From NCBI RefSeq assembly GCF_023343835.1, contig NC_064438.1, positions 57,870,578 through 57,934,577 of the forward strand: a stretch of 64,000 bases of DNA, written 5' to 3'. The translations under genes and the position numbers were made by a program. Under the pieces are notes generated by a model that worked only from the letters and a program-made list of their open reading frames with translations, did not search any database and was not told the DNA's origin. Source of the DNA: Lagopus muta (Eukaryota; Chordata; Aves; Galliformes; Phasianidae). Below are positions 1-64,000 of the stretch, piece after piece (the first letter of the stretch is position 1; each line of letters starts with the position of its first letter).

Positions 1-174
1 GCAGATCAGCAATCGGTGACCACACGGTAATTCTGAGCCCTGAAGTGGCGGAGGAGGTACGAAGTCGTGCAGTCATCCTTCTGGGGGTCTGTCAAGCTGT
101 TTCCATAAGGAGCTCGGCGTGCCTTTGAAATAATAATCATCTTTTCAACTGCTCTCATGGGTGCTGCAGGCTAG
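1..174. other. Non-coding sequence at the left edge
   Basis: I see no gene, RNA or clear repeat here. The stretch runs up to a CR1 fragment and may be part of an upstream intron or spacer. Confidence 0.4.
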
Positions 175-370
175 CTTGCTCCACCTGGCAAGGCTACAAA
201 TGGTGGGATGTGGTATTTGCCCCATCCCTGCAGGCATTCGAGGCCAGGCTGGATGTGGCTCTGGGCAGCCTGCTCTGCTGGTTGGCGACCCTGCACACAG
301 CAGGGGGTTGGAACTGGATGAGCACTGTGATCCTTTTGAACCCAAGCCATCCTGTGATTCTACGATATGA
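175..370 (+). repeat. CR1 fragment (3' end)
   Basis: Sense-strand CR1 3' region: 'aggccaggctggatgtggct', then a 'gagcactgtgat' block, ending in an octamer-like tail (gtgattctacgatatg). It belongs to the same subfamily as the copies at 20.6, 22.3, 40.6 and 47.0 kb. Confidence 0.85.
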
Positions 371-429
371 AATTATCGCAAAGACCCCACTGAAAGATGA
401 AGGAAAGGAGCCCTTACACAGCCCATAAC

Positions 430-761
430 AAACATGGCGGCAGCACCGCCCGTAGCAGCGGAAGCGGAACGCTGGCTCCCCATTGGCCAAATCCATCACC
501 GACGAGCCCGCCCCCCCACATAACTCGCCTCCCGATAGGCTGCCGCCCTCTCTGAGCCCGCCCCCACCCCCTTGCAGTCACAGGGCGCAACCTTTGTGCG
601 CATGCTCAGCGTCCCCGGAAGTTGTGTTGTGTGGGCGCGGCGCAAGATGGCGGCTGCGGGGCGGCTGCGGGTTTGGGGCGCGCTGCGCAAACCGAGCCCG
701 GTGAAGGAACTGTGGGACGGCACGCGGTGGGAATTGCCGCGGGGCGGAGCCAGGCCCGTCG
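430..761 (+). promoter_or_regulatory. CpG-rich promoter with NRF1, ETS and YY1-type motifs
   Basis: A sharp CpG-rich block. It contains an inverted CCAAT box (ATTGG, about 482-486), GC boxes, an NRF1-like TGCGCATGCTCA (about 598-609), an ETS-like CCGGAAGT (about 614-621) and a YY1-type AAGATGGCGGC (644-654). A second ATGGCGGC lies near 434. This combination is typical of housekeeping promoters, and the YY1 element usually sits just downstream of the start site. It lies upstream of the TMX1-like exons on the same strand, so it may be the promoter of that broken gene, or of an unseen transcript on either strand. Confidence 0.6.
647..761 (+). CDS. Possible short first coding exon of unknown gene
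   Basis: The ATG at 647 sits inside the YY1-type motif and opens 38 codons (starting MAAAGRLRVWGALRK, ending in GGARPV). These run into a good donor, G|gtgagg, at 762, ending in phase 1. I do not recognise the peptide. The Arg-rich start could be a mitochondrial presequence, but that is only an impression. The next downstream exon I can identify, at 1455, begins in the matching phase, so splicing 761 to 1455 would keep frame until a TAG at 2001. A CR1-like element starts directly after the donor. This may be the first exon of the broken TMX1-like gene, an exon of a non-coding transcript, or chance. Confidence 0.3.
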
Positions 762-1200
762 GTGAGGAGCCCCCAGTGCTCCGGGACTGGTCTCGTCAGG
801 ACGGAGCAGAGCAGGAGGAGCACCTCTCTCGCCCTACTGGCCGTGCTCCGTCCATCCGGGGCACGCTGCTGCCTCAGTGCCAGCCACAGATCAGCATTCA
901 TCAGCCGTTCATCAGCTGTTGGTCAGCCGTTGCTCAGCCAGGACCCCCACGTCCTTCTCACAGCTCCTCTCCAGCAGCTCAGCCCCAACCTGTGCAGCTC
1001 CGTGAGGTTATTCCTCCCCAGCTGTAGGACCCTGCGCTCCTCCTTGTTGGACCCAAGGTTTTCCATCCCTCACCAAGAGCCAGGCTGGATTTTTTTTATG
1101 CTGCCAGCAATGTGTCAGATTCCCTCTGCCAGCCTATATTACGTGGTTACCCAGCGTGGTCTGTTGGGCTGAAAACTGCACGTCATGTGGCCCAAAAACC
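762..1200 (-). repeat. CR1-like fragment, internal region
   Basis: Antisense CR1-type sequence: 'gtgctccgggactggtctcg', 'gagcagagcaggaggagcac' and a later 'ctccccagctgtaggaccct' block. It matches 29080-29540 closely, including a variable 'catcagc/ttggtcagc' stretch near 895-945 that is expanded in the other copy. Confidence 0.75.
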
Positions 1201-1454
1201 AAACTAAAAATAAAAGTAGCTTTCTCTAAAGTGCTCCAGCCAAAGGGACTGAGGGCAATGGTTATCACCTGACATCACTTCTACCCATGGGGAAATCTCC
1301 CTTTCTGTCCAGGTGCCCTTCTTTTGCATTGTGCCATACTTTGATATGCACAAGTCTGTGTTTGATGAGGGTTTACTTGGGCATGTTTGCTTTTATTTGG
1401 GTGTATAATGCCAGTTGTATGACTGCTATTATGACAATAACTGTTTACTTACAG
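1201..1454 (+). other. Non-coding sequence upstream of the first surviving TMX1-like exon
   Basis: AT-richer sequence with no exon I can detect. The TMX1 exons that should precede 1455, including the one with the thioredoxin CxxC site, are not found here or elsewhere in the window. Confidence 0.5.
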
Positions 1455-1500
1455 GGTTAAGGGGACAATTTGTCATAACAGCTCTTCTTACCATCTATCA
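1455..1500 (+). pseudogene. TMX1: TMX1-like remnant exon a (end of thioredoxin fold)
   Basis: The exon follows 'ttacttacag' and ends at CA|gtgagt. It translates as (G)LRGQFVITALLTIYH, aligning with the TMX1 segment around the cis-proline. Thioredoxin-fold enzymes need a cis-Pro next to the active site, and here the codon is CTT (Leu). The exon begins and ends in split codons. Confidence 0.78.
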
Positions 1501-1975
1501 GTGAGTGCAATGTGACTGTTTTTGGAGGAGAGAGGAAATGTCTCTGTTTTCTGATACAAGCCAATGGGATTTGCCATGCTCTTGAAGAGTGACACCCTGA
1601 GATAACCACTGCTTTATCTACTGCGAGCTCACAATGAATGCCACTGTTATTTTTTTCCTTTTCCCTTCAGGCCATATTTATTCTGCCTTTTCCTGGGTGT
1701 TTCTGTTTTGCAACTTTTTCTCTGTGGGTTGGTATTAATGTTGTGTGGCAAGTGCATGAGGCAGATCCTTATCTTCCCATGGAATTGCAACCTGAAACAA
1801 GCCTAGATTCTTAGAACTGGTTGTGTTCAAGTTCATAAGATAACATTTTAGAGCCAATGTTATCTAAAGGAAAAATTAAGGCAAAATCATGTAGGGGCAG
1901 ATACTGAGTGTAAGCAAATGTTGCGTGTTTAGACTGCATAAAATAATGGACTTTTTTGTTGTTGTTCTTTAACAG

Positions 1976-2104
1976 CTATAAAGATGGAGTGTTTGGGAAA
2001 TAGCAGGGTGCCGGGATGAAAACTGATTTCATAAACTTTATCAAAGACCAGGAATGGAAATCCACTGAACCAGTTTCATCATGGTTTCATCCTTCCTTCT
2101 ACCT
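1976..2104 (+). pseudogene. TMX1: TMX1-like remnant exon b with TAG stop
   Basis: The acceptor is 'ttctttaacag' and the donor CT|gtaagg. The reading continues as YKDGVFGK-stop-QGAGMK and then DFINFIKDQEWKSTEPVSSW, the best-conserved block of the remnant. The stop is TAG at 2001-2003. Confidence 0.85.
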
Positions 2105-3126
2105 GTAAGGTTTGGTATGCCTCCTGTGCTTGTTTGTTGTCAAGCAGGCACACTTCAAGGGCAGGTGGGACAGCTGCAGCCTGTGTGTGCACCTCACCTG
2201 GTGCAGTTTCCTGAGCAAAGTTTACTTTTAGGTTTCAAACGCTTGAAGTGCTATGCTAGATTGAAATGTTACTTTTTTTTGGTGGCTCTTACAGGAAGCC
2301 TGGCGTTGTTACTTTGCCTGCTTACAGCACTGCCTGAATCTTGAAACTGTGCAGTTGATTTCCTGCACCCGATTTTCCTGTTACTCCATGCCAAGAAATG
2401 CATGAAATAAAGTGCTTATTTTAGGATCAATAAGTTTTCTATTGGGAATGTACAGTACCAGCTCCTTTCTGCATGTTGAAGCAGTGCACAGGACTGGTGA
2501 ATGTCCGCTTCTGCAACTCAGTCTTTAGAAATTGATGTAGTCTTAATGTTCAGAATTCTCTTTATTTTTATAAGGATCATCAATACTTAATGGTGAAGTT
2601 TCACAATAGCAGGGAAATGTCAGAACCAGCAGAATATATGTGGCAGATAGCCTGGTCTTTGCTTGTGTGTAAGCTGCAGCTAAACTCAACTGTCTGAATC
2701 TCTCTCAGCTCTTATACCTTTTATTCAGTAGGCTGATTCTTTGGTTTGGGAAGTGCCCAAATTGCTTAATTAGTGATATCCTTAATAGAGTTCCAGTTGT
2801 TGGGCCATAAATAACTGACGAATTTGTTACTTTTGTTTATGTTCTGTGTCAGCAGGTTTAAGTCAAGGGATTTTGTCAAGGAGTTGGTAGTTGTCCTATG
2901 TGGAATATTGTACAGAGTGATGTCACTTCTGGAGGTGCTTCATGGGAAATTGGTGCTTAGTGAACAACAGACAGAATAGAAGCTAAAAGCAAATTAATCC
3001 AGAGGGAAACCAGGCATGAGCAGTTGTTCAATGTGCAACTAAATAATGGCTCATCAGGCAAATCAGAAGACAGTAGATTCTGATTGACGTGGGTATTTTC
3101 ACATACACTTTCCTGCTTTGTTTCAG
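2105..3126 (+). other. Intron-like sequence between TMX1-like remnant exons b and c
   Basis: About 1 kb of AT-rich unique sequence with no further exon. AATAAA occurs at about 2406-2411, but nothing else suggests a 3' end here. Confidence 0.5.
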
Positions 3127-3172
3127 GACGAGCTGTGTGTCAGCTTTGTGACAGATGTCAGCGTGGGTCAGG
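3127..3172 (+). pseudogene. TMX1: TMX1-like remnant exon c with TGA stop
   Basis: The acceptor 'gctttgtttcag' is followed by 46 nt and the donor AGG|gtatgt. The phase completes the Leu codon of exon b and reads TSCVSAL-stop-QMSAWVR, matching the TMX1 juxtamembrane linker position by position. TGA occupies 3149-3151. Confidence 0.75.
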
Positions 3173-3264
3173 GTATGTGCTTCTATTGACTTGATTTCCA
3201 TGTTTATTTCAACATTTATGATACTCAGTCACTCTTGAAACGATTCTCCTGCCTTCTGTTGTAG

Positions 3265-3366
3265 CACTGCCATGGTTATTTAACAGAAAGCATTGGAATG
3301 CAGATTTGGGGCTCGTGTGCTGTGTTCCTGTTGGCCACCCTCTTCTCAGGGCTGATCCTGCAGCTT
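3265..3366 (+). pseudogene. TMX1: TMX1-like remnant exon d (transmembrane segment)
   Basis: The acceptor is 'ccttctgttgtag' and the donor CTT|gtaagt. Its 34 codons in phase 0 read as a short lumenal piece (HCHGYLTESIG) followed by a hydrophobic helix containing AVFLLATLFSGLI, the TMX1 transmembrane region. No stop lies in this exon. Confidence 0.8.
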
Positions 3367-3440
3367 GTAAGTGAGCCACTTGAAGCAGGTCAGTTTGTGT
3401 CTGCTGCATGCCTGTGGTTTAAGCTTATCTTCCATTCCAG

Positions 3441-3509
3441 ATAATGGAGTTCTTAGCAGACTGCCTCTGTGCTTCCAAAAACACAGGCCAGCACAGTGCC
3501 CTTATTCAA
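3441..3509 (+). pseudogene. TMX1: TMX1-like remnant exon e (cytosolic juxtamembrane)
   Basis: The acceptor is 'cttccattccag' and the donor CAA|gtaagc. Its 23 codons in phase 0 begin IMEFLADCLCASK, matching the Cys-containing stretch after the TMX1 helix. The basic run that follows in the family has eroded. No acidic last exon was found downstream. Confidence 0.72.
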
Positions 3510-3856
3510 GTAAGCACACTGTGTGCTTCTAGTTCAGTGAAGCTGTTGGGTAAATCTTAATAAAAACAGGGATATAACTTGTGCTTGCAGAACAGAAGGA
3601 AGTTTCACGTGTGATTTGTGTTTTCTTTAACTGCAGCTACTTGCCTTTCATGGTTTATATTGGGATTGTGTAAGCAGCTAATAGTAAACTATTTCTTCAA
3701 GATAATTCTTTAGGTGATAGAAAAATACCACGTTTCATTCCTGCAGGTTGTGAAGTGCACGGGAGATAGAATAAAGTCGTTGAGTCACTGCCTTCTTTTC
3801 TGGAGTTCTCAGTTTTGAAGAGTTGGGGGATTTGTCTCTTGTTGAGGGGCAAAGTG
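3510..3856. other. Spacer, no gene seen
   Basis: Unique AT-rich sequence between the last TMX1-like remnant exon and a CR1 fragment. I looked for the acidic C-terminal TMX1 exon and did not find it. Confidence 0.5.
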
Positions 3857-4075
3857 TCACAGAATTGTAGGGGTTGGAAGGGAGCATCGAGTGCAACCCC
3901 CTGCAGAGCAGCTCCCTGCAGCAGGCTGCACAGGTTGGCATCTCTAAGCTGGAAGGCAGCACAGCTCTCTGGAGATATTATCCAGCTGGCACATGGGAGC
4001 CTCAGTGCCCCCCAGCAAGGAGTCCCCAATTACTGAGACTCTGCCCTTTTTTGGTGGCACTGGTTCTGATGCAGT
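3857..4075 (-). repeat. CR1 fragment, antisense
   Basis: It begins 'cacagaattgtaggggttgg', the reverse complement of a CR1 3' end, followed by 'gtgcaaccccctgcagagca'. Confidence 0.75.
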
Positions 4076-6714
4076 GCCCCGACTGGCCCTGCTCCCTGTG
4101 CTTGTTACTCCCTGTATCATCAACATGCCTCTCTAGGCTGGGTTCCGACTGCTTTCCAGACTGCTGTCCGGCCTGAGAGCCTCGGATCCATTACTCAGCA
4201 GCACTTCAGGGGTTCTTTATAGCAGGGAAGCAAAACTGCAGCTGTTTCCATGGAAAAAAAGAATGCTGTAACACTATAGTGAGTGAGCCATTAGTGAGGC
4301 GCTGCTGTGAAAAGACGAGTTCAAATGATTCCTTGGACTGAAGCTGCACTGAGATACTTGTGGTCTCTAGTTGGGACTGCCTTGCATGTCTCATGGTCGT
4401 TTGAGTCATTTGGGTTAGATGATTTTTATGGCTTGGGAAAGAGCTTTCATGCATACCAGGCTTTGAGTGATGGCCGGCGGTGGGGAGATGTATTCTTGTG
4501 TTGCAAAAAGAATGTGGGCCAGTTGACAAACGATGTTTAAAATTCAGTTCTTTGTAACCTCGTTGCATTTGCCAAAAATCCTGCTGCATATGGATGCAAA
4601 TCATCTCTGCTACAGACTGCTTCCTCCTCTTGTCCACCTACACGCAGTATTTCAAACCCTACCAGCCGTGGTGGCCAACGCCGGTGCGTTTATCTTGGAG
4701 TAGGAAGCTAAAATGAGGATTGGCCGAGTTCTGCAATGAAAGATCCTTGGCAGGGGGGACAAATCAACACAAGGTATGCTCAGCAGCCTGAGCCAGCATT
4801 CGACTGCTGGCTTCTCTCAGCAGAGTGTCTGTTTTGCCTCTGCTTCCTTGGTCTTTCCCCCATCTCTTCCCTTACAGAGTATAAGAGCAGGGCAGTGTTG
4901 TGGCTGCTCTTGGTGCGTGTGCAGTTAGCTGGAAAAAGGCAGCGATGCTCACTGCAGTTTCTCCTCAACAGGAACAAGGAATTTGTATTGCCTGGGGAGT
5001 GATTGAATGCTCACACAAGCCCAACTTCCCTCCTCTTCCACTCGATTTATTATGTATAACAGAAAGTAATAGCCAGTCCAAAGGGAAAACAGCTAAAAGT
5101 TGAGCTGAAATGGATGATTAAAATAGTTGGGATTAGCTTCAAGAGAAACAATGAAGTAGCTGTCTGGCAGTTTGTGTTTGCCAGCTTGTCAGTTAGCCCT
5201 AGGCCTGGTTTTGAAACGGGCAGAGTTCCATTTGTGACAAAAACCAACAGGAAAGGGGAAAACTCAATATGTTGTAGCAGTGTTTCTGTGTTTAGAATTA
5301 AGAGAATACAACTCTGATAGTAATTTGAAGACTTTTTTACTTAGAGGTGAGAGAATGTGCCTGGTGATGCTGTCTCGCCCCCTTTTCTGCATCAGGTCTG
5401 AGTCTGTGTCACAGCACAGTGAGGCTGTCTGCCTTGTGGATGCCATTGCACGAGGTTTGTTTTGCACTGGTGAGGCTCAGATCTGCCACGAGCACAGTGG
5501 CATCGATCTGTGCCATCTGACTCCTCGGGCTGTCCAACACTGCTGACAGATCACAGCACGTATCTGTCTTGGAATCTGCCAAACAAAGAGAAAAACTCGA
5601 GGAGGCCAAGGGCTGTGTTTGTATGGCCTGAATTCCATTGATGTGCTTTGTCAAGTCACAGGGGAGAAGAGCCCAGAGCCCCCAGAAGTGCTGGCACAGA
5701 GAAATGGGCAGGATGTGAGCTGGATGGGGTCGGGGCTGACAGCTGCGCTGCTGGAGGAGCTGGAGTGCAGGAATGAGTGGGGATGTGCTTGGCCTTGTCT
5801 TTTGGCTCTCAGGCAGGTGTGATGCCGCTGCTCCGTGGCAGTGAGGAAGAGCTGAGTGAAGCCTTCCCTTATCACTGAGCCTGGCTGGCGTGTTCATGTG
5901 GGCTGTTCAACCCCTGAGGCTTCCAGGAAAATGTCATGCATTTCCCTTGTTGAATTTTCCTTGCTGTTCACTGGGCTGCAAAGCTGATTTCTTAGGTGAC
6001 TGGAAAAGCGTCTTGGCTCTGAGGATAAGGAACCATGTCCTCCTCTCCTCATCTCCTGGGCAGGATTCGAGCTTTTGTTGGAGGTTTCTCTGTTTTCTTT
6101 GGCAAAAATGAAAAGAAAGAGCCCTGCCGGGGTCTGCTGGCCCCTGGGGGAGAGCTGTTTGGCTCGGTGCTTTGCTGGAGCTCTGAGCGATGACTAAATC
6201 CACCCAAATCCCACTCATGGTGCTGCAGAGACCTTGCTGGGCTGCAGGAGCACAGGGCCGGGTCAGAGGCATAAGAAAACATCTTTTTTTTTTTCTTTAG
6301 GAACTGCTGACTAAATAACCCTTGGCTAGATTTATATAGAGCACATGATATCCTGATGTCCTGTGGTCACTTCTGGAAACACCTCATTTGTCTTCTGCTC
6401 ACCCAGGAAATCACAAACCTTGGCTGCTGCCACGGCAGTGATTTCAGCTCCAAAAATTGTGAAATTTGGGGGCAGGATCTTGAGAGATGTATCTGGCCAT
6501 GTGCTCTTTGGGTTTGTCTGTCGCAGTTGTGTAGTTGGCCATGAGCCGATGTTCCTCACCAAAGCTCAAACGTCCCAGGCAGAGACCTGCTCCATTTGGA
6601 GCACAGATCTGTTTGTAAAGGACTTTGGAACATGTCTCACCATGGTTTACTCCAGTTTTACCCTGGAAGGCGGTGGAAGAAGTTGTTGGGTTGTAAAAAG
6701 GAAACCAACCCTTT
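4076..6714. other. Intergenic, no gene supported
   Basis: About 2.6 kb of mixed-composition unique sequence. Open frames on both strands are short and resemble nothing I know. A poly-T run lies at about 6283-6298. Confidence 0.5.
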
Positions 6715-6930
6715 GGTTTGGTTGGAATCATGGGGCCATTCCGTTTGGAGAGGACCTCCAACGTCCCTGTCCCATCCCACCATGTCTCTCAGTGCCACAT
6801 CCCCACAGCTCTGGAACACCTCCAGGGATGGTGACCCCATCACTCCCTGTGCAGCTGTGCCAATACCTCACTATTCTTTCAGAGAAGAAATTGTTCCCAA
6901 TACCCAGCCTTGGAGATGCACTTAAAGGTT
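6715..6930 (-). repeat. CR1 fragment, antisense
   Basis: Contains 'acatccccacagctctggaa', 'cacctccagggatggtgacc' and 'agaagaaattgttcccaata', an antisense CR1 3' body. The octamer end at the left is lost or diverged. Confidence 0.85.
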
Positions 6931-7084
6931 GCTTGGACCGGTGTTATTCCTGAAGGAAATGCTACAGCAAGACCAGAAATAATTTCATAGCTTAACAGAG
7001 AATAGCAAAAGCATGAAACAAACCAGTGTAAGTAATTTTAGTTGATAGATGTGCATACAGTGGGTACAGAGCCAAGTTGTGCCA

Positions 7085-7245
7085 CATTATGGTATGGTAC
7101 CCCATCCCTGGAAGTGCCCAAGGCCAGGCTGGCTGCTGCCATGGGCACCCTGAGCTGGCAGCACCTATTGCAGTGGTTGGTAACCCTAGTTTGGAACTGG
7201 ATGATCTTAGAGATGATCTTCCAACCCAACCATTCTTTGATCTTC
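7085..7245 (+). repeat. CR1 fragment, sense
   Basis: 'ccatccctggaagtgcccaa', 'aactggatgatcttagagat' and 'ccaacccaaccattctttga' mark a sense CR1 3' end. Confidence 0.85.
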
Positions 7246-8519
7246 TCACACTGCATATTGCCTTTGGCCAGGGCCAGGCTGGGCAAGCAGCAGTCAGCTG
7301 GTGGCAGCAGAGCCGTGCGGTGTGCGAGGAGCTGCTCGCAGAGCTGGTTTTGTCAGGGTTTGCTGCCTGCACAGCCTGGGGCTTTGGAAAGGCCGGGGGA
7401 GAACGGAGCTGCGGTGCTGCCCTCGGGCTGGGGGCTGCTGCATTTGACTGGTTCATCCGTCCCTTCTCTCTCCTCTCTGCCTCTCCCAGTCCCGACATGT
7501 ATTCCTGCCCATCGGGCCCAGCCCACGTCTGTTGTTTCTGGCTGGATCTGCAGAAGCTGTTTATTTACAAATCTCTCCAGAATTGGCCTCTTTGGTTCAA
7601 ACTGATGCGGGCGTTGCTTGAAGGAAAGCTGATTTTTGACAGTCAGTGTGAGGATGGGAACAGATGGAGGCTTTGATGAATTAGGTATCTCTGACTGTCG
7701 TCCTCCTGCAAATCAGCTTGGTTTTCTCCATTAGCATAAGAAGCAGGAAAAAGGATTTCATTTCTCCCAACATTTCCCCTTTCCCCACCTCTCCAGCTCA
7801 GAGATGCGTATTGCTGCGTACCAACGAAGCGGCTCAGCTCCTTCCACAAAGCAGCAGCAGCAGTTCCCAATCCATCGCTGGCACTTCTCCCTCCCTGGGG
7901 TGCGTGCTGTGCTGCTCTCCACCACGGGATGCTAAAACGAGAGCCTTCCTGGGGCCGTGAGTCATCTGCAGTGTGAATTACTCGTTCTGCTTCGCCGAGA
8001 GCAGGAGAGATCTGAGCGGGGCTGCGCTTACTCACGGCTGCTCCTCCATCACAGCCAACTCAGGGCAATGCAGGCAGCGCAGATGCGGAGAACGCGGCTG
8101 CACTGTGAATTATTGATAAGGGAATAACAGCGCTGGGAGATAATCTCTGGAGGAGTGTGGAGAGTAAATCTCTGCTGCACAGGGAGTGAGTGTCCCCGTT
8201 AGGAGAGCTTCTCCTAGGCAGGGGATAGCAGCAGCGGGAGGTTTTGCTTGAGTGCAGAGCGCAGAAACAGGTTCCATGCAGCATTTCAGGGAAGGAGTTT
8301 GGCTGGGAGAGAGAAAGTTGTACCCTCAGGCCTTGCTCTTCCTTTGGGAATGTCAAAATATGCAGCTGAGAGCAGCAGGTCCTCCAGGAGAAGGCCACTG
8401 GATCACTGCAAACAAAGTCGGCACCCCATTACCACCAGCTGGCTTTTCTCCACCTGGACAGATGGGGGTGATGCTCTTGCCCAACCCAAAATGGGTGAGC
8501 AGGGATTCCCATATCCAGA
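7246..8519. other. Intergenic, no gene supported
   Basis: Unique sequence of mixed composition. A short CAG-rich spot (about 7851-7864) is the only local repeat noted. Confidence 0.5.
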
Positions 8520-8521
8520 GA

Positions 8522-8715
8522 CTCATGGAATCTCAGAATGGTTTGAGTTGAAATGGGGCTTTAAAGGCCGTCTGGTCCCACTCCTGTGGCTCCATCAGGT
8601 GCTCAGCCTGACCTTGGCTGTCTGTGGGGACAGGAGCATCCTAACCCTATGGACGCCGTGCCAGTCTGGCCCTATGTCTCCCATCACACAAACACACCTG
8701 CTGCTCCAGCTGCTG
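8522..8715 (-). repeat. CR1 fragment, antisense
   Basis: It starts 'tcatggaatctcagaatggt' and continues with 'gccgtctggtcccactcctg', a diverged antisense CR1. Confidence 0.7.
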
Positions 8716-8972
8716 AGTGCTGGGGGCCATGTCTCAGTTATGCTGCATGGCACAGGGCAGGAAGCACGCTGGCAGGGTAGGGCTGGGTGAATGCCCCCAG
8801 TGAAAGCACCATCTGTGACATGCACACGTCACTTGCACCGACCTGATGCTGTCTGCTGCCCCAGCCTTGCTTTGCTGGCTGGCCATCTGCTCTCTGCAGG
8901 ATGGGTTTGCACCATCTGTAGCATTGACAAGCGCCGTAAATTTCACAGAGCTGGAGCTGGATTTCCCCCCAT

Positions 8973-9235
8973 ATCATAGAATGACAGAACGGCCCGGGTT
9001 GGAAGGGACCTCAAGGATCACGAAGCTCCAACCCCCTGTGCCATGCAGGGCCACCAACCTCCCCATTTCACAGCAGCCCAGGCTGCCCAGGGCCCCATCC
9101 AACCTGGCCTTCAACACCTCCAGGGATGGACGGGGCATCACAGCCTCTCTGGGCAGCTGTTCCAGCACCTCACCACTCTCACAGCACACAACTTCCCCCT
9201 GACGTCCAATCTGACACCTGCTGATGCACGGTGTT
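8973..9235 (-). repeat. CR1 fragment, antisense
   Basis: It starts 'tcatagaatgacagaacggc' and contains 'gggccaccaacctccccatt' and 'cagctgttccagcacctcac'. It is near-identical to copies at 40.1 and 58.0 kb, so this subfamily is young. Confidence 0.92.
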
Positions 9236-9838
9236 GAATTGAGTGGCACGAAGCCTTTGGAGATCTCAGAGATCTTTTCCAGTGTTAAGGATTCAGTAAT
9301 TGTAGGGGTTTGGATCTGGACCAGGAGAAAGGCTGTGAGTGCCTTTGGAAACTGCTTTTAACCTTAAGTTCCCATCCTGGCCAATGCTGAGCACCCCGTG
9401 GAGCAGGATGTGATTTAAGGCAGCCCCATTGCTGAGTGATGGGAGCTGCTGGTGCAATTGGCTTCAGGGTTTGTTTGCTGAAGAATGAAGAACCAAGGGC
9501 CCCCAGGGCGAGATGCATTGCCTCGCAGAGGTTGTGTTAAATGTGCAGCAGCCAGCTCACCAAAAGCAGGTTTTGACCCACAAGCTTGACATTGTCAGGG
9601 CTCTCAGCCCATTTCCAAAATGTGAGCTAATTAGCTGGAGGGGACGGCCACCAGCCCCAGGAATTGCCTTGGAAAGGATGGATAAATGGGGAGGAAGAGG
9701 CGGAGGAGCTGTGCTTCCCACGAGGCCGTGAACAAAGTGCTGCTCTGTTCCCTTGCGGAGCTGTGCTGGTGCTGCTCCCATCCCACGGGATGTGTGCCCA
9801 TCACAGCAGCCCTGAGCATGCTGATGGGTGGTGGGTTG
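9236..9838. other. Intergenic, no gene supported
   Basis: Unique sequence; nothing recognisable. Confidence 0.45.
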
Positions 9839-9897
9839 GGGGTTGGACTGGGTGATCTTAGAGGGCTTTTGCAGCCTCTATGATGCTATAATTCCAT
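9839..9897 (+). repeat. CR1 3' end, sense
   Basis: 'gttggactgggtgatcttag' followed by 'ctctatgatgctataattcc'. Confidence 0.75.
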
Positions 9898-10784
9898 GCC
9901 CAGCTCCCATCTGGCACTGGGCTGCTCACCCGCTTGGTGGTGAGCACTGCACATGGGGCTTTGCTCTTTCTGGGTGCTGACCTCTGTGGGTTTTTCGGCT
10001 GGCCGCTGCCTCCAGCACATCTGTGGAATTTTGGGGTCCTGGGCACATTTTCTTGGAGAGAGAGAGGAGCTGAGCGTGAGGACACAAGCACAGGGAGGTC
10101 ACGTCCTGCTGCAGCCTCCCAAGTGACTCACACAACCTCTGTCTCTACCTGTAAAACGGGCACAGCAGGATGGTTTTGCCTTCCTGGTGCTTTGCAAGGC
10201 TAAATTCCTTACCTATGAGGAGTTCTGCATTGATTTCAGCAACTTTTGTTGGTGCTGAGACCTGGCACTTGCTGCAGCTCTGCAGCCCTCCCCTTGGCAT
10301 CCGTGGCTCTCCCACGGCAGCATTGGCATGGCACCATTGGCTTTGTGCACCTGTTCTGGGGAAGACTTTTGCCTTTGGTCGGGCAGGAGGTGTTGGGCTC
10401 ATCCTGATGGGCAGGGATGGGGCCTGGGGAGCCCCGTGGTGCAGTGCAGGGTGCTGCACGCCCACTCTGAAGTTATTAATAAAATTCACAAATGCTTCGA
10501 GATCAAATCCCCGTGTCAGCTCGGCTCATCAATTCTTCAGCAACTTCTCTTTGCCTTTGAAGGGATTATTTAAATATGCGCAGCGCTCTTCAGACATCCC
10601 ATAAATAAATCTGTGTCATGAGGGGTCACGCCGCATCCGGCGCGCTTCTGGTCTGCAAATAGCGCATCCCTGCTCCTGCCTGGTGGCTCTGCAGCCTGCG
10701 TGCACAGAGCTTGTGCTGAACGTCTCAGAGCACGTGGAATGGGGCAGCAGAAGGAGGAGAAGAAAACATGGAGAGCTGTGGATG
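9898..10784. other. Intergenic, no gene supported
   Basis: Mostly unique sequence. The AT-rich part at about 10470-10620 could be a conserved regulatory island, but there is nothing to prove it here. Confidence 0.4.
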
Positions 10785-10915
10785 CCCCGTCTCTGGAGGT
10801 GCCCCAGGCTGTGGATGGGCCCTGGGTAGCCTGAGCTGAGGGGGCACCCAGCCCGTGGCAGGGGTTGGGGCTGGATGGTCATTGAGGTCACTTCCAAGCT
10901 AAGCACTCTGTGATT
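10785..10915 (+). repeat. CR1 fragment, sense
   Basis: 'gccccgtctctggaggtgcc' through 'gctggatggtcattgaggtc' and 'gcactctgtgatt'. Confidence 0.8.
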
Positions 10916-11016
10916 TGTGAACCCTATGTGCTTTTACCTTTGACGGTGTCCTCTTTGGCCCTGCCTGCTTACTCCAGAAGCAAATCACTAAAGCCGTGCT
11001 ACCATTTCACCAAGTC

Positions 11017-11215
11017 ATAGAATGGTTGAGGTCAGCAGGGTCCTCTGGGTCCCTTTGGCTCAGCCCTGCCCCAGCAGGGACACCCAGAGCTGTGCCCAAC
11101 CAGGTTACTTCTGATGATCTCTGAGGAGGTGATTCCACAACCTCTCCGGTCCCTGTGCCAGAGTTTTGTGACATCTTTCCCATATGGAGGTGGAATCAAT
11201 GGAGGGGTGGATGGA
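11017..11215 (-). repeat. CR1 fragment, antisense
   Basis: It starts 'tcatagaatggttgaggtca' and contains 'gggacacccagagctgtgcc'. Confidence 0.8.
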
Positions 11216-11864
11216 ACCAGTGATGAAACCCATCCAAGAGGCTGATGACAGCTGGGAGGTGCTGACCCTGCCAGCATGCAGATGGATGCAATGAACCAAA
11301 CCCACGTCCCACCGCCACAACGGCGGGTCACAAGGAAGCGGCAGCACTTGGGGGCAATAGCGCAGCTGCACCTGGCCTCTCCTCCTCCAAGAAGATGAGC
11401 TCATCTCATTTTCTTTCAGGCGATAAAGAGAAAAAACAAAAGGAAAAAACAAAAGAAAAGAGGCAAAGCAAACACCTCGGCCTTTGTTTGGGCAGAAAAC
11501 AGCCGCAGCCCACTCAGATGGAATTTATTTTGCGCTCGGTAATTCAATCCATTCGGGCTCAGGATGTGGCTGGGAGAGCTGAGCCAAAAAATGCAAGTTT
11601 AAAGCAACTAAATTTTATGCTGTGTATACAGTTGAGTTTGGGTTTGGCCGAGGCGAGAAGTTTCCATGTTTTTTTGCAATTTCTGTTGTAGCAACGAACT
11701 CCTTGTGCAATGGAGGGGCTGGAACTGTGGCCGGAGAGAGGGGCTCAAGAGGAATGGGACTCATATGGTCTCAGTGTAATGGGATGAGACACGTTCTCTT
11801 TGCTGGTGTCCTTTTTGCTGCCATCTGCATTTATCAGCATGGTGAGGGCTGGGAAAGCCGAATA
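11216..11864. other. Intergenic, no gene supported
   Basis: Includes an A-rich patch (about 11425-11470). No gene seen. Confidence 0.45.
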
Positions 11865-12125
11865 ATTGAATGATTTGGGTTGGAAGGGACCTCAAAGATC
11901 ATCCAGTTCCAACCCCTACTGTGGCCTCGGGCACCTCCAGGGTTGGAGCACCCACAGCTCTGGCTAATGCAGGGCCTCACTTCCCTCTGGGTAAAGAATT
12001 TCCCCCTCATCTAACCCAAATCTCCCCTCTTATAGTTTAAAGCCATTCCCCCTTGTCCTACTGGTCCCAGCCACCACCACCTCCATGGCCCTGTGTCCAA
12101 CCCCGCGTAACAGAACATCTCCGCA
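11865..12125 (-). repeat. CR1 fragment, antisense
   Basis: 'gatttgggttggaagggacc', 'gatcatccagttccaacccc' and 'attcccccttgtcctactgg', in antisense CR1 order. Confidence 0.88.
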
Positions 12126-12134
12126 GGCTGGCCC

Positions 12135-12270
12135 CTAAACTGTTAACACATTAATTACAAGAAGAAAGAGGAGTCAGTCCCATTAAGCTCACCATCTGTT
12201 TTAATTACCCACTAATGCTCGCGGAAAGCTTTGTACACACTCTAATTGCATAATTAAAACGAGCTGTTGG
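12135..12270. promoter_or_regulatory. Candidate conserved AT-rich element
   Basis: Unique sequence dense in TAATTA/TTAATTA-type homeodomain cores ('acacattaattacaag', 'gttttaattacccac', 'ctaattgcataattaaa'). It is unlike the GC-rich surroundings and resembles vertebrate conserved non-coding elements. Composition is the only evidence. Confidence 0.35.
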
Positions 12271-13724
12271 GAGATAGATGGCACGGAGATGGCTGGGGCG
12301 AGGGACGCGTCCTTGCTCCTCTTGCAGCAGCATCCTAATTAAGAGGGAGCAGTAAAGTGCCTCCTTTTGGGGCTGAGGATAGCAAATTCTTCAAATCCTG
12401 CACTTCCAGCCCAAATCCGGGCTGTGGATCCCGGAGTAGGAATAGTAGAAGGACTTCTTTGCTTTGTTTGTTTGTCGTGTTGTTCTTTCTTCTTCCACCT
12501 TCTTTTTCCCACACTTCTGCTCTTTCCCATTCCCCGCAAACCCACTCGGTGGATCAACACAACACATTTCTCCATTAAACCTCTGATCTGTGCTGAGAAA
12601 ACACGATGAAGTCATTGCGAGTCCCGACAACAGGAAGGAGTCCGCCCTCCTTGGAGCGCTCCGAGGGAGCTCTGCAGCCAGGAGGAGGCCCAGAGCACAA
12701 GTGTTTGTGGGCAAAACCTGCCTCCTGCAATCTGCCCACGTGGATTGGGCTGTTGGTGAGTTTGTGATGAGTGATGCACTGGGACATAATTAGGGAATAA
12801 CTCGCTGCAGCGGCTCTGCTTCAGCACGGCTGTGATGGGAGGTTTTTGCTCTACACCGTGCCTGACAGCTCCTACTGCCTGCTGTTTGGCCATAGATGAT
12901 GCTAATATCCAAGCTGAACCTTCTCTGGGGCAATTAAAGGCCATGACTGCTCTTCCTGTCCATGCTTTCCATGTGCATCCAAGAGATCCAAGGGCTGGAC
13001 CCATGCCGTCATGGTGGAGGAGCTTTGCTGGCTCTGTGGAGCTATTGCCATGGGGATCAGAATTTGGATTGGGCACAGATTTCCCAAAAAATAAAGCTGT
13101 TGTGACAAAGGGGAGAGTTTTGTGTGCAATAGCACATAGATCTGCAGCTCTCAGAGCTCCTGGACATCCCCCCTGTGCATCCCCATGTGCTGCAGGTCTA
13201 TGGGCAGATTTCCACAGTGGTTCTGCATAGGTCACTTTTGGGGCCTCTGGGAAGCACTTGGAAGTGAGAGGTGCTTAAAATGAGAGATGCTTATTGAAGC
13301 ATCTGAGATGTTGGTTGTCCAGCTCAACCTCCAAACAAACCCCAAAACAGAAGCCTCTGTGTAAGCCAGTGTGTTGCTCCTGCAGCAGCACACAACAGCC
13401 ATTGGTTTTCCCCATTCTGGGCTCCCTTGCCCACACACGTCTCAGCAATCTGCCAGCCTGGGTGCAGGAAGAAAATCCCATGAGTGGCATAGATCTGCTG
13501 TATTTGGGCATGGGAGGAAAAGAACAGGAAGTTTGGATGCAGGTTTCATCTTTTTCTAACTCATGCGTATATTAAAATTAATTCAGCTAAGCGTTGGAGT
13601 GAAATAGTTGACAGCTTTTTCTGTAGAACATACTGAAATAGGACTTTTTGGCTAACCCCAAACTCTTGGAGACGTGTTCAGCCTGCAGGCTGTCAAACTA
13701 TTTCACCCCATGGGTCAAAACCGT
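12271..13724. other. Intergenic, no gene supported
   Basis: Unique sequence without recognisable exons or repeats. Confidence 0.45.
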
Positions 13725-13832
13725 AGAATGGCCTGTGTTGAAAAGGACCACAATACTCACAGTACACACTTTCAACCCCCTGCTATGTGCAGGATCTCCA
13801 ACTACCAGACCAGGCTGCCCAGAGCCATGAAG
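13725..13832 (-). repeat. CR1 fragment, antisense
   Basis: 'gtagaatggcctgtgttgaa', then 'ccccctgctatgtgcaggat' and 'gaccaggctgcccagagcca'. Confidence 0.85.
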
Positions 13833-14594
13833 CATCTTCTAGAAAGCATCTCCTCCTTTTGGAGAAGGTCCTGCTGGGGAGGTCCACCAGCAGCACCCAA
13901 AATGTAATTCACAGCCCTTGGGTCCTTCAGCCATGCATGGCCAGCACTTGCCCTGCAGAAGGAGGCACGTCCAGGAGCTGTGCATAGGAGCAGCCCAAAT
14001 GGCTTTGTGTATATGAAACACCGCAGCAGCATGGATGCTCTTGGGGTAGAGGCCATCCCAAGAAGCTGGGAAGCTGCTGGCACAGGCCGGCATGCTTTAG
14101 AGTTCTAAAAACATTTCTGTGGGCTTTTTATTTCGCATTTTTTAACAAAACACTGAGAAAAGCCTTGTCTGGGCCCGCCCAGAGCTGCTCTTGGGACCGG
14201 CACGGAGCTGATGCCGCTGGCGTCGGGCGAGCTCTCCCTTTGTGCACCATTCTCCCTTTGTGCATGATCTGCCTTCCCACAGAGGCTGGCTGCTGAGCCG
14301 AAAGCACTGTTTGTTTGCAAGCAGTGAGCTCTGTGCAGGAGAACACCCAAACGAAATGAGAAGCACCCGAGTGAAGCATTTCGGCACCAAACTCTGCCCA
14401 CCCTCCCCAGCGCTGCTCTGCTCCATCACGCTGTGCGTTCCCACCGCGCTCCATCCGTTCGTGGTGCTGATGTCTCCTTTGTGCACGGGCACGCTGCCAC
14501 CTGGCAGTGCCTTGGACATGGCAGGGCCACCAGAGCCAGTGGCCGAGTCCTGTGCCCTGTGGGACCCTCCAACATCCCAAAGCTGTGGGTGAAG
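13833..14594. other. Intergenic, no gene supported
   Basis: Unique sequence; nothing recognisable. Confidence 0.45.
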
Positions 14595-14728
14595 GAGCGG
14601 GTTCCCCATCCCTGCAGGTGCCTGAGGCCATACCTGGGAGGCTGGAACTGATGGGGGGCAGCCAGCCCACAACAGGGATGGAACTTTGATCCCTTCCAAC
14701 CCAGCCATTCTATGATTCTATGATCCCA
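14595..14728 (+). repeat. CR1 fragment, sense
   Basis: 'ccatccctgcaggtgcctga' through 'cattctatgattctatga', with an intact octamer tail. Confidence 0.9.
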
Positions 14729-15704
14729 ATCCCCCATCCCCGTGGCATGCACATGCCACACAGTGCAGTCTGAAGGAGGAGCAATGTAATAAACCCTTTG
14801 AAAAGCCATATTTCAAGTTAACTAACCTTTTTGGATGCTCCAGAACAGCCTGTGCTGGGCTGGGCTGAGCTAGAGGCTTGGAAGGGAAGCGTGGGGCTGT
14901 CCCTGCTCCATCTGAACCGGTCGGCTGAGTCATCCCCTGAGTTCATACCTGGCACCAGCCCCGCTGGATGGGAACATGGGGACAGCTGGGGCTGTGCTGG
15001 TGGGATGGGGCAGGCAGCAAGGAGAGGCAATGCCAAGGGTGGAAAGGGATATCAGGTAGGAATACATTGGGATGGGAGGAAGGGGACCATGGGATGCTCC
15101 AGAAATCTTGTGCACAAAGGTCTCCATGTGTCCTGCTCACTTTGGGGACCCTCCCAGCCCCACGCTGTGCACGGAGGGATGGTGGGCACCCTCACAGTGT
15201 GCTCACTGGGCTCCGTGGGGCCGCCAGCCCTCTGCATGCTGCTGTCCCTCCTCACAGGGAACGCCTCCTGCCCCTCTGGCTGACTCCCAGGGCTCCATTA
15301 AGAAGGCAAAACGGGTTTAATTAGAGATGCTGGCAAGCTGGCCATCGGGCAAGGCGCTGGTGGAGCTCCGGGGAAGGTTTATCAGCTCACACTCTGGAAC
15401 GTCTCAGGATCTATTAGCCAAATGCCATCTAATAAGCAAATAAATATCTGCAAATCAACTGCAGCTCTGACGAGTTCCTGCACTTTCCCATTGCCCTGGA
15501 GCTGCTCAGAGTACTGAGGTTGGGTAACTCCTGTTGCCTCTGCTTCAAACCGGTGCTGCTGTGCGAGGAGCAGCTTGCAGGAGCCGTGGGAGGAAGGGGA
15601 GCAGCTCTGTGCCCACTGCACTGGGGATCATCCCGACCCCTCAGCCCCACGGCTGAGCACAGGGTGAGCTCCTGCATCATCCCAGGAAGTTGTGCTGCTG
15701 TCCC
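14729..15704. other. Intergenic, no gene supported
   Basis: The AT-rich unique patch at about 15380-15470 (several ATAA/TAATA cores) is a weak regulatory candidate. No exon seen. Confidence 0.4.
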
Positions 15705-15765
15705 CAGCTCCGGTTGGATTTGGTGATCTTGGGGGCCTTTTCCAACCAGAACAACTCTGTGATTT
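15705..15765 (+). repeat. CR1 3' end, sense
   Basis: 'tttggtgatcttgggggcct' and 'ccaaccagaacaactctgtg'. Confidence 0.75.
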
Positions 15766-17207
15766 GCCAGCAGCGGCTTTGCGGCAATTCCCAGATAGAG
15801 GACGGAAAGATTTCTGACCTTTCCACGGTGCCAAGTCCCACAAACCCCCAGCAGCACCGCCCTGCTCCTCTGGGGCTGCTGGCTGGGCAGCAGCTTGCTG
15901 GATTCTCCTCTCCCATTCTTAATCCTGTAACGTCAGCTTTATTTGTGTTCCATAGAGCTCCGTTTTCAGTGGCAAGCTGAGGATTGCCACCCCTGCTTTC
16001 ATGAAGACCACGTTACACACCTTGCAGGCAGGTGGGACCAGCAGCTGGCTCCTCTCCCCCTGCCCACCTGCCCTTACCCTCCTCTTGCTGCTTTCCTTTC
16101 TTTCTGTGCTCACAGCTGGCTCTGTGGGGTGAGCAAAAACCCCTCTGAAAGGGAAACACGGCACCCAGCTGTCCCACCTGCAGAGCTCCAGGTCCTGGCC
16201 AGGCAATGCATTCCCTTGGGGGTTTTGCATGGCTGAGGATGAGACTCTCCATTGCAACGAGTGACACGGAGCAGGTTCCTCCAGGTAATTAGGTGGCTGC
16301 TTTCCTGGGCTTTCTCTAAGTCAAAATTGCAACCTGCTGTACTCCATGTGAGTCGCTGGTGGGCTGCAGTGTTTGCAAGGACTTTCAGCCTCCCTCTGCC
16401 CACCAGGACAGTCCTTCCCACTATTCCTTCTCCTTGAATTCTGGGGTCAGTTAGCACCAAAGTGGGTTACAAGGATCTCCTGACACGTCTGCATATCCAT
16501 CCCTGCCGTGGGTTCTCCTTGCAGGAGAGCTGAGAAGCTGGAAGCAGAGGGGGAGTTGCTGCAGGTCTGGGCTCCCTGCATCGGGTGAGGAGCCCCTGCA
16601 GCAGCAACAAGAGCCTCCTAGGATGGAGCCATGGTGGGAGATGAGCTGGTGCTGGGAGAAACCCTCAGCCTCCTGCCCCAGGGAGGTTAATTACAGCCTC
16701 AGTGCGGAGCAGAGGGACCTTTGATGTGGGGAGCCTGGTGCAGGTATCTCCAGGAGGAGATGTCTCCCTGCTGTCTAGACTCCCTTTGCAACGAGGGCCA
16801 GCTCGCAGGGTGTGATTCAGCTCGTCTCGCAGTCTACATCCAAATCCCACCCAGGGTGACTCTTAATGAAGCAAACGATGACGAGGTGGTAGCCCCGATG
16901 GCAGCTGCAGGGCTGCAGGATGCGTCCGGATCCAGGCTGTGCCCCAGGCTCTGCATCACTCAGGGTGAAAGCAAGGCTTAATTGCAGCATGAGTAGCAGC
17001 AGCGAAGCCGCTGGCGGGTGGTCGGGCTGGTTGAAATCCATGGAGGGAGGTGGTGCACTGAGATGCCAGCAGTGAGGAGGGCACAGATAATGTTCTAAAT
17101 GCTGTCTGGAGGAAAGTCCATGAACTTCTTGCACACTTTGATATGTGGAGCTGGTGTGGGCTTCCCTCAGATAGGCTACATTTGGGAAATCCAAAGCCAG
17201 TTGGAGA
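15766..17207. other. Intergenic, no gene supported
   Basis: Unique sequence; nothing recognisable. Confidence 0.45.
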
Positions 17208-17480
17208 GTCATAGACTCATTCAGGTTGAAAAAGGCCTCCGAGATCCCCAAGCCCAACCCACCACACCTACTGTCTGTGTCCCACATCTCCATGGCTCTT
17301 GAAGAGGTGGAAGGTGCCCACCCCATGCCTGGATGTGGGAAATGCACCCAACTTGTGCCAACGTTGGTGGTGGCTCTCCAGCACCTCCGGCACTCCATCA
17401 TCTCCTCCATAGCAAACACCACGCCAAGGCTTTGGAGGCCCCTTCCTTTTCTGCAACACTGGGGCAGGACGATGGGGTAC
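17208..17480 (-). repeat. CR1 fragment, antisense
   Basis: It starts 'tcatagactcattcaggttg' and continues 'gagatccccaagcccaaccc', then a diverged body to about 17480. Confidence 0.8.
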
Positions 17481-18674
17481 ACTGAGAAACACAGGTTACA
17501 CAGATCCCTTCCACAATGCCCAGGCTTTTCCTGGGTACAATCCCATCTCCCACCCTGAGAGGGTTGGTTTAACCCAGACCCCGATTTCTGCCTCCCATCA
17601 CTCGCTGTTTCCCTGAGGAAAAGCCGTGTGAAATTTATCTCATCATCTTTCATTTAAATAAACCAATTAAGCAATGCTCAGGAATCTCTGATCCAAGCCA
17701 GCCTGGCTGGCCAGCATTCCCATGTTTCCACAGCACCTTCTAGCCCTGCTTGCCCTCACTTCAAAGCAGCCCCGGCCTCGGAGCGCTTCGACAAAGTATG
17801 TCAAGAGATCCGGGAAACAGGATTTAACGCCGGGGAAATCAGTAAGCAAATGAGTTCTTGGCCAAACGGCTCCTCTTCTTGATCTTGGGAAAAGTGGTGT
17901 TTAAATTCTCTATCTCATGGTTTGAGACTCAGGAAATGTGATTGCGCATCTGTCATTATTGTACTCTTCTGTGTTGATTGCTCATCTTAAACAAACCGCA
18001 TTCCTGCATCGCTTAGTAATCTCTGCTGTTCCCTTTCCTCTCCGAGGAGGCAAGTCCCAGCTTGACATCAATGTACCTGCTGATCAGAGCTCCACTGTGA
18101 ACCAACCGGCCGATCCACGCACACCGTGGCCACGCACAGCCCTCGCGCCGCCGGCCCCTTCCCTCCGCATTGCCCCGGCTCGGTGGCTCCCCTTGCCATC
18201 CATCACACCTGCTTGGCCAGAGCACGGGAAGAGCCACGATCCACACCTCACTGAGACCCATGCGCTTCTCGGAAGGGCTCTCCAACCTTCCCCCATCCTC
18301 CTCCGAGCAGGTAAGAACACGCGTTTGGGAGTTGGATGCCACTCAGAAAAGGGCAGGTCCCTGCCAGCAGAGCGCGGTTCCCAGCAGGAGCTGGAGAGCC
18401 TGGTGCAGTCCCAGCGTCCTGCAGCAGGACGGCGACCGCCAGCTCTGAGCGGCCGTGCCTATGGGGACGCTGAGCCCTGCCTATGGTGATTTTGTCTTCC
18501 AGCCCTGCTGAGATAGCCCTGAGCTCGCCATGAAGCTGCTGAAGGATCCCCAGTGGTAGATGTTCCTGGCTGCAGGTAGGAAAGCCGGTGTGTGCTTGTA
18601 ACTTCAGGGAAGGGAAGGGTGGTGGCAAGGGTGACCTGGTTCTGGGGTGCCATCTTAGCATGCGGCTGAGCCTT
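17481..18674. other. Intergenic, no gene supported
   Basis: Contains a locally GC- and CpG-rich stretch at about 18100-18480 without a clear promoter or exon. Confidence 0.4.
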
Positions 18675-18835
18675 TAGTGGTTGGGCTTGATGGTCTGAGA
18701 GGTCTTTTCCAAACAAAATGACTCCACCATCCTACAGTTCTACGGTTCTGTGATTTTATGGCTTTGTAACCTACGGATCTGTGATTCTACGATTCTGTAA
18801 TTATGTAATTCTACGATCTTACAACTCCACAACCA
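18675..18835 (+). repeat. CR1 3' end with expanded, diverged octamer tail
   Basis: 'gtggttgggcttgatggtct' and 'ggtcttttccaaacaaaatg' are followed by about 110 bases of degenerate TTCTRYG / GTGATTCTACG units, far longer than the usual two or three octamers. Confidence 0.82.
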
Positions 18836-20594
18836 TTAAGTTCTTGTGTTTGTGAACGCTTTCCCATGCAGGACCTTGTGGCGCCCACAAGGTTGTTGTG
18901 TTAAGTCTTTTGCTGAGGAGTAGGTTGGTCAAGTGTTGCCTGTGTTCCCCGTGTCCCATTGATGTGCCTGGGAACAGGGGACGTGCAGGGATGAGAGTGG
19001 GGATCTGGTGGGGATGGAGCCATCTCCAGACCCCCCACCAAGCTCTGGAGGGGAGATGGTTTTTTGGCTGAGATCAGCCAGCTTGGATCCGATTTTGTTT
19101 GCATTGTCTCTGATGGGGATTCCCAAAGCAGCACCAGGGTGGGTGGGTAGGAGGTAGGAGGGGAAAAAAGGGCAAAAAAAAGAGTGTCCAGTGAGTCACC
19201 GATGGGAAAACAGGAGGAAAGAAAGGCTGGAGTGGTACCTGGGGAAGGTAGGGCCCAAAGCACTGTCCATCTTGTTCTCCATCAGCTCTGCTCCCATCCC
19301 CAACACCTGGGCCCCCTCCGTAGGACCAGGGACCCCAGTGCTCCTTTAGGAGCTTCTGCCTTGTGTCCAGCCTAAGGTTTGGGTTTGGGAGCACCTTGGG
19401 ATCTTGCACAAAGCCAACCCCATGCAAATCCCTGCCCAGTGCGATGCTTGCACCTGCTGGAGCTGCACAGGTTGGGATGAAGCCTGTTCCATGCCGACAC
19501 ACATCCCTTTACTTGGCTGCTCTTTGTGCTCCTCTGCCTTCATTGGAGATGAGCTCTGCATGTCCCATGGCTTGCTGACACCCTCAGAGCCCCTGAGTCT
19601 CCTCCTTTTTTCCTTTCCCCCAGAGAAGACTGGTGTTTTCAGCATGGATCCTTGCCCTGGTGTCAGACAACAGCACTCCTGCTGCTCACCTTGCAGCCCT
19701 CGCTGTGCCACCTTCAGTGCCACCATCCGTGGTCCCAAAGTGTCCCACCCTCGTGCACCCCCAGCCATCATAGCTCGTATCCATGGGATGTCCCTTTTTA
19801 AACAATTACAGCTTCTCCAGCTCATTTCCTTCCATGCCCTCACGGAGGAAATCAGCTTAATTACTCATCTTGCCGTGTAATTAATTTTCTCAACTTCTTT
19901 TGGTAGCTCCTCCAAAGCAAGGGAAGAGCTCTGCTAAGCCCCCAGCCCCATTTGCTGCTTTTTGCTGGGAGCAGCTCAGAGGGGTGGAAATATCCCCAAA
20001 ACTGGGGCTGAGAAGGGGCTGGGGCTGGGTTCTCCAGGAGGTTACCCACCCTGTGGATACATCCAACCCATGGATCTCATGCATTCCTTAGCAGACCATG
20101 GGCATTCAGCCCTAAATCCTGCTCAGCCATTTTGTAGAGAAGGTTTTAAGGTTCTCCAAACTCAAAAGATCAGCTTCATTTCCATCTCCGGGTCTTTGCT
20201 TTTAATAACAGGAGGGTCTGCTGTTGTTTAGTGGAGAGACGTTAATTACTACTCTTACGAAAACGATGTAAATAGGGACTCGGGGAAGCAGCAAGGGTTA
20301 TTAAGGCGAGGAGGCTGTAATTGCCGTGTGCCCCTCCCTCCCCATCAGATCTCCGTGGAGGACCGGCTCAGCCAGTCGGGTGTCCCAGCCCTGGGTGTCA
20401 CCTCGGGACCCCGCAGCGATGCACGGCCTGCAAATGGAGGGAGCATTGGCAAGCAGGAGAGTTTTCCTTGGGGAGAGTCTTTAGACAGCCGCAAATGGAG
20501 CTCTGAGATGCCCTTGTGTTGGTTTTTATGTGCGTGGTGTCTTTGGTTTCATTTAATAATGAATGAATGGACAAAGGGGGAATGGTTTTAAAGT
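18836..20594. other. Intergenic, no gene supported
   Basis: Unique sequence. An AT-rich island at about 19795-19890 ('cagcttaattactcatcttg', 'gtgtaattaattttctcaac') is a candidate regulatory element. Confidence 0.4.
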
Positions 20595-20838
20595 GAGACA
20601 GGGGAGGTTTGGGTTGGATATGAGGAGGAAGTTTTTGAGCCAGAGGGTGGTGAGGCACTGGCACAGGTTGCCCAAGGAGGCTGTGGATGCCCCATCCCTG
20701 CAGGCATTCAAGGCCAGGCTGGATGTGGCTCTGGGCAGCCTGGGCTGCTGGTTGGCGACCTGCACACAGCAGGGGCTTGGAGCTGGATGAGCACTGTGCT
20801 CCTGTGCAACCCAGGCCGTGCTGTGATTCTGTGAATGA
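20595..20838 (+). repeat. CR1 fragment, sense
   Basis: 'gtgagacaggggaggtttgg', 'gagggtggtgaggcactggc' and 'gctggatgagcactgtgctc' lead to 'gtgattctgtgaatg'. It is a close relative of the copies at 46995 and 40557. Confidence 0.93.
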
Positions 20839-22336
20839 TCTGCGTTGGCCTGGAGCGTGGGTTGTGTAAGAGGAGAAAGATTTTAGCAACGCGTTGGCTG
20901 AAAATATTAAGATATGAAAAAAAAAAAAGGGAAACAAGAGGAGGAGAACAAATGGAAGAAGTGGAAAACAAATCACTGCCGAAACCTCTGGGAATAGGGG
21001 GAAAAAAACCAAACATCCAAAACAACCCCAAAATGCAACAGCAAACTTTGTGCAAAAGGCAGGGCTATGGCACAGGTCACTCCTGCGTGGTGCCCATTGG
21101 GCTCCTGGTCTTTATGTTGCCCCTTGGGCTGCCCCAGGGTCAAGGCACTATGGGGCTGCCCATGGGATTTGGCACTGTATGGCTGTGGGGGGCACCAGCA
21201 CTGCTCCATCCCCGCGGTGAAGCAATCACACACCGTCATGGGGGAGGAACAAGGTGGGGGAAGCATTGTTTCTATGCCAGCATGCAGCAAGACGCTGAGT
21301 TTGCTGCACCCTACCCCACGTGGGGAGGTTTTGGGGTGAGATGGGCGCTCAGTGCATCACTGGGTCTTGCTGTAGGGTTGATATGGGGTGGTGGAGTGGT
21401 GCACCAGGCATTGGGCATTTGCTGTGTATGGTCTGGGGAACGCAGCTCCCCATAGCGCCCATGGAAACGGGCTGTCGTCTCCTGGGGGAATAAGACAAGC
21501 AGGATTCAATCTGGGTGGAAAAAACCTCCTTTTGGTCAACCTTGTGATTGGAATGCAAGGCTCCAGATGTGCTCGCTGGCTCTGCTGTTTGTGTTTGGGA
21601 TCCTTGTGCTGATGGCAGTCTCCTCCTCCTCCTCCCACTGCGGAGGCTCTGGCTCTGCCGATGGGGAATTTCCCACTGTGTCTGCGATCAGCCAGCTTTG
21701 GGGTGGAAATATGTGCTTCCCTCCCTGTTTGGAGCCCACAGCTGTGGGTGTGTGGGGCCCTCATTGGCTGCAAACCATCCCGTAATGTTTTGGGGCAGTT
21801 TGGGGACTTCCCCCTTCCCTTTGTTTATGGGCAGGGTGATGGTGAGTGCCGTCTCCCCCAGGTCCCACATTTGGCCATTCCAAGGAAGTGAACTGCCATT
21901 TTTCATCTCATTTAGCAGCTGGGTTTGGGGAACCCTGTGCTGCAGGAAGGATGCGGTGCTGCTGTTTGGTCATTCCCATGAGTGATGAGCAGAGAGGGAC
22001 ATGGAGCAAGAAGGGCTGCAGGGGTTGGAGGAGGGATGCTCGGTGGCTTTGCAAACAGCATGTCCCCAGGGCTGGCTTTGCTCCATTGCCACGCTCTGCT
22101 TTTGGGAGCTTTCATCCCCAGGGAAGTGGCTTAGCTGTGTAGTCACCCACATGCTCCCTAAAACCCGGGGCTCAGCTAGAAGCCAGCTGAAAAATGGGGT
22201 TGATGGAAAAACTGTGATTTTTCTCCAGCTGCTGCATGACAGGGTCCCATAGGTGAAGGGATGGAGAATGGGAATGGAGAATGATGATGGTGATGAGGGA
22301 TGGGGAGGGAAGGGAAGATATTGCTTTGTAATATTA
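20839..22336. other. Intergenic, no gene supported
   Basis: Unique sequence with an A-rich run at about 20919-20930 and an ATGATGGTGATG patch at about 22280-22300. Confidence 0.45.
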
Positions 22337-22515
22337 ATCACAGAATCACAGCATGGCCTGGGTTGCAAAGGAGCACAGTGCTCATCCAGTTCTAAATCCT
22401 GCTGTGTGCAGGTTGCCAACCAGCAGCCCAGGCTGCCCAGAGCCACATCCAGCCTGGCCTTGAATGCCTGCAGGGATGGGGCATCCACTGCTGATTTGGC
22501 CCAGCTAATAAGCAG
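22337..22515 (-). repeat. CR1 fragment, antisense
   Basis: It starts 'tcacagaatcacagcatggc' and contains 'gcaggttgccaaccagcagc' and 'gaatgcctgcagggatgggg'. Confidence 0.92.
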
Positions 22516-23734
22516 GTTACCAGTGCCTCATTCTTCCCACCTGGATGGGAAGGGTGCTTCCAGCTCCAAGGGTTTGTAGCTGAGGCATAAAAGAGCGGAC
22601 AGGAGCCAAGAGGTAATTGTTATCCCTGTGATTTCAGCAGTGTCGTTTCACTTGGAAAATACATGCATTTTCCTGCTGTTCTGCCCTGCTCTTCATTCTT
22701 TCCCATCGTGCTACAAGAGGGAAGGAGAAACGCCCATCTAGCTGGCTGCAGGACCTGGGCAGAGGTTTGCCACGTCCCTGTGTGGGGGACAGCTTTGTTT
22801 TGGGGTGGGGGCTCTGCAACTGAAAAGCAGAGCTGGGAAATGTCCCTGTGCTGCCTCATGGTGTCGTGATCCTGTGCAGACCAACCCAAGCAGCAGCCAC
22901 AGCCAAGTGCTATTTCCCTAATGGTGTGTCTCCATCTGATAGATAACTGGTCTGTATCTCATCTCTGGTGGAAAAAAAATCTAAATTTCTTTGGCTTTGC
23001 TGTTTAATGTTTAATTACCTTCAATGCAAACCGTGAATCAAAGGAGCATGGATATTTCTGTAAGGAGCTCATGCATACCCCAGGAAGCTAAGTGCTCACT
23101 GATGTGCTCCTCCTCATGAGCAAAAACGTTTGGGCAAAGGCAGCAGAGAAAGCACCTCTGCTTGTTCCCCATCACCAGTCTGTCCTCACCATCCTTCAGA
23201 TGGGAGCGTGCACAGAGCACGACAGGGACAAAATCACACTTGGGTATTCAGGCTGTCCTTCATGCCCTTCCTAGCTCCTCCATGCACTGCAATTAGAGGT
23301 GTCTGCAGCTAATGGGTTGGCTCAGCCCTCGCCCGGTGCTCCATCAGCTGCTGTGCTGGTGTCCCCTGGGCTCTGAGCTGTGCTGGGTGCTGCTGGGAGC
23401 AGTGCTTTTGCATCCTCAAACACCCATTTTCCCAGCCTATAGCAAAAAAGGAATAACATTCCAGCTCTCAGAGCGTCACTGCAAATGCAAAGGCGTTAAA
23501 AAAAGAACAGATCCGCGGAACATTTGTAACCTGTTTGCGTAACGCAAAGATATTAATTGCCAATTAGTCGTCAAGCAGGACTGAAGCCATGCAGCGCATG
23601 TAGCACAGATGCAGCCAGCCCTCTGCAACTGGAAAAACACCAGGCACCTTGTAATTAAATGTCTCCTGCATGCTCACCCCACCTGGCTGGCTCGGGAATT
23701 GCTGCAGGAGGCTTCCCACACTGCAGGGATGGGC
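22516..23734. other. Intergenic, no gene supported
   Basis: Unique sequence; nothing recognisable. Confidence 0.45.
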
Positions 23735-24145
23735 ACTGCTGGGATGGGTACCAGCGGGTACTGTGCTGGGTGGTCAATGGGTGGGTAATGCCAGGAGATA
23801 GATACCACCAGGATGGGTGCCATTCAGCTGGCTATCACCAGGATTGGTCCTACTAGGATGGATACCTCTGAGGTGGGTACCTATGGGATGGTACCTTTGG
23901 GGTGGATGCCACCAGAGTGGATACCAGGATGGGTACCACCAGGATGGGTGTCGTTAGATTGATTCCATTGGGATAGGTACCATTGAGATGGATACTAGCA
24001 TGGGCTACACCATGTTGGGTACCACCAGGAAGGGTACCATCAGGCTGGTGCCACTGGGATGGGTGCTACAAGGATGGATACTGGGATGGGTACCATCAGG
24101 CTGGTGCCCTTGGGATGGGTGCCACCAGAATGGCTGCTGGTCTCG
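23735..24145 (+). repeat. GGTACC-rich minisatellite, direct arm
   Basis: About 20 degenerate units built on GGATGGGTACCACCAGGATG with repeated KpnI-type GGTACC palindromes. Units vary from about 15 to 25 bases. The part at 23996-24092 has an inverted counterpart at 24775-24898. Confidence 0.85.
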
Positions 24146-24764
24146 CTGTGCCCTGCAGACCTCAGTCTTTCCCATGGAGATGAGATGCCCCCGGGTGACT
24201 CCATCTCTCAGCAGCAAGTGACCTATTTTGGATCACAAGGAGCAGCACAAACACAGGCTCTGGCAGGAGAGCTTTGAGCAATCCCTGCTGCAGGGCTGTG
24301 CTGGTAATTGCAGTGTCTGATGGACATGGGCAGGAGGAGCTGCGGTATCGGCTTAGGCTGGGTGTGAGGCCCGATGCAAATTTTTAATTGTATTTTTAAT
24401 GCAGCAGCTTAGGATCCAACATGATCACAAACACAAACAGGGGCAGGTGACTGAAGCCTCCGATCCTGCTCTGCAGGTAGGAATGTCTGCTGAGCTCCGT
24501 GATGGAGAAATGCAAAAGGCCTTTTCCTCCTTGGAAATTGACCTGGTTATACTGAAAAGTAGGGGCTTCTACTTGAAAAAAAAAAAGCATTTTGAACATT
24601 GTTTCTCCAGCTTGATTCTGTGAGTTCCTAGTAGGATCCCTGCTGTGCACTTCTGCAGCAGCAACAGCTGATATCCCTGGAGAGTTAAATAACTTCCAGC
24701 AACTGAGTGGATTGCATTTGAGGTGATGGAAAACAGGCAGTGCTGGCCAGAGGGGTTTGGGGCT
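24146..24764. other. Loop between the two minisatellite arms
   Basis: Unique sequence with no gene. A poly-A run lies near 24577-24586. Confidence 0.5.
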
Positions 24765-24900
24765 GCATTTGTACCCATCCCAGTATCCATCCTTGTAGTA
24801 CCCACCCCAATGGTACCAGTCTAATGGTACCCATCCTGATAGCACTCATCCCAGTGGTCCCCATCCTGGTGGTACCCAACACGGTGTAACCCATGCTAAT
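24765..24900 (-). repeat. GGTACC minisatellite, inverted arm
   Basis: The reverse complement matches 23996-24092 nearly base for base: 'tagcatgggttacaccgtgt...' and '...ctacaaggatggatactggg'. One extra unit of about 27 bases is present. It forms an imperfect hairpin with the direct arm. Confidence 0.85.
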
Positions 24901-26984
24901 TTTGGGGTGAGGACCTGGAGCAGAGCACGTGAAAGGACTCCATGGGAATCCAACTGTGTGCAGCCTCCCAAAACCTGCCCGAGGTTTAAGAGTATGGTGA
25001 TGGTCTGAGTGTGTGAGAGCAATGCCAGATCAGCACCAAGTCACAAAGAAGCCCCAAGAGTCCTTATGGGGCAGCAATGGCTGTGGCCACTTGGGCTGGA
25101 ATGGGGAATGGAAGGAGCAAAGGATGGGGGTGCACAGCCCCCACGCAGCCCTCCCAGCTGCTCCATGGTGCTGTGGGCAGAGAACATGGCTGGGTACTGT
25201 GATGGGGCACGAGGGACACGACCCCGGGGGGCTGTGGTGCTGCAAAGCGCTGAGAGGAGGTGGGGCATTTTCTCTTCCTTTGGTTATATGTGGATGAACG
25301 CAGTGATTTGAACCAGAGGCCCCGGGGAAGGAGTTTCCTGTGGGTCTGGAAGCAAAGAAAGCCTGTCCTGAAGAGGTAGGGTCAGCGCTGGGTGTGATCC
25401 TATCCCATGGGATTCCCACATCGCTGCACTGCCCGCTGCCGGGTGGTCCGGGCGCATCCGGAGCTGCACATCGCAGAGCTTCCCTTTGGCATCCACTGAA
25501 GCTATTTCCTCTGTCTGAAGGAATCCAGATGGAAACCATCTGCTCGTTCCTGTGTCCCTCACATCTCCTCCTGCATCCCCCAGACGTGCATCTGTGGTCC
25601 TGCACCTCCTTGTCCTGTGTTACAGATGTGTGCGCACGTGCCAAGGGAGGCACCCGAGTATTGTCTTATCTAAGAGGAATGATCAGAGCTGGGGGTAAGG
25701 ATGCAGGGCTGCAGGGATGCTGCTAATTAGCTGCATGGCATTAACCAGCCCGTGGGAGCCTGCTGGATAAACATTAGCCAGGATTCACCTCTCAGTCCAA
25801 TTTTACAGAGCTCTGTTGAGTTTGGCTGGGTGTGGGACCGCCGTGCCAGTGACCCCACTGGGGACCAGCTCCAAATGGGTCCACATTCCTCCTGCCATGA
25901 GGGGGAGGTCCTCCTGCACTGCTCTGAACCTGGGGGTGCTGAGAGCTGTGGGTCCAAACGCATGGGTGCAAATGGGATGCGACAGCTGCAGCAGAGAGAG
26001 CAGACTGGAGCACCTCCAGCAGCAGGGGTGCAAGGATGCTCTCTGACCCCCACTTTCCACCCCGTTCCTGCAGTTTGCCCTCCAGATGTGAGCGAGTGAG
26101 GGAGAACCCTCTGTCATATGAGCACATAATTAAAACCCGCTGGGCAGGGGGCTGCAATTGGAGTCTCATAGGCTGTGTGCTGTGGATTCTCTGCTGTCTC
26201 ATAGTCCTAAATCCCTGACCATCCCCATAGCGCAGCCCCACTGCGGTTCCCCACTCCCAGCCCTGCATTTTGGATCCCCCCCCCAGGGATTTGTGTCCCT
26301 GCTCCGGATGGGACCATCTCTGCAGCTGTGAGCAGGCGCACAGCCGGGCTAAAAATACTCCTGCTCTGTGCTCCTTCCTGCCCGCACTGCTGCCTTTCCT
26401 GCATTACTGCACGTTTCCACCACTCCCAGCAGCTCCAGCAGGCTGGGGAAAAAAAAAAAAACACACCAAAACAACAGACAAGTCCAGAGCTCCAAAAAAC
26501 CCCCAAAATCCCAGCTTCGCCCCGGCCTGAAGGCTTTACCAACACTTGATGCGCTCAGGGTGGATTTTCCTTTTCCAGCCCCATAAACAACAGCTTTATT
26601 TCACTGCTCAGCTGTGCTGACTTCCCAGGAGAAGCAATATCAGGTTGAACAGAATGGGACGTGTGAGGGTCTGGCCCCCCTGAGGTGTGGGGGTCTCTCC
26701 TCCCCCCTGAGAACCCCACTGAGCGCAGTGGGGCTGTGGGTGACTGAGTTGCTGGCATTCCTGCCCCAGTGCTGTGGCTGTGTGCCACCAGCAGCCATCC
26801 CACCCCAGCACCCAGCAGGGCCAGCCCTTGTGCCCCACTCCTGGCATGGCTGAGAGAAATGGCCTTGAGGACTGCACTGCCAACTCCGTGCCAGCCCTGT
26901 GTCTCCAGGATGTGCCCAGCATCACTCCATGAAGCCTGGGTGTCATCCAGGGCTGGTTCCTGCCTGGTGGGGACCAGCTCTCTC
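24901..26984. other. Intergenic, no gene supported
   Basis: Unique sequence. The A-rich tract at about 26450-26480 could be a relic tail, but no element precedes it. Confidence 0.45.
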
Positions 26985-27140
26985 TGGGATGCACTGAGAT
27001 GCACTGGGATGCACCAGGGTATACTGGGTTGCACTGGGATACACTATCAAAGAGCTGAGGCAACACCAGGCTCTCCATGGATGCACTCTGCGATGCATTG
27101 GAATGCTGAGATGCACAGGGTTGCAATGGGACCTGCTGGG
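26985..27140 (+). repeat. Decamer minisatellite (GGGATGCACT)n
   Basis: Repeats of about 10 bases: gggatgcact, gagatgcact, gggatgcacc, gggtatact, gggttgcact, gggatacact, then scattered copies to about 27140. Confidence 0.8.
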
Positions 27141-27548
27141 ATGGATGGTTCTGGGCTCACTCACCACCTACCAAAGAACTGAGACAGGTTGAGTTTCCTT
27201 GGGAACCCCCCATGAAATGCAAAGACACGGTGAAGCCCAGCCCCACACCGGAGTTCATGGCAATGCACGGCTGTTGTGGCTCTGCACAGGGACGAGCAGG
27301 GCTTCATTATTTATTTTCTTCCCTTTATGGGCTGAGAAACCATCCCTCAGCCTCCCACCTCTGTCTGCGTGCTGTCTGCAGGGGATTCCTGTGCCCTGCT
27401 TTCAGCTGGAGCCATGGCTGTGCCGCACATCCCTGCATGGAGGTGACAGCCCTGTCCCTGTGTGCATCCCAGGGCCATGCGTGTGCCTTGGGATAAGGCT
27501 CATACACAAGGAAATGTGCACCCGAGGGGTCAGCATTTACAAAAACGA

Positions 27549-27777
27549 GTGGCACAAGTGGAAGAACTCATGGCCAGCTCATGGAAGGGGTCAGAACAAA
27601 CCTCTCAGAGCCACACTGAAGGCATTTAGATCCTTCCTGGGACACTTTCTTCTAGGGGCACGGCAAGGGTGACCCACGTGGCACCGCAGGGTGGGACATG
27701 CAGCAGCCAGCATCGTGCTGAGCAGCACCATGGGGCAGCGCAGGGGGGAACGAGCTCTGCACGGAGCTGGGGGCTGA
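27549..27777 (+). repeat. 229-bp inverted repeat, left arm
   Basis: From 'gtggcacaagtggaagaact' to 'gagctgggggctga'. It is the reverse complement of 28797-29025 with roughly eight mismatches and no indel by eye. I do not recognise the sequence as a known CR1 part. Confidence 0.9.
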
Positions 27778-28796
27778 GGGTGGGATGAATCGACTCGTTA
27801 CTCTGTTGCTTCGTTTGCCATTTTGGTCCCATCAGCAAAATCATAGGGAAAATATGCGTGAGATAAGGGAAGCTCTCATGCTTGTGCTGCCATCCCTGCC
27901 AGTAACAATGCTGATATTGAAACGCTGTGCACAGAGACTCGAGTGGAGATAATGCAGGGTCGTGGCGAGCAGCTGCTGTCTCCCATCCTCTCCATGTAAA
28001 CACATCCACTGTGAAAAATGCTGCCTGCTTTATGAGAGTGGCATTTTCACTCATAACCACAAATCCTTTTATTTTTTTCCCCCGGGACGCACCTCACCAT
28101 GCATGTAGCCCAGATTTCAAAACAAAAATAACAAAACCAAACAAAAAACGAGAGAATAAAACCAACAGAAGGAAAAAGCCTCCACTTCTGTGACATTTTC
28201 CATCTGCGTTTCCGCTTCTTGGGATTTTTGGCAACCTTAACCACAGAATTGTGAAAGAGAATTGTCGCCTGCGTCCTTGGGGCTTTTCCTTCCATGAGGA
28301 AGGCAGGCCGGCCGGACGCTGGCCCGCGTCCATCTTTCCGAGCTCTCCCCGCAGAAGGGAGGTGCTCGTGGCCCTGGCCTGAAATTGTCTGCGTTTGTCA
28401 CGGGATCCACGGCGCTGCGTCCAGATTTGTGTTTATGGATCGCTTTGCTGGCATGCGAAACTTCTTTCTGCTGCTTTATTTGGCTGTGCCAGAGCCTCTG
28501 CGGCGGGGCACCTTGTTCCCAAGGGGTGGCAGTGGGGAAGGGGCTGCCTTGCAGTGCAGAGTATTCCAGATTTGGTGTAGAGGCTGGTAGGAGATCCATC
28601 CACACCCACTTCTGTCGCCGCCGTTCTAAGCAAGGCTGGGAAACATATCTGCATCCGAGCCTTACCAACCAGCCCTGCTCCTCCCCACCCCTCTATAACC
28701 GCCACGGGGCTGAGGTTCCTCAACGCGGGTTGCTGAAACTTGGTATTGACACCTGTGAATTTATGCATTGTTTTAATTTATGTAAGTTTTTTTCTT
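27778..28796. other. About 1-kb spacer between inverted repeat arms
   Basis: Unique sequence with an A-rich patch at about 28115-28175. No gene supported. Confidence 0.5.
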
Positions 28797-29025
28797 CAGC
28801 CCCCAGCTCCGTGCAGAGCTCGTTCCCCCCTGCGCTGCCCCATGGTGCTGCTCAGCACGATGCTGGCTGCTGCATGTCCCACCCTGCGGTGCCACGTGGG
28901 TCACCCTTGCTGTGTCCCTTATAAGAAAGTGTCCCAGGAAGGATCTAAATGCCTTCAGTGTGGCTCTGAGAGGTTTGCTCTGACCTCTTCCATGAGCTGG
29001 CCACGAGTTCTTCCACTTGTGCCAC
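28797..29025 (-). repeat. 229-bp inverted repeat, right arm
   Basis: From 'cagcccccagctccgtgcag' to 'ttcttccacttgtgccac', about 96 percent identical to the reverse complement of 27549-27777. It runs directly into the CR1-like block on its right. Confidence 0.9.
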
Positions 29026-29560
29026 AGGATGGAACCTGTGCACGTCAATGAGCCGCCATCTGTCTTGAACTGAAGAGCCCAGAACTGTCCCCAGTGCTCC
29101 ACATGTGGCCTCCCCAGGGCAGAGCAGAGCAGGAGGAGCACCTCTCTCACTCTGCTGGCAGTGCTCCATGCATCCCGGGACGCCACTGCCTTCTTGGCCT
29201 CACACTGTTGCCTCAGGGCCAACCATTGGTCAGCTGTTGGTCAACCGTTGGTCAACAGTTGGTCAACCATCAGTCAACCATAGGTCAACCATCGGTCAAC
29301 CATTTGTCAGCTGTTGGTCAACAGTTGGCCAACCAGGACCCCCACGTCCCTCTCTGCAGAGCTCCTCTCCAGCAGCTCAGCCCCAACCTGTGCAGCTCCA
29401 TGAGGTTCTTCCTCCCCAGCTGTAGGGACCCCGCACTCCTTGTCGAACCCAAGGATTTCGAGCCCTCACCAAAAGCCAGGCTGGATTTTTCCATGCTGCC
29501 AGCACAGTGCACTCGCATCATGGAATTACCCAGCTTGATCCTTTGGGCTGAAAACAGATT
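29026..29560 (-). repeat. CR1-like fragment with internal VNTR
   Basis: It shares 'gagcagagcaggaggagcac', 'acccccacgtccctctctgc' and 'ctccccagctgtaggga' with 762-1172. Between about 29223 and 29335 it carries about ten tandem copies of TTGGTCAACCGTT/CAT. The sister copy has only a few diverged units there. Confidence 0.8.
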
Positions 29561-30016
29561 TCAGGAAGGAGAGTCGGGGTGTTTGCAACAGAGCTGCTCT
29601 TTATTTAGGTCCGGGAACGAGCGGCTGTTCTCTCCCACAGCCATGCAGAGATTGCGGGGGCAGAGGCGGCCTCGCAGGTCAGCCCGAAGGATGCCTATAG
29701 ATGCTTAAAAGTGAGGAATAAATAACTCCTCCCAAAACAACCTCGCCATATGGCACCTCGGAGGAAGGAGTGCGGTGGAGATGCTTTGCTGCTAATTTAT
29801 GGGGCTTTTGCTGCTATTCTGGTCCCGGGTCACCTATGGAGAGCAGCACACAGGTGCACGCTGTGTCCTTTGTGTGCATAGGGCATCCACGGTGCAGCTG
29901 CTGGGGCATCAGAGGCAGCTGCCACAGGATCAGGCTCGGTCCTGATGGTTCCTGGGCGTCCACTCAGGGTGTTGGTGGCATGGTTGGTATCTTAGGGCTC
30001 TCTGTCCAAAGAGGTG
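29561..30016. other. Spacer, no gene seen
   Basis: Unique sequence upstream of a CR1 fragment and the FRMD6 CpG island. Confidence 0.45.
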
Positions 30017-30142
30017 CCCAAAACCAGCTTGGATAGGATACCGTGCAACCTGATCTGATGGGTGGCTACCAGCAGGGGATTGAACGAGATGCTCTTTAAG
30101 GTCCCATCCAATATAATCCATTCCATGATTCTATGAGTCCCA
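30017..30142 (+). repeat. CR1 fragment, sense
   Basis: 'aggtgcccaaaaccagcttg' to 'attccatgattctatgagt'. Confidence 0.88.
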
Positions 30143-30289
30143 GACATCGTATGCTCGGAAGCCCAGTGGTTGGTTTGGACCGCACGGAAATCCCACTCAA
30201 AGGCTGCGTGGGGATCTTTGGGACCTCCCTCGGTGGCACGGTGGCAGCGCAGAGGGTCTGAGCGTTTGAGACGGGTGCTGGGGACAGGC

Positions 30290-31050
30290 AGGGCGCTGCG
30301 ACGGGGACACAAGCCGGGCACGGGGCATCCCTTCCCCAGATGATGGCGCGGGATGGGCTGCGAAAAACAGCGCCGGGAGCCGGGGCTGCGTGCCTCCCTC
30401 TGCAGCGATGCTCAGCTTCACCCCCAGGACCCCGGGGCTGCACTCCCTCCCCCGCAGCCCCCCGCGGCCCAGGGGCCGTCCGCCCCCCCCGGGCTGCCCG
30501 CTGTCCCCCTCCTATCCCGGCGCAGCGCCGAGGCGGCTTGGAGGCGGTGCCGGTGCCGCTCGGGGCGGTGCGGCCCGGGAAGGGGCGGGGGCGGCGGGTT
30601 GGGCTGGGCACGGAACGGCACGGCACGGCTCGGCTCGGCTCGGCTCGGCACGGCACGGTACAGCACGGCTCGGCTCGGCACGGAGCGCGGTCCCCGGAGC
30701 CGCAGGTAGGTGCGCACCCGGCGCCCCGCAGCGCGCTCCCAGCCCGGCTCGACTCGGCGCGGCTCGGTTCGGTTCGGTTCGGTTCGGCTCGGCGCGGCTC
30801 GCCACGGCTCAGCCATCGCACCGGCGGCCCGCTGGGGCTGTGTCGGGTGGGCCCGGGCCGGCGGTGGGCGGCGGGGAGCGGCGCGGCGGCTTGTTGCGTT
30901 CGGAAGCTGAGTTGGTGCCGGAGAACTGCGAGTGGCTTCATTTTCCAGGAATGCGAGTCATTTCCTCTGGCCAGTCGCAGGGAGTTGAAATTTAACAGCG
31001 GCGGGGCTGCTCCGCCAAACCCCCGCCCCGGCCCCAGCTTCGCTTCCCGG
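30290..31050 (+). promoter_or_regulatory. FRMD6: CpG island, likely FRMD6 promoter
   Basis: Very high G+C and CpG density with GC boxes (ggggcggtgcgg and ggggcgggggcggc, about 30561-30600), no TATA box, and a strong splice donor at 30705/30706. It is the only promoter-like island between the TMX1-like remnant and the first FRMD6 coding exon, on the right side for a + strand gene. Long open frames on both strands reflect composition. Confidence 0.72.
30607..30705 (+). other. FRMD6: Probable 5' non-coding exon of FRMD6 with pentamer repeats
   Basis: The exon end is inferred from CGCAG|gtaggt at 30705/30706; the 5' limit is not visible. The stretch is made largely of GGCAC/GGCTC pentamers, with a second cluster of GGTTC pentamers just inside the intron (about 30764-30795). 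There is no in-frame ATG linked to the FERM frame. The first coding exon at 36687 has its own acceptor, so splicing 30705 to about 36663 is plausible. Confidence 0.5.
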
Positions 31051-32220
31051 ACCCCTCGCCCGTGGGATCCCTGCCCGTGGGTTCCCCTGCCTGGGAATCA
31101 CGCTCGGTCACGGACCGCGCTTGTCTGTGTGTCCTCTCACCAGTGGGTCCCTTTGCCTCTTGTCTGTCGGTCTTGTTGTTGGTGTGTTGCAATCGTCAGT
31201 GTGTTGCATTCACCCAACATCCCTACATCCATGCATTCGCTCGTAGATCCCATTGCCTTTGGTTTAGCATTCACCCGTGGGTCCCATCACTCGTGGATCC
31301 TCTTGTCTATGGGTTCTCTTGTTCATGGTTTGCATTCACCCTTGGGTCCTGTTGCCCATGGGTGACTTTCACCCATAGATCCCATTGCCCGTGGGTTGCA
31401 CTTGCCCACAGGAGCTCTTACCCGTGGATCCAATCGCCATAGGGTCCCCTCACTCCTAAGTTCTGTTGGCAGTGAGTCCTCTTGTGCGTGGGTTGTGTTT
31501 GGTCATAAGTCCCGTGACGTGTGGTTTGCATTCATCCATGTGTCCCATTACCTATGGGCTGCATTCACCCATGGGTTCCATCACCAGTGAATGGCATCCA
31601 GCTGTGGGTTCCATCGCCCAGGGGTTGCATTGCCCATGGGATATCTCACCATGGGGTCCTCTCACCTGTGAGTCTTTCTCACAGGTTTGTGGACGATGAG
31701 AACTCACCTTGAGTTCTCTTGTCTGTGTTCATCCATGAGTCCCATCACCCGTGGGTTATGTTCACCCGTAGGTCCCATCCCCCACGAGCTGCACTCACCC
31801 TTAGGTCCCGTTACACGTGGGTTACATCCCCCCATACGTCCTATCACCCATGGCTGATCTTCGTAGGTCCATAGCCCATGGCTTTTGTTCACCCACTGTG
31901 CCATTGCCTATTGGTTACATCCACCCATACCTCCCATCACCCATGGTTTGTGCTCTCCCATGTGGCCTGTAGGTTGCACTCACCCATGGGACCTCTTCCC
32001 CCATGGCTCCCATCACTGGCCGCTCTCCTCACCCACGGGTCCCCTTGCTGGTGGGTTGCACTCCCCCACAGGATGTGTCACCCATGGGATCTGCCCGTGG
32101 ATCCTGGTGCGTGTTGGTAGCCACGCTTGTGGGTTCTCCTATCTGTGGCTCCTCCTGCTTTTGAGCACCACTGTCCCATGGATGCCCTCATCCATGGGTG
32201 CCATCGCCACAGGACCAGTG
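31050..32220 (+). repeat. CCCATGGG minisatellite field in FRMD6 intron 1
   Basis: About 1.15 kb of degenerate units of about 17 and 34 bases built on CACCCATGGGTCCCAT and CCCRTGGGTTGCATT, each centred on the palindrome CCCATGGG. It begins at the edge of the CpG island. Confidence 0.85.
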
Positions 32221-33744
32221 CTGGGATGTCCCATAGGAGGCACTGAGGTGATCATGGCCACGGGCTGGCTGTGGGGACGCGGTGGTGGCAGCGGGAAGGA
32301 CGTGGCCAGATGTGTTTGCTGTCATCTTGCAGATCAGAACCAGCTTTTCCCCACTCGTGGCTGAGCATTCCCCATCCGCTGGGCTGTTCTACCCTTAAAG
32401 CCAAACTCTTACAGCCCTTCCAGGACGCGCTGGCTGTGCACGGAGCTCTCCTGCTCTGTGCTGCGTCGGTGTTTTTCCACCAGGCTCTGTCATTCCTTGG
32501 TTGAGCACGGATTGATTCGGTCTCTGTTGCTTGAGAGCAATGTTTTGTGTAAAACCCCACGTCCCGAAGGCGCTCCGGGGTTTGGTTATAGGCGCTGCCT
32601 TTTGGCTGCTGTTTGTCAAGGGGTCCTTTCATTGGAGCTCGGGTTTTATTCAGCCTCTCTCCGAACCCCGAATCTGTAAGCAATTATTCCACGACATGAA
32701 AAGTCGGCACTCTGGAAAGGATTAATTCAGACCAGATGTAAAAATAAATGCGAATTTCAAATTAAGATGATGTCAGCTCCCTCCTGCTAAAAAAAAAAAG
32801 ACCCAAAAAAAAAAAAGTAAAAAAGCAGCGCTGTGGACTCCAGATGGAATATACAAATTGTGGCTGTGGTTAAAATATCTGCCTGCCTCGTTAATTTAGT
32901 TTGATGCTTTATTTTCTGACGTTTCTCAGGCCCTGCTGGGGAAGGGCGAGCGCGGCCTCGATGGTGCTTTTAGGGCTGCATGGAGCAATTTGGGGCAGCC
33001 GGGGGGGTTCCAATGGGGGACTGCAGCTCTGTTTGCCCCAACCCGGAGCCGGACACAGAGATGCTGTGAGCTCTGGAGGGAGCAGACGGGGCTGTCGGTG
33101 TTCAAGGCATCATTGTGTGCCTTTTGGCATAAAATGGAGCTCGTTTCGGTGTAAAATGGAGCTTGTTTTGGCACATCCTGCCTGGGACATGGGCGGTTTT
33201 GCAACCACCAACCCGCTCCCGTGGGTGAGGACTGGGGCTCGGGGCAGGGCAGCGCTTCCCCACGTGTGGTTATGAACCCTCATCTCCTTCCCCTGGCAGA
33301 TCAGCCCTGTCCTGGGGCTACACCACATGTAAGTGGGGGGCGTAGAGCTGAGCCCCAGCTGCTTTGTGGCAGCTCAGCTCCTGCCCGGAGCACGGCCACG
33401 GGATATGGGGCTCCCAAAAGGGGCTTCTGTACAGAAATCCTCTGAGCCTTCCCAAAAGCACATTTGGGGAGCTCGCCCTGGTTTGAGGCACTGCTCAGGC
33501 GTGAGGCTGCTGTAGGGCTTGGGTTTTGTTTTCGTAGGGACTTCCATAGTTTGGAAATGGCTCTTTATTACCCTGCTCCCTATGGCTGCTTTGTGGTTGG
33601 AGAGCAGAACCCACAGCAAGTCCAAGGCCAAGATCCACAGGATCTCCGGGTGCTGCTGTCAGCATGGGCTCGCTCCCCATGGAAGTGGAGGCAGCACTGC
33701 TTCCCTCTGCAGGCATCCTCCAGAGCTGCTGTCCTGCAGCTTGA
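32221..33744. other. FRMD6 first intron, no exon seen
   Basis: Contains an A-rich patch at about 32789-32825 inside an AT-rich stretch (32690-32910) that may be a regulatory island. No gene supported. Confidence 0.45.
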
Positions 33745-34020
33745 GCACTGGGAGAATCTTCCTTTGTTGACACTGGGACATCCTCCCTTGGTGACACTGG
33801 AGGCATTGGTGGCTCGGGCAGATCCTGCCTTGCTGATGCTGGCAGATCCTCCTTTTGTGGCAAGGAGCGATCCTGCCTTGGTGGCACAGGGAGCCTTGGT
33901 GGCACAGGGAGCCTTGGTGGCACCAGGAGATCTTGGTGGCGCCGAGAAATCCTGCATTGGTGGCACTGGGAAGTGTTGTCTTGGAGGCACTGGGAACACC
34001 TGCCTTGGTGCTAACAGGGC
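33745..34020 (+). repeat. 24/18-bp minisatellite in FRMD6 intron 1
   Basis: About 12 units such as TGGCACAGGGAGCCTTGG (18) and 24-base variants with GATCCTGCCTTGG. Unit lengths are multiples of six, so all frames stay open and false peptides appear on both strands. Confidence 0.88.
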
Positions 34021-35699
34021 TGGGGAATGTTTCACAAAGGCCCCGGAAGGTGTGGGGGGGTTGAATGGGGCGGCGAGGCGTGAGGTGCCGGGGCGCACAA
34101 AGCCCCTCTGTTCCCTGCTCTCCTCACATAACCCACAGCTCCAAGCTCTCCTCCTCCTGGCTCTGCTGCGGGGATAATTGCTTCCAGCCGGGTGCCAGCC
34201 GCCCTGCAGCTCCTCCTTGGTGGAGACCCGAGTGGCTCTCATGCATTTTTGGTTTGTGATAGGGGTGGTTTGTGTGAAGCTTTGGGACGATGCTCGGTAT
34301 CTCCAAAAAACCCAAGGAACGAGGCTGGCTTTGTCCCGCGGGATGGAGCACTGCATGCACCCAGGGGGCCAGTTTGGAATCCCGAATGTCCCCAGATGTC
34401 CCCAAGCTGATGGCCGTGGGGTCCCTGCAGTCCTTTGGGGGCAGCGCTGGCCCCCAGCCCAGCACCCAAGCGGCGTTGTGGTGGATGAAGTAATGCCATA
34501 TTTATAACCCGGCCCTTTTTTCCCACTGAAGGGCTCTTTCATCTCCCTCTGTTCGTTATGAGGAAACTGTTGAGTTCGTGGAGAATCGGAGACGATTTTA
34601 ATTACGGGGCGACCGCAAGCGTGCATTAATGTGGCTGTCGGGTTCGGAGACGCTGCGCTGAGCGCCGGCCCTACAACTTGTAGGAACAGCTTGCGCATAC
34701 CTGCGCCCTGTGATGTGGGGCAGAACCGACTCTGAACTCTTCCAAACAAGAAATTCCTGCCCCGTGAATTCATCTTCCCATCCAGCCCTGCACTTTGTTC
34801 TGCTTTTCCTCTCCGATTGCCCTCCCGTAATCCCTTCGTTCGCCGCTATTGTGGCTCAGCAGCGCTGAAACAAAAGCTGGGGACGGGCAGAGAGGGGGAG
34901 AGAGCTGATGGGACAGAAGTTATTAAAGGCAAGCAAATGAGCAGGGTGTACTGATATAATATGGTGCAGCTGGGGGACCCGAGTGCTGCGTTACGGGTGC
35001 GTCTTGGGGATGAGCCACGTTCCCAAAGGGAAAGCACCAACATAAAGCTGTGCCCAGCCTGAGCCCTCCGTGCCGTGTGGATTTTGCAGCTGCTTTGCTT
35101 GGCTGCTCAAAGTTACTCGTGGGGAAAGTTTGCTGGGGATCTCTCTGCAAATAATGGAATCCGAGGGGCTGAGCCTGGCTGCAATCCTCTCGTGCCGCTC
35201 CCAGCCCGCAGCCCTGCATGTTCAGTGCTCGTGTCAGTGCTTGTTTGGGCACACGGGGAGAAAAATACCTGTTTGCTGGGAATTTTCCTATCGACCACAG
35301 AGAGATGGAGTTTGCCCCCGGCTCAGGGTTAGCCAACAACAGCACGTTGGGGCTTCTTTTCCTTTTATTAAGCCTTTCCGCCCGGTGCCGGCGGGCGTTT
35401 TTGGGGAGCTGCGTTGGGGCGGTGCTGCGGGGGCTGCGGGGCACCTTTGGGTGGCAGTGGGTGCAGAGGGTGCTGGCACTGAGCACGCCCAGCCCCGAGG
35501 TGTGCTGCCCTCCCCACCACCACCGGCCGCAGCTGCATCACACCCAGCCCTGCAGCGGGCACCGGAGCTGCCAGGTGCCCGGCTGGGGTGTGGGCACTCA
35601 CCAAATACCTTCAGCCCCATTTTGTTCCCTGCTGGGATTTTTAATGAAGCTTGAAACAAGCCTGGCCACTGTGCTGCTCGCTCCCAGTCAGGATTGATC
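34021..35699. other. FRMD6 first intron, no exon seen
   Basis: Unique sequence. Nothing recognisable as an alternative first exon, though the GC-rich patch at about 35380-35590 could hide one. Confidence 0.4.
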
Positions 35700-35935
35700 A
35701 TGTCTGGCATGGTCACAGTGTGCAGATGCAAGGCATGAGAGCAGAGCACAGCCACGTTGCGTGGATGCAGGGCATCATGCAGCGCGTAACCACAATGCAT
35801 GACCACAGAGCATGGATGCAAGGCAAAAAACCGTGCTGCATGGTCACAGTGCATGCATGCAGTGCACATTTACAGCGCAGGCACGGCTGTGATGCACGTA
35901 CACAAGGCACAGCCGTGATCCAAGGCTGCACAACT
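35700..35935 (+). repeat. GCATG/ACAGTGCATG minisatellite
   Basis: Degenerate units such as catggtcacagtgcatgcat and atgcaaggcatgagagcag in tandem, about 20-30 bases each. Confidence 0.75.
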
Positions 35936-44290
<8,355 letters not shown>

Positions 44291-45298
44291 GGGCGGTGGG
44301 GACGGCACCGGCTGCTGCCCAGGGGGGTCTGGGCCCCACCGAGCCCCACTGTGGCCAACCCCGACCCTCCCTGCCATGGGGACGGCCGAGCTCAGGGGGA
44401 TGGGGATGGGTCCCTCAGCGTCCTTCTGCCTCTGGAAGTCGATGTGTGTGCATGAATCGTCTTGTTTCACCTCGGGGAAGCACGAGGAGCTCATCCGGCC
44501 GAAGCCAACCCGTGGTTTCCCAGTGGCAAAGATGGGGATTCTCCCCATACCCGACCCCTGTCCTTAGCGTTGCCACTGTCTGCTGGGAAGAAAATGCCAG
44601 ACTGCTGCGTCCAAGTCAAGCCAAAGAGATGTAAATACCCCAAAGGCCAGTATGGGAAGCGAGAATCAAGCAATAAGCACCAGGGATGTCTGTGCATGGG
44701 GGAGCAACGCTGGAGCCCGGCTCTGAGCAGTGCTGCTCGGGGGCTTCGTGGAGCTTTGTTGTACAAAAACAAATCCAGAAACCAAAAATGCCCCCCAAAA
44801 AAGGCAAAGGAGAGTGGAGAATTTCATCTGTAATAGTGTCACAATAATGCTTCCCGATGCATAGAAGCCACATATATAAATATATCAAAGTCCGTATGTT
44901 TATATATGTCTGGATCTTACAGACCCATCTTCGTTGTATTCCTGCTCCAAAATACCTTTGTAGAAAGGATATACGCCTCTCTCCAGCCAAGCATACAGAC
45001 AATCATTTGTATTCCAAAGCACCAAGGGGAGAAAATGGACCTTCCCACTGAGGAGAGCACGTATGCAACCGCATTGGGAGCGCAGCTCTGCCCGCAGAGC
45101 TTTCTGTGCATCCTTCAGCCTTTATGGATCCAGGAGTTCTGCTCAGTGGTGATGAGTGCCCAGGAGGCAGCCGAGGTGTAACACTCAGTACAGGAGGGTG
45201 CGATGCAATGATCACAGCACAATGCCTTCTTAATTGAGATTTTTAATCAGAGTTTAGCGATCGACGGCCAAAGTTTTACCGTATTTTGATATACCACC

Positions 45299-45329
<31 letters not shown>

Positions 45330-45470
45330 AAACTGGAAAGTTTTCTTATATATATAAATATATATAAATATATATATTGTTTTATAAATAAGCACAATCT
45401 TATTTTTCTAAGGAACGCTGGGGAGGGAGGGGGGGATCGGTGCCCAAATAAAGCAGAGCAGAGCTGAGCT
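44291..45470 (+). other. FRMD6: FRMD6 3' UTR
   Basis: A long 3' UTR runs from the stop to a polyadenylation signal AATAAA at 45447-45452. It includes AT-rich tracts (tatataaatatat at about 44871-44910 and 45349-45379) and a T-run (45300-45330). No other gene intervenes. Confidence 0.75.
45447..45452 (+). terminator. FRMD6: Polyadenylation signal of FRMD6
   Basis: Canonical AATAAA in 'gcccaaataaagcagag', the best candidate downstream of the stop codon, before unrelated repeat sequence begins. Confidence 0.7.
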
Positions 45471-45540
45471 CAGCAGATGTTGTGTGCAGTGGGATGAGGT
45501 CCACTTCCAACCCAAAGCCATTCTGTGGCTCTGTGATCCA
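45465..45540 (+). repeat. CR1 3' end, sense
   Basis: 'gggatgaggtccacttccaa' and 'gccattctgtggctctgtga', just past the FRMD6 poly(A) signal. Confidence 0.75.
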
Positions 45541-46584
45541 AGGGAATCTCCTGCTCTTGTTTTGGGGTTCCTCCTGAAGCACCCCAAAGCCTCCTGGGCG
45601 GTGGGATGGCTCTGACCCCGCATCCCAGGGTGGGATGTGGGGTGGGCAGGAAGGTGCCCCGCACTCATAGCCAGCCTCTGCAGGGGCAGAAGTGCATAAA
45701 TCATTGCTCAGCAGTGCTCAGTGATGCTGGCAGATCCCCCAGCCCCAAAGCCAGGCTGTGGGATACAGAGATGCTGTTCATGCTGCTGCACGTGCCTGGG
45801 ACGGGCGTTGGTGGCCTTTGGTACCGCTGGTCCTTCAGCAATAAGGAGCTGTGTGTCTGTGCAAACTGAATAGTCCTTTCTGTGAAAGGATCCTCCCATT
45901 GGGATGGCGTGAGAGCAAGCGGCCGTGTTACAAAATCAAAGGCCAAAAATTACAGCTGAAAGCATAGGGAACCCCAGGGCGACGTGGTTTTGTCACAGTG
46001 ACCTTCGCTGTGTGCCTTGGGTGGCACGGCCAGAAATGACAATGAAGTGACTGCTGTTTGCATCGCTGTGCCTCACGGAGGTCGGAGGAGCTCTGGCTCA
46101 TAAAGAAGCGATGGGATGTGGAGGGATGCTGTGAGCTGGCCACATCTGCCGTGCTCTGCTCCAGCATGGCTGCTTTGGGACAGGCAGGTTTGGTGTCCCC
46201 AGCCCTGTCCCCATCCCCAGCCCTGACCCAAGCGGTGGCATTTGCTGCCATCCTGTGGCACCTCTGGGTGGCAGCTGGGCCGAATCCCTGTCCCCATCCC
46301 CCGTAGGGCCTCGAGGACAGCAGCCACCAGTGCGATGAGCACGGCCGTTCTCTGCTCTGGCTCATACAAGGTGTCCATCTCGCACTGTGCTGGCTGTGTC
46401 CCATTGCTTTGAGATTGTCACAGGTGCCATCCCACTGCCAGCAGGTCCCTGAGCCTGTTTCCAACCCTGGGGAGCAGCGGGTGTTTGTTCATTCCATGAA
46501 CCAGCCTTTCCTTGTCCTCTGCTGGAAGGGGCTGTGCATGGGGAGGGGGCGTGGGGTATCTGGAGCAGCAGTGGGCTGAGCACC
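45541..46584. other. Spacer between FRMD6 and GNG2, no gene seen
   Basis: Unique sequence; nothing recognisable. Confidence 0.5.
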
Positions 46585-46645
46585 CAGGTTGGAACTAAGT
46601 GATCTTTGAGGTCCCTTCCAATCCCATTCTATGAGTCTGTGACAT
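46585..46645 (+). repeat. CR1 3' end, sense
   Basis: 'gttggaactaagtgatcttt', then 'cattctatgagtctgtga'. A GATGAAGG-type purine-rich patch follows (46650-46740). Confidence 0.85.
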
Positions 46646-46994
46646 GATTCTAAGATGATGAAGGTACGAAGTTACGATGGTGATAAAGACAGGAGGATAA
46701 CGAGGACGAAGAGATGAAGGTGATGAAGATGAAAATGAGGACATTCCATGGCAGGAGGCTGCCATTGCACAGGCTGCACCAATTCACAGCAGGCTCCAAA
46801 AATTGTGGCATGTTATCAGAAACCCCCATTTTCTCCAAAAGAATCATTGGTGGCAGTGTGCCCAGAGGAGGGCAGCGTGGTGGGCTCTCAATTGCTGTCT
46901 GCCACCTTCTGCTGGTGTGGGATTCTCACAGTTAATTGCAGTATGCAGAAGGGGTGAGCATGAGGCAGCAAGCAATGGTAGGGCTGCACTGCTG

Positions 46995-47175
46995 ACATGG
47001 CACAGGTTGCCCAAGGAGGCTGTGGATGCCCCATCCCTGCAGGCATTCAAGGCCAGGCTGGATGTGGCTCTGGGCAGCCTGGGCTGCTGGTTGGCGACCT
47101 GCACACAGCAGGGGTTGGAGCTGGATGAGCACTGTGCTCCTGTGCAACCCAGGCCACTCTGTGATTCTATGGCAT
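46995..47175 (+). repeat. CR1 fragment, sense
   Basis: 'ggcacaggttgcccaaggag' to 'ccactctgtgattctatgg', almost the same as the copy at 20655-20835. Confidence 0.95.
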
Positions 47176-48180
47176 CTGACAGCTTGTCCCTATTGCTCCT
47201 TCCTAACCCCATGGAGAGGGCTCTTCCCATTTCCACCCCATGCAGCCTCACACCAGCGCTCTCTTTGGGATGCTCTCATGTCCCAGCTGCCAGTTTGACA
47301 CTTTCACAAGTTCTAGCTGTCACAGAGAAGCTCACATTCCATCTCCAGTTGCCTCCATTCCAGACTTGGCATCTCCTGTCATCGTTCTGGCAGCCCGGCT
47401 GGCTGAGGATTTGAGATCTGCAGCTCAACGACGTGCAAACGCCACCTCCCTGGCAGGAGGGCTGACAATCTCTGCATCAAACCCAAGCGAGAGAGTCCAT
47501 GTGGAACTGGTCACAATCAGCCATTGGGAAAAGCTGATTTCAAGTCAAATAATAATGATAATAATAATTCCCATCTAAGAAGCGCTTGGAATGTGAACCA
47601 TTTGGACTAAGTGGGAAGCCAAGCACAAAAAATGCAGTTTAAGAAGGCGAAAATGCTGTGGCAGTGCTATTTTAGTTTTGCTGCTTGGGTGCTTCTCTCT
47701 GGGGTCTCGTGCTGGGGGCACCCTTGGGTGCTGCTGGGGGCAGCCCCAGCCTCTCCCAGTGGCTGCCAACCTCAGCCATCAGCTGTTGGGCATTGCTGTG
47801 TAAATGAAGCCCATTTTCTTGCGGCTCATCGCCTCTCCTTCCAGGAAATGTGCATGGGGAGACCATGTGCAGCCTGCAACCCTGTTATGGGTGTGATAAA
47901 GGGGGTTTGGGGTTTAATAACAGGGGTTACGGGTTTGACAAGAGGGCTGATCCAGTGCATCCCAAAATTCAACCCAAGGCACCTGAGGTGAACCCACATC
48001 TGGGGTGTTGGAGGTCATTTTGGGGTCCAGATGGAGGAAATACATGATCTTATAAAGAAGCTAACCAGCTCCCCATATCCTAAAAAGATCCTAATCCTAA
48101 AATCTGGGCATCGGGGCTTAAAGATTTAACAATAATGTATGTAAAATGAGGAATTGCTGGAGGCACAAGTAGGGGCTGGA
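47176..48180. other. Spacer, no gene seen
   Basis: Unique sequence with a short AAT-type microsatellite (about 47547-47568). Confidence 0.5.
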
Positions 48181-48399
48181 GGTTGGAAAGGGCTCAGGAG
48201 GGCAGAGGACCCCTAGGAGGGGGAAAATAGGGGATCCTGGGAGATGTGGGGGCAATAGAGGGAAGGCTTGGGGGGTGATGGGATGCAGGATGTGGTGTGG
48301 TTTCAGAGCGGAGCAATGGTGGGGATGGGGTGTGATAAGGTGCAGGAGTGTGATGGGAAGAAGGGGGTGAGGGGATGCAGGGGGTGTTATGGGGGTACA

Positions 48400-48960
48400 G
48401 GAGGGTGGGATGGGCTGCAGGGCTGCTTTGGGGGAAGGATGCCGCTGTGTGACGGGGCTGCAGGAAGCGGGGCGGGCGCATAGCGGGTGGTGGGGGTCGG
48501 TGTGGGGCAGTGGGAGGGAAATGGGGCAGGAGGAGGGGAAGGGCAGCCCAGAACGCAGCGGGGCTGCAGAAAACGGGGATCGCAGAGGAGAGGGGGCTCG
48601 GGGTGAGGAGAAGGGGAGGGGACAGGAGGGAGAGCAGCAGCAGAGGGAGGAGGAGGAGGAGGAGGAGGAAGTCGGGGCCGAGCCGCTTCCTGTAGGCAGA
48701 GGGATGAGCGCAGACAAAGCTGGGTGGGGACTCGCCGCTCCGGGCTGCTGCTGACCGCCCCTCTGCCTCCAGCCCGCATCCCTTCTCCATCCATCCCTCC
48801 ATCCATCCCTCCATCCGTCCGTCCGTCCGACCGCCGCCGCCCCGCGGGGAGAGCCGGGGCAGCACCGCCCGCAGGTACGGGGAGAGCCGGGGGGCAACGG
48901 GAGCGGGGCTGGGGGGCAGCGGGCGCGCACGGAGCGCGCACATCTGGGCGATCCCATGGC
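48400..48960 (+). promoter_or_regulatory. GNG2: CpG/GC-rich island, likely GNG2 promoter
   Basis: A G-rich then CpG-rich block without a TATA box. It includes a (GGA)n patch (48649-48668), an ETS-like CTTCCTGT (about 48685-48692) and a strong donor at 48874/48875. It is the only promoter-like island between FRMD6 and the GNG2 coding exons, on the same strand. Long open frames on the minus strand are Pro/Ser-rich composition artefacts. Confidence 0.65.
48773..48874 (+). other. GNG2: Probable 5' non-coding exon of GNG2
   Basis: The exon end is set by GCCCGCAG|gtacgg at 48874/48875. The 5' boundary is uncertain; an acceptor-like 'cccctctgcctccag' ends at 48772, so transcription may also start further upstream. 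The exon carries a CCAT/CCGT tetranucleotide run (48787-48830) followed by CCGCCGCC. Confidence 0.5.
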
Positions 48961-51900
48961 AGCGCCATCCTTCGGGGCCCAAACCGCTCCCTGCTTATTG
49001 TCCCCCAAAAGGCGATCCTCCCACCCCGACCCCGGCTTGCATCACCCCGTCATTGCTCGCGTTGGATGCCCCGCGGGGACCCCGGCACCCCGCACAGCCC
49101 GTAGCCCCAACACGGATGGGTGCTGCAGGGCTGGTGCTGCCCCAGCGCTCAGCCCCCAGCAAAGCTCTACGGGGGCTGATCCTCACTTAATCAACTGATT
49201 TGCCATCACATGAACGGCTTTTTCTCGGGATGAATAAGACGTAGTGTTCTCCTTTTTATTTTTTTTTTCTCCCTCTCCCACCCCCTGCAAAGGGCTTTCC
49301 CTGCCCCAAATCCCTCTGGCTGGGATGGATCTGCCCCCGGCACGGCTTAAGGAGGGGGTATTTGGGGTGCCCCATCCCCACCTGCTGCCCCACCCCACCA
49401 CCCCCATTCTCTCAATGGCTGGGATTTCAATAGGAGTTCGGATTTTCCCTGCTGTGGCCATGCAGCAGGAAGCAGCACAGATCGTGCAAGGTCGCAGGAA
49501 AAGTAACCATGGCAAAGGCACCGTGTGCCCAGGCAGCTCCCTGCTGTGCCCAGGGACTGGGGAGTCGTAGAATAGAATCATAAAAATGGTCCGAGGTCCC
49601 CTGTGCCAGAGGGAGAGGAATCCAGCCCCAAACTTCTTGCAGGAAAATGGATTTCTAACGAAGGAAAAACTTGCATCTCAGCTCCCCACTTATGAGTCTC
49701 TGATAAACTCAGGGTGTGCTGCCCCAATGGTAATGGGGGTGGGAGCATAGGGCAGCGTTGTGCCCCGTCGTCGTAGCCTTGTATGCAATGCTTGTGGCTT
49801 TGCCGTACCGTTTGTTTCCCACTGGACAGACCCCAAATCCCCATCGCACCGCCCGGGGTCGGGGCATGTCCCCTTGGCACCAGGCTGGACCCAGGCAGGG
49901 GGATTTTTCCTCCTAACTGGATTTCCCTCCATGCAGCTGGAAGCTGCGATGCTAATCCTCTTTTCTGCCATATGGCCGCTGGCTGGATTGAAATATGACT
50001 CAATTAATTATTGCCAGGAAAACCCCGGGGTGAAGTCTTCCTCCAGGAGGATGCTCAGAGGCGCTCCGGGCGTTGTTTTCCCACCCCATGCCACGGGCTA
50101 TGGGGTCAGATTGTTTCCTTCCCACCCATTTTGGGGCTTTTCTTGCCATTTCCATCCCATTGCTCGCCTACCAGCAGCTCGCTGCCTTATGCCACCTGTG
50201 ACACAAGCACGGCGATCTCCTCTCCGTCTGAATCCCAGCCCCAGGGGCTGGCATCGTGCTCCTTGGGGTCAGGGCACAGCATCCCAGAGCAATGCGGGTA
50301 GCACTGCTGGAGAAACCCAATGATGAGGATTGTTGCCAATCCCCAACCCAGCCAACACCTCCACCACCCAATGCTGGAGCTCAGTGCACAGCAACGTCTC
50401 CAACTTGGCACGGCCCGGCGCTGCCTTTCCCACCTGGCCCCACTGATGCACCCGCCTGGATTTTGCTGCTTTGGCCTCAAAACGGCGGCGGCCGAGGCAT
50501 CACTTCTCCCTTTGAAAACCCGTGAGTCATGGGAGGAGGGAAGGCATCGCCGCGCACGCAGTTTCCATAGCAATTGGGACTGGAGAGGCGGCACCCAACC
50601 CGCGGCCCTACAAACGCCGCCTGGCCCCACCGGCGCTGCTGGAGGGCTATGGAGCCCAATCCCACACTGGATCCCGGGAGGGGTCATATCTGGGCCTCCC
50701 CATTTCCATTCTGGGGTTAGAAATCAGGGGACGGCTGTGGGAAAAGCATCGTTTTTGGCATGAGTTGTGTCAGTGCTCAGCGGGACGTCTCCTTTGCCTG
50801 GAGTGGGATCAGAGCGAGCGCTCATGGCACGCACAAGTGGGAGAGGCGAGCAAAGGAACCGGGGTGTGGGGTTAATTTTCTTGCTTCTCAGCCTCTTTTC
50901 TGGCTGTTTTATCCCTCTGGGTGGCAGCGGGGAGGGATGGCTGGGAAGGCAGCGGGGTGCTGCATCCCAGACCATGGGATGCCATGGGATTCTATGGGAT
51001 GCCATGGGATGCAATGCGGAGTGTCCTTGCTACACGTGTGAAGGATGAGGTCTGAAATAATGCATCTCCTCCATTTCGTGCAGCCAAAATCATTTTTTTC
51101 CATATAGCAAGTAGAGAAAAAATAATAACCAAAAAAATCTCCTGAAATGGCATCGTACCAAACCTTACACCTCCCCACCTTGCTGCTTGTTGGTAACAGC
51201 GCTGACAGCTCTTGGGCAGCAGCAGCTGGGTGAGATGCAGGGAGTGGCAACCACAATGCATTTAAAGGGCACTGTGAAAGGACCTCTCCATCCCCAGCAC
51301 CGTGCTTGGGGGCACTGATGATGGTCTGGGTGTGCTTCACCCAGGGACAGGAGCAGCACCGTGGTGTCTGTGCACGGTTTGATGCAACACACATTGTGCT
51401 CAGTGGATCAACTCCTTGAGCTGAGCTGCTGTCTTGATTTAACAGGCTTAGCGCCCTCCTTGCATGGGAAGGAAAGTTAGCTCCGTGCCTTCTGTAATGC
51501 TCCCTGGGAGCTGCTCTTCCTGGGTCTGTGAGAGGGCTGTAACTCAGCTTCTCCATGCCTTTGGAGCTCATCAAGCATCCTGAGCAACAAACACCATGCG
51601 ATGGGAAAAATAAAACCCATCACAGCACAGGATATTCCCACTGCAGCTCCCGGCAGACCCCGCTGTGCTGCTGCCTCACCCCAGCGCGCTGCCCTGCACC
51701 GCTCCTGCTGCAGCATCCTCCCTCCTGGGGCTGCAAAGTTCCACCACAACAGAGCTGAGGGTGGAAGCCTTGCAGGGATATGAGCCACAAGCAGTTCTGC
51801 TCGAGGGAGTTGTGCTGGGAGGGAGCCTGGAGTTGAAGAATGGGATTAGCTCCTTGGTGCGGGCGCTTCCCCGGCTGGCACGTTGGGGAACACGCTGACA

Positions 51901-52024
51901 GTGCCTGGATGGATTCATGGCACTAATTATAGGGCTTGTCAGTGCTGTCGTGTCAGTGCTGCTGTGTTGGGAAAGCTGTGCTACTTCAGTGATGGGAATA
52001 GGGACAGATTCTGCAGTTGCATCA
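48961..52024. other. GNG2 first intron, no exon seen
   Basis: Mostly unique sequence. A short GGGATGCCAT tandem lies at about 50965-51012. Nothing else recognisable. Confidence 0.45.
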
Positions 52025-52310
52025 TTCCCCATGTCTCAACCCATGTCCCATATCCCAACCAATATCCCATGTCCCAAACCATGTCCCGTGTTTCAGCCAA
52101 TGACCCATGTCCCAACCAATATCCTGTGTCCCACGTCTCAATCCATGTCCCAACCAATAACCCATGTCCCAACCCATGTCCATGTTTTAGCCAATGTCCC
52201 ATGTCCCATATCCCAACCAATATCCCGTGTCCCAACTCATATCCCACGTCCCAACTCACGTCCCATGCCCCAACCAATGTCCCATGTCCCAACCCATAGA
52301 CATAGGGCCC
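52025..52310 (+). repeat. CCCATGTCCCAACCAAT minisatellite in GNG2 intron 1
   Basis: About 13-15 units near 20 bases, e.g. cccatgtcccaaccaatat, with cgtgtttcagccaat variants. Confidence 0.9.
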
Positions 52311-53144
52311 CAAGGGCAGGCGGGGTGTTCCATGGCAGTTCCATGAATTGTGCTTCTTAGGCCATTCTCTGTCAGAAGTGAGACGTTCAGCCACATTTTT
52401 TGGTGGTTTTGTAGGGAATTAGCTGCAGCAAGAAGGAGGGAAGCGAGGTGCAGGATAGGGTGCTGCAGGTGGGTGCCTATACCCCATGGCACTGTAGGGT
52501 CTGGGTGCTTTCCTACACTCTGGGATCACTGCATCGCTGTTTCCAAACCTTCCTGCATCCTCTTGGAGAAACAGCAGCACATCTGAGCCCCCCCAGGCAC
52601 AAAGCAACGGGAGAAATTCTCTGTCCCTGGATTTTGAGCTGGGTAGTGGTGTCTGTCCAAGGGTGTTATCTTGGGAATTGCCTTTGAGCAGCTTTGGGGA
52701 GTCCTGAAGCATGTCCTAAATGCACCAGGAGCTGCACAAAGCCCATCAGGTGAACCAGTTCCCTCTGTAGCTGCTTGGAGCGCAACTCATTACACTCCCT
52801 GCTCTTCCTTCTTATCTCATGGAGCCTCTCACCACCTCCAGACAGCATCTCTCACACAGAGCTGTGCTGGGTGTTGCTGTGACTGCACCCACTCGTTGGC
52901 TCCACACACACTTTGGGATGTCCATGCTCCCTCCTGGGGTCCCACTGGCCGTGCAAAACCCACCTCGCTGTCATATTTCTGAGCTGGAGGCTTTGACTCT
53001 ACAGGATGCTCTGCTGGCACGTTGTGCCTTGTTTTATGGTTAACACTGGCTCCCAGTGCTCCTCCCTGCCTGGCTCTTGGCTTTGACCCGTTTTGACTGG
53101 AGCCGGATGGGGAGAGTGGGGGGATGCAACACCTCAGAGGTCAC
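52311..53144. other. GNG2 first intron, no exon seen
   Basis: Unique sequence; nothing recognisable. Confidence 0.45.
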
Positions 53145-53258
53145 CGTCCACAAGAAACACGGAGACGTGGCACTGAGATACGTGGTGGGGTGGCTTGAGC
53201 TTGGGCTTGGAGATCTTGGGGGTCTTTTCCAACCTGAATGGTTCAATGAGAGGAATGG
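53145..53258 (+). repeat. CR1 3' end, sense
   Basis: 'gagacgtggcactgagatac', then 'cttggagatcttgggggtct' and 'ccaacctgaatggttcaatg'. Confidence 0.82.
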
Positions 53259-53427
53259 GCTGTTCTGTGAATGGATGTCAGGCCAAAGGGTAAATGATGG
53301 CGGTGCTGGGATGCTGTGCTATGGCAAGGAACTCCAACTGAGATTTTGGCTTCTGCTAGGCTGGGATGCTTTGGCCCAAGAGCAGGTGGCCATGGGAAGA
53401 GCTGCCCAAGGATCTGCCCCTTCATTT

Positions 53428-53518
53428 TCATGGAATCATAAACTGGATGGCTTTGGAATGGACCTCAAAAATGTCCTCTCCAGTGCAGAATATTCAGTGT
53501 TTCTATGATTCAGTGATT
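53428..53518 (-). repeat. Diverged CR1 3' end, antisense
   Basis: 'catggaatcataaactggat' and 'ttggaatggacctcaaaaat', then an octamer-like 'tctatgattcagtgattta'. Confidence 0.6.
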
Positions 53519-54519
53519 TAGGCTGGACTTTTCTGGTCCATCCACCGTGAGTTCCAGGATCATGCCAACAGCCACTTTCCTTTTGTGGCAAGGGAAACCT
53601 GTCCAAGTCTTCTCCACACAGCTCTGGGGGCTCCTCCCCCCTTGTTTGGGGTCCTTTGGGGCCAGCAGCCCTCCACAACCTGTCAAAAATACTCAGAGCT
53701 CTTCCCATCAGCTCTAGGATTGTATCTGCACCTGGAGGAGCTCTTCTCTTACTGGAAAGGCTTGAGCATTGGCAGGGTCCTGTGTGAGCCCATGGCCTGG
53801 GTAGGACCTATGAAGGGCTGGTGGCCTCAGGACCTGTGTCCCAGCATGCCCCAAGGACAGCATTTCCAAAGGGCTTTATGTTCAATTATTTAATGCTGGC
53901 CTGTCTGTGCTCCATCCATTGTATTTTTAATGCTGTGATGGTGTTTGTGCGGTGCTCAGAGTGCTGGTACCATCAAAATACGTTGCATTATTTATCAGCT
54001 GATTTAATATAATTGCTGCTCAGTCTGGCATCCTCACCAGGGGCTGGATCCATGTCTGCTGCTTCCTGGCTGATGCCGGAGGGGGAACGCAGCCACCCCC
54101 AGGAGGCACAGACAGCAAATGAGGGACATGCTGATGGGTTTTGAGCCTGTATCTGAGCCCTGTGTAAATGCTCCCATCAATGGCTCCCATCAAAAACTTA
54201 ATCTGGCTTGGAAGGGATGCTGCTCCTTCATCCTACATGTAGCTGAAGCCCAGCTTCCAAAAGAGCAGCTGGCTTCAGTGGTTTCTGCAGCTCAGGCTGG
54301 CAGCGATACAGGGAGCAGCAGCAAGACGGATGCTGAGGAGCCAGTGGGCAGGGAAAGATGAAATGCACTGGCTGCAGGTTGTTCTGAGTGGCTGAGGAGA
54401 GGGGGGTGGGCATGGGTGGAATAACTGAGGCATGTGGGGTGTGCAGCACGGCCAGGGTGAGAGCTGTGGGTCCCATCCAGTCATGCATTTGTCATGTGTC
54501 TTCATCCCCACTGCAGCGT
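53519..54519. other. GNG2 first intron, no exon seen
   Basis: Unique sequence with an AT-rich spot at about 53985-54015. Confidence 0.45.
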
Positions 54520-55690
54520 GGGATGGAAGGATGGATGGAAGGAGGGAGTGGAGGAGGGAGAAAGAGAGGGAGGGATGGATGGATGGATGGATGGATGGAT
54601 GGATGGATGGATGGATGGATGGATGGATGGATGGATGGATGGATGGAGGGACAGATGGAGGGATGGATGGATGGATGGATGGATGGATGGATGGATGGAT
54701 GGATGGATGGATGGATGGAGGGACGGATGGAGGGATGGATGGATGGATGGATGGATGGATGGATGGATGGATGGATGGATGGATGGATGGATGGATGGGT
54801 GGATGGATGGATGGAGGAAGGGATAGAGGGATAGTGGAATGGGTGGATGGAGGGATGGAGGGATGGAGGAATGGAGGGATGGATGGATGGGTGGGTGGGT
54901 GGGTGGATGGATGGATGGATGGATGGATGGATGGATGGATGGATGGAGGGATGGATGGGTGGATGGAGGGATGGATGGGTGGATGGAGAGATGGATGGAT
55001 GGATGGATGGAGGGATGGATGGGTGGATGGAGGGATGGATGGGTGGATGGAGAGATGGATGGAGGGATCGAGTGATAGTGGAACGGATGGATGGATGGAT
55101 GGATGGATGGAGGGAGGGAGGGAGGGAGGGACAGATGGAGGGAGGGACGGATGGAGGGAGGGACGGATGGAGGGATGGAGGGATGGAGGGATGGATGGAT
55201 GGATGGATGGAGGGACGGATGGAGGGAGGGAGGGAGAGATGGAGGGAGGGACAGATGGAGGGATGGAGGGATGGAGGGAGGGATGAATGGGTGGATGGAT
55301 GGATAGATGGATGGATGGAGGGATGGATGGATGGAGGAATGGAGGAATGGAGGGATGGAGGGATGGAGGGATGGAGAGATGGAATGATGGATGGGTGGAT
55401 GGATGGATGGAGGGATCGAGGGATAGTGGAATGGATGGATGGATGGATGAATGGATGGATGGATGGATGGATGGATGGATGGATGGATGGATGGAGGAGG
55501 AGTAGAGGGATGGAAAGAGGGGTGGATGGATGGATGAAGAGATCGATGATGGACAAATGGAGGGATGAAGGGATAATGGACAGATGAATGGATGGATGAT
55601 AGATAAGTGAATGATGGAGGGAAGGATGGAGGTACGAATAGATGATGGAGGGAAGGATGGATGACAGACAGAGGGGTGACAGATGAAAGG
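54520..55690 (+). repeat. 1.1-kb (GGAT)n/(GGAG) tetranucleotide tract
   Basis: Pure GGAT arrays (54570-54645, 54663-54716, 54734-54795, 54905-54945 and others) alternate with GGAG/GGGT variants. A marker 'gatagtggaa' recurs at 54830, 55074 and 55422, showing higher-order block duplication. Open frames in all six frames (Trp/Met/Asp/Gly or Ile/His/Pro/Ser) are artefacts of the repeat. Confidence 0.98.
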
Positions 55691-56704
55691 GCAAGCTGTG
55701 TAGGAAGTGCCACCTTGCACTGCTTTACTCAGAGTTTCACATATATTCTTTGCCTTTGCATTTTTCCTTTACTTTTTTACAACGCTTTGTATTGCAATTG
55801 CGAAACCACCGCCCCAGCAAGTCGCTCCTGGGTGGTTTTCTTCTTCTGTCTGCGCAATAACAGTGCTTGCTAAGTATGTGTCACTTCACGACGCAGCAAG
55901 AACGATGTTTGGTGTCACATGCAGTGCATTGACTCAGCAGGAAGCGTGGCAGGAACGCGGCGGTGGCGGCTCGGCGTTTCCGGCAGATTATTGTCAATAA
56001 GACTGTGAGAAAAACCGGGTATCAACAAAGGAGAAAATGCTCCGTGTGCTTTTCAAGGGGAAAGCAGGCTGGGGCAGGGAGTGGGGCTCTGTGGGAAAAT
56101 CAAGATGCTGCATCTCGGGGCTGATGGATGAGCTGAGACCCAAAACCTTTGCCCCAGGAGCTCCTGCTCCAGCTGAGCCCCCTGCTTGCATCAGAAGGGA
56201 CCCAGGTGTGCAGGCTGCCCTGTAATCACTTTCTGCTTTCGCCTCCAGGCTGCAGCAAGCAGATCCCAGCAGAAGTGCTGTGGAACGGAGGCAATGTGGG
56301 TCAGACGAGGAGCAGCAGCAGCCGCCGCCTGCTTCTGGCTCATCAGCCCCGCTGACCCCATTTGCAGCACCACTTGTCCATGGGAAACTGCTCCGTGTGC
56401 TCCATGGGTTGTAATGCAATCAATCATCGTTCAGCATCACAGATCATAAAAGCACGGGGACCCATTTTTCCTGTTTTCCTTTCTTCCCCCTTCAATTGGA
56501 AACCTGCTAAAATCACCCACGTTCCACCCTGATCCTCCTCTTGCTGCTTAGGATCCGGCCATCAGCAAACTCTTTAGCAGCTATCTTGCATTTGCAGGTC
56601 AGCCATAGAGAGATTTACCCTGCAGCTCATACACCAAACGTAGCAAATCTCAGCTACCTCCAAGGGGTGCTCAGCTCAAAGGCATCTGCTTGCAGTGCTG
56701 GGGA
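55691..56704. other. GNG2 first intron, no exon seen
   Basis: Unique sequence; nothing recognisable. Confidence 0.45.
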
Positions 56705-56905
56705 TGCTTAAAAAAAAGAGAGGTGAAAGACAGGGGAGGAAGAAAAGAGGAGAGAGAAGGGGGGAAGAAAAGAGGAGAGAGAAGATAAGAGGTAAAAAAG
56801 ACAAAAAAGGAAGGAAAATGGGAAAAAGAAAAAAAATTGTGAAAAAGAGAGAGAAAAGAAAGGAATAAGAAAATAAAAGAGAGAAGGAAAGGAAAAAGGG
56901 CAAAC
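56705..56905 (+). repeat. Purine-rich GAAAA/GGGAG tract
   Basis: About 200 bases almost free of pyrimidines on the + strand (aaaaaagagaggtgaaag, gaggagagagaaggggggaa, aaaaagagagagaaaagaaa). Confidence 0.9.
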
Positions 56906-57009
56906 CACCTCCATCCTCCTGCCTTGATAGTGATGGAGCAGGGATGGGGGAGGATCAGTGCTCAGCAGCACTGGGGCTTTGCTCCACCATGCAGGATAGA
57001 TTGTGACCT

Positions 57010-57130
57010 GTTTGATGTATTTGAAGCTTGAAATAGTTCCTTATGAGTAATGTGGTTCAGGTGCTTATCACTAATTAATTAATTCTTTCATAGCGTGGAT
57101 ACCTAATTAAAGCAGTCTAAGGTAATTCCG
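57010..57130. promoter_or_regulatory. Candidate AT-rich conserved element in GNG2 intron
   Basis: Unique block with 'cactaattaattaattctt' and 'gatacctaattaaagcag', dense in homeodomain cores. Composition is the only evidence. Confidence 0.35.
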
Positions 57131-57768
57131 GAGGGGTCTGAAGCTGAAGGGATGGTTAATGGGGCTGTTTCTGTGCTGATGCAACCCTTGGGGCAATTCC
57201 CAGTGGCTGGAAGGGTTTATTAGGTTCTGTGTGGTTGTTACTTAAAATAAAATTCCAATAAAGGTTTGATTTGGGTGAAGTCATCAGAGACAGCAGCAAG
57301 GCTCCCACGGCACAGCTGGGCTTCTCTGGGCAAAAAGGAGATGGAAAAAGGCACAAGTTTGTGTCATGGCACCCCAGGTCCTCATTCCAAGCCTTGTTTT
57401 GCACCTCCTGTTAACACCTGTGTCTTGATGCTGGGAAATACTTGAAAGCCACAAGGGGTTGGAAGCTGGGATTTCTGAGCAAGCTGACTTTATTTTAAGG
57501 TCAGCTTGAATTCTTTCGCTGATGGCGTCAGGAAGTGAAAGAACCAAGAACTCGATGATGTGATGCCTGCTCTAATGAATGAGTGATGTGAGTTTTCTAG
57601 CGGTCTCCCCATAGTAGAAATGAACCTTTGAAGTGAGGGGTTCTGATGTCTCCTGTTCCTAAAGAAGACCAGACAGGCCAGGAACCCATGGGTCAGGCAG
57701 TGGCCAGGCTGTGGGATGCACTGGATAATGCTGGAGTTAAAACAGAACCTTCTGCCAGGGGAAGGAGG
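57131..57768. other. GNG2 first intron, no exon seen
   Basis: Unique sequence; nothing recognisable. Confidence 0.45.
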
Positions 57769-57965
57769 CTCATAGAGTGGTCTGGGTTGGAAGGGACCCT
57801 TAAAGACCATCTGGTCCCATTCCTCTGCAGTGTGCAGGGACACCCACAGCTGCATCGGTGCTCAGAGCCCCATCCAGCCTGACCATCTCTCAGGGCAACC
57901 CGTGTCAGTGCCTCACTGCCCTTATTGCAAGCAACTTTTTCCTTATGTCCAGTCTAAATCTCCCC
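57769..57965 (-). repeat. CR1 fragment, antisense
   Basis: It starts 'catagagtggtctgggttgg', followed by 'agaccatctggtcccattcc'. The next CR1 begins directly after it. Confidence 0.85.
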
Positions 57966-58625
57966 TAAAATTAAATCATAAAATCACAGAATGGCCCAGG
58001 TTGGAAGGGACCTCAAGGATCACGAAGCTCCAACCCCCCTGTGCCATGCAGGGCCACCAACCTCCCCATTTCACAGCAGCCCAGGCTGCCCAGGGCCCCA
58101 TCCAACCTGGCCTTCAACACCTCCAGGGATGGACGGGGCATCACAGCCTCTCTGGGCAGCTGTTCCAGCACCTCACCACTCTCACAGCACACAACTTCCC
58201 CCTCACATCCAACCTCCATCTGCCCTCCCTCCACTTCAAACCATTTCCCCTTGTCCTGCTGCCATCTCCCCTTTCCAAGAGCTGACTCCCCTCCTGTCTG
58301 CAGGCTCCCTTTAGGTACTGCAGGCTGCACTGAGCTCACCCCGCAGCCTTCTTTTCTCCATGCTGAACAAGCCCAGCTCCCTCAGCCTGTCTTTGTAGTG
58401 CAGGTGCTGCAGCCCCCTGCTCATCTTTGTGGCTCCTCTGGACCCTCTCCAACAGCTCCCTGCCTTTCCTGTACTGGGGGCTCCAGACCTGCACACAGCA
58501 CTGCAGCTGGGGCCTCACAAGAGCAGAGCAGAGGGGGACAATCACCTCCTGTCCCTGCTGCCACCCTCTGCTGATGGAAAAATAAGAGGCTGCTCAGCTG
58601 AGATGGGTGGGTGATGCAAAGCTCA
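57966..58625 (-). repeat. Longest CR1 copy (about 650 bp), antisense
   Basis: It starts 'tcataaaatcacagaatggc' (3' end) and extends through 'ccatgctgaacaagcccagc', 'tgtactgggggctccagacc' and 'gagcagagggggacaatcac'. It is 5'-truncated with no functional reverse transcriptase. Confidence 0.95.
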
Positions 58626-58964
58626 GGCTCAACCATCACTCCCCCAAGTCTGTGAGCGACCCAGGGGGGAGAAATCCAGTCGTGTGACCCTGTGAAGATG
58701 TCCGCTGATGGGACACACGTGTCACCTTGGGGCAAGGCCAGGAGAAGCTGTTGCTTTGCAGCTGGGGCACTGCTGTTTTTTCCGTGCAGCGTTGGATGTT
58801 TTTAGGGAGTTTCCAAAGCTGTGTGTTCTTTTCTCAGGCCAGCTGCATAACAATAAAACACAAGCATAAAAATAAAATGCCAGGAGCAGAGAGCGTTCCT
58901 TACCTCTTTTGGACTCTCTTTACCCCCATATATAAAGGATAGAGGCCAATGGCTGCTTGCAGAG
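58626..58964. other. GNG2 first intron, no exon seen
   Basis: Unique sequence; A-rich near 58850-58880. Confidence 0.45.
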
Positions 58965-59037
58965 GTGGGAACTGGATGGTCTTCAGGGCTCCTTCCAACC
59001 CAAGCCATTCTCTGGTTCTACAGTTCCATGATTTATG
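58965..59037 (+). repeat. CR1 3' end, sense
   Basis: 'gggaactggatggtcttcag', then 'ccaacccaagccattctctg' and octamer remnants. Confidence 0.85.
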
Positions 59038-59728
59038 CTGTGCTGGCTTTTTTCCCCCCCCAAACACAGTGTGTTTCCTTTTCCTGGCAGCTCCTGGGGC
59101 TCTCTCCTGCTCTGGGAAACGTCCCTTCACCCTCATCATTTCTTAAGAAAATAATACAAAAAAAAAAAACAAACATAAAAGAGAATAAAAGGAAGTTGAG
59201 GTTGCTTTCAGTTTGCCTTCTCTTTTCAACTGTTAGGGCACATGAGAGAAAACAACCTGAGATTCTCACTTCTGTGTGCCATCCAAAGGTGAAAGGGAAG
59301 GCTCTTGAGCAGGGCTCCCAAAATGCTTGGGGATGGTCTGCCCTATGTCTGGTTCATGTCTGCATGCAACCCTGTGCTCTGCTTTGGAGGAGCCTTTCCT
59401 GAGCTGCCAGGGATGGGATGCACTGCTGTCCTGCACCACTACCTCCATGTATACTCTATGTAGGAGATTGTGGTTTTGTGGTCATGAATGGATGGATCAG
59501 AGCATTGCTCCCCACACAGACACATCCAACAGTGGGCTCTTCATCCCGTGCACTGATTTCAGAGGAGAAAACTCATTGGGAACCTCCCTCCATGTACCAA
59601 TTTTGGAGGACAAAACTCATTGGGAACCTCCCTGCTGTGCCTCACCCCATGGGATGTGCATCACTTGATGCTGGCTCCGCTTTTGGGGTGAAATGCAGTA
59701 GCATGGGGCCACGCAGGGCTCCATGAGT
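59038..59728. other. GNG2 first intron, no exon seen
   Basis: Contains a short tandem duplication: 'actcattgggaacctccct' occurs at 59571-59589 and again at 59615-59633, 44 bases apart. Confidence 0.5.
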
Positions 59729-59890
59729 CATAAAATTAGACTCATTTGAATTGGAATGGACATTTAAAGGTCATCTGGTCCAACTCCCATTCAGTGGACA
59801 GGGGGCAGTGGGTTCTCTTCCCCCTCCATTCCAGTGATGGGAGCTCAGTTGGCACCAAACCCTGGGTATGGACACACTGATGGCATCAGG
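59729..59890 (-). repeat. CR1 fragment, antisense, diverged
   Basis: 'gtcataaaattagactcatt', then 'ggtcatctggtccaactccc'. Confidence 0.75.
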
Positions 59891-60379
59891 GCTGGCCCCT
59901 CACTTGTCACAACTCGTGTCTATCTGCTACCGGTGTGATAACGAAGCTGTTGCCATGGAAACAGGTTCATTTTCACCCTTTAATTTCTTTCTTACCTTGC
60001 TGTTGTGCCTCTGACCCATGAGCTGCCGTTTGGTGATTTCCATGCCACGCTGGGCACTGGGCAATAAAACGTAGGTTGGGAAAGGGAATGCAGTTTTCTG
60101 CTCTTTTCTTTCTGCCTGTAGTGTTTTTACAGCTTTCTATGTATATTTAGTCATTATTTTTTCAATGGAGCAGCCTGTTTTTAGAGTCGACCTTTAGCAC
60201 AACTAAGAACTATGGAGATGATTCTATTAGGCTGAATAGAACCCCCTTTAAAGGGATGCCAAAGTGCCTGTGACAGGTCTCTGGGCTCAGACATTTCACT
60301 GCTGGGTTTTGCTCACTGATGCTATGGTTGGGTCACCTTCCCTGGAGGAGCTCAAGAAACGTGTAGATGTAGCACTAGA

Positions 60380-60576
60380 ATCATAGAATCATAGAATCAC
60401 CACGGTTGGAAAAGACCTAAAAGATCATCCAGTCCAACCGTTCACCGATTCCCAACAGCTCCCACTCAAGGTGAATGGTTTAGTGGGCAACATTGGTGGT
60501 AGGTGGGCGGTTGGACCAGATGATCTGAGAGGTCTTTTCCAACCTGAATGATTCTGTGATTGTACGATTCTGTTCC
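60380..60576. repeat. Head-on pair of CR1 3' ends forming a palindrome
   Basis: Antisense copy at 60380-60470 (tcatagaatcatagaatcac...gtccaaccgttcacc), then sense copy at 60472-60576 (gtgaatggtttagtgggcaa...gtcttttccaacctgaatga plus octamers). The ends are complementary over about 65-80 bases. Confidence 0.9.
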
Positions 60577-60899
60577 AAAAAAGCACTGAGTTTCCCAAGG
60601 GGCTCTGCTTAATGGAGGATGACTGATGTATTCGAATGTTTTCTCCTTTCCCCAGTCAGAAGAGATCCCAAAAATTGGGATCTTCTCCTGTCACTTGGGC
60701 TTAATCTCAAGTTGATATGGGAGGAGAAAGGAATTCTTCTCAGTGCTTAAAAAGCAGCACTTTAGTAGCAAGTATTGAGTTTGAATACCTTAAATTGGTG
60801 ACTTTCACTGCAGAATGGGCTGTCTGAGAGCACATTTTGCATTGGGTTGGGTCTCAAAGGCAGCATCATCCTTGCTTGGGACACCAGCAGCTTTGCGAA

Positions 60900-61085
60900 A
60901 CATAGAATCACAGCATCATTCAGGTTGGAAAAGACCTCTAAGATCCCCAAGCCCAACCCCAGCCCATCCCACCGTGCCCACATCCCTCAGTGCCACATCT
61001 CCACAGCTCTGGAACACCTCTGGGATGGTGACCCCACCACTGCTGGGCTGCTGTCAGCTCTTATGGAGAAGAAATTCTGCAGTGC
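60900..61085 (-). repeat. CR1 fragment, antisense
   Basis: It starts 'catagaatcacagcatcatt', then 'agatccccaagcccaacccc' and 'acatctccacagctctggaa'. Confidence 0.92.
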
Positions 61086-61800
61086 TGTGCAGTGAATAGC
61101 CCACAGCCCCTCTGCACAGTGCCCAAGCATCAAATCAGCCCCAGAGCCTGAGCTGTAATCACAGCCCAGAGCCTGAAAGAGACAATATCCAGGTCCTGTA
61201 CACCATAAACATCATTAGCATGGAAATCAAACACCATCCTTACTCATTAACCTGCGGTCTGCAAGACAGGAATCCTATTATCCAGACGCACTGCACTGCA
61301 GACGTGCGGTGGCTTCTCTGTCCCCATGCGGTGCCATGGAGCCCATAGCTCTGTGCCACTGCTTGCAAGAGGTACAGAGCCCTTAGGGCAAAGAGGGCTT
61401 AGGGAATTCCTGCTGATTCTGCTGGAAAACAGCCAGGGCACCGCTTGCCAGCAGCCCTCAGATATTTGCCTGCTGACCTGAAACCTCTTCCTGTGCTCAA
61501 AGTCTCACCGCACGCTGAGAGTCACTGCGGTCTGTCCCCAGCGAGCTGCTGGGAGGCGGAAGGAAGCCCTGAGCCCTGGGGCCGGAAAGAAAGGTATCAC
61601 TGCAGCCATCTGAGCAGGTTGGTTTTTAATTCCTCTCCATTTCCCTCTTTCTGTAAAGGTGTCGAACGCCGAAGTGGAGCAGCTGTTGCCCTAAGGACAG
61701 CCAGCACCAGTGAGACCCAGCTTTGGTAAAGCAATGCTGCCCACATCGAGCACTGGGTGCTGGGAGGGAGGGTGGTGCTGGATGCCTGCCTGGGGCTTCC
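61086..61800. other. GNG2 first intron, no exon seen
   Basis: Unique sequence; nothing recognisable. Confidence 0.45.
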
Positions 61801-61817
61801 AGAGAGTAGAGGATGTA

Positions 61818-61910
61818 GTGTTTATGTGGTATATACATTACATGGCATGTAGTTTATATAAGGTATATGGGGTATATAGGGCATATGAGTTACATGGGGT
61901 ATAGACTGTG
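61818..61910 (+). repeat. TATATGGGG-type degenerate tandem
   Basis: Units near 10 bases: gtatatacat, gtttatataag, gtatatgggg, gtatataggg, catatgagttacatgggg. Confidence 0.65.
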
Positions 61911-62446
61911 AAGCTGGCATGGCCACCCTGAGCATCCCTTGTCCATCTGGGGTGGAAATCTTGAGCAGTAGGAAACTCCTGCATCCTGTTTGGCATCTGA
62001 CAGCTGGAGCTGGCAGCAGGGGTGGAGCAAAGCTACACATCCATCCCACAACACCTATGGCCGCCCCAAATGCCCCTGCTACCCCAAAAGCCACTGGTCC
62101 AGAGGGCAGGTGGCTGAGGGAGGCAGATGCAGCCCCATTTCCTTCTGCTTTGTTGCACTGCAGCCTTTCTTGTAATGCCCCAGCATCCCCTAAGCCTGGC
62201 TAATGGGGGCATGCATCCAGCAGCAATGCCCTCGGAGGATAGTGGCTTTCTGCCCTTGCTCAAATGCAAAGCTGGTCTGCATCTCCTCCCCTCACACCCA
62301 TACTCATATGGCCCAGCTCTAACACCTCCACGCCCCAAATACAGCCCCACCAAACTGCTTTTGGGATTTCAGGGATTCCAGGCTCTGTGTTGAGCCCCCA
62401 TCCCCATTCCTGCCTGCTGCCCGACCGGGGTGTGCCCGGCGTGCCG

Positions 62447-63117
<671 letters not shown>

Positions 63118-63425
63118 AGCCTCAAGGAGCCTGACGGGCACTCAGGCCACCCTGAACACTGATGTAGAGTTTTTAGGAACGGGGACGACCTGCTAGTCCA
63201 CAGAATTTAAACAAAAATAAGTAAAATACAAGGCCTGGAAGCTACAGAGATGTGCATGTTTAAAGAATCTGGCCGCCTTTGGGGGATATAAGATGATCCG
63301 CATTGCGAGGCAAAAGATCTGAAGTCTGTAGAGTTGCCTAGAAAGAAAAAAAAAAAAAAAAGGAAAAAAAAAAGGAAAAAAAAAAAGATTATTCATGTAA
63401 AGAATAAATTCGTGTCACTTTTCAG
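63118..63425 (+). other. GNG2: GNG2 3' UTR (proximal)
   Basis: It runs from the stop to AATAAA at 63403-63408, with A-rich runs at 63343-63388. Mammalian GNG2 has a longer 3' UTR, so transcription may continue past this signal. Confidence 0.65.
63403..63408 (+). terminator. GNG2: Candidate polyadenylation signal of GNG2
   Basis: AATAAA in 'gtaaagaataaattcgtgtc', followed by a T/G-rich stretch ('cgtttgattgttccgtattt'). Confidence 0.55.
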
Positions 63426-64000
63426 CTCACAAAATCGTTTGATTGTTCCGTATTTAAAGCACCAGAGCGGTGCTGAGCAAAAGTAACCGCTAAGGATGTG
63501 CATAACCTTCTTGGAATGATGTTGTTGGTTCCTTTCCAAGTACAGTTTTTTATTTAAGCTGCTGGATCTATAGCTAGATGGCTGTGATGTTACTCGGTGT
63601 TCGGTCTCGTGCTTTCCCATTCCCCGCTTCCCGTCTTGTGCCTGGTGGCTTTGCCCCGCGGTGAATGGTGTTGTGCTCGCTGCTTCGCGCTCTGTGACGG
63701 CTTTTGGTTGTAGTGCATGGATGGGGTTTGGTCTCTGCTCGCCCGCTGTGGGTTTTCTGTTCTGTCTGACAGCACAGGCCGGCGGGAGATGCTGCGGGAT
63801 GTGATGTTGGAGGTGATGCCAGTGGCAAAGCTGACCCCCGCAGCGCCTCCCGACACGGCTGCAGACCCCAAAAACAGTGCTGGCCTCTTTTTCCTAGGTC
63901 CGTTCCTTTGTCCCACACATCTGTGCCTCTTCCCTGCTCCCTGCCCGGCTCTTCCTGCCCGTCCTCATGCCCACTCCCCCCCAGTGACGGGAGAGTGCCA
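63426..64000. other. Downstream flank or distal GNG2 3' UTR
   Basis: Unique sequence that becomes CpG-richer (63590-63860). I see no new exon; it may be distal 3' UTR. Confidence 0.4.

Follow-up and report, generated by a model that had tools for sequence, protein, structure and literature searches.

Remains of the redox enzyme gene TMX1 upstream of FRMD6 in the rock ptarmigan: a very probable unitary pseudogene

In mammals, TMX1 precedes FRMD6, and both are read from the same strand. In human cells, the triglyceride synthase DIESL/TMEM68 is reported to be bound by TMX1 and kept in check by it (PMC10482677; commentary PMC11749848), and loss of TMX1 leads to unrestrained lipid droplets, for which neither TMX3 nor TMX4 substitutes (PMC10482677). 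Decay in place of a conserved vertebrate gene has been described for STK33, a unitary pseudogene in neognath birds (all 28 neognaths studied), with exons lost, indels and stops, the sister lineage being intact (PMC4509753). The rock ptarmigan locus described here resembles STK33 in these respects; it concerns another gene, and the STK33 loss is wider and older, whereas TMX1 has been kept by ducks. No report of TMX1 loss in galliforms was found in the titles and abstract openings of the literature searched, and "TMX" is absent from the main text of an article on avian missing genes (PMC12954441).

The locus shares with vertebrate TMX1 (TXNDC1) its exon order, its phases, 76 of 102 swan residues over exons 4 to 7 and its place upstream of FRMD6. 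It differs from an intact TMX1 in lacking the signal core, the CPAC exon and the cis-proline, in carrying two stops and one frameshift, and in that the last exon was not found. Within the window (the whole stretch of 64,000 nucleotides that was analysed), five equivalents of TMX1 exons 3 to 7 were re-derived from the letters; they are collinear on the plus strand, with AG/GT borders and correct phases. The exon 3 equivalent (1455..1500) has a leucine codon (CTT, 1487-1489) in place of the cis-proline. The exon 4 equivalent (1976..2104) is interrupted by a TAG at 2001-2003, and the exon 5 equivalent (3127..3172) by a TGA at 3149-3151. The exon 6 equivalent (3265..3366), which corresponds to the transmembrane segment, is still open in frame, a point that counts against full decay. 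The exon 7 equivalent (3441..3509) carries a one-base frameshift near 3477-3481, within a run of A, visible as a frame jump in the tblastn match. When spliced and read through, the five exons give consecutive TMX1 segments, LRGQFVITALLTIYHYKDGVFGK*QGAGMKTDFINFIKDQEWKSTEPVSSWF... The five exons, both stops and the leucine substitution had been claimed in a preliminary description of this DNA, and all were reproduced at the same coordinates. Its reading of a non-processed pseudogene also held: the introns are retained, so this is no processed copy, and the two stops are joined by the frameshift and the loss of the cis-proline. The exon 7 frameshift had escaped that description, as had the exon 1 relic and the repeat reported below. 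CPAC in a thioredoxin domain, the cis-proline and an open frame are all wanting, and a TMX1 redox enzyme is impossible from the ptarmigan locus.

The assignment to TMX1, likewise first made from the letters, agrees with the sequence matches. The first 52 residues of the spliced relic matched human TMX1 in PDB entry 1x5e ("Thioredoxin domain containing protein 1") at E 1.2e-18, and this was the sole PDB sequence match at E up to 1. The top protein match is TMX1; among the 21 matches to the relic at E <= 0.001, 14 are TMX1 by name, three, all from birds, are otherwise named (uncharacterised, thioredoxin domain-containing, hypothetical) and four are nameless.

Upstream of exon 3, a relic of TMX1 exon 1 (647..745, plus strand) reads MAAAGRLRVWGALRKPSPVKELWDGTRWELPRG against MAAVGWGCALLALLLAAAGGAAALGRPSPVRVLSDGTWRELLHG in the swan. 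It keeps MAA.G and PSPVKELWDGT (PSPVRVLSDGT in the swan), the hydrophobic core of the signal peptide is absent, and a GT at 762 may have served as the donor of this exon. Swan exon 1 as a tblastn query gave this relic as the top place in the window (E 1.7e-4; matched stretch 602-745), as did exon 1 of Cairina (E 5.7e-4), and not one of 300 dinucleotide-shuffled versions of bases 1-1454 scored as high as its 28.5 bits, the top value being 23.9. Tinamou exon 1 missed the relic, and its best place in the window was 610-696 in another frame (E 0.012). The relic is short, and the tinamou result counts against its identification. The stretch between the relic and exon 3 should contain exon 2 with its introns; in it stands an interspersed repeat (about 771..1176), presumably CR1-like, which occurs again in the window at 29089-29555 (78-85% identity in the matched pieces). 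Another interspersed repeat, at 218-370, matches 10 other pieces of the window, four at 90-91% identity. An open frame of 126 codons (647-1027) begins at the former TMX1 start ATG, crosses the exon 1 relic and continues into the CR1-like repeat; it is probably due to chance, and is preceded by what looks like a former GC-rich promoter.

The exon that would encode the active site was not found. Swan exon 2 (CPAC), used as a tblastn query, had no match at E <= 1 in 762-1454; its matches in 3510-36600 were short, weak and unconvincing, and the 20 kb upstream yielded only a weak exon 2 match without CxxC. Assembly-wide no TMX1 exon 2 was found, the CxxC region finding its closest counterpart in a paralogue, at 52%. 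Exons 1, 2 (CPAC) and 3 (cis-proline) of that paralogue were recovered from the ptarmigan genome in this way, which served as a positive control. Upstream of exon 3, then, the exon 1 relic was found and a CxxC exon, which the preliminary description had set against its own reading, was not. Swan exon 8 gave nothing at E <= 1 in 3510-36600, and crocodile exon 8 gave a single match there (E 0.98), with no convincing exon 8. Exon 8 candidates near 41.8-42.1 kb, from the best 12 matches listed per query across the window, were rejected as low-complexity glutamate stretches on the minus strand.

We then compared the locus with the TMX1 entries of other birds. The chicken entry (P0001, 176 aa) and the turkey entry (P0003, 147 aa) are without the PF00085 thioredoxin domain, which is present in the full-length TMX1 of Aythya, Cygnus and Cairina and in 119 of the 120 rows listed from a TMX1 search (the best 120 of 499, many vertebrates). 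Short or incomplete models that lack the domain are on record for other species too (e.g. Antrostomus, Chrysemys, Melospiza), so its absence from a model says little by itself; unlike these others, the chicken and turkey models begin where the ptarmigan has intron. The chicken model starts in sequence of no TMX1 exon, has no recognisable exon 3, continues stop-free through exons 4 to 7 and ends in a new last exon. The turkey model begins in what is intron at 1634 of the window and switches frame inside exon 4, near the TAG site. That chicken and turkey share the loss of exon 2 is suggested by these protein models. No full-length galliform TMX1 was present by name in the best 120 of 499 rows (cluster members behind the rows are unnamed); in a second listing, seen in full (21/21 rows), chicken and turkey are the only galliforms named, and there is no full-length galliform protein. 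A 2018 chicken paper includes TMX1 D77G among coding SNPs (PMC6210987), a sign that the chicken entry is accepted at face value.

Residues were compared over a core of 104 positions in exons 4 to 7, using nine intact birds chosen from 15 bird rows named. Swan and kiwi agree at 102/104 positions and swan and chicken at 83/104, beside the 76/102 of swan and window. At the 87 sites invariant in the nine intact birds, the chicken has 13 changes, the window 20 (18 replacements and two stops) and the turkey 19, a count that is too high because the tail of the turkey model reads intron. Six changes at invariant sites are common to chicken, turkey and window. These six, together with the lowered agreement, suggest that constraint was lost before the chicken, turkey and grouse lineages parted; alternatively, the shared derived residues could predate the loss, having arisen in a still-working gene. 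Since the turkey and a fragment, P0021, have cysteine at the position of the window's TGA, this stop looks later than the shared decay. The shifted reading of exon 7 is common to the window and P0021 and is absent from the chicken model. Agreement between window and P0021 was 10/15 in exon 5, 25/33 in exon 6 (out of frame), 21/23 in exon 7 and 48/76 in the intron; as a check on neutral drift this sample was set aside, being too small and disturbed by an indel. To judge from these comparisons of sequence, the decay probably extends beyond the ptarmigan and is not private to this species.

The form of the chicken model also suggests a different history, in which the locus was remodelled and not killed, galliforms making a short protein that lacks the thioredoxin domain, keeps the transmembrane segment and perhaps binds DIESL. 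The 176-residue chicken model has new first and last exons around the open frame of exons 4 to 7, which would still allow that species to produce a short membrane protein. The window contains matches to both new exons: that to the first coding exon lies at 1287..1367 (plus strand; 85% over 27 residues) and corresponds to no exon of an intact TMX1, while that to the last lies at 6095..6190 (plus strand; 75% over 32 residues) and is unlike the true exon 8. In the ptarmigan, however, the two stops and the frameshift break that very frame, and redox-cysteine mutation is reported to go with much less TMX1 protein in human cells (PMC10482677). We regard such remodelling as improbable.

The preliminary description had allowed for either a unitary loss or a duplication, in which this copy would have decayed and a functional TMX1 would lie elsewhere. 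GC-rich bird genes can be missed by assemblies, and such a copy might sit in an unassembled stretch. A search of the genome (1,026,658,476 bases, 165 contigs) with the relic, in which 9/9 candidates were scored, gave nine matches; the pseudogene locus accounts for four of them and the paralogue for two, and the other three are weak. Swan TMX1, with 23/23 candidates scored, gave 22 matches at E of 10 or less. Two of these fall on exons 4 and 6 of the pseudogene locus and three on the paralogue; of the 17 at other places, 11 were aligned, and 11/11 proved to have CGHC or CGPC. Neither query thus recovered a second or intact TMX1 among the scored candidates of this assembly. The paralogue, which we take to be TMX4, lies at C2:95643270-95662493 on the minus strand; it has the same domain plan as TMX1, and its exons retain their own CPAC and cis-proline. 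The relic is 28-38% identical to it, against 76/102 residues for swan TMX1, so that another TMX family member is not the better match. The relic also occupies TMX1's own place. As had been expected from the gene order, coding exons of FRMD6 were found downstream on the same strand (36687..44287, plus), by tblastn with a human FRMD6 sequence that was covered at residues 1-91 and 96-622, the sole in-match stop falling in an alignment gap. With the chicken and turkey entries broken as well, and no full-length galliform protein named in either listing, a surviving duplicate appears very improbable; of the two readings first offered, the unitary loss stood and the decayed duplicate did not.

Other features of the downstream part of the window are a pyrimidine-rich array of CCCTTT and TTCCTC units between FRMD6 exons (41599-42084), in keeping with the C skew of the 40-42 kb region, and a long GGAT tetranucleotide array of about 287 copies (54521-55663), in keeping with the strong G skew of the 54-56 kb region. 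An Rfam scan of the 64 kb window gave 0 matches at gathering scores.

Single-base lesions can be artefacts, but an assembly or sequencing error is scarcely conceivable here, with lesions of such differing kinds (two stops, a frameshift, missing exons, a repeat and 18 replacements at 87 invariant sites), chicken and turkey models in a parallel state, and, if the assembly is bLagMut1, a genome reported to be built from HiFi reads (PMC10320755).

We conclude that the locus is, with high probability, a unitary, unprocessed pseudogene of TMX1 and not a decayed duplicate: its introns are kept, no working copy was found elsewhere in this assembly, and the gene is intact in the relatives Cygnus, Cairina and Aythya. 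A unitary pseudogene is a known kind of relic, and the case for it here is well supported. Purifying selection on TMX1 would have ended in the line of chicken, turkey and grouse after its split from ducks; the active site would have gone through a deletion or along with the insertion of the repeat, and the leftover exons would have drifted ever since. Less certainly, the redox work may be covered by TMX4 or by PDI-family enzymes, and the lipid synthase DIESL/TMEM68 may run without its TMX1 brake.

The ptarmigan has two tandem copies of TMEM68, at C3:38198512-38210799 and C3:38218187-38230509 (within C3:38194000-38233999), and both retain the catalytic His-Asp pair. Compared with human TMEM68, they agree at 177/311 and 197/328 residues, i.e. 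at most 57% and 60%, an upper estimate because the higher identity was taken wherever matches overlapped. The first TMEM68 search had a stop in two of nine matches, at exon edges as far as displayed; a later count gave no stops. Since mouse and fly TMEM68 are reported to be 42% identical (PMC5417663), the ptarmigan copies look diverged for a bird. A TMEM68-like gene on chicken chromosome 2 has been reported as an egg-number candidate in layers (PMC12203006). A role of TMEM68 in yolk is disfavoured because disruption of zebrafish tmem68 is reported to have left yolk opacity unchanged (PMC11663968).

Taken together with the human data, the loss suggests that these birds may be natural TMX1 knockouts with released DIESL. 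A further proposal, that chicken-like birds lost TMX1 altogether, leaving the DIESL/TMEM68 route permanently unbraked, with the two diverged tandem copies of TMEM68 as an adaptation to it, is doubtful and is offered as speculation. The chicken "TMX1" entry appears to be a remnant without the enzyme domain, and data gathered under that name may mislead. The domain was present in 119 of the best 120 of 499 rows, yet the gene is dead in this grouse. Birds without TMX1 but with TMEM68 allow one to ask how the pathway is otherwise restrained, and, if the proposal is true, galliforms would be a natural experiment on the control of the DIESL/TMEM68 route of fat synthesis.
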